A stretch of DNA of 36,505 nt from a virus, in IMG/VR virus record IMGVR_UViG_3300044530_001173, positions 1 to 36,505 of that record; one strand, 5' to 3'. The notes under the pieces are model-generated. The model made no database searches. It saw only the letters and a program-made list of their open reading frames with translations, and had not been told where the DNA came from. The translations under genes and the position numbers were made by a program. Below are positions 1-36,505 of this stretch, in pieces; the first letter of the stretch is position 1, and each line of letters starts with the position of its first letter.

Positions 1-422
1 AATCAAATATTAGCATAAACGACGATATATTTGTCTTCCGTGGATTACATTATCAAGATGACCCGATGGCTCAAACCAAGTTGGTTTCAGTTATTCAGGG
101 AAAACTAATTGATTTTGTTATTAACTTGGATAAAGACAGTGAAGACTTTGGTAAACTTGAGACATTTGTTTTAACTTCAGGTGAATCAGTATATGTACCA
201 AAAGGTTATGCTCACGGATTTTTAACACTTCAAAGTGGGACAATTGTTAACTACTTAGTAGATAATGATTATTCTAAAGAACATGAAGGATGTATTCAAT
301 GGGATACCGTAGAAGAAGTAAAAGATATTATCACCAAATACATGAGAGGATTTAACTTTAAAGTTAGAATTAGTGATAAAGACACTGAAGGAATCACATT
401 AGAAGAATATAAAAACAAATGA
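1..422 (+). CDS. rmlC: dTDP-4-dehydrorhamnose 3,5-epimerase-like protein, 5' partial
   Basis: The frame is already open at base 3, so the true start lies outside the window and about 139 C-terminal residues are visible of the roughly 180 usual for RmlC. The reading begins SNISINDDIFVFRGLHYQDD; RGLHYQ contains the catalytic histidine of RmlC-type cupins, and YVPKGYAHGFLTL is the second conserved cupin strand. The family epimerises C3 and C5 of dTDP-4-keto-6-deoxyglucose in dTDP-rhamnose synthesis. An internal ATG at 66 would remove the catalytic motif, so it is not the start. Relatives such as 3-epimerases or 3,4-ketoisomerase-like cupins cannot be fully excluded. A sugar-nucleotide enzyme fits surface-glycan modification by a phage. 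The next gene overlaps by 4 bases. Confidence 0.85.
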   Translation, partial: SNISINDDIFVFRGLHYQDDPMAQTKLVSVIQGKLIDFVINLDKDSEDFGKLETFVLTSGESVYVPKGYAHGFLTLQSGTIVNYLVDNDYSKEHEGCIQWDTVEEVKDIITKYMRGFNFKVRISDKDTEGITLEEYKNK

Positions 423-655
423 CAAAAGAAGAAGTTGAAGAATTGGCGGAAGGTGCAATTCTATTAGACGGATTTGACGACTGTATTACAGGAGTTGTTG
501 AAGAGTTTGGTAATGGTATAAGAATACTTTATTCACGTGATAAAATACTTGAGTCATTACAAAAAGATATGTCTTATGAAGATGCTTTAGAATATTATTA
601 CTACAATATTGTTGGTGGACACTTCGGTGAAAGAAATCCTTTGTTTTTACTTTAG
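419..655 (+). CDS. small conserved phage-type protein, unknown function
   Basis: The product is 78 acidic residues. ATG overlaps the stop of the rmlC-like gene (ATGA), so the two are translationally coupled. The C-terminus EDALEYYYYNIVGGHFGE..P resembles small hypothetical phage proteins with a YxxxNxxGxxxGExxP motif that I recall; no function is known to me. The stop touches the convergent gene at 652. Confidence 0.7.
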   Translation: MTKEEVEELAEGAILLDGFDDCITGVVEEFGNGIRILYSRDKILESLQKDMSYEDALEYYYYNIVGGHFGERNPLFLL

Positions 656-1254
656 AAGTAATTTGCGTAAAACGAAATAATTTTTGGTGCGTATCTTCTT
701 AAAGCAGAATTAATGTTTTCCACTGTCACTTCTTTATTTTCATCTTCAAGTATACTGATTACTCCGTTTACCATTTCACCTTGGGTCTTATCAGCCATAT
801 CAACTAATTCATCAAACGCTTCGTTAGTATCATTATACTTGTGTTCGTGAGCCAATCTTTCTTTACCCATATAAAGATATGGTGCTGCCGCAAACATATT
901 AACAACACCAGCTTCTCTTAATTTATTTAAATATTTTTTTATAAACAACATGTTGAAATGTTTTACTAACATCGCATGTTGTGTTAAATCTGTTGATTTA
1001 TTTTCTTTAATATTTTTTTTCATTTTTCTTTCTCTCATTTCATCAAACTCAGATTCATACATCCATTTATCTTCATCCAATAAATAAAGACTTGACCCAT
1101 TGTCCCATTTAACAACATACTGAACAAATCCAGGTCCTTTTTGTATTCCTTTAACAGTTCCTCTATCACCAAAAGATAATTGAGGTTCACCTAAAAGTTC
1201 AATGATAACAATTCTATCATCAGGTTTAAGTTCAGGATTTAATTTCTTACTCAT
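652..1254 (-). CDS. protein with N-terminal SH3/KOW-like (DUF4314-like) domain
   Basis: The product has 200 residues. Residues about 10-65 read DDRIVIIELLGEP, GDRGTVKGI and VVKWDNGSSLYLLDEDKW, a small beta-barrel pattern resembling DUF4314/KOW-like domains. The rest is helical and charged with no recognised motif. ATG sits 1 base from a palindromic TATTTATAAATA that also serves the divergent gene at 1270. It has no ITES tag at its N-terminus. The molecular role is unknown. Confidence 0.75.
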   Translation of the reverse strand: MSKKLNPELKPDDRIVIIELLGEPQLSFGDRGTVKGIQKGPGFVQYVVKWDNGSSLYLLDEDKWMYESEFDEMRERKMKKNIKENKSTDLTQHAMLVKHFNMLFIKKYLNKLREAGVVNMFAAAPYLYMGKERLAHEHKYNDTNEAFDELVDMADKTQGEMVNGVISILEDENKEVTVENINSALRRYAPKIISFYANYF

Positions 1255-1269
1255 ATATTTATAAATATA
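1254..1269. promoter_or_regulatory. bidirectional TATTTAT-type promoter candidate
   Basis: A perfect 16-bp palindrome, TATATTTATAAATATA, separates the divergent start codons at 1254 (minus) and 1270 (plus). TATTTAT occurs upstream of about 28 genes here, mostly ones with the tag peptide. It may be a phage-specific (late) promoter element; an AT-rich translation signal is the alternative. Confidence 0.5.
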
Positions 1270-1893
1270 ATGAAATATCTAATTAAAGAATCTCAAAAGC
1301 AAATTATCCTTGAAGCAATAAATGATAGGATTAAAGAAGTTCAAGAAGATGGTGTTGAACTAACTAAAAAGATTGTTGAAGACACTAAATCACATGCTTC
1401 AATAAACTTAAAGATGATGCTTACATGGGGTGCTGCAATTGGAGGGTTTATGGGTCCAATTATGCAATGGTTAAATGGACAAGTACCAGAGTTAACAGAA
1501 AAAGATTCATCATTGATTGCTGCCGGTATTGCGTCAGTAATATTCTTTCAAGAAAGAAGTTTTATCAACAAATCAATTATTAAAAAGATTAAAGAAGATG
1601 GACTTGAAGAACCATTTAAATTGGGAGCAATTAAAGCCAATCAACTTAAAACTGTTTTGGCAGGTTTTTTAAAGAGTTTGAATTTATCAGCATTTACTGT
1701 AACAAATATGTTAAGTTACGCATTCTTGGTTCCAGTCATACCAATGATATATGATGCCGTTTCTGAAGGTGTGTGGGATATGAGAGATACTGAAATGTTA
1801 GTTAAATCATTATCGGCGTTTGGATTGATAACAATTTCAGGTAATTTCTTAAAACGACTTATGGATTTAATCGTTGATAGGATTACTAAATAA
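1270..1893 (+). CDS. tagged multi-pass membrane protein
   Basis: The product has 207 residues and starts MKYLIKESQKQIILEA, the MKYLITES-type N-terminal peptide shared by many proteins here, with K replacing T. Hydrophobic segments lie at about 47-66, 80-94, 140-162 and 178-192, separated by charged loops, so it is probably an integral membrane protein. No catalytic motif is seen. Its 3' end overlaps the convergent cupin gene by 8 bases. If the N-terminal peptide directs packaging, this would be a membrane-active protein delivered with the genome; that is inference. Confidence 0.8.
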   Translation: MKYLIKESQKQIILEAINDRIKEVQEDGVELTKKIVEDTKSHASINLKMMLTWGAAIGGFMGPIMQWLNGQVPELTEKDSSLIAAGIASVIFFQERSFINKSIIKKIKEDGLEEPFKLGAIKANQLKTVLAGFLKSLNLSAFTVTNMLSYAFLVPVIPMIYDAVSEGVWDMRDTEMLVKSLSAFGLITISGNFLKRLMDLIVDRITK

Positions 1894-2152
1894 AATCAAT
1901 TTTTAATTCTAAATCAGACGTTCCTCTGAATATTCTGTGATAAGTCCCTTCAGGGATTAATAATACTTGTCCTTCAGTTAACTCTATTGGTAATTGATTA
2001 TCCATTTGGAATTTCCATCCTTTACCCTGTACTACTTCAATCAATCTATCTTCTCTATCACGATGCCATTGTAGTTCACCACTATCAACATCTGATTTAA
2101 AAACTCTAATCTTTGAAGTTTCTGTTAGTTTTCTATCTTTATACGGTTTCAT
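1886..2152 (-). CDS. small cupin-domain protein
   Basis: The start is set at the ATG ending at 2152 (MKPYKDRKLTETSKIR), one base after the stop of the upstream gene. An in-frame start 45 bases further up would overlap that gene. The 88 residues form one cupin: GELQWHRDRED (metal-ligand motif 1), EVVQGKGWKFQ, then EGQVLLIPEGTYHRI (motif 2). The fold binds a metal or sugar ligand; the substrate is unknown. It belongs to the minus-strand operon 2953 to 1886. Confidence 0.75.
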   Translation of the reverse strand: MKPYKDRKLTETSKIRVFKSDVDSGELQWHRDREDRLIEVVQGKGWKFQMDNQLPIELTEGQVLLIPEGTYHRIFRGTSDLELKIDFI

Positions 2153-2153
2153 A

Positions 2154-2753
2154 TTACCAAAATCCTGGATAAGTTTTACCACCCCACAAATAACCAAAAC
2201 GGTTTAAACGACATGCCCAATAACCAGCACTCAATCTATCTTTCTTTTTAGAACACTGATGTCTTGCGGCAAATGATTTACGAGCTTTAGGATTTGACAC
2301 CTTAGCAGTTAAACCACCTTTAACATCGCCAAATGAAATTTTCTTAACTCTACCTGTTGATGGGTTTTTAACATAGACAACATATTTCTTACCACCACCA
2401 CTATTTCTTCTTGGTTTACCAAGTTCAACTTTCTTTCCGTTATACTCAGCTTCAGAAATAAATGATTCTTCCATCGGAGTATCCAAGTAAACAACTCTAC
2501 CACTTGATAATCTAACTTGTGTTCCAAAATCAGATTCAACAAGTTCAACATCATCCTCATTTAATTCAACCATTCCTTCATAATATAACTCACGAGCTTC
2601 GTTAATAACATTAAAGAATTCCTCAGAACCAAATCTAAAGATATTATCATTCAATGGAATTTCATTTGTTATATGATAATTAAGGTGTTCCGAAATAAGT
2701 GGTTTTTCTACTGATTCTGTAAGAACTTTTTTGATTAGTTTTTTGATATTCAT
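2154..2753 (-). CDS. tagged phage protein with C-terminal Cys/His/Trp-rich motif
   Basis: The product has 199 residues. The N-terminus MNIKKLIKKVLTESVEKPLISEH combines the IKKVLxE tag with a second LISE site. The C-terminal 75 residues are basic, with YVKNPSTGRVKKISFGD, then SFAARHQCSKK and GYWACRLNRFG. I recall the SFxARHxC...YWxC pattern from marine-phage hypothetical or structural proteins but cannot verify it. Two Cys and one His could bind zinc. It overlaps the upstream membrane-protein gene by 4 bases and is followed 1 base later by the cupin gene. Confidence 0.75.
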   Translation of the reverse strand: MNIKKLIKKVLTESVEKPLISEHLNYHITNEIPLNDNIFRFGSEEFFNVINEARELYYEGMVELNEDDVELVESDFGTQVRLSSGRVVYLDTPMEESFISEAEYNGKKVELGKPRRNSGGGKKYVVYVKNPSTGRVKKISFGDVKGGLTAKVSNPKARKSFAARHQCSKKKDRLSAGYWACRLNRFGYLWGGKTYPGFW

Positions 2754-2953
2754 TTTTTAGTTCGTAATGAGAAATACAACCCAAAGAATAATGCTGAAAT
2801 ACAATAGAAAATTCCTGTGGTAATCCAATAAGAACTTGTGTAGTCTAAAATTACTTTGAACATTATGTCGAATCCTAGTGGATTGAAAAACATTGCGAGC
2901 ATAAGGCAATAAGTGGCAACATTTTCCTTTAGAATTCGTTTCATTTTCGTCAT
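2750..2953 (-). CDS. small two-pass membrane protein
   Basis: It encodes 67 residues from the first ATG, or 64 from the second (MKRILKENVATY), which looks like the IKRILREE tag and may be the real start. Two hydrophobic stretches cover roughly residues 13-36 and 41-63, ending in a basic tail RTKK. It is first in the operon with the SFxARH and cupin genes (ATGA overlap). The function is unknown; size and topology would allow a holin-like role but nothing specific shows it. Confidence 0.65.
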   Translation of the reverse strand: MTKMKRILKENVATYCLMLAMFFNPLGFDIMFKVILDYTSSYWITTGIFYCISALFFGLYFSLRTKK

Positions 2954-3056
2954 TATCCATTAACGTGGGTTTAAAGTTTATGAACAAAGTTCATTTTATT
3001 TATAAATATTAATTTTTTTAAAAAACTTATATACTTATTGCTAAATAAATGAAATA

Positions 3057-3188
3057 ATGGCAGCTAAATCAACAGGTTCAACGAAGTTATCATTCGGAGT
3101 TAAAAAATCAGGTAAATCATCAAAGAAATTTACATCCAATAAAAGGAGTAAGAATTACAAAAAACCTTACAAAGGACAAGGGAGATAA
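3057..3188 (+). CDS. 43-residue very basic protein
   Basis: ATG GCA GCT AAA... runs 43 codons to TAA, one base before the ATG of the next gene. The peptide is dominated by Lys, Arg, Ser and Gly, with no acidic residues, and ends KKPYKGQGR. I recall short phage proteins ending in YRGQGR/K. It may bind nucleic acid or be a virion protein. The tight spacing to the next gene suggests one transcript. Confidence 0.65.
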   Translation: MAAKSTGSTKLSFGVKKSGKSSKKFTSNKRSKNYKKPYKGQGR

Positions 3189-3189
3189 A

Positions 3190-3507
3190 ATGAAAGAATA
3201 CATTAAAAAACAAATTGGGAACATTAAACAGTTTTCATTCGCCGAGATGACTTCCAATAGTTCAGGAAAAACATCAGGAAGTGGAACTGCGGGTCTTTAT
3301 ATTGTTTTTATCGGAGGTTTGACATTCCTTATGGGTTGTATTGATAAAATGTTTTTAAACAAGGATATTGACGTTATAACACAATCAATAATTCTTGTTG
3401 GAATCGGAGCAACTCTTTTAGGATATAGAAAATCAAAAGATAATTCTGAAGAACCTAAGGTAGAAGAAGTAACAGAAACTACTGAAGAAAGTGAAACTAT
3501 AAACTAG
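3190..3507 (+). CDS. two-pass membrane protein
   Basis: The product has 105 residues. A Ser/Gly/Thr-rich stretch (FAEMTSNSSGKTSGSGT) precedes hydrophobic segments at about 35-52 and 64-80, then an acidic tail EEVTETTEESE. The gene follows the small basic gene by one base and converges on 3504 with a 4-base overlap. The two-TM layout is compatible with a holin or a minor membrane protein, but there is no direct support. Confidence 0.7.
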   Translation: MKEYIKKQIGNIKQFSFAEMTSNSSGKTSGSGTAGLYIVFIGGLTFLMGCIDKMFLNKDIDVITQSIILVGIGATLLGYRKSKDNSEEPKVEEVTETTEESETIN

Positions 3508-4100
3508 TTCCACCAACTTTCAATATTTTCACTCAAGATTTTGAAAAGTAATTTCCTTGCTCTTTCGTGATTGTATCTTCCAATATTCAAGGCAATTCTT
3601 GATTTAACTTCGTATGAAGTTAAGTCCTCGTTGTCGATTTTAAAAATATGATATTTTTTATCAGTAACAATTTTCTTGTAAACCAATGGATATTTTTTGA
3701 AAAAATCATTTAAGTTTTCTTTTTTCAAAAGTGTCTCCATATAATAACCACCCAATACATCTTCAATATCATCACCTGTTGGAACAAAGAAAAAATCTTT
3801 ATCCTCGTAGTCCATATATTCCATTATATAAAACTCTTCCTGAACTTTTTCCATCAGTTTAACACACAACATCATCCTTTTAGCGTCAAGTTCTGAATTG
3901 ACGTGAAATCCTTTTTCTTTAATGTACTTAGACTGTTTTTCTAACTTAAATTTGAATACCTCAAAAATATAATGGTCGTCCCAATCACGGTCTTTCCAAA
4001 TCACAGGAAACCACTTAATTAAATTACCGACAGATGTAGAAAAGTTTCTAACGGGATTTTTAAAATATTTCCAAATAAAATCACTTAGTTTTTCTTTCAT
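3504..4100 (-). CDS. conserved phage-type hypothetical protein
   Basis: The product has 198 residues rich in Lys, Trp and Tyr. Notable segments are NLIKWFPVIWKDRDWDDHYIFEVFKFKLE at about 27-55 and a C-terminus HERARKLLFKILSENIESWWN. I recall similar WFPxIWKDRDWD proteins in large phages, always without a function. It is coupled by an ATGA overlap to the short gene upstream (4097-4303). Confidence 0.7.
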   Translation of the reverse strand: MKEKLSDFIWKYFKNPVRNFSTSVGNLIKWFPVIWKDRDWDDHYIFEVFKFKLEKQSKYIKEKGFHVNSELDAKRMMLCVKLMEKVQEEFYIMEYMDYEDKDFFFVPTGDDIEDVLGGYYMETLLKKENLNDFFKKYPLVYKKIVTDKKYHIFKIDNEDLTSYEVKSRIALNIGRYNHERARKLLFKILSENIESWWN

Positions 4101-4303
4101 AATTCAAGAATTGTTTTCTTACTGATTAAACTTTTATTTAAAAAGACAATACTACAATCAAAGTCCAAAGAATATTTTATTAATTCTTCAGAATCTTGAT
4201 ACTTTTTAACATAAAAATCAATCAGATTTTCGGCAGATTGAATTTGTCCAAAGTGGGTAATCGAACCAATTACCTTACGTATCCATTGAAAGTCCCTATC
4301 CAT
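4097..4303 (-). CDS. 68-residue hypothetical protein behind a host-type promoter
   Basis: The start is placed at the ATG ending at 4303 (MDRDFQWIRK). A longer reading would add MYICP, but those codons are the promoter itself: TATATTTG, then TCCT, then ATG. The product has no recognised domain. It is coupled to the next gene by ATGA. The message would be leaderless or nearly so. Confidence 0.65.
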   Translation of the reverse strand: MDRDFQWIRKVIGSITHFGQIQSAENLIDFYVKKYQDSEELIKYSLDFDCSIVFLNKSLISKKTILEL

Positions 4304-4307
4304 AGGA

Positions 4308-4338
4308 CAAATATACATAATCTTTTTTAATTATACAA
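4308..4338 (-). promoter_or_regulatory. TAnnTTTG promoter with 4-base gap to ATG
   Basis: On the minus strand TTG (4336-4338) is followed after 20 bases by TATATTTG (4308-4315), then four bases and the ATG at 4303. This matches the Bacteroidetes -33/-7 consensus. Confidence 0.7.
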
Positions 4339-4710
4339 CAACTCAGTTAATTGCGGATTACTTTTTTCGTACATACGTATCATAATTCCAGCTTCAGAGT
4401 TTGAGAAGTTTTCTTGAGATGTGGTATTATACCCTCTCAACTTGATATTTCTTTGACGAGCAAACTCGTGAACCCATTCGTGAGCAACAGTTCTTAAAAT
4501 GTCAATTAACATTCTTCCACCAGCAAGAACTTTAATTTTACCAGGAATTTCACCACCTGTAGTCATTCCTCCAAAACGTTCGCCAAGAAGATGAATGTCA
4601 ATGTCTGTCTTAAGTGGAGAGTTTTTTTGACAAAATCTCAAGAAGTCCTGAATAACATTTATTTGTTCAGAACCAAGTCCACTAGATTTATCATATAAAT
4701 TTACTTTCAT
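4327..4710 (-). CDS. HExxH zinc-metallopeptidase-like protein
   Basis: The product has 127 residues. TVAHEWVHEFARQ puts an HExxH zinc site at residues 77-81, and E106 (SNSEAG) is a plausible third ligand, as in gluzincins. The gene at 25936 has HExxH and a candidate third Glu at the same residue numbers, suggesting a shared small-peptidase fold. No signal peptide or tag is present. A TATTTATTG motif lies upstream of ATG. The substrate is unknown; ImmA/IrrE- or SprT-like relatives are possible. Confidence 0.75.
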   Translation of the reverse strand: MKVNLYDKSSGLGSEQINVIQDFLRFCQKNSPLKTDIDIHLLGERFGGMTTGGEIPGKIKVLAGGRMLIDILRTVAHEWVHEFARQRNIKLRGYNTTSQENFSNSEAGIMIRMYEKSNPQLTELLYN

Positions 4711-4751
4711 CTTAACAATAAATATCTTATATTTCTTTTGTATATATAATT

Positions 4752-5021
4752 ATGAAAAAGAGTTTTTTTGAAAAAGTCTTAAATAAAACAAATAAACAAG
4801 ACATCGACCAATGGTTTGGTGAAAATTCCGAAATCAAAGTTACGGAATTTTCTCATTCAATTAGTCAGAAAAAAAATATTTTATCAGTTAAATTATACCC
4901 ATCAAATTATGAATATGCTATCGAACTTTTTCCGGAAGGCCTGGAAATTCTTGTCTTACATACTATCAAAAGTCTTTCACTTCCTGAGGATTATATATTA
5001 ACAACATCTATAGAACACTAA
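4752..5021 (+). CDS. hypothetical protein, 89 residues
   Basis: The first ATG gives MKKSFFEKVLNKTNKQDIDQW; the body alternates short beta-type stretches and the C-terminus is EDYILTTSIEH. No domain is recognised. It is the first gene of a plus-strand trio (4752, 5025, 5390) with 3-base spacing to the next. An overlapping ORF in another frame (4816-5001) is not credible. Confidence 0.6.
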   Translation: MKKSFFEKVLNKTNKQDIDQWFGENSEIKVTEFSHSISQKKNILSVKLYPSNYEYAIELFPEGLEILVLHTIKSLSLPEDYILTTSIEH

Positions 5022-5024
5022 ATT

Positions 5025-5378
5025 ATGGCGCATCCAATAATCCATGCAAAATCATCCGTTAAAAAATTCGGAGGGAAATGGGAAGATTATATCCATTTAC
5101 ACGAATGGTTAGATGAAACAAAAGGTTGGTACGGACATTCATCACACAGAATGTTTCGACACCACTCTGAGGGTATATTTGAAATGGAACAACGTTTTGG
5201 TGCTGAATTTAAAAATAGTGATGGGAAAACTGTATACACCCGTTATGTTGGTGAACAACATGTAATGGAAGATTGTAACGGATATATCCCATCGGCAAAA
5301 GAATGGGTGTTAGCATTAGAAAATAAACAAAGACCTTTATGGATGATTAAAACCATGAAGTTAGAAATTGATGATTGA
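5025..5378 (+). CDS. DUF6915-like protein
   Basis: The product has 117 residues. MAHPIIHAKSSVKKFGGKWEDYIHLH, HRMFRHHSEGIFEMEQ and YVGEQHVMEDCNGYIPS match what I recall of DUF6915 (MAHPxxHAxSSxxKxGG ... RHHxEGIF ... RYxGEQHxxED). The many conserved His suggest a metal site, but no activity is established. It is not tagged. Confidence 0.7.
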   Translation: MAHPIIHAKSSVKKFGGKWEDYIHLHEWLDETKGWYGHSSHRMFRHHSEGIFEMEQRFGAEFKNSDGKTVYTRYVGEQHVMEDCNGYIPSAKEWVLALENKQRPLWMIKTMKLEIDD

Positions 5379-5389
5379 TATTTATTATT

Positions 5390-6088
5390 ATGAAAGAATT
5401 ATTAAATAACCCTGAAACTATAAAAAATTTTAAACTTTTACATTATATCCTATTAAGTAATGGTCTTACTCGTGTCAGTAATGACTTTTATGTTGATTAC
5501 GACGGGAATGTTGATTATCACTTCTCACCTTGGACTAATAAAGGTGGAGCTTATGATATTATACCTAATAAATTATTTGATTTTTTAGATAATTTTTTTG
5601 ACACTATTAAAGATGAAGTTTTAGATTCATTAGAAGGTGATGGTGATTCTAGAGCAACGGTGTCATGTGAGTATTCAACAACAGACAAAACTTTAATAAT
5701 TGAAGAAAATATTCAAACTATGGGTTATGAATCATATTACCAAGAGTTTGAAATTGACGAAAAGGAATTACTTGAAGATATGGTTCAGTGGAAAGAAGAT
5801 GGTAAACTTAAAATTAGTGTTAATTTTAGCGGTGATGGTGATTCAGGTTATATTGATGACGTTGGTCTAATCAATGATAGTGATGACAAACATTATGAAT
5901 TTACAGCGGTTTGGGAAAATAAGTTATACAACATTTTGGAACAAAATCATGGTGGATGGGAAATAAATGAAGGCTCTGAGGGAACATTTATAATTAACAA
6001 TGAAAACCAAACTATAGAACTAGATTTTCGTATGAATGTTGAAGAATCCTCAACAGGTTACGAATTTAAACACCAATTTGAGTTTTAA
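5390..6088 (+). CDS. acidic hypothetical protein, DUF6878-like C-terminal half
   Basis: The start is placed at ATG 5390 (MKELLNNPETIKNF), 7 bases after TATTTAT. The upstream in-frame ATG at 5375 would read through that motif. The 232 residues are very acidic. Residues from about 150 contain NFSGDGDSGYIDDV and NHGGWEINEGSEGTFIINNENQTIELDF, a pattern I recall from DUF6878 and related phage proteins (GxGDSGxIxD ... HGGWEINxGxxG). The role is unknown. Confidence 0.7.
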   Translation: MKELLNNPETIKNFKLLHYILLSNGLTRVSNDFYVDYDGNVDYHFSPWTNKGGAYDIIPNKLFDFLDNFFDTIKDEVLDSLEGDGDSRATVSCEYSTTDKTLIIEENIQTMGYESYYQEFEIDEKELLEDMVQWKEDGKLKISVNFSGDGDSGYIDDVGLINDSDDKHYEFTAVWENKLYNILEQNHGGWEINEGSEGTFIINNENQTIELDFRMNVEESSTGYEFKHQFEF

Positions 6089-6402
6089 TAAACCTGAATA
6101 GTTCTTTGTGGTCTGTCGTCACCAAAGTCAGGACAGAAATAGGTATTATTACCATCGTGGTAAATTGTTCCACCAACTCCATTAGGAATTTTGTGTTTTT
6201 CATGGAATTTTTCATCCAAATCTATTTGGTAATTCCCATCATGAATTAAAAAACATAAATTTTCATAACCACACTTATATTGTTGGTCTTTGTTTTTATG
6301 TCTCATAAATTCGTCAAAAGACATTACATATCTCGCATCTTCGTTAATGTGTCTTTTAACGATGTATTCTAATTGACTTTCTGTAATAATAAACTTTTTC
6401 AT
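6085..6402 (-). CDS. tagged hypothetical protein
   Basis: The product has 105 residues, beginning MKKFIITESQLEYIVKRHINED, the ITES tag in its most typical form with a second candidate site INE. The body (FHEKHKIPNGVGGTIYHDGNNTYFC) has no recognised domain. TATTTATAAG lies just upstream of ATG. It converges with the gene at 5390 by a 4-base overlap. Confidence 0.7.
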   Translation of the reverse strand: MKKFIITESQLEYIVKRHINEDARYVMSFDEFMRHKNKDQQYKCGYENLCFLIHDGNYQIDLDEKFHEKHKIPNGVGGTIYHDGNNTYFCPDFGDDRPQRTIQVY

Positions 6403-6416
6403 ATCTTATAAATATA

Positions 6417-8078
6417 TCAAACAATTGGTTTATAAAATTTATGATTTCCGATTGTTGTAGTGTATTTTAATTTGGAATAATCCCAACTTGGTTTAATTGA
6501 CGTTGTATGGTAAAATTCAGCACCTTTTGTATTATCAGTACCTTTCTTTTTAATATAATTTTTAACAAGGTTTTGAGCGGTTTCCCAAGCGGAACCATCC
6601 TTAGGGTTTTTTAAAATAGATTTATTTATCTTATTTAAAAAATTATCAGTAGTTGTATCATTCCAAATTGAAAATTGTTTTTTTTGTAAAACAACATCTT
6701 TTGGCGATTTTTTTAGACTATCTGCTCTATTTCTAATAACATTTGCAACTGCTTTCATTCCTTCAGAACCTTCTCCTCTAGCCTCCCCCCATATGGTTGC
6801 GGCAACAATTAAATCATCTTTAGTTAAATTGTCTTTTTCTATTGGTTTTATTGTTTTTACCATTTTCTTAGCGCCGTCAATAACACCTTCTTTTGATTTA
6901 TCACTAGCACCCGTCAACTTGTTAACGTCATCCCAAAAAGTATCTGAGTTTTGATTTTGTTTTATACCCATAATTTTATTCACATCATCAAAAACTGATT
7001 GTTCGTTAACATTTGGTTTTAAAACCGTCATTGCTTCAGGAAAATCTTTATTTAAAACATCTTCGTCTTTATTATCGTAAGGAATATTTTGTAAAACGTA
7101 TCTAATTGAATTTAAACCTGAAATTTTCTTATCATTAGAATCTAAAACAACCCAAGGGTGGTTAACTGTTGATGTCTTATCAAAAAGTTTTTGTTTATAC
7201 TCTGTGAACTTTTCCCATACATCTTGCATCTTTTCATCATTCTCAGAATACTTCCAATATTTCAATGGTGACTTTTGTCTGAAATCAAATCTTTTAGCCT
7301 GAGTTTCTTTATCTATTGAGAACCAAAGTTTAAATAGATAATCACCATCAACAACCAATGATTCTTCAAAGTCCTGAACATTATCCATAAAGTCCTCATA
7401 CTCTTCTGAAGAACCGTAACCCATTACAGGTTCAACTAAACCTCTATTATACCAACTTCTATCAAAGAAGTTTATCTTACCTTTCTCAATTTGATTTCTG
7501 TATCTATCCCACCAGTTTTTTCTTTCGTCAGGTGTCGGAATGCCAAGAGCAATAACTTTATAATATCTTGGATTTAAGTTTTCAGTAAACTTTTTAATTG
7601 TTGAACCTTTACCTGCTGAATCTCTCCCTTCAAAAACAATAATAACAGTTTTACCTGTTTGTTTTAACCATTCTTGTAATTTTAAAAGTTCAACCTGTAA
7701 GAAAAATATTTCTTTCTTGTAAATGTCTTTATCTAAAATTGACGGTTCCTCTTCGGGACTAACAACTTCTTTTTTAGTTTTTCTTTTTTCTAATGACTTA
7801 GTTAGTTGTTTAAAAAATTCAAAAACATTAATATCCTTATTACCTTTTAATTTCAAAGTTTTTAAAATACCTCTTGTAAGTAATCCAAAATCAACTAACC
7901 CTTCTTTTGAATATTCTTCAATCTTATTAATAAATTTTTGAATTTGAGCACTATATACTTTGTTGTCTTTTAAAATTGCAACGAGAGATTTAACCTCAGG
8001 GCTATACTTTGGTTTGTCAGCTTCTGTCAAACCCATATTATTTTTTATCTTACTAACTTCAGTTAATAAATTCCTCAT
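6417..8078 (-). CDS. polyphosphate kinase 2 fused to a SleB-like cell-wall hydrolase, tagged
   Basis: The product has 553 residues. Residues 1-20 (MRNLLTEVSKIKNNMGLTEA) resemble the tag. Residues about 120-335 are PPK2: Walker A at 151-159 (GRDSAGKGS), then FFDRSWYNRG at 204-213 and the basic lid segment RFDFRQKSPLKYWKYS. PPK2 enzymes transfer phosphate between polyphosphate and nucleotides. A linker with a repeated DDVNKxxG follows. Residues about 420-553 match the SleB/Hydrolase_2 family: ATIWGEARGEG with the catalytic-type Glu, AVANVIRNR, QFSIWN, and the FYHTTSIKPSW...IGNHKFY end. That family cleaves peptidoglycan. Both domains look complete. TATTTAT lies 7 bases upstream of ATG. I know of no precedent for this fusion. 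Confidence 0.88.
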   Translation of the reverse strand: MRNLLTEVSKIKNNMGLTEADKPKYSPEVKSLVAILKDNKVYSAQIQKFINKIEEYSKEGLVDFGLLTRGILKTLKLKGNKDINVFEFFKQLTKSLEKRKTKKEVVSPEEEPSILDKDIYKKEIFFLQVELLKLQEWLKQTGKTVIIVFEGRDSAGKGSTIKKFTENLNPRYYKVIALGIPTPDERKNWWDRYRNQIEKGKINFFDRSWYNRGLVEPVMGYGSSEEYEDFMDNVQDFEESLVVDGDYLFKLWFSIDKETQAKRFDFRQKSPLKYWKYSENDEKMQDVWEKFTEYKQKLFDKTSTVNHPWVVLDSNDKKISGLNSIRYVLQNIPYDNKDEDVLNKDFPEAMTVLKPNVNEQSVFDDVNKIMGIKQNQNSDTFWDDVNKLTGASDKSKEGVIDGAKKMVKTIKPIEKDNLTKDDLIVAATIWGEARGEGSEGMKAVANVIRNRADSLKKSPKDVVLQKKQFSIWNDTTTDNFLNKINKSILKNPKDGSAWETAQNLVKNYIKKKGTDNTKGAEFYHTTSIKPSWDYSKLKYTTTIGNHKFYKPIV

Positions 8079-8126
8079 ACTGATAAATACTTTTTAATAA
8101 GTATTTTGTAAATTAATATAAACCAC

Positions 8127-8150
8127 AAATCCCCTCATTAGAGGGGATTT
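8127..8150. terminator. hairpin terminator, 10-bp stem
   Basis: The stem AAATCCCCTC pairs perfectly with GAGGGGATTT around a 4-base loop, directly after the stop of the minus-strand gene at 8153. A T-run is on the plus-strand side, so it may work in both directions. Confidence 0.7.
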
Positions 8151-8152
8151 TT

Positions 8153-8317
8153 TTATTCTTTAATCTCTTTCATCAACTTACCCCACAAGACTGTCTGTAA
8201 TAGGATAAGACCAACACTTAAAACAAATACAGGTAATGATGGTGAGTTAATCATTAATACAACTGATAATACAAGAGCGAACATTGCTGAAGTCAATTTT
8301 AGTTTTAAGTTTTTCAT
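8153..8317 (-). CDS. small two-pass membrane protein, 54 residues
   Basis: The start is placed at the ATG ending at 8317 (MKNLKLKLTSAMFALVL). A longer reading from 8530 overlaps the next gene in another frame, crosses a terminator and a promoter, and is not credible. Two hydrophobic stretches, about 9-23 and 29-46, flank SPSLP; the C-terminus is charged. A TATATTTG element lies at 8343-8350, 25 bases upstream. The function is unknown. Confidence 0.6.
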   Translation of the reverse strand: MKNLKLKLTSAMFALVLSVVLMINSPSLPVFVLSVGLILLQTVLWGKLMKEIKE

Positions 8318-8342
8318 AGTGATGTTGGTGTTAATTGTTCTA

Positions 8343-8350
8343 CAAATATA
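8343..8350 (-). promoter_or_regulatory. TATATTTG promoter element
   Basis: The minus-strand TATATTTG (TAnnTTTG class) lies between the preceding terminator and the start at 8317. No good -33 TTTG is seen at the usual distance. Confidence 0.45.
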
Positions 8351-8355
8351 AACAA

Positions 8356-8379
8356 AAAAACTCCCGATTGGGAGTTTTT
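8356..8379. terminator. hairpin terminator downstream of 8397 gene
   Basis: AAAAACTCCC pairs with GGGAGTTTTT across a GATT loop, with a U-run in the minus direction. It ends the tagged membrane-protein transcript. Confidence 0.75.
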
Positions 8380-8396
8380 CATTATTTTTTTTAAAA

Positions 8397-8831
8397 TTAA
8401 CGTCTTCTAATGTGTCTTCTGATACTCTCAGCCATTGGGTCTCTTGGTTCTTCATCTTGCATGTCACCCATAGGAGTTTCCATACCTGTAAAATTTTCAT
8501 CAGAATCATAAGAATTATATTCTTCTTCATCTGAATTCATTTGATTACTTTCGTAATCTTGGATGATAGACTTAAGTTCCATTGCCTCTTGTTCTTTTCC
8601 TTCAGTATTTCTTAATTGACTATAAAAATCTTTAATATAGTCCCATCCTGCAATACCTAAAAGTGCAATAGTTGTTCCAACCATTGTTGCAATTGCTCCA
8701 CCAGTACTCATGGCTTCAGGATTAAAGAAGTTTTCAACATCTTCATTAACTCTATTTCTTTTAGTTTCTTTAACTACTGTTTTAATTAATCTAGTTAATT
8801 CTGATTCTGATAATCTTACAACTTTTTTCAT
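8397..8831 (-). CDS. tagged membrane protein, acidic and Met-rich C-terminus
   Basis: The product has 144 residues, starting MKKVVRLSESELTRLIKTVVKE, the RLTESDL tag class. A hydrophobic segment at about 44-63 (GGAIATMVGTTIALLGIAGW) is followed by an acidic stretch (SDEEEYNSYDSDENF) and a basic end RRHIRRR. TATTTATAATAAAAC lies upstream. The single TM and charged ends suggest a membrane-anchored or injected protein; the function is unknown. Confidence 0.75.
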   Translation of the reverse strand: MKKVVRLSESELTRLIKTVVKETKRNRVNEDVENFFNPEAMSTGGAIATMVGTTIALLGIAGWDYIKDFYSQLRNTEGKEQEAMELKSIIQDYESNQMNSDEEEYNSYDSDENFTGMETPMGDMQDEEPRDPMAESIRRHIRRR

Positions 8832-8865
8832 TTTTTTTTGTTTTATTATAAATATACATTAATTT

Positions 8866-9915
8866 TTATTTTTCCCAATATTTTGTACCACAAAGTCCTA
8901 ACCATCTTTGCATCACATCATATAATTCTTCAGATTCATATACCATCCCTAATTTTATACCCTTAGGTAGTTTTGCGGTTTCCACTGGTTCAGGTTCTTT
9001 AGTTAATGTAACAACAACAGGACCTGTAGGCTTTGATATTAATGGAACACTACTTTTTAAATATCCATTTAACTTAACTATTAATTTTGTAGAATCAGAA
9101 ATATATAACGGATTAAAATCTAAAAGGATTTCATAACCACCTATTTCAGTTAAATTTTTATTTATATCAACTTTACTATTAATTGCTGTGTCATCATCAA
9201 CAATAATCCTTATATTATCTAAAACATCGTCAGTAATTTCTATTAGTTCTTTAGTTTGGGAATCTTTTAATTGTAACTTAACTTGAATATAATTTTCAAA
9301 TTTAATAGTTTTAAAAATTTTATCTATTTCTATTGTTTCCCCTTCTTTTTTTTCTAAATTAAAAACTTTTCGTGAAATTTCATTACCAACATTAACTAAT
9401 GTTTTATACGTATCATAATCAAATTTAAAAATTCCATTATCATCAGTATAAACTTCTTTTGAGCTATCATCTTTTTTGTTTGTAAGAATAACTTTTAAAT
9501 TACCTATTGGTTTTTTTGATTTTGAATCAATAACCTGTATTTTTGCCATTTTTGTGGCGGTAATTGCAACAGTGTTCAATTCACTACCTTGTTTTAAAAT
9601 AACTTCAACAGATGTTTTTGAATTATCAATAGTAACTGTTTGTGTTTCGAAACCTACAAAGGCAATTGTTATTTTATCTCCACTAAAATTTTTTAATACA
9701 ACATTACCATTTGTATCAGTTGCTCCGTTTACTTTATTAGCGTTATCAGGGTCGTAAACCGTTGCACCAACAATTAATTCTCCTTTATTATCCTTTACAG
9801 TTACAGTTAAATTTCTAGGAGTCGACTCGTTTAAAAAAATCCTTTTATTAATTTTTGAATTTAATTCTAAAATCCTATTAGTTTCTTCAGATAGTAATTC
9901 AAATTTTGTCTTCAT
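8866..9915 (-). CDS. tagged protein with carboxypeptidase-regulatory-like beta domains
   Basis: The product has 349 residues. The N-terminus MKTKFELLSEETNRILELN followed by KRIFLNES carries two [LI]-x-E type sites. Residues about 35-110 (VTVKDNKGELIVGATVYD, TDTNGNVVLKNF, ITIAFVGFETQTVTI) match the CarboxypepD_reg-like beta-sandwich typical of Bacteroidetes surface and TonB-linked proteins. A weaker second copy spans about 125-180 (IQVIDSKSKKPIGNLKV...TDDNGIFKFD). The C-terminal 35 residues end MQRWLGLCGTKYWEK. There is no signal peptide. It overlaps the upstream gene by 4 bases. Confidence 0.8.
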   Translation of the reverse strand: MKTKFELLSEETNRILELNSKINKRIFLNESTPRNLTVTVKDNKGELIVGATVYDPDNANKVNGATDTNGNVVLKNFSGDKITIAFVGFETQTVTIDNSKTSVEVILKQGSELNTVAITATKMAKIQVIDSKSKKPIGNLKVILTNKKDDSSKEVYTDDNGIFKFDYDTYKTLVNVGNEISRKVFNLEKKEGETIEIDKIFKTIKFENYIQVKLQLKDSQTKELIEITDDVLDNIRIIVDDDTAINSKVDINKNLTEIGGYEILLDFNPLYISDSTKLIVKLNGYLKSSVPLISKPTGPVVVTLTKEPEPVETAKLPKGIKLGMVYESEELYDVMQRWLGLCGTKYWEK

Positions 9916-10493
9916 TTTGTCATCCCCCTTTTAAAGTTTTGAATTCCCTGTCTAACATTTTGAATTCCTTGTTTAGCGTTTTGAACTTTTTCTTTAGTGT
10001 TTTGTGTAACGTCTTGAAATTTATTTTTAACGTTTCCAATACCTTGTTTAACATTATTTTTAAAACTTCCGTCTGAATCACTTTTTACTTTTGGGGTTTT
10101 TTGTTTTTTAACATCATTCTCGTCAAGTCCCTCATATTCCTTAAGTACAAAATCACCATAACTATTACAAATATATTCTAAAATTGTTTGTTGTGACGGG
10201 TCACTTGTCTGACCCTTTACATATCCCTTTATAAGGGCGCTTGACCCTTTACTTGTCGCAATAAATTCTACATCCTGTACAATAAATTGGAACGATTCTT
10301 TAGTTAAACCTCTTTTTTCAACAATTGTAAAAGTTCTGTTTTTCATACCAGGTATCTTTGGTCTGATTGAATTATCACCATATAAAAACCTCTTAATTAA
10401 TTCTTCAGGAGTTTTAGTTAATTTAGATTCTTCAGCAATAACCTTATTAACAATGTTAAAAATATCATTTTCGGTTAAATTAATTCTTTTCAT
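9912..10493 (-). CDS. tagged protein with C-terminal amphipathic repeat helix
   Basis: The product has 193 residues, starting MKRINLTENDIFNIVNKVIAEES (LTE and IAE sites). The middle is a beta-rich globular segment with no assignment. Residues about 145-190 are an apolipoprotein- or LEA-like repeat: NVKQGIGNVKNKFQDVTQNTKEKVQNAKQ and further QGIQNxxxG units, predicting a long amphipathic helix or coiled coil. TATTTATATATTAGT lies upstream. The function is unknown; such helices bind membranes or partner helices. Confidence 0.75.
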   Translation of the reverse strand: MKRINLTENDIFNIVNKVIAEESKLTKTPEELIKRFLYGDNSIRPKIPGMKNRTFTIVEKRGLTKESFQFIVQDVEFIATSKGSSALIKGYVKGQTSDPSQQTILEYICNSYGDFVLKEYEGLDENDVKKQKTPKVKSDSDGSFKNNVKQGIGNVKNKFQDVTQNTKEKVQNAKQGIQNVRQGIQNFKRGMTK

Positions 10494-10561
10494 ACTAATA
10501 TATAAATACTAAAAAAAATAAAAAAAGTTGTTTTTATTAAAAAGGTTAATTATACTTGAAT

Positions 10562-10987
10562 ATGGAAAAAATTAAAAACGGTGATAATGTATCTGTTCAT
10601 TACACAGGTAAATTAGAAGATGGTTCAGTATTCGACACATCTTTAGCTGAGGGTAGAGAACCTCTTACAGTAACTTTAGGTCAAGGACAATTAATCCCAG
10701 GATTTGAAAACGGATTAATTGATATGACCGCCGGCGAAATCAAAACAATTGAAATTGAACCAGAAAATGCTTACGGAGATGTTAATCCTCAATTAATGAG
10801 TGAAATACCACTATCACAAGTCCCTGAAGGTGTTAAAACTGGGGATATGTTACAGGGCCAAAACCAACTTGGACCAGTTAATGTTGTAGTTAGAGAAATT
10901 AAAGAAGAAACTGTTGTGTTGGACATGAACCATCCACTAGCAGGTAAGAAACTTATCTTTGATTTAGAAGTTGTATCGGTAAACTAA
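10562..10987 (+). CDS. FKBP-type peptidyl-prolyl cis-trans isomerase, SlyD-like
   Basis: The start is taken as ATG 10562 (MEKIKNGDNVSVHYTGKLEDG); a TTG six bases earlier is less likely. The 141 residues match the FKBP/SlyD pattern: VHYTGKLEDGSVFDTS, PLTVTLGQGQLIPGFENGLIDM, then the insert-in-flap part ENAYGDVNPQL and the returning VVLDMNHPLAGKKLIFDLEVV. SlyD-type isomerases assist proline isomerisation and folding. The His-rich metal-binding tail of E. coli SlyD is missing. It stands alone, plus strand, between minus-strand tagged genes and ends in a strong terminator. Confidence 0.92.
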   Translation: MEKIKNGDNVSVHYTGKLEDGSVFDTSLAEGREPLTVTLGQGQLIPGFENGLIDMTAGEIKTIEIEPENAYGDVNPQLMSEIPLSQVPEGVKTGDMLQGQNQLGPVNVVVREIKEETVVLDMNHPLAGKKLIFDLEVVSVN

Positions 10988-11013
10988 TACAATTTCATTT
11001 ATTTTTCAAAATG

Positions 11014-11036
11014 TCCCACGTCTTGTGGGATTTTTT
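11014..11036 (+). terminator. rho-independent terminator of the FKBP gene
   Basis: TCCCAC pairs with GTGGGA across a 5-base loop, followed by TTTTTT, 26 bases after the stop. Confidence 0.85.
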
Positions 11037-11051
11037 GTTTACATTAGCATT

Positions 11052-11585
11052 ATGAATATTTTCTTTTTGGATTGGGATACAAAAAAATGTGCAGAATACC
11101 ATTGTGATAAACACGTGGTTAAGATGATACTTGAGACTGCACAACTATTATGTGGAGCCCACCATGTAACCCACCAAGCACCCACCAAGTACCGCCCAAG
11201 TACCGACCAAGTACCGTACAAGTTATCACACAAAAACCACCCTTGTTCAATATGGGTTAGAGAGTCATTATCAAACTATCTTTATCTTTGTGACTTAGGA
11301 CTTGAATTATGCAAGGAATACACTTATAGATACGGAAAACGTCATAAATCACAGGATGTAATTGAGTGGTGTATTACAAATAAATTAAATATTTGTGACA
11401 AAGGATTTACTGAACCACCCAAAGCAATGCCCGATGAATATAAAGTTACAGACGTTATAGAATCATATAGAAACTATTATAACGGTGCTAAGAAAGATTT
11501 TGCTAAATGGAAAAATAGAGATATCCCTAAATGGTTTAACCCTGCATCAATTGTTGCATCTGAGCAACCAATTGTCCTTGTTTAG
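11052..11585 (+). CDS. conserved phage hypothetical protein (HCDKHVVKMILE family)
   Basis: The start is placed at ATG 11052 (MNIFFLDWDTKKCAEYHCDKH). A longer reading from 11025 would begin inside the terminator. The 177 residues contain HCDKHVVKMILETAQLL, NHPCSIWVRESLSNYLYL, EYTYRYGKRHKS and KAMPDEYKVTDVIESYRNYY, conserved blocks I recall from T4-like and marine phage hypotheticals. Conserved His, Cys and Asp suggest an enzyme, but none is established. A run of near-identical 8-base units inside the gene (11173-11220) encodes a Pro/Thr-rich loop. Confidence 0.75.
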   Translation: MNIFFLDWDTKKCAEYHCDKHVVKMILETAQLLCGAHHVTHQAPTKYRPSTDQVPYKLSHKNHPCSIWVRESLSNYLYLCDLGLELCKEYTYRYGKRHKSQDVIEWCITNKLNICDKGFTEPPKAMPDEYKVTDVIESYRNYYNGAKKDFAKWKNRDIPKWFNPASIVASEQPIVLV

Positions 11586-11724
11586 ATTGTAAAACACGGA
11601 TTCTTCCCATTTGCTCATCATTCATTTCAAAATGTTCTGACTTAATTTCGTTAATTTGATTATCTAAACGGGTATGTTGCATTAGAAGATTACTATACAA
11701 TTGTGATTTTTGTTCTTGTGTCAT
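11536..11724 (-). CDS. small coiled-coil protein, 62 residues
   Basis: MTQEQKSQLYSNLLMQHTRLDNQ starts a nearly all-helical peptide with heptad-like spacing of Leu, Ile and Met (IRVLQSKQGQLVAQMQQLMQG). Its 3' end overlaps the convergent gene by 50 bases, which lowers confidence, but the regular helix and AT-rich upstream region support it. Confidence 0.55.
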   Translation of the reverse strand: MTQEQKSQLYSNLLMQHTRLDNQINEIKSEHFEMNDEQMGRIRVLQSKQGQLVAQMQQLMQG

Positions 11725-11755
11725 AAAATAAAAATAAAAACAAATTTAAAAAAAT

Positions 11756-11777
11756 AAACCCCTTTTATAAGGGGTTT
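11756..11777. terminator. hairpin terminator
   Basis: AAACCCCTT pairs with AAGGGGTTT across a TTAT loop, directly after the stop of the small minus gene at 11782. Confidence 0.75.
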
Positions 11778-11781
11778 AAAA

Positions 11782-11937
11782 TTACTTGTTTGACCAATTA
11801 AAGTTCAATACAGTAAAAGAAACTTTTTTTGCAGACCAATCCAATTCAATTGAAAGAATTATAAATGCTAAGACTTTAACAGTGATATTGATTTCATCAA
11901 TTTCCTGTAATTTTAACCAAAGGTTGTTAAATTTCAT
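11782..11937 (-). CDS. 51-residue hypothetical protein
   Basis: ATG AAA TTT AAC AAC CTT TGG... runs 51 codons to TAA, giving MKFNNLWLKLQEIDEINITV and a hydrophobic stretch VLAFIILSIELDW. It is flanked by TATATTTATATAG upstream and a terminator immediately downstream, which supports a real transcript. No family is recognised. Confidence 0.55.
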   Translation of the reverse strand: MKFNNLWLKLQEIDEINITVKVLAFIILSIELDWSAKKVSFTVLNFNWSNK

Positions 11938-11968
11938 AATAATAAGTTTTTATACTATATAAATATAG

Positions 11969-12067
11969 TTAACTTCCACAATAATCATCACATTCATCTA
12001 ACAATTCACCATCGTCATAAACTTCTTGGTTGTAATAGTCTTCGTCAGGGAAATTGTTTAGTGTCAT
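11969..12067 (-). CDS. 32-residue very acidic peptide
   Basis: ATG ACA CTA AAC AAT... encodes MTLNNFPDEDYYNQEVYDDG and ends ECDDYCGS, with about one third Asp/Glu and two Cys. A TATATTTG element at 12088-12095 lies 20 bases upstream of ATG. It is small, so the call is tentative. A charge-mimic or adaptor role would be speculation. Confidence 0.45.
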   Translation of the reverse strand: MTLNNFPDEDYYNQEVYDDGELLDECDDYCGS

Positions 12068-12121
12068 ATTGTTTTTATTTTAGATTACAAATATAGTGAA
12101 AAAATTTAATTATTAGGTTTT

Positions 12122-12469
12122 TTACCAATCAATTCCAGGACCAAATTTCCTTTCATCAATAATATCGTTTATATATAATTCAATATTGGGTAACAAATCT
12201 TCTATTCTATATTGAATTTCCGCCCTGATATTATCAAAATCATCTCTTAACTGAGTTCTGTAAATATTAATGAGAACTTTTATCTTACCTGACATTACAA
12301 CATCAACAACCTCAATCTTATCAACAGATTCTAATTCGTGCAATTCATCCATTTCACCCATTCCCCATTCTTCAGATTCTTCCCTTAAACTATCTAATTT
12401 AGAATTTATTAATCCTTGAATTAAATTTTTTGTTTTTTCTAATTGTTTTTGGTCTATAATGTACTTCAT
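12122..12469 (-). CDS. hypothetical protein of the MKYxI N-terminal family
   Basis: The product has 115 residues. MKYIIDQKQLEKTKNLIQGLIN follows the MKYLITESQLDK layout but has D at the tag position, so the [LI]-x-E site is absent there. The body alternates acidic helices and a VVMSGKIKVLINIY strand. TATTTATAATAT lies just before ATG. The function is unknown. Confidence 0.7.
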   Translation of the reverse strand: MKYIIDQKQLEKTKNLIQGLINSKLDSLREESEEWGMGEMDELHELESVDKIEVVDVVMSGKIKVLINIYRTQLRDDFDNIRAEIQYRIEDLLPNIELYINDIIDERKFGPGIDW

Positions 12470-12514
12470 ATATTATAAATAGTAAAAAACATATAAAAAA
12501 TATTTTATAATAAT

Positions 12515-12545
12515 TTTGTGTGGTAAATAAAATGTATTATATTTG
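12515..12545 (+). promoter_or_regulatory. TTTG-N19-TATATTTG promoter, 4 bases before ATG
   Basis: TTTG at 12515-12518 and TATATTTG at 12538-12545, separated by 19 bases, fit the Bacteroidetes consensus; TCCT then leads into ATG 12550. Confidence 0.75.
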
Positions 12546-12549
12546 TCCT

Positions 12550-13137
12550 ATGAAACAACTAATAATCATCATCACTTCTTTACTTACATTCTCTGTAACT
12601 GCTCAAGATATTGACTACAACAATTTTGATAACAAACGTCTTGAGCGTTTAGTATTTGAAGAATTAAACAAATACCGTGATTCTTTGGGTGTTGTTGATT
12701 TATTGTGGTCAGATGTAATGTATAAAAGTATTACCTGTAAGCAGACTTCAATCCTACAAAAAGGTTCAAGTTTATATCATCCCGATTTAAAAGTTTTATT
12801 TACCGATGAGTTCAGAACTTCATTATCAAAAGAATCTGAAAAACTTACAGGTATTAAGAGTCATAACAATTGTGCACCTAACTCGGTTACTATTTTAACT
12901 GAAAATATTATGTCGTGGACTTTGGAGGAAGTTACCTATGAAGAAATGGCTAAAATTGCCATTATGTGCTGGGATAGGTCATACATGCATAAATGTGCTC
13001 AACGATACGATTATATTGAGGAGGGAGGTGGTAAAGGGTTTGTATCAATTTCCGCAAAAATTAATGACTCTAAAACAACAATTTTTATATCTTGTAATTT
13101 TGCAACCGTTAAAAAAAATTTACCTACTATTAATTAG
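12550..13137 (+). CDS. secreted CAP/SCP-domain protein
   Basis: The start is placed at ATG 12550; the longer in-frame reading would translate the promoter (YICPM). The 195 residues open with a signal peptide, MKQLIIIITSLLTFSVTAQ, with likely cleavage after TAQ. The rest fits the CAP superfamily: LERLVFEELNKYRDSLGV, LLWSDVMYKSI, TENIMSW (a GENI-like motif), CWDRSYMHK and FISCNFA. CAP proteins are secreted and usually non-enzymatic or lipid-binding; this one has several Cys for disulfides. It is untagged and has a host-type promoter, so it is probably made and exported by the infected or lysogenic cell. Confidence 0.82.
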   Translation: MKQLIIIITSLLTFSVTAQDIDYNNFDNKRLERLVFEELNKYRDSLGVVDLLWSDVMYKSITCKQTSILQKGSSLYHPDLKVLFTDEFRTSLSKESEKLTGIKSHNNCAPNSVTILTENIMSWTLEEVTYEEMAKIAIMCWDRSYMHKCAQRYDYIEEGGGKGFVSISAKINDSKTTIFISCNFATVKKNLPTIN

Positions 13138-14530
13138 TAGGTAAATTTGTATTGTATTCAGGAAGAGTAATTATTAAACGTCTATTTATCGCAGTTTGAG
13201 CCTTTTTTTGTTCGTCAGTTCCTGTTACTTTTGGCCATTTTGCATTTTTATCATACATGTCAGTTTCACCAATCGGGTTAGGAACAAAATTTGTAATTTC
13301 AGGTAAGTCAGAGTTTAATTTTTGTAAAATAACTTGAGCTCTTGCTTCAGATAAACAAAAATTGTAAGAGTTTCTAGTTCTTCCTCCTGGAACTTCACAA
13401 CCTGGAAATGTTGACCCATCTGCATTAGAATCCGCAGTTGGTAACTTAGGGTCTCTATCAATAGACGCTGAAGTAGTTACTAAAATACCCTTTCGACCTG
13501 TTTTTTCATCTTTATAGTTATTCAAAAAATTAATATAGTCATTATAAACATCTTCACCATACATTCTTTTTTGTTTTTTTACGTCGTTTATGAAATTTTC
13601 TAAGTCTTGGGGGCCAGTTCCTTCTAAATTTGTTGTATCAAATGTAAAAGGATTTTTTATATCTAAAGAAATTTTAATACTAACAGGCTTAGGTGGTGGA
13701 ATAGGAGTAGGGTCTACTGTTTTTCCATGTGACGAATTGGGCCACCAATCACTTAAAAAAATTGCCATATTTTTTCTTTTAAATTTTCTAAATGACCAGT
13801 CACTAAAGTCTATTTGTGTGTAAGTGTTTTTCGAATCAAGGTTGTTTCTCATAACATACCACTCTTCTTTACTTTTTGGTACATAATATTGTAATAAATT
13901 TATTGTTGATGAATTACTAGGTACTCGTTTATTTACCCCGTCTCGACTTAGGATTTCAATATTCTTAGCGTCCAATACAACAGAACATAAATAAGGGTCA
14001 AATTTATCTATCTGAGGAGGTGCGTTATTTTCAGGATAGTTTATCATGATTGTTTGAAAACCTTTGGGAAATTTTGGAAGTACCTGATATATTCCTGGTT
14101 TAACTTGTTTGTCTAAAACTGAACTAAAACCTCCAAATGTTTCTACTATCGACATATTAGTAATAAATTGATTATTTGTCACTGTTTTTGTGTTTAAATC
14201 AACAGTAAAATCTTCAGGTTTTCCACTAATATCTACAGCACCTTTAGTTGTATAACCACCTTTATTTCTATCATATTTGATGTAATATAAATTTCCACTT
14301 GAGATTACAACACCAATACGCCCGGCGAATGATTCGTCTGGAACAGTATTACTATTAAATGGACCAAATTCAAAAGGTTTATTTTCATTTTCACCAGTGT
14401 TTACCACCTCTGTTTTAAGGGCATCTTTTCTAGGAGGTTCCTTTTTTTGTTCAAGGATTATCCCTTTTTTTGTATATAATGATAATATACTGTTTCTTTC
14501 GTTTTCGGTGATTAAAAATCTTTTGCTCAT
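13130..14530 (-). CDS. tagged protein with C-terminal OmpA-like domain
   Basis: The product has 466 residues. The N-terminus MSKRFLITENERNSILSLYTKKG then IILEQ carries ITE and ILE sites. The C-terminal 125 residues fit an OmpA_C peptidoglycan-binding domain: ILVTTSASIDRDP, NSYNFCLSEARAQVILQKL, GETDMYD and INRRLIITLPE (the NRRVxI ending). The middle is beta-rich and unassigned. There is no signal peptide, so if it meets peptidoglycan it would do so from the virion or after lysis (inference). It converges with the CAP gene by 8 bases. Confidence 0.78.
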   Translation of the reverse strand: MSKRFLITENERNSILSLYTKKGIILEQKKEPPRKDALKTEVVNTGENENKPFEFGPFNSNTVPDESFAGRIGVVISSGNLYYIKYDRNKGGYTTKGAVDISGKPEDFTVDLNTKTVTNNQFITNMSIVETFGGFSSVLDKQVKPGIYQVLPKFPKGFQTIMINYPENNAPPQIDKFDPYLCSVVLDAKNIEILSRDGVNKRVPSNSSTINLLQYYVPKSKEEWYVMRNNLDSKNTYTQIDFSDWSFRKFKRKNMAIFLSDWWPNSSHGKTVDPTPIPPPKPVSIKISLDIKNPFTFDTTNLEGTGPQDLENFINDVKKQKRMYGEDVYNDYINFLNNYKDEKTGRKGILVTTSASIDRDPKLPTADSNADGSTFPGCEVPGGRTRNSYNFCLSEARAQVILQKLNSDLPEITNFVPNPIGETDMYDKNAKWPKVTGTDEQKKAQTAINRRLIITLPEYNTNLPTN

Positions 14531-14581
14531 AAAAATGTTTTATTAATAAATATAGTCTTAAAAGAAAAAAAATGAAATAAA

Positions 14582-14604
14582 AAACCCATCTGATAGATGG
14601 GTTT
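14582..14604. terminator. hairpin terminator
   Basis: AAACCCATCT pairs with AGATGGGTTT across a 3-base loop, downstream of the tagged gene at 14627. Confidence 0.75.
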
Positions 14605-14626
14605 AAATTATTTTTTATAAAATTTT

Positions 14627-15082
14627 TTATTCATAAATAGTTTCATCACTAATTACAACTTCATTTTTTGAATTTAACTCTGCGTAACGAGAATCAACTG
14701 GTTTTTCATTACAATATCTCTCAACAGTTATTGGGTCTGATGGTTTTTTTTCAATAAGATATTGTTTTAATTCTTCCTTTGTCTTAAGGACTTTTGTTCC
14801 TGTAACCGTGTATTTTTCGTTAGGACATGGTTTATAATCCTCAGACAATAATGGTTTAACATTTCCAATCGATGACTCCATTAATCCGTAAAATCTACGT
14901 TTATAATGTTCAACAGTTGTAACACCCGTTGTTACTGTTTGAGTATTACCAGTAGTCCCTGTAGTACTTGATTGAGTATTACCAGATGTAATTGTAGAAT
15001 CTTCTTGTTCAGATATTATTCTATTTTCTAAAAGTTGATTTAACTTTTGTATGTGTCTTATTTTACTATAACTTTTGTTCAT
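14627..15082 (-). CDS. protein with two tag-like segments and a Thr/Ser/Gly linker
   Basis: The start is placed at the ATG ending at 15082 (MNKSYSKIRHIQKLNQLLEN), 6 bases after TATTTAT. The 151 residues hold a first tag ending RIISEQ, then a low-complexity Thr/Ser/Gly/Gln linker (about 30-60), then an internal copy of the other tag class, YKRRFYGLMESSIGNVKPLLSE, at about 60-81. The C-terminal 70 residues (YTVTGTKVLKTKEELKQYL) are unassigned. The double tag suggests joining of two genes or two processing events. Confidence 0.7.
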   Translation of the reverse strand: MNKSYSKIRHIQKLNQLLENRIISEQEDSTITSGNTQSSTTGTTGNTQTVTTGVTTVEHYKRRFYGLMESSIGNVKPLLSEDYKPCPNEKYTVTGTKVLKTKEELKQYLIEKKPSDPITVERYCNEKPVDSRYAELNSKNEVVISDETIYE

Positions 15083-15095
15083 ACTAATAAATATA

Positions 15096-15800
15096 TTAAG
15101 ATACAATAATGTTCACATCAACATATTGCCAGTCTCTGTTTATCATTGTTTTATATTGACCCAAATTTTCTATAATACAATCCCATACAGGGTTTTCAAA
15201 CAATTCATCATTATCATACTTTATGTCATAAACCAAGTGAACCATATCATCATAATTTTCCATAAAATGATGAACCTTTCTAACAAGGTCATCAACAAAT
15301 ATTTTTTCAATTTCAAAAGTGATGTCTATTCTAAAAGATTCACTACTTTCCCAATACATTTCAAAGTTATCATCAACAATATATTTTCCATATATTGTAT
15401 ATATTATGCTGTTATTATCTCTGTATTTTATCTCAACGGTATCTGTATTTAAACATTTCCTTAATTTTTTTTCATTTTCTTTAGGAATATAAAACTCTCC
15501 TTTATTGAAATCATTTAATACTATAAGTGATGGACGTTGATATGATTTAATTGATACATTGGCAAAATTTCCAACAGTATCTAATTCATCATCAAGTAAA
15601 GAGCTGAGTGCATTGTATGAAAACGGAATGTTATTTGGATTTTTTATCTTTAAGATTGGAACCTTAATTAGTTCATTATCCAAATAAACACCAGTATATT
15701 TGTCATCATGATAAATTATTAATCCGTGAATCTCTTTTGACTTAAAATAAACGGACATTACTTTAGAAAACGCCTTGTATTTGGGACGTAAATTACTCAT
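15096..15800 (-). CDS. hypothetical protein, 234 residues
   Basis: MSNLRPKYKAFSKVMSVYF begins an untagged mixed alpha/beta protein with acidic patches, ending WQYVDVNIIVS. No motif is recognised. The start lies 3 bases after the stop of the gene at 15804, so the two form an operon. An antisense ORF over the same bases is a shadow. Confidence 0.65.
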   Translation of the reverse strand: MSNLRPKYKAFSKVMSVYFKSKEIHGLIIYHDDKYTGVYLDNELIKVPILKIKNPNNIPFSYNALSSLLDDELDTVGNFANVSIKSYQRPSLIVLNDFNKGEFYIPKENEKKLRKCLNTDTVEIKYRDNNSIIYTIYGKYIVDDNFEMYWESSESFRIDITFEIEKIFVDDLVRKVHHFMENYDDMVHLVYDIKYDNDELFENPVWDCIIENLGQYKTMINRDWQYVDVNIIVS

Positions 15801-15803
15801 ATA

Positions 15804-16313
15804 TTATATTTCGTATTCGTCAGGGATTATTTCTTCAACGTCTTCTTCTGTTGTATTAATCACTCGTTTCATATCTCTCCAATCAATACCATTGATTGAT
15901 AGAACATGTACCATTGTCATACCTGAATTAAGTTTTTTATCACTCAATAATGCCCATTCATCCGCAGTATCATCCTCATACATTTTCAAATAATTATATA
16001 AGATTGCAATATCAACTTCATCAGTAACTTCAGGTATTATTACATCAACATAAACGTCATACATTTCTCCAAAGTAGTCGTCTGCCTCTTCAACTGCTTT
16101 TATTTGAACAGGAAGTCGGTACCTTTTGGACAAATCGTCAAGATAGAACTCAATATTACCACCTAACTTTGAATCAACCAATGCTTTTAAATATGGATAT
16201 TGGGAAACTTTTTGAATGAATTGTTCCAAACCACCAAAAAACTTGGAGATTTCCATAACAGAAACTCCTTTATCAATTAAACCAATTACTTTTTGTGAAA
16301 AATTATCAGACAT
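15804..16313 (-). CDS. hypothetical protein, 169 residues
   Basis: MSDNFSQKVIGLIDKGVSV starts an untagged acidic protein; VEEIIPDEYEI closes it. No domain is recognised. It lies between a tagged metallopeptidase gene and the 15096 gene with gaps of 9 and 3 bases, so all three are probably one transcript. Confidence 0.65.
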   Translation of the reverse strand: MSDNFSQKVIGLIDKGVSVMEISKFFGGLEQFIQKVSQYPYLKALVDSKLGGNIEFYLDDLSKRYRLPVQIKAVEEADDYFGEMYDVYVDVIIPEVTDEVDIAILYNYLKMYEDDTADEWALLSDKKLNSGMTMVHVLSINGIDWRDMKRVINTTEEDVEEIIPDEYEI

Positions 16314-16322
16314 ATAAATTAA

Positions 16323-17717
16323 TTAAGCGGTAGGGAAATCAGGTATTATATCTTGACTTTGTTTATCAGGAATATTCATTACATACTCATTTTTCCAACC
16401 GTTGTACATTTTATTTAAATCGATTGAATATTTAATTTTATTTTTTTCAGGATATCGTGTAGGTTTGATAATATCAATAGTCGTGTAGTAACTAAATAAC
16501 CAATAAAATGATGCATTATTATACGTATTGACATATATTGGCAAAAAATCTTTCTTAGACTCTACCGAATTCAAACTTTCACACGTTTCATCAAGAATTA
16601 AAATTCCATTCTCAATTTTTGTTCCACATCCATCATAACCAATCATAATTGTATAATCGTACAAACATTGTTTAAAACTATCAATAAATTTGTTTAAATT
16701 TGAATTAATTTTAAGTCCTTTTTTTGAAAGTGTGTCAAACAAAACTTTAAATCTCGTAAATTGTTCCTGTTTATCAACCCTATAATCTATTTGGGTATCA
16801 GAATCAGGGTCAGGAAAAATTTTATCAAAGTCTAAAAATGATGAGGACGAATTAGATGATGATAAACTATGTGGATATTCTGATTTTTTATTTGAACTTA
16901 TTATCCCATTATCTGAAGAGTGGAATTTAATTCCATTTTCATTAAAATATCCGTCAACTAAATGACCAATTTCATGTAAAACAGATTCTTCCCATATTCC
17001 GGGATTGTCTAACTTATAACCCTCACCAAAGAGATAGTCAGAAAAGGTACATATATATACAATTCCATCAACTAATGATGGATAAACATACATCATTGTA
17101 TTAGGGTTTTTTTCATTGTAGTTAAAATCTAATTTGAATGATATAGATGGTAAATATGTACTAATTAGATTATCAATCTCGTGTTTTACTTTATCCTCAC
17201 TAACAGGAACTCCATTTTTTTTTGATATTGTAATTATTTTATTAATAATTTCAGGTTTTGATTTATAATCAAAATATTTTTTAAAAAAATTAATGCTTTT
17301 ATTTAAAAAATTTGATTTAGCGTATTGTGTAGGGTTTAAATTTTTTATTTTTTGTTGAACCCATTTTTGAAATAAACTATTTTGAGATGTATAATATTCC
17401 TTATATGGTATTTCTTGAGCATATTTAATTTTTAGTGATTCAAAATCTTTTTTTATTTTTGCATTAGCTAGTTCTATATCACGTTTTAATTTTAAATCAG
17501 GGTTGTCTTCAATTGTTTTTTTTGATATTTGTCGAGTGTTGTTTTGTTGGAATTGCCCACCCGCACCCAAATAATCTGATTTAGGCATATAATCAGATTG
17601 ATTAATTTTTCTAACATCAAATGGTGGGTCTTGTTCCGAAATTAAAGGTTTAACATCACCAATGGTAGATTCCATTAAATTGAAAAATCTTTTTCTATAA
17701 TTTTCAATATTGTTCAT
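16323..17717 (-). CDS. tagged HExxH zinc metallopeptidase
   Basis: The start is placed at the ATG ending at 17717 (MNNIENYRKRFFNLMESTIG), 7 bases after TATTTAT. The 464 residues open with the tag class ending VKPLISEQ (cut candidate at about residue 28). SVLHEIGHLVDGYF places an HExxH zinc site at 248-252, the typical metzincin or gluzincin helix. The third ligand is not certain. FLDFDKIFPDPDSDT and Ser-rich text follow. It could degrade a host or virion protein after delivery (inference). Confidence 0.82.
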   Translation of the reverse strand: MNNIENYRKRFFNLMESTIGDVKPLISEQDPPFDVRKINQSDYMPKSDYLGAGGQFQQNNTRQISKKTIEDNPDLKLKRDIELANAKIKKDFESLKIKYAQEIPYKEYYTSQNSLFQKWVQQKIKNLNPTQYAKSNFLNKSINFFKKYFDYKSKPEIINKIITISKKNGVPVSEDKVKHEIDNLISTYLPSISFKLDFNYNEKNPNTMMYVYPSLVDGIVYICTFSDYLFGEGYKLDNPGIWEESVLHEIGHLVDGYFNENGIKFHSSDNGIISSNKKSEYPHSLSSSNSSSSFLDFDKIFPDPDSDTQIDYRVDKQEQFTRFKVLFDTLSKKGLKINSNLNKFIDSFKQCLYDYTIMIGYDGCGTKIENGILILDETCESLNSVESKKDFLPIYVNTYNNASFYWLFSYYTTIDIIKPTRYPEKNKIKYSIDLNKMYNGWKNEYVMNIPDKQSQDIIPDFPTA

Positions 17718-17742
17718 ATTAATAAATACATTGTAAAACAAA

Positions 17743-17765
17743 AAACCCCACTCGTGGTGGGGTTT
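17743..17765. terminator. hairpin terminator
   Basis: AAACCCCAC pairs with GTGGGGTTT across a 5-base loop. It lies downstream of the gene at 17786 and just upstream of the tagged peptidase gene. Confidence 0.75.
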
Positions 17766-17785
17766 AAATATTCTTGTAAAAAAAA

Positions 17786-18163
17786 TTATAAATATTTTTT
17801 AATTACATTAACCTTAAATGGTCCCAAAGGATTTGGGAAGTTTTCTTTTACTTGAGAAGGGTAACTGTATTCTAAAAAATATACTTTTTCACCATCAGTT
17901 ATAAATCTTATTGGTGCTGGACCTTTATTTACGTTTTCAAAAAATACTATCATATCAGGTTCATAGTTAAAGAATTTTGTAGCTTCTTTAATTTCTCCAT
18001 ACATTTTTTGGTCTGTAAAAGCAAAATCTCTCCAATTTTGTTTCATTTTATAACCTTTTTTTCTTAACTCATCGTAAAAACCAGGATTTTGTGGTTGCTC
18101 AAGAATTACTCTTTTAACCAATCTTACTAAATCTGACTCAGTTAATCTTACTACTTTTTTCAT
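17786..18163 (-). CDS. tagged hypothetical protein
   Basis: The product has 125 residues with the most typical tag, MKKVVRLTESDLVRLVKRVI followed by LEQ. The body has FFENVNKGPAPIRFITDG and FLEYSYPSQVKENF and no recognised domain. TATTTATAATAAAAC lies 15 bases upstream of ATG, and its own terminator follows, so it is monocistronic. Confidence 0.75.
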   Translation of the reverse strand: MKKVVRLTESDLVRLVKRVILEQPQNPGFYDELRKKGYKMKQNWRDFAFTDQKMYGEIKEATKFFNYEPDMIVFFENVNKGPAPIRFITDGEKVYFLEYSYPSQVKENFPNPLGPFKVNVIKKYL

Positions 18164-18202
18164 GATAATGTTTTATTATAAATACATTATAAAACAAAAA
18201 AA

Positions 18203-18706
18203 TTACTCTTCTTCGTCAAGATATCTACCAAGATTAACAGGTTCCACAAATGTTCCCTCAAGTTCGGACATTTCTTTCTTATACTCCTCTAAAGTTTCAA
18301 CTGAATAGATGGGAGCAAATAATGGACGACGATTAAATGGAACATTATCTCGGTTTTCCCATTCCTCCAATTCTTTTTCTATATTAGGAATTTGTCGTTT
18401 TACATATGAATATTTGTACCATTTCTCGTAGTCCTCACGTGTGGGAACGAATTTAACGTCACCATAGTTATAAATATTCAAATCAGGGTTGTTTGTGTAA
18501 ACATTAAGAATACCCTCATCACCATCATACTGATTACATAACTCTTGAAGAGTATATGGGTTTGTTATACCTTTATCTTCCCAACTTCTTCCATAGGAAT
18601 GAATTTTACAGATATAAAAATATCCGTCTTCAAAAGAATAGATTTCACTATTAATCTTGTCTTTCAATTCAACAAGTTGTTCTATTGTGTAATTAGATAA
18701 ATCCAT
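18203..18706 (-). CDS. hypothetical protein behind a host-type promoter
   Basis: The start is placed at the ATG ending at 18706 (MDLSNYTIEQLVELKDKINS); the longer reading MFYICP is the promoter. The 167 residues are rich in Tyr and Glu with a central helix QIPNIEKELEEWENRD. It is untagged and no family is recognised. Confidence 0.7.
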   Translation of the reverse strand: MDLSNYTIEQLVELKDKINSEIYSFEDGYFYICKIHSYGRSWEDKGITNPYTLQELCNQYDGDEGILNVYTNNPDLNIYNYGDVKFVPTREDYEKWYKYSYVKRQIPNIEKELEEWENRDNVPFNRRPLFAPIYSVETLEEYKKEMSELEGTFVEPVNLGRYLDEEE

Positions 18707-18710
18707 GGGA

Positions 18711-18742
18711 CAAATATAAAACAAAAAACCCCATCAAACAAA
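18711..18742 (-). promoter_or_regulatory. TTTG-N20-TATATTTG promoter, 4 bases before ATG
   Basis: On the minus strand TTTG (18739-18742), 20 bases, TATATTTG (18711-18718), four bases, ATG at 18706. The -33 element sits inside the loop of the upstream terminator. Confidence 0.7.
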
Positions 18743-18755
18743 TGAATGGGGTTTT
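18725..18755. terminator. hairpin terminator overlapping a promoter
   Basis: AAAACCCCAT pairs with ATGGGGTTTT across an 11-base loop, after the stop of the tagged gene at 18775. Confidence 0.7.
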
Positions 18756-18774
18756 AAAATTATAATATTTATTT

Positions 18775-19191
18775 TTACATTTGATTTCTTAGTTTATCTT
18801 CAAGACCTCTTAAATCGTCTCTTTTTGTTGTATAAACTCCGAATCCTTTATCATCGTCTTGATTCGCTCCGAAACCTTTTTTCAATTTACTCAATATCAA
18901 ATTTCCAACAACTTCAGGTTTTTCCATGATAAAATTAGCCAAGTCAATTAATTCATCATTTCCTTTTTCTGAAAATTCAAAACTAGACAAGATATCATCA
19001 AGTATTCTATTAATTTGTCTCGATTCTGTTTTAGTTGCAGTTTCGTCCTCTTTTAAAAATAATTTTACATCTCCCGACTTGGTGTTAATCAATTTTGAAA
19101 AGTTTTCTGTAACAACATTCATTCCCCCTGTATGTTGACCACGTATGGAGTTCTTTTCTTCCTCCGTTAAGTTATTTAATAAATGTTTCAT
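18775..19191 (-). CDS. tagged helical protein, TEEEKNSIR class
   Basis: The product has 138 residues. MKHLLNNLTEEEKNSIRGQH is a distinct tag class in which LTE is followed by EEKNSIR. The rest is helical and charged (DDILSSFEFSEKGNDELIDLANF). TATTTATAG lies about 20 bases upstream. The function is unknown. Confidence 0.7.
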   Translation of the reverse strand: MKHLLNNLTEEEKNSIRGQHTGGMNVVTENFSKLINTKSGDVKLFLKEDETATKTESRQINRILDDILSSFEFSEKGNDELIDLANFIMEKPEVVGNLILSKLKKGFGANQDDDKGFGVYTTKRDDLRGLEDKLRNQM

Positions 19192-19226
19192 AATTTGTTT
19201 GTTTACTATAAATATATCGTTAAATA

Positions 19227-19252
19227 AAAAACCCCACTTTGTGGGTAGGGTT
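19227..19252. terminator. imperfect hairpin terminator
   Basis: CCCAC pairs with GTGGG across TTT, within AAAAACCCCAC...GGGTAGGGTT. It lies downstream of the gene at 19275. Confidence 0.5.
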
Positions 19253-19274
19253 AATATAATATTAAAAATTATAA

Positions 19275-19751
19275 TTATGGAATAAGTAAAGTAGAAACTT
19301 TAGGTAAATTTAATTTTGATAAGATTGGTAACCCAACAATCAATCCTAAAATTGCAACCATCTCCGAAAGTATCAGTCTTCTTTCTTCTTTTGTAAAAAC
19401 TTTACCAGTTGTTTCTAACTCTTCTAACTTTTTATTCAATAATTCGGCTCTTCGTTTTAAGTTATTTATTTGTTTTTCATCAATCTTACCTTTAACTTTA
19501 TCAATTGTTCGATTAATTAATAACCTCAGTTTGTTTTTCATAGAAATTAAAGTTGTTTTTATTTGTTCTTTTTTTTCTTCAAAATTTTCTTTTCTAACCA
19601 TAGAAATTTGGTCACGGAATTGCTCAATGTCCTTTTTTAACATGTATTTTTCATCTTCTGAAAACAATCCGTCATCTGGTACTTGTTCAGAAATTACTCT
19701 TTTAACTAATCTTATCAAATCTGATTCTGTTAATCTTATAACTTTTTTCAT
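19275..19751 (-). CDS. tagged coiled-coil protein with C-terminal membrane segment
   Basis: The product has 158 residues. The tag MKKVIRLTESDLIRLVKRVI is followed by SEQ. Residues about 35-125 are a long charged helix with coiled-coil spacing (IEQFRDQISMVRKENFEEKK to NNLKRRAELLNKKLEELE). A hydrophobic segment (MVAILGLIVGLPILSKL) at about 131-147 could anchor or insert in a membrane. TATTTATATATAAA lies upstream. The role is unknown. Confidence 0.75.
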   Translation of the reverse strand: MKKVIRLTESDLIRLVKRVISEQVPDDGLFSEDEKYMLKKDIEQFRDQISMVRKENFEEKKEQIKTTLISMKNKLRLLINRTIDKVKGKIDEKQINNLKRRAELLNKKLEELETTGKVFTKEERRLILSEMVAILGLIVGLPILSKLNLPKVSTLLIP

Positions 19752-19785
19752 AATATTTTAATTTATATATAAATATATCAACTTT

Positions 19786-20097
19786 TTAAAATTCCATGTT
19801 AATTCTCTTAATTTCTATTCCAAACTTATCGGAATAATATTTTTCAATACCTTCACCCACCGAATTTCCAAATAAAACACGCATCTTTTCAAAAAAAGAA
19901 TAATCAATCCATAATGTCCCGTGATTATTTCTGTGGGCAATTCTTACAGAGTGACCATTACTATCAACGTCTCTCCTACTAAAGAAATGAATATACCCAT
20001 CATCTTTGTCAATGTTCATTTCAACATCACCATAGGTAGCATCCATGTACTTCTTAATAACCTCATTTAACTTACTTTCGGTAATAATATACTTCAT
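19786..20097 (-). CDS. MKYxITES-family small protein
   Basis: The product has 103 residues. MKYIITESKLNEVIKKYMDA is followed by a beta segment and GTLWIDYSFFEKMRVLFGNS, then IEKYYSDKFGI. This is the layout of the large MKYLITES paralogue family at 28.7-34.9 kb and of the array-gene N-domains (GTLWWRYDFF). TATTTATTGTA lies 6 bases upstream. The function is unknown. Confidence 0.75.
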   Translation of the reverse strand: MKYIITESKLNEVIKKYMDATYGDVEMNIDKDDGYIHFFSRRDVDSNGHSVRIAHRNNHGTLWIDYSFFEKMRVLFGNSVGEGIEKYYSDKFGIEIKRINMEF

Positions 20098-20124
20098 ATT
20101 ACAATAAATACCTTATAAATAAAA

Positions 20125-20147
20125 AACCCCTCTTTATAGGAGGGGTT
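20125..20147. terminator. hairpin terminator
   Basis: AACCCCTC pairs with GAGGGGTT across a 7-base loop, downstream of the tagged gene at 20166. Confidence 0.7.
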
Positions 20148-20165
20148 AATCATCTAATAATAAAT

Positions 20166-20471
20166 TTATTTCATTTTTTCCCAAACCGCCTTACAAAAAT
20201 TGGTTTCTCCGATATCAATCTTAATTGCAGTAACATAACCCTTTCCTCTTGCAATGTTACCTGTTTGTGATTGACAAGTCATTTTATCAACACTTGATGG
20301 TGTTTTAATAAGACATATTTGGTTTTCAGGGTCAGTTAAATTTGATTTACACCATGTATCTTCTTCAGCCTTTTTTTCGATAATTGCCTCAGATAATAAT
20401 GGTCTTACATCACCAATGGTTGATTCCATTAAATTGAAAAATCTGTTTTTGTATTGTTCTATATTGTTCAT
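20166..20471 (-). CDS. tagged small Cys-containing protein
   Basis: The start is placed at the ATG ending at 20471 (MNNIEQYKNRFFNLMESTIG), 5 bases after TATTTAT. A longer reading to 20558 crosses the G-rich repeat and is not credible. The 101 residues consist of the tag ending VRPLLSEA and a body with four Cys (TWCKS, NQICL, MTCQS, NFCKA) that could form two disulfides. The function is unknown. Confidence 0.7.
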   Translation of the reverse strand: MNNIEQYKNRFFNLMESTIGDVRPLLSEAIIEKKAEEDTWCKSNLTDPENQICLIKTPSSVDKMTCQSQTGNIARGKGYVTAIKIDIGETNFCKAVWEKMK

Positions 20472-20493
20472 AATAATAAATATATCATAAAAT

Positions 20494-20532
20494 AAAAAAG
20501 GGGTAGGGGGGATTGGGACAACGGGAAAAAAA
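20494..20532. repeat. G-rich intergenic repeat, copy 1 of 3
   Basis: AAAAAAGGGGTAGGGGGG then ATTGGGACAACGGG and an A-run. It is nearly identical to the copies at 22055 and 22970, and always lies just upstream of the start region of a minus-strand gene. Confidence 0.8.
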
Positions 20533-20536
20533 TATT

Positions 20537-20848
20537 TTATACAAAAATAACATCCCACACCGCAGTGGAATCTCCGTTTTTGTCTTTAGGAAATAATAAT
20601 GTAAACATGGTTCCAATCTTTTCTTCAATATCTGAACCCTCATCATAAGCGTGATAACTACGACCACCTGTATTTAGTATAATTTGATATACAGGATATG
20701 TATCATTTCTAAATTTCCAATTTTTTGTTTTTATCTCAACATCACCATTAAACCATTCGTATTCAGATAATAAGTTCTCAACATAATCCTTTAAGAAATT
20801 AACTTTCCTCATTTGTAAATTCTGAGACTCGGTGATAATGTATTTCAT
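20537..20848 (-). CDS. tagged hypothetical protein of the MKYxITES class
   Basis: The product has 103 residues, starting MKYIITESQNLQMRKVNFLK. The body includes YPVYQIILNTGGRSYHAYDEG. It lies 13 bases after the stop of the tagged membrane-protein gene at 20862 with no TATTTAT of its own, so it is cotranscribed. Confidence 0.7.
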   Translation of the reverse strand: MKYIITESQNLQMRKVNFLKDYVENLLSEYEWFNGDVEIKTKNWKFRNDTYPVYQIILNTGGRSYHAYDEGSDIEEKIGTMFTLLFPKDKNGDSTAVWDVIFV

Positions 20849-20861
20849 ATTCTACCTAATA

Positions 20862-21569
20862 TTATTTAGCCCTTTTCACCCTTTTTTCAGGAGGTCTTAC
20901 AAATTTAATATTATTTATTTCTTCCCAGTTCTCAATAAATTGTCTTGCAACTGTTTCAGGAATTCGTTTATCCATTAAATGTTTAATTGCGTCTTGAATT
21001 AATGTGTTTCTTGGGTCATCAAAATTTTTCAATTCAGAGTCAACCAATTTAGCCATTCTTGAATCTTTTAATTTTTTAGGTAGTGGTTTAGTACCAATCT
21101 TATGTGGTATTCTTGTTAATAAGTTTGTTCCTACTAATGCGGCGGTAATTATACCAGCAACCATTGCGCTATCAATGTCTTGGTGTTGTGGATTCAAGGT
21201 ATTAATAGTAACCGCTCCTGTCATAAGAGACAATACTGTAGTTGCAAATCGTGTGATTATTTTTGTAAGCTCAAGTTTATTTTTTTCAGCTTCGTTATCA
21301 ACAGTAATACCCCTTCTAGAAAAACCTATTGATTCACTAACCGTATCACCTTCAATAACACTATCAACAACATCTTCAGCAACGTCTTTAAATTCATCTT
21401 CCCCAATAGAGTTATATAGTTTACCAAGAGTTAATAAATCTTCTTTTGATATGTTATTAAGAATTATATTGGTTACCTCGTCAGTTATTTGTTGTTCCTC
21501 GTTTTCACGAATAATACGTTTAACAATTCTTGTCAAATCAGATTCAGTTAATCTTACAATCTTTTTCAT
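20862..21569 (-). CDS. tagged membrane protein
   Basis: The start is placed at the ATG ending at 21569 (MKKIVRLTESDLTRIVKRII); the longer reading MVYIYCN is the TATTTATTGTAAT leader. The 235 residues have an acidic helical N-terminal third, then hydrophobic stretches at about 105-124 (FATTVLSLMTGAVTINTL) and 134-152 (MVAGIITAALVGTNLLTRI), and a basic end PPEKRVKRAK. Two TM segments suggest a membrane-inserting delivered protein (inference). Confidence 0.78.
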   Translation of the reverse strand: MKKIVRLTESDLTRIVKRIIRENEEQQITDEVTNIILNNISKEDLLTLGKLYNSIGEDEFKDVAEDVVDSVIEGDTVSESIGFSRRGITVDNEAEKNKLELTKIITRFATTVLSLMTGAVTINTLNPQHQDIDSAMVAGIITAALVGTNLLTRIPHKIGTKPLPKKLKDSRMAKLVDSELKNFDDPRNTLIQDAIKHLMDKRIPETVARQFIENWEEINNIKFVRPPEKRVKRAK

Positions 21570-21596
21570 ATTACAATAAATATATACCAAATAAAA

Positions 21597-21618
21597 AACC
21601 CCTCACATCGGAGGGGTT
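21597..21618. terminator. hairpin terminator
   Basis: AACCCCTC pairs with GAGGGGTT across a 6-base loop, downstream of the gene at 21642. Confidence 0.75.
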
Positions 21619-21641
21619 GTATAATTTAATATTGTTTTACA

Positions 21642-22022
21642 TCACCAACGTCTTGGATTAAACCATCCGAGATGTCTACCGGTTTCCTTAAAGCTTTGAC
21701 GATTATCATCTTCTTCTTCATCTTCTTTACCAAGAAGGACATAATTCAACTCGTCAAGAACTGTATATTTATCAACCTCCTCATCATTAACATTCAAAAA
21801 GATATCACGTCCAAGATATTTCATCAACGGGGTACCTCCTTCAACATGCTCATTATATAACTCAATAATACTCTGTGGTGAAGCCGTTTCACCAACTTTA
21901 TTTCTAACACCCTTAAATCCGGCAGATATGAAAATATCTTTTTCTTCATACCTATTTTCCTTAACAACTCTTTTAACTATTTTAACCAAATCTGATTCAG
22001 TTAATGTTATAACTTTTTTCAT
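21642..22022 (-). CDS. tagged acidic hypothetical protein
   Basis: The product has 126 residues; MKKVITLTESDLVKIVKRVV then KEN form the tag. An acidic run GKEDEEEDDNRQ precedes HLGWFNPRRW. No domain is recognised. TATTTATTATAAAATATT lies upstream; the G-rich repeat copy 2 lies beyond it. Confidence 0.72.
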   Translation of the reverse strand: MKKVITLTESDLVKIVKRVVKENRYEEKDIFISAGFKGVRNKVGETASPQSIIELYNEHVEGGTPLMKYLGRDIFLNVNDEEVDKYTVLDELNYVLLGKEDEEEDDNRQSFKETGRHLGWFNPRRW

Positions 22023-22054
22023 ATTAATATTTTATAATAAATACATCCCAAAAC

Positions 22055-22093
22055 AAAAAAGGGGGTAGGGGGATTGGAACAACGGAAAAAAAA
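22055..22093. repeat. G-rich intergenic repeat, copy 2 of 3
   Basis: AAAAAAGGGGGTAGGGGG then ATTGGAACAACGG and an A-run. It lies between the divergent starts at 22022 and 22113. Confidence 0.85.
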
Positions 22094-22112
22094 TTTTAAA
22101 ATATTTATATAT

Positions 22113-22484
22113 ATGAACCTACATGAAAGCATCCAAAGAATTAAAGTATTAATGGAATCTAAGTCAGAATTTAATTATGCTGACAAAAATGATTTAAATA
22201 TCGTTAGAGAAGATAACTACCTTAACAAGTACTATGAAAATATAGATATGTTAGAAACTGAAGATGGAGATGTTTATTTAAAACATGAAGATTTCCATAA
22301 TAATTTCATTAAGTTAGATGATTTAATCAGAGACTACAGATGGAGCTCATATGGTCCACAATACGAGGACGAAATAAAATTGGCCATCGGTATACACAAA
22401 GAAGAAAAAGAATTTATTACTAACTTTCTGTTAGGAACAAAATACGAATATCTAATTCCACATATTCTTAAGCAAAAACCTTAA
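22113..22484 (+). CDS. tagged hypothetical protein, MNLxESI class
   Basis: The start is placed at ATG 22113 (MNLHESIQRIKVLMESKSE), 6 bases after TATTTAT; the longer reading from 22074 runs through the repeat. The 123 residues are acidic, with DVYLKHEDFHNNFIKLDDLI. LME at residues 13-15 is the candidate cut site. No domain is recognised. Confidence 0.7.
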   Translation: MNLHESIQRIKVLMESKSEFNYADKNDLNIVREDNYLNKYYENIDMLETEDGDVYLKHEDFHNNFIKLDDLIRDYRWSSYGPQYEDEIKLAIGIHKEEKEFITNFLLGTKYEYLIPHILKQKP

Positions 22485-22490
22485 AAATTT

Positions 22491-22955
22491 TTATAAATTC
22501 ACAACAAGGTCATCCATTCCTTCAATAATAATTCCACATTCAGAGTAGAACTCATAATTACATTTGCCAGTGTTTTTGGCTCTAATCGTAATTAGAGAAT
22601 GTTCATCTTCGGATAAAGAAACAGTAGAGGCATATTTTTTACATAACAACACAAAATCATTCAAACTAATCTCAGGATTATTACTTAACTCTTCCATAAT
22701 ATATCCCATAGCAATCTTTCGGGGAATGTAGTGGTCCTTTACAACTTTAACCCCATTAACCTTTGCTCCATTTGAGGATAAACCTGTTTCCCAAAACTTG
22801 GTATTGGTTAAATCAAATAATGGGTTTCGGTTTCTAGACAAGAACATATCATACAATTCATCATTGTCCTTAACTTCCAAATATCGTGGGATAAGACATA
22901 CAAAATCTTTTAATGTCTCATTACACTTAACCAATTGTTTATTTGTTAATTTCAT
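22491..22955 (-). CDS. hypothetical protein behind a host-type promoter
   Basis: The start is placed at the ATG ending at 22955 (MKLTNKQLVKCNETLKDFV), because the longer reading (FYYICN) is the promoter TATATTTG (22960-22967) plus CAAT. The 154 residues include VVKDHYIPRKIAMGYIMEEL. No family is recognised. It is untagged. Confidence 0.68.
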   Translation of the reverse strand: MKLTNKQLVKCNETLKDFVCLIPRYLEVKDNDELYDMFLSRNRNPLFDLTNTKFWETGLSSNGAKVNGVKVVKDHYIPRKIAMGYIMEELSNNPEISLNDFVLLCKKYASTVSLSEDEHSLITIRAKNTGKCNYEFYSECGIIIEGMDDLVVNL

Positions 22956-22969
22956 ATTGCAAATATAAT

Positions 22970-23009
22970 AAAAAAGGGGGTAGGGGGATTGGAACAACGG
23001 AAAAAAAAA
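22970..23009. repeat. G-rich intergenic repeat, copy 3 of 3
   Basis: AAAAAAGGGGGTAGGGGG then ATTGGAACAACGG and an A-run. It ends exactly at the stop of the HNH gene and sits just upstream of the TATATTTG of the next gene. Confidence 0.85.
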
Positions 23010-23492
23010 TTATTTTTTCACATAATCCAATTTATTACTTTTATCCCGATTATCCTTTTTCCATAAGGGCTGTATATTCATATAATGAGAATTTTTCTCA
23101 TACTCATTCTGATTCTCAGATTTACCTAAAGGAAATATATGGTCGGTCTCCCACTCCCTATAGTTATCCCAATTCATCCCATCAACAAATTGTTTCTCCA
23201 AATGTTCCTTCAATACAATGGCGTCGCATCCAATAATATCCTCATACGTTTTTTCACTTGACTTTGTATAATCATATTTCCTAAAGTCCTCTTTGATTCT
23301 ACCCTTTAAGGTTAACAGGATTTTATAATGGGGTTCAATTTCCTTTCTTTTCTTCCGTATCTCAACTCTAGATTTTTTGGCACATTCTTTACATTTAGAA
23401 GATACTTTATTTTTAGCAAAATAATATTCCGACCTAGGTTTGTTTTCACCACATACATAACAAACTTTTAATTCATCCAATCTATGACCCAT
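23010..23492 (-). CDS. HNH endonuclease
   Basis: The product has 160 residues. C11, C14, C34 and C37 (CYVCGENKP ... CKECAKK) form a zinc-finger-like knuckle. The HNH core is WETDHIFPLG (D117-H118), HYMNIQPLWKKDNRDKSNK (N139 and the final N/K). This family of free-standing HNH nucleases is common in phages as homing or packaging-linked nucleases. It is downstream of the gene at 23498 (5-base gap), thus in an operon from the 23998 start. Confidence 0.88.
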   Translation of the reverse strand: MGHRLDELKVCYVCGENKPRSEYYFAKNKVSSKCKECAKKSRVEIRKKRKEIEPHYKILLTLKGRIKEDFRKYDYTKSSEKTYEDIIGCDAIVLKEHLEKQFVDGMNWDNYREWETDHIFPLGKSENQNEYEKNSHYMNIQPLWKKDNRDKSNKLDYVKK

Positions 23493-23497
23493 AAAAA

Positions 23498-23998
23498 TTA
23501 TTTTTTCCCAAAGATATTCATAAACTCTTTCTCGTAATCACGTCTCTCAACCTTAACAGTATTTACATGAAACTTAACAAACTTAACGTCAGTATATATC
23601 ATAGGAAATGACATGTTGATTTTATCACCCAACTTCTCAGGAGATAATACCTCACTTGAATCCCAATTGTATCTAACATCAACATATACCAAATACGTTG
23701 GGGTAGATTCAAAACTATCAACAGTATATGTAAATTTAGTTTCAAACTTATTAATAACAATTGAATTAATACCAGGTAAACTCTTCTTAAGGACCTTGAA
23801 TAATAATTCAGGAAAAACAAATTCACCATCCTTATTATACGTTCTGTTGTTCATTGAAGAACCACGATAATCACCATCAAGATACGGATTAACAGTTATT
23901 CCTCCATTAGTTACACGATAATTACCATAATCCCTTGTTAACAAAACATTATCTCCTAAAATATTCATCACACTAATATTTTCTTCTTCAGGTTCCAT
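23498..23998 (-). CDS. hypothetical protein upstream of HNH gene
   Basis: The product has 166 residues, starting MEPEEENISVMNILGDNVLL. Beta-rich, with ETKFTYTVDSFESTPTYLVY and a basic end EFMNIFGKK. There is no recognised domain and no tag. Its promoter is TTTG-N20-TATCTTTG, 14 bases before ATG. Confidence 0.68.
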   Translation of the reverse strand: MEPEEENISVMNILGDNVLLTRDYGNYRVTNGGITVNPYLDGDYRGSSMNNRTYNKDGEFVFPELLFKVLKKSLPGINSIVINKFETKFTYTVDSFESTPTYLVYVDVRYNWDSSEVLSPEKLGDKINMSFPMIYTDVKFVKFHVNTVKVERRDYEKEFMNIFGKK

Positions 23999-24012
23999 AT
24001 ATATTTTTTTTA

Positions 24013-24044
24013 CAAAGATAAAACAATAATACTAATTTACCAAA
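24013..24044 (-). promoter_or_regulatory. TTTG-N20-TATCTTTG promoter
   Basis: On the minus strand TTTG at 24041-24044 and TATCTTTG at 24013-24020 precede the ATG at 23998. Confidence 0.7.
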
Positions 24045-24047
24045 AGA

Positions 24048-24290
24048 TTATTTAACATCAGAAAATGAATCCGTATTAATAAACTCAGATTCCAAATGAC
24101 CAATAATATCCCTAAGAGTCTGACCCTGTAACTCAGGGGTTTCCCTACTACGAATAGATAAAGCAAGACCTCCACACAATACAGACATAATATCATCCAT
24201 ATTCATACCCTTCATGGCCATTATGTTATAAAAAAACTTATTGTCCTTTAATGTTACATCCACAGTAACTGATAATCTCTCTTCTTCCAT
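24048..24290 (-). CDS. hypothetical protein, 80 residues
   Basis: MEEERLSVTVDVTLKDNKFF starts an acidic alpha/beta protein with MAMKGMNMDDIMSVLCGGLAL. No family is recognised. Its 3' end lies 4 bases before the next gene's -33 box. An overlapping ORF (24238-24483) in another frame reads GC-rich intergenic text and is rejected. Confidence 0.6.
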   Translation of the reverse strand: MEEERLSVTVDVTLKDNKFFYNIMAMKGMNMDDIMSVLCGGLALSIRSRETPELQGQTLRDIIGHLESEFINTDSFSDVK

Positions 24291-24547
24291 ATATTAATAA
24301 TAAAATAAAAAACCCAATTTTCCAAAAAATTTCCCAAAATTTATTTTTTATATATAGGGAACATTTTAAAACAAAGGGTCGCTTTTCTAAAAAATTTTTC
24401 CAGGATTTTTTTGAGGGGATTATCCCCCCTTCTGACCCAAAAAACCCCCTGTGAAAGGGGGGATACGGGAGGGGGTACCCCATAGGTAGGGGTATAGGAG
24501 GGGGTAGTAGGGGGTGTTGATAACTTTTAATAAGTATCCCCTCCCCT
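24291..24547. other. gene-free GC-rich hairpin cluster
   Basis: No gene is seen in these 257 bases. TATCCCCCCTT (24421-24431) pairs perfectly with AAGGGGGGATA (24455-24465), but the former also pairs locally with GGGGA just before it, and CCCCCT/AGGGGG forms a nested stem, so alternative folds compete. GGGGTACCCC follows at 24472-24481. Four G-runs between 24471 and 24527 form a possible G-quadruplex on the plus strand. Confidence 0.6.
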
Positions 24548-24646
24548 TTACATTAGGTCACATCCTTTTACCACTGCTACTATGGTAACCATTAGTAGAC
24601 AGTATAGGATGATAGCTTGATTGGGTGTGATGGTAAATCGTTTCAT
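24548..24646 (-). CDS. 32-residue single-pass membrane peptide
   Basis: ATG AAA CGA TTT ACC... encodes MKRFTITPNQAIILYCLLMV and ends TIVAVVKGCDLM. It is one hydrophobic segment with a short basic N-terminus. The ATG lies 1 base from the stop of the lipoprotein gene, so both are cotranscribed from the TATATTTG promoter at 24850. Confidence 0.6.
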   Translation of the reverse strand: MKRFTITPNQAIILYCLLMVTIVAVVKGCDLM

Positions 24647-24647
24647 A

Positions 24648-24836
24648 TTATCTTCTGTGTTTCTTAGGGGTACACTGATGTTGTAGTTGGCTCTTCCCCT
24701 TGTTCACACGTTTAGTTTGTTTATACATCTTCTGTTGTGTGTTAGAATGTTTCTTGTAGTTGTACCCACGTTGTGGGGTAGAACAAGATGTTAGTATAAC
24801 GACTAACATGATTAGGGGTAATATATATTTCTTCAT
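24648..24836 (-). CDS. small basic lipoprotein
   Basis: The start is placed at the ATG ending at 24836 (MKKYILPLIMLVVILTSCST). A signal peptide of about 16 residues ends in the lipobox LTSC, so residue Cys18 is expected to be lipid-modified. The 44 mature residues are very basic and Gln-rich (KKHSNTQQKMYKQTKR, QHQCTPKKHRR). A surface or periplasmic lipoprotein expressed in the cell fits superinfection exclusion or lysis control, but no function is shown. Confidence 0.75.
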   Translation of the reverse strand: MKKYILPLIMLVVILTSCSTPQRGYNYKKHSNTQQKMYKQTKRVNKGKSQLQHQCTPKKHRR

Positions 24837-24849
24837 AATGTATAGACTA

Positions 24850-24881
24850 CAAATATAGTTCAAAGGTTTCTTATATACAAA
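24850..24881 (-). promoter_or_regulatory. TTTG-N20-TATATTTG promoter of lipoprotein operon
   Basis: On the minus strand TTTG (24878-24881), 20 bases, TATATTTG (24850-24857), 13 bases, ATG at 24836. Confidence 0.75.
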
Positions 24882-25184
24882 TTATTTCTTAGACAAATCA
24901 AGTAGTATGATTGGTAGTCTATCTTTATCTACATATGACAACACATCATCGTAGTCAGATAGTTTAATCCAATCACCTTGGTCACCCCACCATGCCGCTA
25001 CCTCGAATGTATCAACTCCATCACCACGTAACATATTCATCCCACCGACAATAGATTGAAGACCACCACCTACAATAGATACTGTGATATTGTTGGGGAG
25101 TGTAAGTAATCCTTGTACCGCACCCTTTACCACGTTGTGGGGTTTGAAGTCAAAGTCTTTAATGGTATATATCTTCTGTCTCAT
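24882..25184 (-). CDS. hypothetical protein, 100 residues
   Basis: MRQKIYTIKDFDFKPHNVVK starts an untagged protein with a Gly-rich centre (SIVGGGLQSIVGGMNMLRGDG) and EVAAWWGDQGDWIKLSDYDD. No family is recognised. TATATTTG at 25190-25197 lies 5 bases before ATG, so a leaderless message is likely. The stop abuts the -33 element of the next gene. Confidence 0.65.
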   Translation of the reverse strand: MRQKIYTIKDFDFKPHNVVKGAVQGLLTLPNNITVSIVGGGLQSIVGGMNMLRGDGVDTFEVAAWWGDQGDWIKLSDYDDVLSYVDKDRLPIILLDLSKK

Positions 25185-25239
25185 TACTACAAATATAAGA
25201 TAATATCTTGGGGAAATATATTTGTTTATTTAAAAAATC

Positions 25240-25440
25240 CGCCGTAACTTAGCTTGGTGCTTTATATGTTTTTTTTTTATAACAAGAGCGTCAACACAAA
25301 GATACGGCGAAGAAAGTTAATATCCTAATTTTTTATTAATTATTTTTGTTGTAACTTAGCCCCGTAAGTGTACCTTATAACGATAAGGGGATAAAGGGCT
25401 GGCACGGTTAATGCTTGGAGTGTGTACTCCACCCTGCTTT
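25240..25440 (+). ncRNA. possible structured RNA region
   Basis: This gene-free stretch has several perfect stems: CGCCGTA (25240-25246) with TACGGCG (25303-25309); AGCCC (25358) with GGGCT (25396), enclosing CCTTAT-aacg-ATAAGG (25373-25388); and GGAGT-gtgt-ACTCC (25417-25430). GTAACTTAGC occurs twice (25244, 25351), at the same side of the two modules. Composition differs from the flanks. Orientation and identity are unknown, and no known RNA family was recognised. Confidence 0.35.
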
Positions 25441-25461
25441 TAAAAAAAAAGAAGATTTTTC

Positions 25462-25491
25462 TTGTGGGGGAAGAAAATTGTTGTATATTTG
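25462..25491 (+). promoter_or_regulatory. TTG-N19-TATATTTG promoter
   Basis: TTG at 25462-25464 and TATATTTG at 25484-25491 precede ATG 25512 by 20 bases. Confidence 0.7.
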
Positions 25492-25511
25492 TAGAACAAT
25501 AAACAACCACT

Positions 25512-25934
25512 ATGAAAATCACCCAAGACAAACTATCAACCAAATTGTTAATGAGATTCATCAAGAAGCAAAACCTTGTTGTTATGACTGACACATGGAA
25601 CCACTTCGGTGAGGTATCGGTTCGTATTGTATCTGTGGGTGAGACAGACAAGTGGAATTGGAACACCAACTCTTATGGTCGTGTGATTAACATAGAGGTA
25701 ACCCTAAAGAGAGAAGGTCACCGTTACGCTGAGTCATCAATCCCAAGTGTTAACTCTTGGCGTAGTCATCACAGAGCAAGTTACTTCAAGAGCAGAAAGT
25801 GGTCAGCTAACAATGGGGCACAGAAACTAATCAACAACACAATCATCCCCACGTTCTTCAAAGCAGCTTGTATCTCATTACCAAGACACACTGACGAAAT
25901 CATCGGAAACATCACCTACAAATTTATTGACTAA
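25512..25934 (+). CDS. hypothetical protein, 140 residues
   Basis: MKITQDKLSTKLLMRFIKKQ starts an untagged basic protein with VVMTDTWNHFGEVSVRIV and WRSHHRASYFKSRKW. Codon use is more C-rich than in the neighbours, hinting at a different history. No family is recognised. ATG of the next gene follows the stop by 1 base. Confidence 0.68.
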   Translation: MKITQDKLSTKLLMRFIKKQNLVVMTDTWNHFGEVSVRIVSVGETDKWNWNTNSYGRVINIEVTLKREGHRYAESSIPSVNSWRSHHRASYFKSRKWSANNGAQKLINNTIIPTFFKAACISLPRHTDEIIGNITYKFID

Positions 25935-25935
25935 T

Positions 25936-26322
25936 ATGAAACTCAAAGATAGATTAGATACATACACAACCACCGAACTTCGTAAGATGGGGTTACAACT
26001 TATAACCATAGTTAGAAAGACACTCGGTCATGGAAACAAACCATCCCCGAAACTGAAAATTAGAAATGGGTTAACAAACCTCTATGGTCAATACGATTAT
26101 GAAGCATTAGTTATCAACCCATCCACATGTGAGACTGTTGATAAGTTTGTAAAAACAATCATACACGAATACACCCACCACATACAAAAAGGTATCAAAC
26201 GTAACTACGCATCATCACAATCAAAACATGGTTATTGGAACTGTCCCTTTGAAGTGGAAGCTCGGGGGAATGAAACAAAGTACAAGAGTATTGTATGGAA
26301 ACAATTTAAACAAATCCCTTAA
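25936..26322 (+). CDS. HExxH metallopeptidase-like protein
   Basis: The start is placed at ATG 25936, 1 base after the preceding stop (a TTG nine bases earlier is possible). The 128 residues have TIIHEYTHHIQKG with HExxH at 77-81, and PFEVEARGNE supplies a likely third Glu ligand at 106 or 108. Size and positions match the HExxH gene at 4327. It is cotranscribed with the 25512 gene from a host-type promoter. The substrate is unknown. Confidence 0.78.
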   Translation: MKLKDRLDTYTTTELRKMGLQLITIVRKTLGHGNKPSPKLKIRNGLTNLYGQYDYEALVINPSTCETVDKFVKTIIHEYTHHIQKGIKRNYASSQSKHGYWNCPFEVEARGNETKYKSIVWKQFKQIP

Positions 26323-26602
26323 CATGGTTGTCCAAAATACGTATTGGATTTTCCTGACCCTTGAATAACTCCATGAACTCAGGGGTAAGTGAATACAATG
26401 TTAATATCTTCATGTCCCCTTGGTATGTAGATGATGCTTTCCTATACTCCATCTTACCCACCTTTTCCCCATTATAATATAGGGTCACAGCAACAACATC
26501 CCGTAAAGGGTCAGTTATAACCCTTACATTTTTCAGTATGTCAGTTATTGAAATGGGGTTAGACATATCGTCAGGGGGAATTGTTGATAAATTATTATTC
26601 AT
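26306..26602 (-). CDS. hypothetical protein, 98 residues
   Basis: MNNNLSTIPPDDMSNPISIT starts an untagged protein whose middle (VRVITDPLRDVVAVTLYYNGEKVG) is beta-rich. No family is recognised. It converges with the HExxH gene by a 17-base overlap. Confidence 0.6.
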   Translation of the reverse strand: MNNNLSTIPPDDMSNPISITDILKNVRVITDPLRDVVAVTLYYNGEKVGKMEYRKASSTYQGDMKILTLYSLTPEFMELFKGQENPIRILDNHVKGFV

Positions 26603-27394
26603 TTTTTCTTGATTTTGTCAAAATGTCAGTTGAGTGTCAGATGGGGGATAATCCCCTTGACGGGTTTTAGTCATATTAACAACTATAAATATAGTGTATA
26701 TTATGTATATTGTCCATAGGTAAATGTTCCCACTTTTTACCACTGACGTATGTGTAGTGAGGGTTTTTGGTTATATGAAAAGTGAAAAAAGTGGTCCTCC
26801 TGATAGTGTGAGAAGGGTTTTTTTAACTATATACATTTTCCAGATAAAAATAGGATGTAACAATAAAGTGGCGTGGACAGACTTTAGTTGTTTAAATCCT
26901 TCAACGAAAAGTGTATTTCATTGTGTCTTCAAGGGGGTTTTTAAGATTTCCCCTTACCATATAGACACATGATATCGACAATTATAGTGGTGGTAAAAAG
27001 TGGGACATATGTTTCATATCACTATAGTCAGGTTAAACCTGACATAACAGATATGTTTCGTATTGTCCCCTTCACATTCCACCATATATTTTATACCCTA
27101 ACAGGTATACTCATATCATCTTATATACCCTTTAGGGTATTTCATTATCCCGATGGGGTACAATACCATTAACAGTAATATGTTATGTCCCTTCATAGTG
27201 TGTGTCTTTCATTATGGGGAATTATTATAGATTAGTGTTGTACGTTAATTATAGATTCATACAATAGGGGAAATTAGGAAGTAAATAAAGGAATGGACCC
27301 ATTAGTGTAATGACCCGAAGGGGAATGGAACGACACGATAGTGGAATGGGGGAATGAGTTTGTTTAATTCATAATTTCTTATTATATTTGTACT
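26603..27394. other. 790-base gene-free region with clustered inverted repeats
   Basis: ORFs of 82 and 67 residues here have improbable composition and no start signals. Dyads: TATAGTG (26983) with CACTATA (27020); GTCAGGTT-A-AACCTGAC at 27027-27043, a perfect operator-like palindrome; TATACC-N6-GGTATA at 27092-27109; ATACCC-TTTA-GGGTAT at 27125-27140. GGAATG recurs at about 27290, 27322, 27343 and 27351 just before the array-gene promoter. The region may hold regulatory sites, an RNA or an origin. Confidence 0.5.
27359..27390 (+). promoter_or_regulatory. TTTG-N20-TATATTTG promoter of array gene 1
   Basis: TTTG at 27359-27362, 20 bases, TATATTTG at 27383-27390, then TACT and ATG 27395, a leaderless arrangement. 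Confidence 0.75.
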
Positions 27395-28189
27395 ATGGTT
27401 ATTACAGATAGATTAAAACAAATTATTTTTAAACACCTATATAGAGAGTTAGGTGATTGTGAGATTATTCCTTATAATGGGTCTATATGGTTCATTAATA
27501 GGGATAATAAACATTGGTACTTTGAACTTGATGAGTCAGGTACTTTATGGTGGAGATACGATTTTTTTAATTCGTTTTTTCAAATATTCTCCATGAGTTC
27601 GGATGATTTTTGTCCTGTTCTATCTTCTTGGGTGGAAGAGGTCTTAAATCATAAGGTATCCACAACCCAGGATAGCCTGTGTAACGTATGTAAACTGGTG
27701 GAAGAGGTCTTAAATCATAAGGTATCCACAACCTTCATTCCACTTCCAATTACAACGGACAAGGTGGAAGATGTATTAAATCATAAGGTATCCACAACGT
27801 GCGATGTTAAAGTTCGTGTTCCTTGGAAGGTGGAAGATGTATTAAGTCATAATGTTAAGGTGTCTACAACTACCATTCTCAAATACCCCGAGCATTCATT
27901 GGTGGAAAAGGTCTTAAATCATAAGGTATCCACAACCGATTCACTTGATTACGTTGGAAGAATTGAGGTAGAAGAGGTATTAAATCATAGGGTATCTAGA
28001 ACCTGCCAAACAAGCGTTTATTGTGATAGGACGGTGGAAGAGGTCTTAAATCATAAGGTATCCACAACGCAGAATTTGAATTATGTCGGCCAAGGACTGG
28101 TGGAAGATGTATTAAATCATAAGGTATCTACAACGGAATCGTATTTTGGACCCTTCACAAGAGGGGTGGAAGAGGTATTAAATCAATAA
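27395..28189 (+). CDS. array gene 1: N-domain plus eight hypervariable repeat units
   Basis: The product has 264 residues. Residues 1-79 (MVITDRLKQIIFKHLYRELG ... GTLWWRYDFFNSFFQIFSM) align with the MKYLITES paralogues, but the tag E is D, so the [LI]-x-E site is lost. From residue 80 the units VEEVLNHKVSTT plus ten variable residues repeat, ending in a truncated VEEVLNQ. One unit (27830) has a two-codon insertion that keeps the frame. The variable peptides share no common pattern, although DSLDYVGRIE and QNLNYVGQGL share LxYVG. The open frame argues for translation, while the repeat geometry is that of CRISPR. The function is unknown. Confidence 0.85.
   Translation: MVITDRLKQIIFKHLYRELGDCEIIPYNGSIWFINRDNKHWYFELDESGTLWWRYDFFNSFFQIFSMSSDDFCPVLSSWVEEVLNHKVSTTQDSLCNVCKLVEEVLNHKVSTTFIPLPITTDKVEDVLNHKVSTTCDVKVRVPWKVEDVLSHNVKVSTTTILKYPEHSLVEKVLNHKVSTTDSLDYVGRIEVEEVLNHRVSRTCQTSVYCDRTVEEVLNHKVSTTQNLNYVGQGLVEDVLNHKVSTTESYFGPFTRGVEEVLNQ
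27631..28185 (+). repeat. CRISPR-like array 1: nine 36-bp repeats, eight 30-bp spacers
   Basis: The repeat starts GGTGGAAGAGGT, continues CTTAAATCAT or ATTAAATCAT, and ends AAGGTATCCACAAC. Repeats start at 27631, 27697, 27763, 27829, 27901, 27967, 28033, 28099 and 28165 (truncated). All eight spacers are exactly 30 bp and unrelated. GTGGA and TCCAC at the ends are inverted repeats. Variants: a 6-bp insertion in repeat 4 and TCTAGAAC in repeat 6. No cas gene is in the window. Confidence 0.9.
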
Positions 28190-28645
28190 TTAGTTATTCT
28201 CTAAAGTACCTGTATAGAAATCTAATACCATATCAAAAATATCATCTAATACATCTTTTGGTAGTTCTTCATAAGACATATAACTTTCATCTAAAATTTG
28301 TGAGTATTTATATCCACCATAATGAAACACTGTAACATCTTCTTTATTTATCATTTCTATTTGTGAAAGTTCACCGTCTTCATCCTTGAGGACTATTGGG
28401 TTTTCATTCATATCCATTAGTACAATATATTCATCATCGGTTGTTTCTACTACTTCCTTAATAATCTTAATCTTATTGTTTGTTGTAAGGAACTCATCAC
28501 CTAACACATTTATAAGGTATTCTATACCACCGAACATTTCTCCTGTCTTTAGTAACCCCGCCTGACTTGCGATAGTTAATAACTTCATCTGTTTTACGGT
28601 GTATTCTTCCCTTAATATTCTTTTTATGTTTTGTTGTAGGTTCAT
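28190..28645 (-). CDS. tagged hypothetical protein, MNLxxNIKRILREE class
   Basis: The product has 151 residues, starting MNLQQNIKRILREEYTVKQM with LRE as the candidate cut site. The body includes VLMDMNENPIVLKDEDGELS and an acidic C-terminal helix. No domain is recognised. Its stop abuts the stop of array gene 1 and its start shares a palindromic intergenic region with the MKYLITES gene at 28678. Confidence 0.75.
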   Translation of the reverse strand: MNLQQNIKRILREEYTVKQMKLLTIASQAGLLKTGEMFGGIEYLINVLGDEFLTTNNKIKIIKEVVETTDDEYIVLMDMNENPIVLKDEDGELSQIEMINKEDVTVFHYGGYKYSQILDESYMSYEELPKDVLDDIFDMVLDFYTGTLENN

Positions 28646-28651
28646 AATATT

Positions 28652-28671
28652 ATAAATATAATTATATTTAT
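28652..28671. promoter_or_regulatory. 20-bp palindromic bidirectional promoter candidate
   Basis: ATAAATATAA followed by its reverse complement TTATATTTAT separates the divergent starts at 28645 and 28678. The same element recurs at 31828 (one mismatch) and 34123. Confidence 0.6.
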
Positions 28672-28677
28672 TATCAT

Positions 28678-29007
28678 ATGAAATATCTTATAACAGAATC
28701 ACAATTAGATAAAGTAATCTTTAGATATTTGGATATTAAGAACTTTATTCAGATTAAAAGAGGAAACACAATATACTTTGTTAATTCGGAAGATGATAAA
28801 TATGCCCAAATCAGATATGATAGAAACGATGGTTGGTGTTATATACGCCATGGATTAATTTACGAAATTTCTTCTTTCTTTTCTTTGGACATATATGATT
28901 CTAAGGAAGTTATCGGTAGATGGGTTGAAAATACTCTACAAATGAGGGTTACTTATACCCGTTTGGTCTTTCACGATGTGAACAATTTGTTTAAAATACC
29001 TAACTAA
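28678..29007 (+). CDS. MKYLITES-family protein
   Basis: The product has 109 residues: MKYLITESQLDKVIFRYLDI, a beta segment (GNTIYFVNSEDDKYAQIRYD), FFSLDIYDSKEVIGRW, then WVENTLQMRVTYT. This last piece aligns with the array repeat WVEEVLNHKVSTT (6 of 13 identical). Very close paralogue at 32179 (shared FRYLDIKNFIQIK). The function is unknown. Confidence 0.78.
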   Translation: MKYLITESQLDKVIFRYLDIKNFIQIKRGNTIYFVNSEDDKYAQIRYDRNDGWCYIRHGLIYEISSFFSLDIYDSKEVIGRWVENTLQMRVTYTRLVFHDVNNLFKIPN

Positions 29008-29716
29008 TAGTAATAATCTTCCACTCCCCATTATAATCTTCCACAAGACATGTAGAGTTCTCACAGAAGTCCCCTGAGTTCATATAGTAATTCTCTATCT
29101 TCGGATGATGAATATGTCCACATACTGCCACATCATACCCCTTCTGTTTTGTTAGACCTTTTGCGTTATCCTCAAAATCAGATACAAAGTTAATTGCCCC
29201 TTTAACAGATTGCTTTATTGTGTTTGCTAATGAATGATATGGTAAGTTAAACCACTTTCTTATTTTGTTATATAAAGTATTAAACTTAATCACAATATCA
29301 TATGACCATCCACCGATTACCGCTAACCACCTCGCTTCCATTATAACGAAATCCAATACATCCCCGTGAAAACAAAAATACTTTCTATTATCTATTCCTG
29401 TATGTATATACTTTCTTACAATCCTGATGTTGTTTAATTTAAATGGAATAAAATCTTTTAGGAAGTCATCGTGGTTTCCTCTTATATAAACCACCTTTGT
29501 ATTCTTCTCTGACATCTTCATGAACCTTCTGAATATCTTGGTACAATCCTTTGTCCATTTACCATTACCTTTAAGAGCCCAACCATCTATTATATCACCG
29601 TTCAGTATTAGTTTTTCCGTTGTGTTATTATCCAAGAAACTTATTATCTTATCTGTCTGTGATTGTCTTGCTCCTAAGTGTAAATCACTCATGATTATCG
29701 TTTTCCAATTATTCAT
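29000..29716 (-). CDS. calcineurin-like metallophosphoesterase, LpxH-type
   Basis: The product has 238 residues with the full metallophosphoesterase motif set: SDLHLG (10-15), NGDIID (39-44), RGNHDD (79-84), HGD (117-119) and CGHIHHP (199-205). The pattern and length resemble UDP-2,3-diacylglucosamine pyrophosphatase LpxH-like proteins, which cut a pyrophosphate in lipid A synthesis. Related phosphodiesterases cannot be excluded. It is translationally coupled (ATGA) to the upstream glycosyltransferase, suggesting joint action on an envelope glycolipid. Confidence 0.88.
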   Translation of the reverse strand: MNNWKTIIMSDLHLGARQSQTDKIISFLDNNTTEKLILNGDIIDGWALKGNGKWTKDCTKIFRRFMKMSEKNTKVVYIRGNHDDFLKDFIPFKLNNIRIVRKYIHTGIDNRKYFCFHGDVLDFVIMEARWLAVIGGWSYDIVIKFNTLYNKIRKWFNLPYHSLANTIKQSVKGAINFVSDFEDNAKGLTKQKGYDVAVCGHIHHPKIENYYMNSGDFCENSTCLVEDYNGEWKIITIS

Positions 29717-30420
29717 TCCCAGTATCCTTTATCATCCTCAAAATGATTTTTATTGTTCCTGTTGAAGAATGAACTAACCATAAGTTTTAACATATACCAC
29801 ACTCCTTTCTGTTTGAACCTTCTTGGACTTGTGAATACCGTTGTATTCATGATATAAAACTTGCTTGGTTTAACTTGTTTGGAGAATAGATAATCCTCGG
29901 CAACTCTTGCGTTTTCATCAAACCCACCGATTGTATCATATACTTCTTTCTTAACCATCATGAACCCACCAAGACAAAATGGTGTGATTGGTTTGAATAC
30001 CTTTTGTATTGTGTCAAACAATCTGAATATACTATTATACTCACCTGTCGTTGACCTTACCTTACATGTAATCAAATCTGTATTATGTAATAAGAACTCC
30101 CATATACAATTGTTTAATATGTTGAAATCCAATAAGAATATGTCAGCGTCCAAAAATAGAACATAAGGTGTTTCCACATTCTCTGCTCCCTTATTTCTTG
30201 CAACAGACGGAAGTCCTCCTGAAATAATCTGTAGATTAAAATAATCTGTTCTCCTATTTTCCAAAGAATAGGATGTATAATCATCATCCGATGAATCACA
30301 AACAATAACTCTAACATCTTGTATTCCCTTTTGAAAGTTTAATAAGGACAACGTTTGTTCTATTATCTTGCCCTCGTTCTTACAAGGGATTACTATGGTT
30401 AAAAACTTTGATAAATCCAT
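29713..30420 (-). CDS. family 2 glycosyltransferase
   Basis: The start is placed at the ATG ending at 30420 (MDLSKFLTIVIPCKNEGKII); a longer reading to 30447 adds only MRLFLIVII. The 235 residues show the GT-A signature: TIVIPCKNEG, VIVCDSSDDD, SVARNKGAENVETPYVLFLDADIF with DAD at 91-93, then FCLGGFMMVKKEVYDTIGGFDENARVAEDYLF, where EDY is the acceptor-side acidic motif. It transfers a sugar from a nucleotide donor; the acceptor is unknown. The C-terminal FKQKGVWYMLKLMV may touch the membrane. It is coupled to the LpxH-like gene. Confidence 0.9.
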   Translation of the reverse strand: MDLSKFLTIVIPCKNEGKIIEQTLSLLNFQKGIQDVRVIVCDSSDDDYTSYSLENRRTDYFNLQIISGGLPSVARNKGAENVETPYVLFLDADIFLLDFNILNNCIWEFLLHNTDLITCKVRSTTGEYNSIFRLFDTIQKVFKPITPFCLGGFMMVKKEVYDTIGGFDENARVAEDYLFSKQVKPSKFYIMNTTVFTSPRRFKQKGVWYMLKLMVSSFFNRNNKNHFEDDKGYWE

Positions 30421-30528
30421 AATAATAACTATTAAAAACAACCTCAAACCATATTATCATATTCTTATTAAATTATTAACCCAATATGTATTGTTCAATT
30501 TTATGTGTATCTTTGTATTTATTATAAT

Positions 30529-30846
30529 ATGAAGATTGAGCATAAGGTTAAAGCAATTGTAAAACTAATTAATACATTATACTCTCCTGACGAGATTAAA
30601 GTTAGAAAGAGTGAGTTTGATGATGAGATGTTAATTGATGTTTACGTTTCTCATATTGATGACTCATATATAACCAACCCTTACCATTATAATCTTAATA
30701 AACTAAAGGAATTAAATTTAGAACGTGAGATTAGAAGGGCGATAAAGGATTTTTTGAGTATTAAAACAAGCGGACTTAATCCATACACAGGTTTCGCCCC
30801 GTATGCTGTTCACGGCATAACAATAGATGTAAGATTAATATTATGA
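30529..30846 (+). CDS. hypothetical protein, untagged
   Basis: The start is placed at ATG 30529 (MKIEHKVKAIVKLINTLYSP). The 105 residues include MLIDVYVSHIDD and AVHGITIDVRLIL. TATCTTTG lies at 30508-30515 and a TATTTAT also overlaps just downstream, so both motif classes are present. It is coupled by ATGA to the next MKYLITES gene. Confidence 0.68.
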   Translation: MKIEHKVKAIVKLINTLYSPDEIKVRKSEFDDEMLIDVYVSHIDDSYITNPYHYNLNKLKELNLEREIRRAIKDFLSIKTSGLNPYTGFAPYAVHGITIDVRLIL

Positions 30847-31196
30847 AATACCTTATAACAGAATCAAAATTAGAGAAAGTAATCTTTAAGTATCTTGATA
30901 TTCAGGACTTTGTGATATATGACAACAAGAAGAGATTCAGCAATTATATATATTTCTTAAACAGTGAGTCAGATAGGGAATCACAGATTAGTGTTTATAC
31001 TAACAACGCCTTTGGTGAAGTTAGGAATTGGATATTTGTAAATCGTGATTTGACTGATAAATTATCTACCTTATTCCCCATTGGTAAATCGGATTGTTTG
31101 GATATAATCAAAGAATGGGTTAATAATACTTTGGGTATTAGTGATAGTACGATTTGGGATGGTCCATATGATTACAGATTAGCGGTTACAGATTAA
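30843..31196 (+). CDS. MKYLITES-family protein
   Basis: The product has 117 residues: MKYLITESKLEKVIFKYLDI, IYFLNSESDRESQISVY, then EWVNNTLGISDST, equivalent to the array repeat position. It overlaps the preceding gene by 4 bases. The function is unknown. Confidence 0.75.
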   Translation: MKYLITESKLEKVIFKYLDIQDFVIYDNKKRFSNYIYFLNSESDRESQISVYTNNAFGEVRNWIFVNRDLTDKLSTLFPIGKSDCLDIIKEWVNNTLGISDSTIWDGPYDYRLAVTD

Positions 31197-31209
31197 TAGT
31201 TAACGAAGA

Positions 31210-31488
31210 ATGAAATACTTAATTACAGAATCACAGTTAGAATCATTTTTACTTAGAAGGTTTACAATGGATGAATTGGAATCACTTAGGGATGATTATA
31301 ACTACATTATGGATGAAGAAGATTTTGAAGATTCCGCCGACAGAGATGATTACGCTTATGAATTAATTGAAAAGTTCATTGATAGACATAGAGGTGAAGA
31401 GTTTTTTCAATATGATGATGATACTGAATTCTATGATAAACGTTCCAAATATATTGGAGCATTACTCAAATTCTTAAACTCTAATTAA
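31210..31488 (+). CDS. tagged acidic small protein
   Basis: The product has 92 residues. MKYLITESQLESFLLRRFTM is fused to an unrelated very acidic body (DEEDFEDSADRDDYAYELIE). This shows the tag moving between bodies. No TATTTAT precedes it; it is probably cotranscribed with the gene at 30843. Confidence 0.7.
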   Translation: MKYLITESQLESFLLRRFTMDELESLRDDYNYIMDEEDFEDSADRDDYAYELIEKFIDRHRGEEFFQYDDDTEFYDKRSKYIGALLKFLNSN

Positions 31489-31491
31489 TCT

Positions 31492-31821
31492 TTAGAAACC
31501 TTTTCTTTCATTATACATCCGTGTAATTCTTTTTCTATAATGATTTTCTAACCCTTGGTGTATATCATCATACCAAAATTCATCTTCAGGTAATGTGCTA
31601 ACAAATCTCCAATGTACCCCATCCATCATAAAGGTTATTGTTGTGTAGACTAACTCATCTAAAAAATGTGAACTTAAAACCTTTCTGTCTTTTGTAAGAC
31701 GATAAGCACCTTCAAAAGATTCAAGAAACTCATTTTCCATTTCATCATTAGAAAGTCTTCTTTTAATTCTCGCTGATAGTTCTTCCCTCAGTATTCTTTT
31801 TATAGATTCTTTTAAGTTCAT
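31492..31821 (-). CDS. tagged hypothetical protein, MNLKESIKRILREE class
   Basis: The product has 109 residues: MNLKESIKRILREELSARIK, then RRLSNDEMENEFLESFE. The RIKRRL segment resembles FKRRLNRF in the gene at 33316, suggesting a shared N-terminal domain. It is divergent from the gene at 31855 across the palindromic promoter. Confidence 0.72.
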   Translation of the reverse strand: MNLKESIKRILREELSARIKRRLSNDEMENEFLESFEGAYRLTKDRKVLSSHFLDELVYTTITFMMDGVHWRFVSTLPEDEFWYDDIHQGLENHYRKRITRMYNERKGF

Positions 31822-31827
31822 ATTATT

Positions 31828-31847
31828 ATAAATATGATTATATTTAT
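31828..31847. promoter_or_regulatory. palindromic bidirectional promoter, second copy
   Basis: ATAAATATGA and TTATATTTAT form the same dyad with one mismatch, between starts 31821 and 31855. Confidence 0.55.
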
Positions 31848-31854
31848 ATTCTAT

Positions 31855-32175
31855 ATGAAATATCTTATCACCGAATCACAATTAGATAAAGCCAAATCGG
31901 TAATAAATAATTTAATGATATCTGAGTTAAATAATATATTAGATTATGATAGAACATCAGATAGTGATTTCATTAATATATATAGCCAGGAAAGAGGCCC
32001 TGATTTTTTTATTTTAATGGAGTTTGACCATAGTGATGGTAGATTATTTATTGATGAATCTTTTTTAGATAAGTTTTCATCCATGTATCCACTTGATAAA
32101 GAACAATCAGGTAAATTCATTTCTGATTGGTTTAGTAAAGTATTTGATGTTGATGTTATGTTTTTTGAATATTAA
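31855..32175 (+). CDS. MKYLITES-family protein
   Basis: The start is placed at ATG 31855; the longer reading is promoter sequence. The 106 residues are MKYLITESQLDKAKSVINNL, GRLFIDESFLDKFSSMYPLD and ISDWFSKVFDVDVMF, the family layout with the WVE helix as WFSKVF. The next paralogue follows after 3 bases. Confidence 0.75.
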   Translation: MKYLITESQLDKAKSVINNLMISELNNILDYDRTSDSDFINIYSQERGPDFFILMEFDHSDGRLFIDESFLDKFSSMYPLDKEQSGKFISDWFSKVFDVDVMFFEY

Positions 32176-32178
32176 TAT

Positions 32179-32508
32179 ATGAAATACCTTATCACCGAAT
32201 CACAATTAGACAGAGTAATCTTTAGATATTTGGATATTAAGAACTTTATTCAGATTAAAAAGGGTGCAACTATATTTTTAGTTAATTTAGAAGATGATGA
32301 ATACGCTGAGATTAGATATGATAAAATTAGTGGATGGTGTTACATTGTTAATAGTTTAATTAATGAAGTGGCCTCTTTCTTTTCTTTGGGTATCTCCGAT
32401 TCCATGGAACTTATCCGTAGATGGGTTGAAAATACCCTCAAAGTAATAGTTGTACAAGTCCGTGGGGCTAAACCCGCACCGAATGTATGGATAAGAGTAA
32501 ATAACTAA
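32179..32508 (+). CDS. MKYLITES-family protein
   Basis: The product has 109 residues, a near twin of the gene at 28678 (FRYLDIKNFIQIKKGATIF, FFSLGISDSMELIRRWVENTL). After WVENTL it diverges into VVQVRGAKPAPNVW, so the C-terminal end beyond the helix is the fastest-changing part. Confidence 0.77.
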   Translation: MKYLITESQLDRVIFRYLDIKNFIQIKKGATIFLVNLEDDEYAEIRYDKISGWCYIVNSLINEVASFFSLGISDSMELIRRWVENTLKVIVVQVRGAKPAPNVWIRVNN

Positions 32509-32516
32509 TATAATAT

Positions 32517-32927
32517 ATGAAATACATAATCACTGAGAATCAATATAGCAAAACTCTTAAACCCTTATTAGAGAAATTTGGTATGCGTACTCTGTGTAAA
32601 ATGACTGATAAGGAACCTGAAGATATTATTGATGAGATTGGTCTTAAAGGAACAAGAGAAGATATTATCTTTCTAACAAAAACTATACTTGAAAATGATA
32701 TCTCAACCGTCTTGATGTATTGTAGTTATAATATCATACCCACTCGTGACTCTATGAACTTGGTCGTCTACATACCTAAGCCAGCTCCTGCAAATGTGGG
32801 AAGGTATATCTATGAGGAAGGTACAAGAAGTATGTATAGAGATGTTATTTCTAAGGCTTTATATCAATTGGGTGGTGGTCTAATTAGAGTTCACAATATT
32901 GAGGTTTATAATACAGGAAATTGTTAA
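32517..32927 (+). CDS. tagged hypothetical protein
   Basis: The product has 136 residues. MKYIITENQYSKTLKPLLEK is joined to a body not related to the small domain (MTDKEPEDIIDEIGLKGTRE, VVYIPKPAPANVGRYIYEEG). The function is unknown. It is cotranscribed with 32179 (8-base gap). Confidence 0.72.
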   Translation: MKYIITENQYSKTLKPLLEKFGMRTLCKMTDKEPEDIIDEIGLKGTREDIIFLTKTILENDISTVLMYCSYNIIPTRDSMNLVVYIPKPAPANVGRYIYEEGTRSMYRDVISKALYQLGGGLIRVHNIEVYNTGNC

Positions 32928-32943
32928 CTTATATTTATATATA

Positions 32944-33300
32944 ATGAAATATCTTATCACCGAATCAAAATTAAAAACATTCATTAAAAACAAGTTTAAT
33001 ATTGACCTGACAGGTCGTGTGGAATTTGAACCTGATTCATATGAATTATTGGTTTATTTTGATAACTATCTTACTCAAGATAGTTTAGCAAGAAGACGGA
33101 GAATGGATAACTATGGTCCGATATATTTTATAGAATTAGATAATGGAAATAAAATATTTTATCAAATGAATTATAGTTCAGACAGTCCTTTAATTCTTAG
33201 TAACGAAGGTGCTCAATATACTGAATCACAATTTATGAATTTACTTGGTATCTCAGGTCTTGGAATATCAATTGAACAATTTCTTGATTTATACGTATAA
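32944..33300 (+). CDS. tagged hypothetical protein
   Basis: The start is placed at ATG 32944 (MKYLITESKLKTFIKNKFNI), 6 bases after TATTTAT; a longer reading overlaps the previous gene. The 118 residues include RVEFEPDSYELLVYFDNYL and IYFIELDNGNKIFYQM. No recognised domain. Confidence 0.72.
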   Translation: MKYLITESKLKTFIKNKFNIDLTGRVEFEPDSYELLVYFDNYLTQDSLARRRRMDNYGPIYFIELDNGNKIFYQMNYSSDSPLILSNEGAQYTESQFMNLLGISGLGISIEQFLDLYV

Positions 33301-33315
33301 GATACTTAATCACTA

Positions 33316-34116
33316 TTAGATTAACGTACCAACATATCCTAATGCATCCCAATGACTCTTTCCTTTTGGTGTCTTAGTTGCACCCGCTACCACATCTAAT
33401 CCTCTTGCTTTCGATGGACCTGTAATAACATGTGATGATGGAACTCCTTTACCTACCGCAGACTGAACTGAACTTGATGTATTCTTAGATATAGCGTAAG
33501 GTTCTACTATGAATAACTTACTTTTGTTTTTAATAAGAGAAGCAACTTTAGATGAGTATGAACATCCTGCACTGAATAATACAACTGTCGCGTTAGGATT
33601 TTGTATGATTGCGGTTTCAATCTTATCAAATTGATTATATCTATATCCTATAACATTTTTCTTTGAACTATTACTTTTAAGTAAGTTTATTTGTTCACCT
33701 ATGTTTAAGTCTCCCTTTCTATAATCTAATCCACCCATTAATATAACATCAACAATTGGAGCTTTAGAATCTTTTTTATCATCAGACTCCGTTGATTCGT
33801 ATATGACATCAACACATTCTTTATTATAAAACCTTTCTAAGTCATCCCTCATGTAGTTTTCTACATACGTAACACCATCTTTATATTTTAACCACTCAGA
33901 CAACGGACCATCGGTATCAGAACCATCTGTAATCATGTCCATAATTTCATGTTGTATACCACGCATGAATGCTTCAAAGTTTTCAAAATCACATGGATAA
34001 TTAGTTACATTGTTATCCCATACAAACGATTTAAATCTATTCAATCTTCTTTTGAACTTTGGTGAAAAATCTGTTTCTTCCCTTAATACTTTTTTTATAT
34101 TCTCTTGTAGGTTCAT
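33316..34116 (-). CDS. tagged two-domain protein, MNLQENIKKVLREE class
   Basis: The product has 266 residues. Residues 1-15 are the tag (LRE site). Residues 16-115 are helical, related to the gene at 31492. After a charged linker (STESDDKKDSKA), residues about 120-266 look like an alpha/beta enzyme core: VDVILMGGLDYR, ATVVLFSAGCSYSSKVAS, KLFIVEPYA, then ARGLDVVAGATKTPKGKSHW. Ser and Cys at the strand ends could be catalytic, but I do not recognise the family. Confidence 0.75.
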   Translation of the reverse strand: MNLQENIKKVLREETDFSPKFKRRLNRFKSFVWDNNVTNYPCDFENFEAFMRGIQHEIMDMITDGSDTDGPLSEWLKYKDGVTYVENYMRDDLERFYNKECVDVIYESTESDDKKDSKAPIVDVILMGGLDYRKGDLNIGEQINLLKSNSSKKNVIGYRYNQFDKIETAIIQNPNATVVLFSAGCSYSSKVASLIKNKSKLFIVEPYAISKNTSSSVQSAVGKGVPSSHVITGPSKARGLDVVAGATKTPKGKSHWDALGYVGTLI

Positions 34117-34122
34117 AATATT

Positions 34123-34142
34123 ATAAATATAATTATATTTAT
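34123..34142. promoter_or_regulatory. palindromic bidirectional promoter, third copy
   Basis: ATAAATATAA and TTATATTTAT form a perfect dyad between divergent starts 34116 and 34149. Confidence 0.6.
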
Positions 34143-34148
34143 TATTAC

Positions 34149-34520
34149 ATGAAGTATATTATTACCGAGTCACAACATAAATTAATATCCGAACTTGAAA
34201 GAACTTGGAGAGATTCTGAATATACGGAACAATACAATAGACTAAAACCTAAAATGATTCGTTATTTTGAAAATTTGGTTGATTCACATTCTGAAAATGA
34301 TGTAAGACTTAACTTATTTGATAGTGACCAAAACGCCGTAATGGTTTATAATAAACCAAGTGGTGATTTATACTATAATAGGAACTTTGACGATATATAT
34401 GGTACAGCCTTTCCTCATCCCATTTGGTTAGTTCACGGCAAATTCATTATGTCAGATGTATTTAATGAGTTCTTTCCTGACTACGAAGTTAAATCAGTTA
34501 GAAGTATAACATTATCATGA
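34149..34520 (+). CDS. tagged hypothetical protein
   Basis: The product has 123 residues. MKYIITESQHKLISELERTW is followed by a helical part and VMVYNKPSGDLYYNRNFDDI. The end resembles the family layout (GDLYYNRNF) loosely. It is coupled to the next gene by ATGA. Confidence 0.72.
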   Translation: MKYIITESQHKLISELERTWRDSEYTEQYNRLKPKMIRYFENLVDSHSENDVRLNLFDSDQNAVMVYNKPSGDLYYNRNFDDIYGTAFPHPIWLVHGKFIMSDVFNEFFPDYEVKSVRSITLS

Positions 34521-34855
34521 AATATTTAATCACAGAATCACAATTAGATAAAGCAATACTCAAGTTTCTTGATAGTCAGGATTTTAATATAACTAAAATT
34601 GGTGCCAGTACATATATTTCATACCCTGAAGATGATTTTGCTCAGATTAAATATGGTGGTAATCATTCCAATAATGAATTGTGTTTTATCTATAAAGGTT
34701 TAATTGAAGCAATTTCTTCCTTCTTTTCTCTTAACAGTTATCAATCCACCAGAATTGTTGGGCAATGGGTTAAGAAAAAACTGAATTTGGAGGGTCAAAT
34801 GTCCAACAAGATAATGAGCTCCCAATGGTCGTTAAAATTACCAACTGAAGATTAA
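34517..34855 (+). CDS. MKYLITES-family protein
   Basis: The product has 112 residues: MKYLITESQLDKAILKFLDS, STYISYPEDDFAQIKYGG, ISSFFSLNSYQSTRIVGQW and WVKKKLNLEGQMSN. It lies directly upstream of array gene 2 and shares its fold layout, including FFSL and the terminal WV helix. Confidence 0.76.
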   Translation: MKYLITESQLDKAILKFLDSQDFNITKIGASTYISYPEDDFAQIKYGGNHSNNELCFIYKGLIEAISSFFSLNSYQSTRIVGQWVKKKLNLEGQMSNKIMSSQWSLKLPTED

Positions 34856-34886
34856 TTTGTATTTTCAAAGTTTTTTTGTATCTTTG
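34856..34886 (+). promoter_or_regulatory. TTTG-N19-TATCTTTG promoter of array gene 2
   Basis: TTTG at 34856-34859, 19 bases, TATCTTTG at 34879-34886, then five bases to ATG 34892. It directly follows the stop of the MKYLITES gene, so the array genes are a separate transcription unit. Confidence 0.75.
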
Positions 34887-34891
34887 TGCTT

Positions 34892-35530
34892 ATGGTTACA
34901 GATAAGCTAAAACAACTCATATTCAAACACCTATACAAAGAGTTAGGTAATGTGGAGATAATCCCGTATAAAGACTCTGTATGGTTCATTGATAGGGAAA
35001 ATTGTTATTGGTATTTTCAGTTGTCTAAAGATGGATGTTTATTTTGGAGATACTCATTCTTCCCATCGTTTTTCAGTATTTTCTCTTTGGAGCAAAGTGA
35101 GTTTGAACCAATAATATCTTATTGGGTGGAAGAGGTATTAAATCATAAGGTATCCACGACAGGTAATAAGCTCGGTTACTTCTCGCGAAAGGTGGAAGAG
35201 GTATTAAATCATAAGGTATCCACAACAAAAATGTTTGTAATTGACGAATTTCCTCTGGTGGAAGAGGTATTAAATCATAAGGTATCCACAACTGAAGAGA
35301 AAACTACTGTAACAGCAAAGTGGGTGGAAGAGGTCTTAAATCATAAGGTATCCGAAACTTTTGAAGTAGACGCCGCCCAAAAAAGAAAGGTAAAAAAAGT
35401 ATTAGATAGTAGGGTATCAACAACTAAAAATAATTCCTTATTTTCCGAAAGGTCAGTGGAAGAAGTATTAAATAGTGCTTGGGTGAAAAAGGCATTAAAC
35501 AATAAAAAAGAAAATGAAAGTAACGGATAG
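34892..35530 (+). CDS. array gene 2: N-domain plus five hypervariable repeat units
   Basis: The start is ATG 34892 (MVTDKLKQLIFKHLYKELGN); a GTG six bases earlier lies in the promoter. The 212 residues comprise an N-domain 1-78, then VEEVLNHKVSTT units from residue 79 with ten-residue inserts (GNKLGYFSRK, KMFVIDEFPL, EEKTTVTAKW, FEVDAAQKRK, KNNSLFSERS). Repeat decay occurs at the 3' end (VKKVLDSRVSTT). The tail ALNNKKENESNG overlaps the start of array gene 3 by 17 bases. Confidence 0.85.
   Translation: MVTDKLKQLIFKHLYKELGNVEIIPYKDSVWFIDRENCYWYFQLSKDGCLFWRYSFFPSFFSIFSLEQSEFEPIISYWVEEVLNHKVSTTGNKLGYFSRKVEEVLNHKVSTTKMFVIDEFPLVEEVLNHKVSTTEEKTTVTAKWVEEVLNHKVSETFEVDAAQKRKVKKVLDSRVSTTKNNSLFSERSVEEVLNSAWVKKALNNKKENESNG
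35125..35480 (+). repeat. CRISPR-like array 2: six repeats, five 30-bp spacers
   Basis: Repeats start at 35125, 35191, 35257, 35323, 35389 and 35455. The first three are almost identical to array 1; repeat 4 ends TCCGAAAC, repeats 5 and 6 are degenerate. All five spacers are 30 bp and unlike those of array 1. Confidence 0.88.
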
Positions 35531-36125
35531 ATTAAGACAACTCATATTCAAACAACTATACAAAGAATTAGGTAATGTGGAAATTATCCCTACCCAATAC
35601 AGTTATTGGTTTATTAATAGAGAAGAAAAATACTGGTATTTCCAACTAACTGAAAGTGGATGTTTATATTGGAGATATGATTATTTCAAATCTTTCTTTT
35701 CTTTTTTCTCTTTGGAGTCCAAAGATTTTGAACCAATTATTTCATCTTGGGTGGAAGAGGTATTGAATAGTAAAGTATCCACAACAATTGTGCAGATGCA
35801 TCATAAGAAGGATTCGGTGGAAGAGGTATTGAATAGTAAGGTATCCACAACTCAGCAATTCAGTTTCACTTCGAATGATATGATGGAAGAGGTATTGAAT
35901 AGTAAGGTATCCACAACTGCAGGAAAGGCAGGAACTGTAACCATTGCGGTGGAACAGGTATTGAATCGTAAGGTATCCAAAACAGTCCGTGACGTAGGTG
36001 AAGGAAACTTTTTGGTGGAAGATATATTGAATCGTAAGGTATCCAAAACGGAAGAATTCATCTCAAGAAGAGCGGAATCGGTATATGAGGCATTAAACAA
36101 CAAAAAAGAAAATGAAAGTAACTGA
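35514..36125 (+). CDS. array gene 3: N-domain plus five hypervariable repeat units
   Basis: The product has 203 residues. N-domain 1-79 (MKVTDRLRQLIFKQLYKELG, GCLYWRYDYFKSFFSFFSL) is followed by units VEEVLNSKVSTT, later VEQVLNRKVSKT and VEDILNRKVSKT, with inserts IVQMHHKKDS, QQFSFTSNDM, AGKAGTVTIA, VRDVGEGNFL and EEFISRRAES. The tail VYEALNNKKENESN overlaps array gene 4 by 14 bases. It has no promoter of its own and is read with array gene 2. Confidence 0.85.
   Translation: MKVTDRLRQLIFKQLYKELGNVEIIPTQYSYWFINREEKYWYFQLTESGCLYWRYDYFKSFFSFFSLESKDFEPIISSWVEEVLNSKVSTTIVQMHHKKDSVEEVLNSKVSTTQQFSFTSNDMMEEVLNSKVSTTAGKAGTVTIAVEQVLNRKVSKTVRDVGEGNFLVEDILNRKVSKTEEFISRRAESVYEALNNKKENESN
35750..36095 (+). 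repeat. CRISPR-like array 3: six repeats, five 30-bp spacers
   Basis: Repeats start at 35750, 35816, 35882, 35948, 36014 and 36080. The first three share the variant TTGAATAGTAAGG; the next two share TTGAATCGTAAGG and ATCCAAAAC; the last is degenerate. Neighbouring repeats therefore share variants, and all spacers are 30 bp. Confidence 0.88.
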
Positions 36126-36505
36126 TAGATTAAAACAGGTTGTATTCAAACAACTATACAAAGAATTAGGTAATGTGGAGATAATCCCATATAAAGATTC
36201 TATATGGTTAATTGACCGAGAAAAGGAGCATTGGTATTTTGAATTTGAAAAGAGTGGTCGTTTGTGGTGGAGATATTATTTCTTTAATAGTTTTTTTACT
36301 ATTTTCTCATTGGAACCCAAAGATTTTGAACCAATACTCTCTTCTTGGGTGGAAGAGGTATTAAATCATAAGGTGCCCACAACTGAATTGTGTGCGGAGA
36401 AAAAGTATGATGAGGTGGAAGAGGTATTAAATCATAAGGTATCTACAACTGTTTACATGGGCATGAAGGCAAGTGTGAAGATGGAAGAGGTATTAAATCA
36501 TAAGG
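36112..36505 (+). CDS. array gene 4, 3' partial
   Basis: ATG 36112 opens MKVTDRLKQVVFKQLYKELG and continues through the same N-domain (GRLWWRYYFFNSFFTIFSL) to residue 79, then VEEVLNHKVPTT, ELCAEKKYDE, VEEVLNHKVSTT, VYMGMKASVK and a third unit cut by the window edge. It is the fourth member of the family and proves the tandem continues to the right. Confidence 0.85.
   Translation, partial: MKVTDRLKQVVFKQLYKELGNVEIIPYKDSIWLIDREKEHWYFEFEKSGRLWWRYYFFNSFFTIFSLEPKDFEPILSSWVEEVLNHKVPTTELCAEKKYDEVEEVLNHKVSTTVYMGMKASVKMEEVLNHK
36348..36505 (+). repeat. CRISPR-like array 4, truncated by window end
   Basis: Repeats at 36348, 36414 and 36480 (cut at the edge), with two 30-bp spacers. The repeat is again the NHK variant (AAATCATAAGG); the first copy has GTGCCCAC instead of GTATCCAC. 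Confidence 0.85.

Follow-up and report, generated by a model that had tools for sequence, protein, structure and literature searches.

Why should a phage gene join a polyphosphate kinase to an enzyme that cuts cell walls? The question is raised by a gene at 6417..8078 of the window, by which we mean the whole 36,505-nt stretch of viral DNA that was analysed (IMG/VR record IMGVR_UViG_3300044530_001173); this gene and all features located below lie on the minus strand unless marked otherwise. The original prediction had placed motifs of a PPK2 kinase and of a SleB-like hydrolase in a single 553-residue frame, and this was borne out by Pfam and by the motifs of both domains. The frame is uninterrupted, and its PPK2 domain (residues 115-338, 7065..7736; E 1.6e-70) scored 237.7 bits against a Pfam cut-off of 22.3. 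Walker A (EGRDSAGKG, residues 150-158, 7605..7631, within FEGRDSAGKG) and Walker B with its following Asn (FDRSWYN, residues 205-211, 7446..7466) are both intact. The residue after Walker B marks the PPK2 class, being Asn in class I, Gly in class II, and Glu in class III (PMC8776046), so that the Asn assigns this domain to class I and phosphorylation of ADP and GDP would be expected of it. Class I structures matched the domain (F. tularensis 4yeg, E 4.5e-65). It shares its domain type, both Walker motifs, and the class I Asn with the enzymes of F. tularensis and S. meliloti, whereas the phage version adds a tag, an N-terminal region, and a fused wall hydrolase. The region linking the tag to the kinase (residues 20-114, 7737..8021) aligned as conserved among phage PPK2s only.

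The SleB (Hydrolase_2) domain (residues 435-549, 6432..6776; E 4.6e-19) scored 69.4 bits against a Pfam cut-off of 27 and follows a linker that was variable in the alignment (residues 360-434, 6777..7001). Invariant positions in a 14-member alignment include the IGxHxFY motif, which reads IGNHKFY in the window, and the first Glu of WGEARGE (residue 432), which sits just ahead of the start of the Pfam domain. We take Glu432 to be catalytic. Among solved structures, sequence comparison turned up a single relative, a spore cortex-lytic enzyme (4f55), with a weak match (E 0.03), and AlphaFold2 models were too weak (pLDDT 51 for the fusion, 34 for its relative in L011) and were left unused. The domain, the conserved Glu, and IGNHKFY are shared with the SleB/Hydrolase_2 endolysins (phrog_938); unlike these, the fusion lacks a signal-peptide-like start, is tagged, and is joined to PPK2. 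A scan of the window for Rfam families and tRNA returned none.

The frame might instead be an artefact in which two genes were run together by a frameshift or by the assembly, and the kinase and hydrolase are indeed separate genes in some relatives; otherwise nothing was found in favour of this explanation. A search for the domain pair in other phages, as the original prediction proposed, recovered the fusion with 100% identity over residues 1-553 in four IMG/VR contigs from different metagenomes (L002, L003, L004, L019) and over residues 224-553 in a fragment from another metagenome (L018). About 18 more contigs carry related fusions to other hydrolases. The recurrence of the identical fusion in four further contigs and a partial fifth excludes both a frameshift and an assembly join, and we give the artefact practically no credence. 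None of the 818 matching phage records in the isolate-phage collection covered 80% of the fusion query, and the fusion is thus absent from that collection.

The relatives differ in their wall-cutting part. The tag and PPK2, at 85-93% identity, are joined to GH24 domains of several kinds in L005-L010, L012-L016, L020, L021, and L032, and in L011 PPK2 is joined to an RNNNPGN transglycosylase-like domain that matches virion-type PHROGs. Tagged hydrolases also occur without PPK2: the tag MRNLLTEVSKIKSMMGLKPNINE/QS (here and below, a slash marks a predicted cut) precedes GH24 in L107-L109 and SleB in L038-L040, and a search for PPK2 on four contigs carrying a tagged PPK2-less hydrolase found none. 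In L114, PPK2 and GH24 are encoded by separate genes with an overlap of 14 nt. A tagged gene downstream of the fusion (..RHINE/DARYVMSFDEFM.., 6085..6402) marks the same locus in relatives; four downstream neighbour genes identify this locus, and in their tree loci of differing architecture are neighbours.

Of 227 relatives found in a wider scan, the best 80 were kept, and among these a second fusion clade combines PPK2 with Phage_lysozyme2 (L206/L214) or with GH24 (L219). Unfused cousins among the same best 80 have a lysin gene that overlaps or abuts PPK2 (GH24 in L193 and L223, RNNNPGN in L220 and L225), and in L221 and L226 an unfused PPK2 is followed, after 42-47 nt, by a gene that encodes GH19 together with a peptidoglycan-binding domain. 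About half of the PPK2 loci, surveyed with short flanks and few probes, had no detected lysin beside PPK2, which we counted against a role as packaged cargo. Two alignments that mixed unrelated C-termini were excluded from the conclusions. The PPK2-hydrolase fusion arose at least twice. In every fusion the partner of PPK2 cuts cell walls, and these partners are of several unrelated kinds, some of them of virion type. The original prediction read the gene as one bifunctional enzyme; both domains are there, but the comparison favours a pair of separable enzymes whose wall-cutting part is interchangeable, given the swaps of partner, the two overlapping genes of some relatives, and a prohead-protease-like site between the domains. 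A wall-cutting module is likewise gained or lost in the pair that shares the N-terminus MNKKQLHEQSLKELRKLEYIFEEES, namely L061 8773-10431 (G002), which has Amidase_2, and L092 8989-9858 (G001), which is shorter and has no Pfam match.

Residues 1-19 of the fusion (8022..8078) read MRNLLTE/VSKIKNNMGLTE/A and contain two L-x-E sites, LLTE/V (E7) and GLTE/A (E19), each closing a short putative propeptide of the form that ends in L/I-x-E. In T4, gp21 cleaves after L/I-X-E, propeptides are 7-65 aa long, and the first 10 residues of IPIII are enough for head targeting (PMC9026906). The fusion's N-terminus looks like such a T4-type capsid-targeting tag. Many ORFs of the window start with short segments, of several kinds, that end in hydrophobic-x-E. 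The strict motif [LIVFM][TSNA]E[..] occurred in the first 30 residues of 29 of the 66 window ORFs and in 20 of 240 internal stretches (OR 8.6, p 2e-10), p-values of this kind being optimistic because many of the tagged ORFs are paralogues. With the loose motif [LIVFM]xE the count was near the background of internal windows, a result that counts against packaging, and stricter motifs were therefore used. In 47 of 48 distinct phage PPK2 N-termini, an [LIVM]xE ends somewhere in residues 9-36; only that of the small Moraxella phage Mcat6 departs from this, and the tag is retained at the N-terminus of every fused PPK2. The earlier description of the N-terminus as tag-like thus held up in both the strict-motif statistics and the PPK2 comparison. 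In some families, homologues carry tags that are not homologous and differ in length, and they can be aligned only past the E (for example, MNIKKLIKKVLTESVEKPLISE/HLNYH and MKNDKIISE/GLQYH).

Tag types on the mostly unknown proteins of the window include MKYLITESQ, MKKVVRLTESDLxRLVKRVI, MNLQENIKRILREE, and MNNIExYKxRFFNLMESTIGDVKPLISE, and the proteins that bear them are predicted to be head cargo of this phage clade. Three paralogous ORFs (27395-28189, 34886-35530, and 35514-36125, plus strand) have N-termini like those of the small MKYLITESQ-type ORFs and end in C-terminal arrays of a 36-nt repeat, VEEVLNHKVSTT, alternating with 30-nt variable stretches at a period of 66 nt; they resemble a CRISPR array, but the repeats are in-frame coding sequence, and the ORFs have no Pfam match.

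A protease and a capsid protein to match the tag are encoded by these phages. Each of the 13 IMG/VR contigs longer than 65 kb that were tested has the S77 prohead protease (T4 gp21 type), and with shorter contigs included it was found in 15 of 29; gp23 was found in 7/7 contigs tested; both are encoded on G005, a 66-kb contig with the identical fusion. The gp23 homologue carries ..HLINE/ASSTADSG.. at the T4-like processing place, which we presume to be the position where T4 gp23 is cut. Phages of 634-735 kb gave sub-threshold S77 matches only, so that the link to the protease is weaker there; their PPK2s have short N-termini, ..FINE/E or ..FMNE/S. One of them, the 735-kb phage LR756501 (W03), has a second PPK2 at 447874-448578, in a 291-aa frame.

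Between portal and protease, L059 has a small reverse-strand ORF (3781-3966) that is bS21-like by eye, and together with the T4-like head genes, features likewise found in the bS21 huge phages, it suggests the bS21 phage type. We suggest that the source is a T4-like huge phage of this type with predicted Bacteroidota hosts; bS21 phages are known from freshwater lakes and have predicted Bacteroidetes hosts (Chen et al. 2022, PMC9723584). Polyphosphate kinase is unmentioned in the main text of that paper, as is polyphosphate in a survey of 224 jumbo-phage genomes (PMC7824862), and we found no description of a phage PPK2 in the open-licence literature, which leaves its absence unproven. Very long tagged proteins of 502-995 aa, without a Pfam match, adjoin the locus (L057 11630-18636 in G005; L061 1038-6174 in G002) and are candidates for major ejection proteins.

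A second site of the same grammar lies between the two domains. In unfused relatives the hydrolase has a tag of its own, and KPNVNE/QS (residues 354-361, 6996..7019) corresponds to the latter half of that tag. The form (K/R)PN(I/V)NE/Q separates the domains in all aligned fusions of the first clade, and the junction of the second clade is KNINE/TEG or NHLNE/TEG, so that (I/L/V)NE is kept in both; it is like the capsid protein's LINE/AS. The expected count of [ILV]NE in 12 residues is 0.016, and the end [ILV][SN]E/Q is enriched 9-fold at N-termini. The window copy has V instead of I before NE, which we counted against packaged cargo, since cleavage there may be less efficient. LKPxTNE closes some of the unfused PPK2s, and LKPNINE lies within the tag of the PPK2-less hydrolase; recombination at this short homology could therefore have made the fusion while preserving the hydrolase's own tag site.

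The timing of expression was approached through the upstream sequence. TATTTAT, a putative late-type promoter element common to tagged and virion genes, lies 4 nt before the ATG of the fusion gene (8083..8089). It occurs within 30 nt upstream of 41 of 73 tagged genes and of 44 of 234 others (p 3e-9). Neither its reverse complement nor the T4-type TATAAAT was enriched upstream of tagged genes, and the Bacteroidota-type TA..TTTG was, if anything, rarer before tagged genes and commoner before untagged ones. Untagged carriers include the prohead protease, a terminase (Terminase_6N), and a DnaB-like helicase; with the helicase and others carrying it, the element is not purely a virion mark. Two promoter classes may separate late/virion genes from the others, and we read TATTTAT as a putative late-type element, with the fusion gene probably made late. 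Tagged genes of the window whose start codon has TATTTAT a few nt ahead of it include those at 8078, 10493, 17717, 20097, and 21569.

We propose, and hold to be on balance probable, that the fusion is a polyprotein packaged into the head, split there, and injected into the next cell. The N-terminal tag would bring the polyprotein into the prohead core, where the S77 protease would take off the tag after L-x-E (E7/E19) and probably cut (I/V)NE/QS at E359, separating PPK2 from the SleB hydrolase within the head. Both would exit together with the DNA when the next cell is infected; the hydrolase, acting like the T7 gp16 transglycosylase, would help to open the peptidoglycan at entry, and PPK2 would convert NDPs to ATP and GTP early, from host polyphosphate. 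A role at entry was already part of the original prediction, and it is plausible through the tag, S77, the shared upstream element, and the virion-type muralytic modules of relatives, all of them indirect signs read from sequence.

The scheme resembles that of the T4 internal head proteins (IPI-III and Alt, which have a capsid-targeting sequence and are cleaved by gp21) in the short propeptide ending in L/I-x-E and in the presence of S77 and gp23 in these phages. In contrast, the enzymes here, whose packaging is predicted, are unrelated to those proteins, and the second site between the domains suggests a polyprotein. T7 gp16 is a precedent for muralytic head cargo acting at entry (PMC8954989). 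The fusion is likened to this ejection protein by role, as a working precedent: it too has a muralytic domain, predicted to be head-borne and to act at entry, whereas the phage fusion has a kinase as partner and a wall-cutting fold that is interchangeable. In the open-licence literature we found no precedent for a polyphosphate kinase as head cargo.

Alternatively, the C-terminal domain could be an ordinary late endolysin with a metabolic PPK2 joined to it, acting in the dying cell and not at entry. The sole GH24 found in G001 and G002 is carried by the fusion, which counts against packaged cargo; most of the modules match PHROG endolysins, and the late-type upstream element suits lysis as well. 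However, G001 has an additional, separate, and untagged PG_binding+GH19 lysin, GH19 is present in G004, G006, G014, and G026, and a separate Amidase_2 in G001, G002, and G007. The separate untagged GH19 lysins weaken the endolysin explanation, and against it stand also the tag, common to many non-lysis proteins, and the RNNNPGN and Phage_lysozyme2 modules, which are virion types. No further lysin was found in G005, an absence that means little since the contigs are incomplete. Overall, we consider an ordinary endolysin unlikely.

Slightly less likely again, in our view, is that PPK2 is an auxiliary metabolic enzyme of replication and that its fusion with a neighbouring lysin is a neutral by-product of adjacency. 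PPK2 alone is common, and PPK2 and lysin overlap or abut as separate genes in L114, L193, L220, L223, and L225, but mere adjacency sits poorly with a tag kept on every fused PPK2, an (I/L/V)NE junction site kept by both fusion clades, and an upstream element in common with virion genes. The tags themselves might be signals for a destination outside the head, for instance a replication compartment or the membrane, for several tag types occur and no role in the virion is obvious for some of the tagged proteins. We regard this as very improbable, since the tag ends fit both the L/I-x-E rule of the protease family encoded here and the capsid protein's own LINE/AS.

A wider and more tentative possibility, which we hold to be somewhat doubtful, is that huge phages prepack a wall-opening enzyme and a polyphosphate-burning kinase as one polyprotein cut in the head, with the kinase arriving before phage gene expression and making ATP and GTP for the take-over. 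The enzymes that virions carry serve so far, to our knowledge, mainly to break through walls, to transcribe DNA, to modify host proteins, or to counter defence. If an enzyme that regenerates energy arrived along with the genome, injected cargo would gain a new class, the start of infection would be tied to the polyphosphate stored by the host, and such PPK2 cargo would extend to the phages of 634-735 kb. From the tag grammar, head cargo could be predicted by a simple rule across a large clade of uncultured phages, most of whose proteins have no known function.
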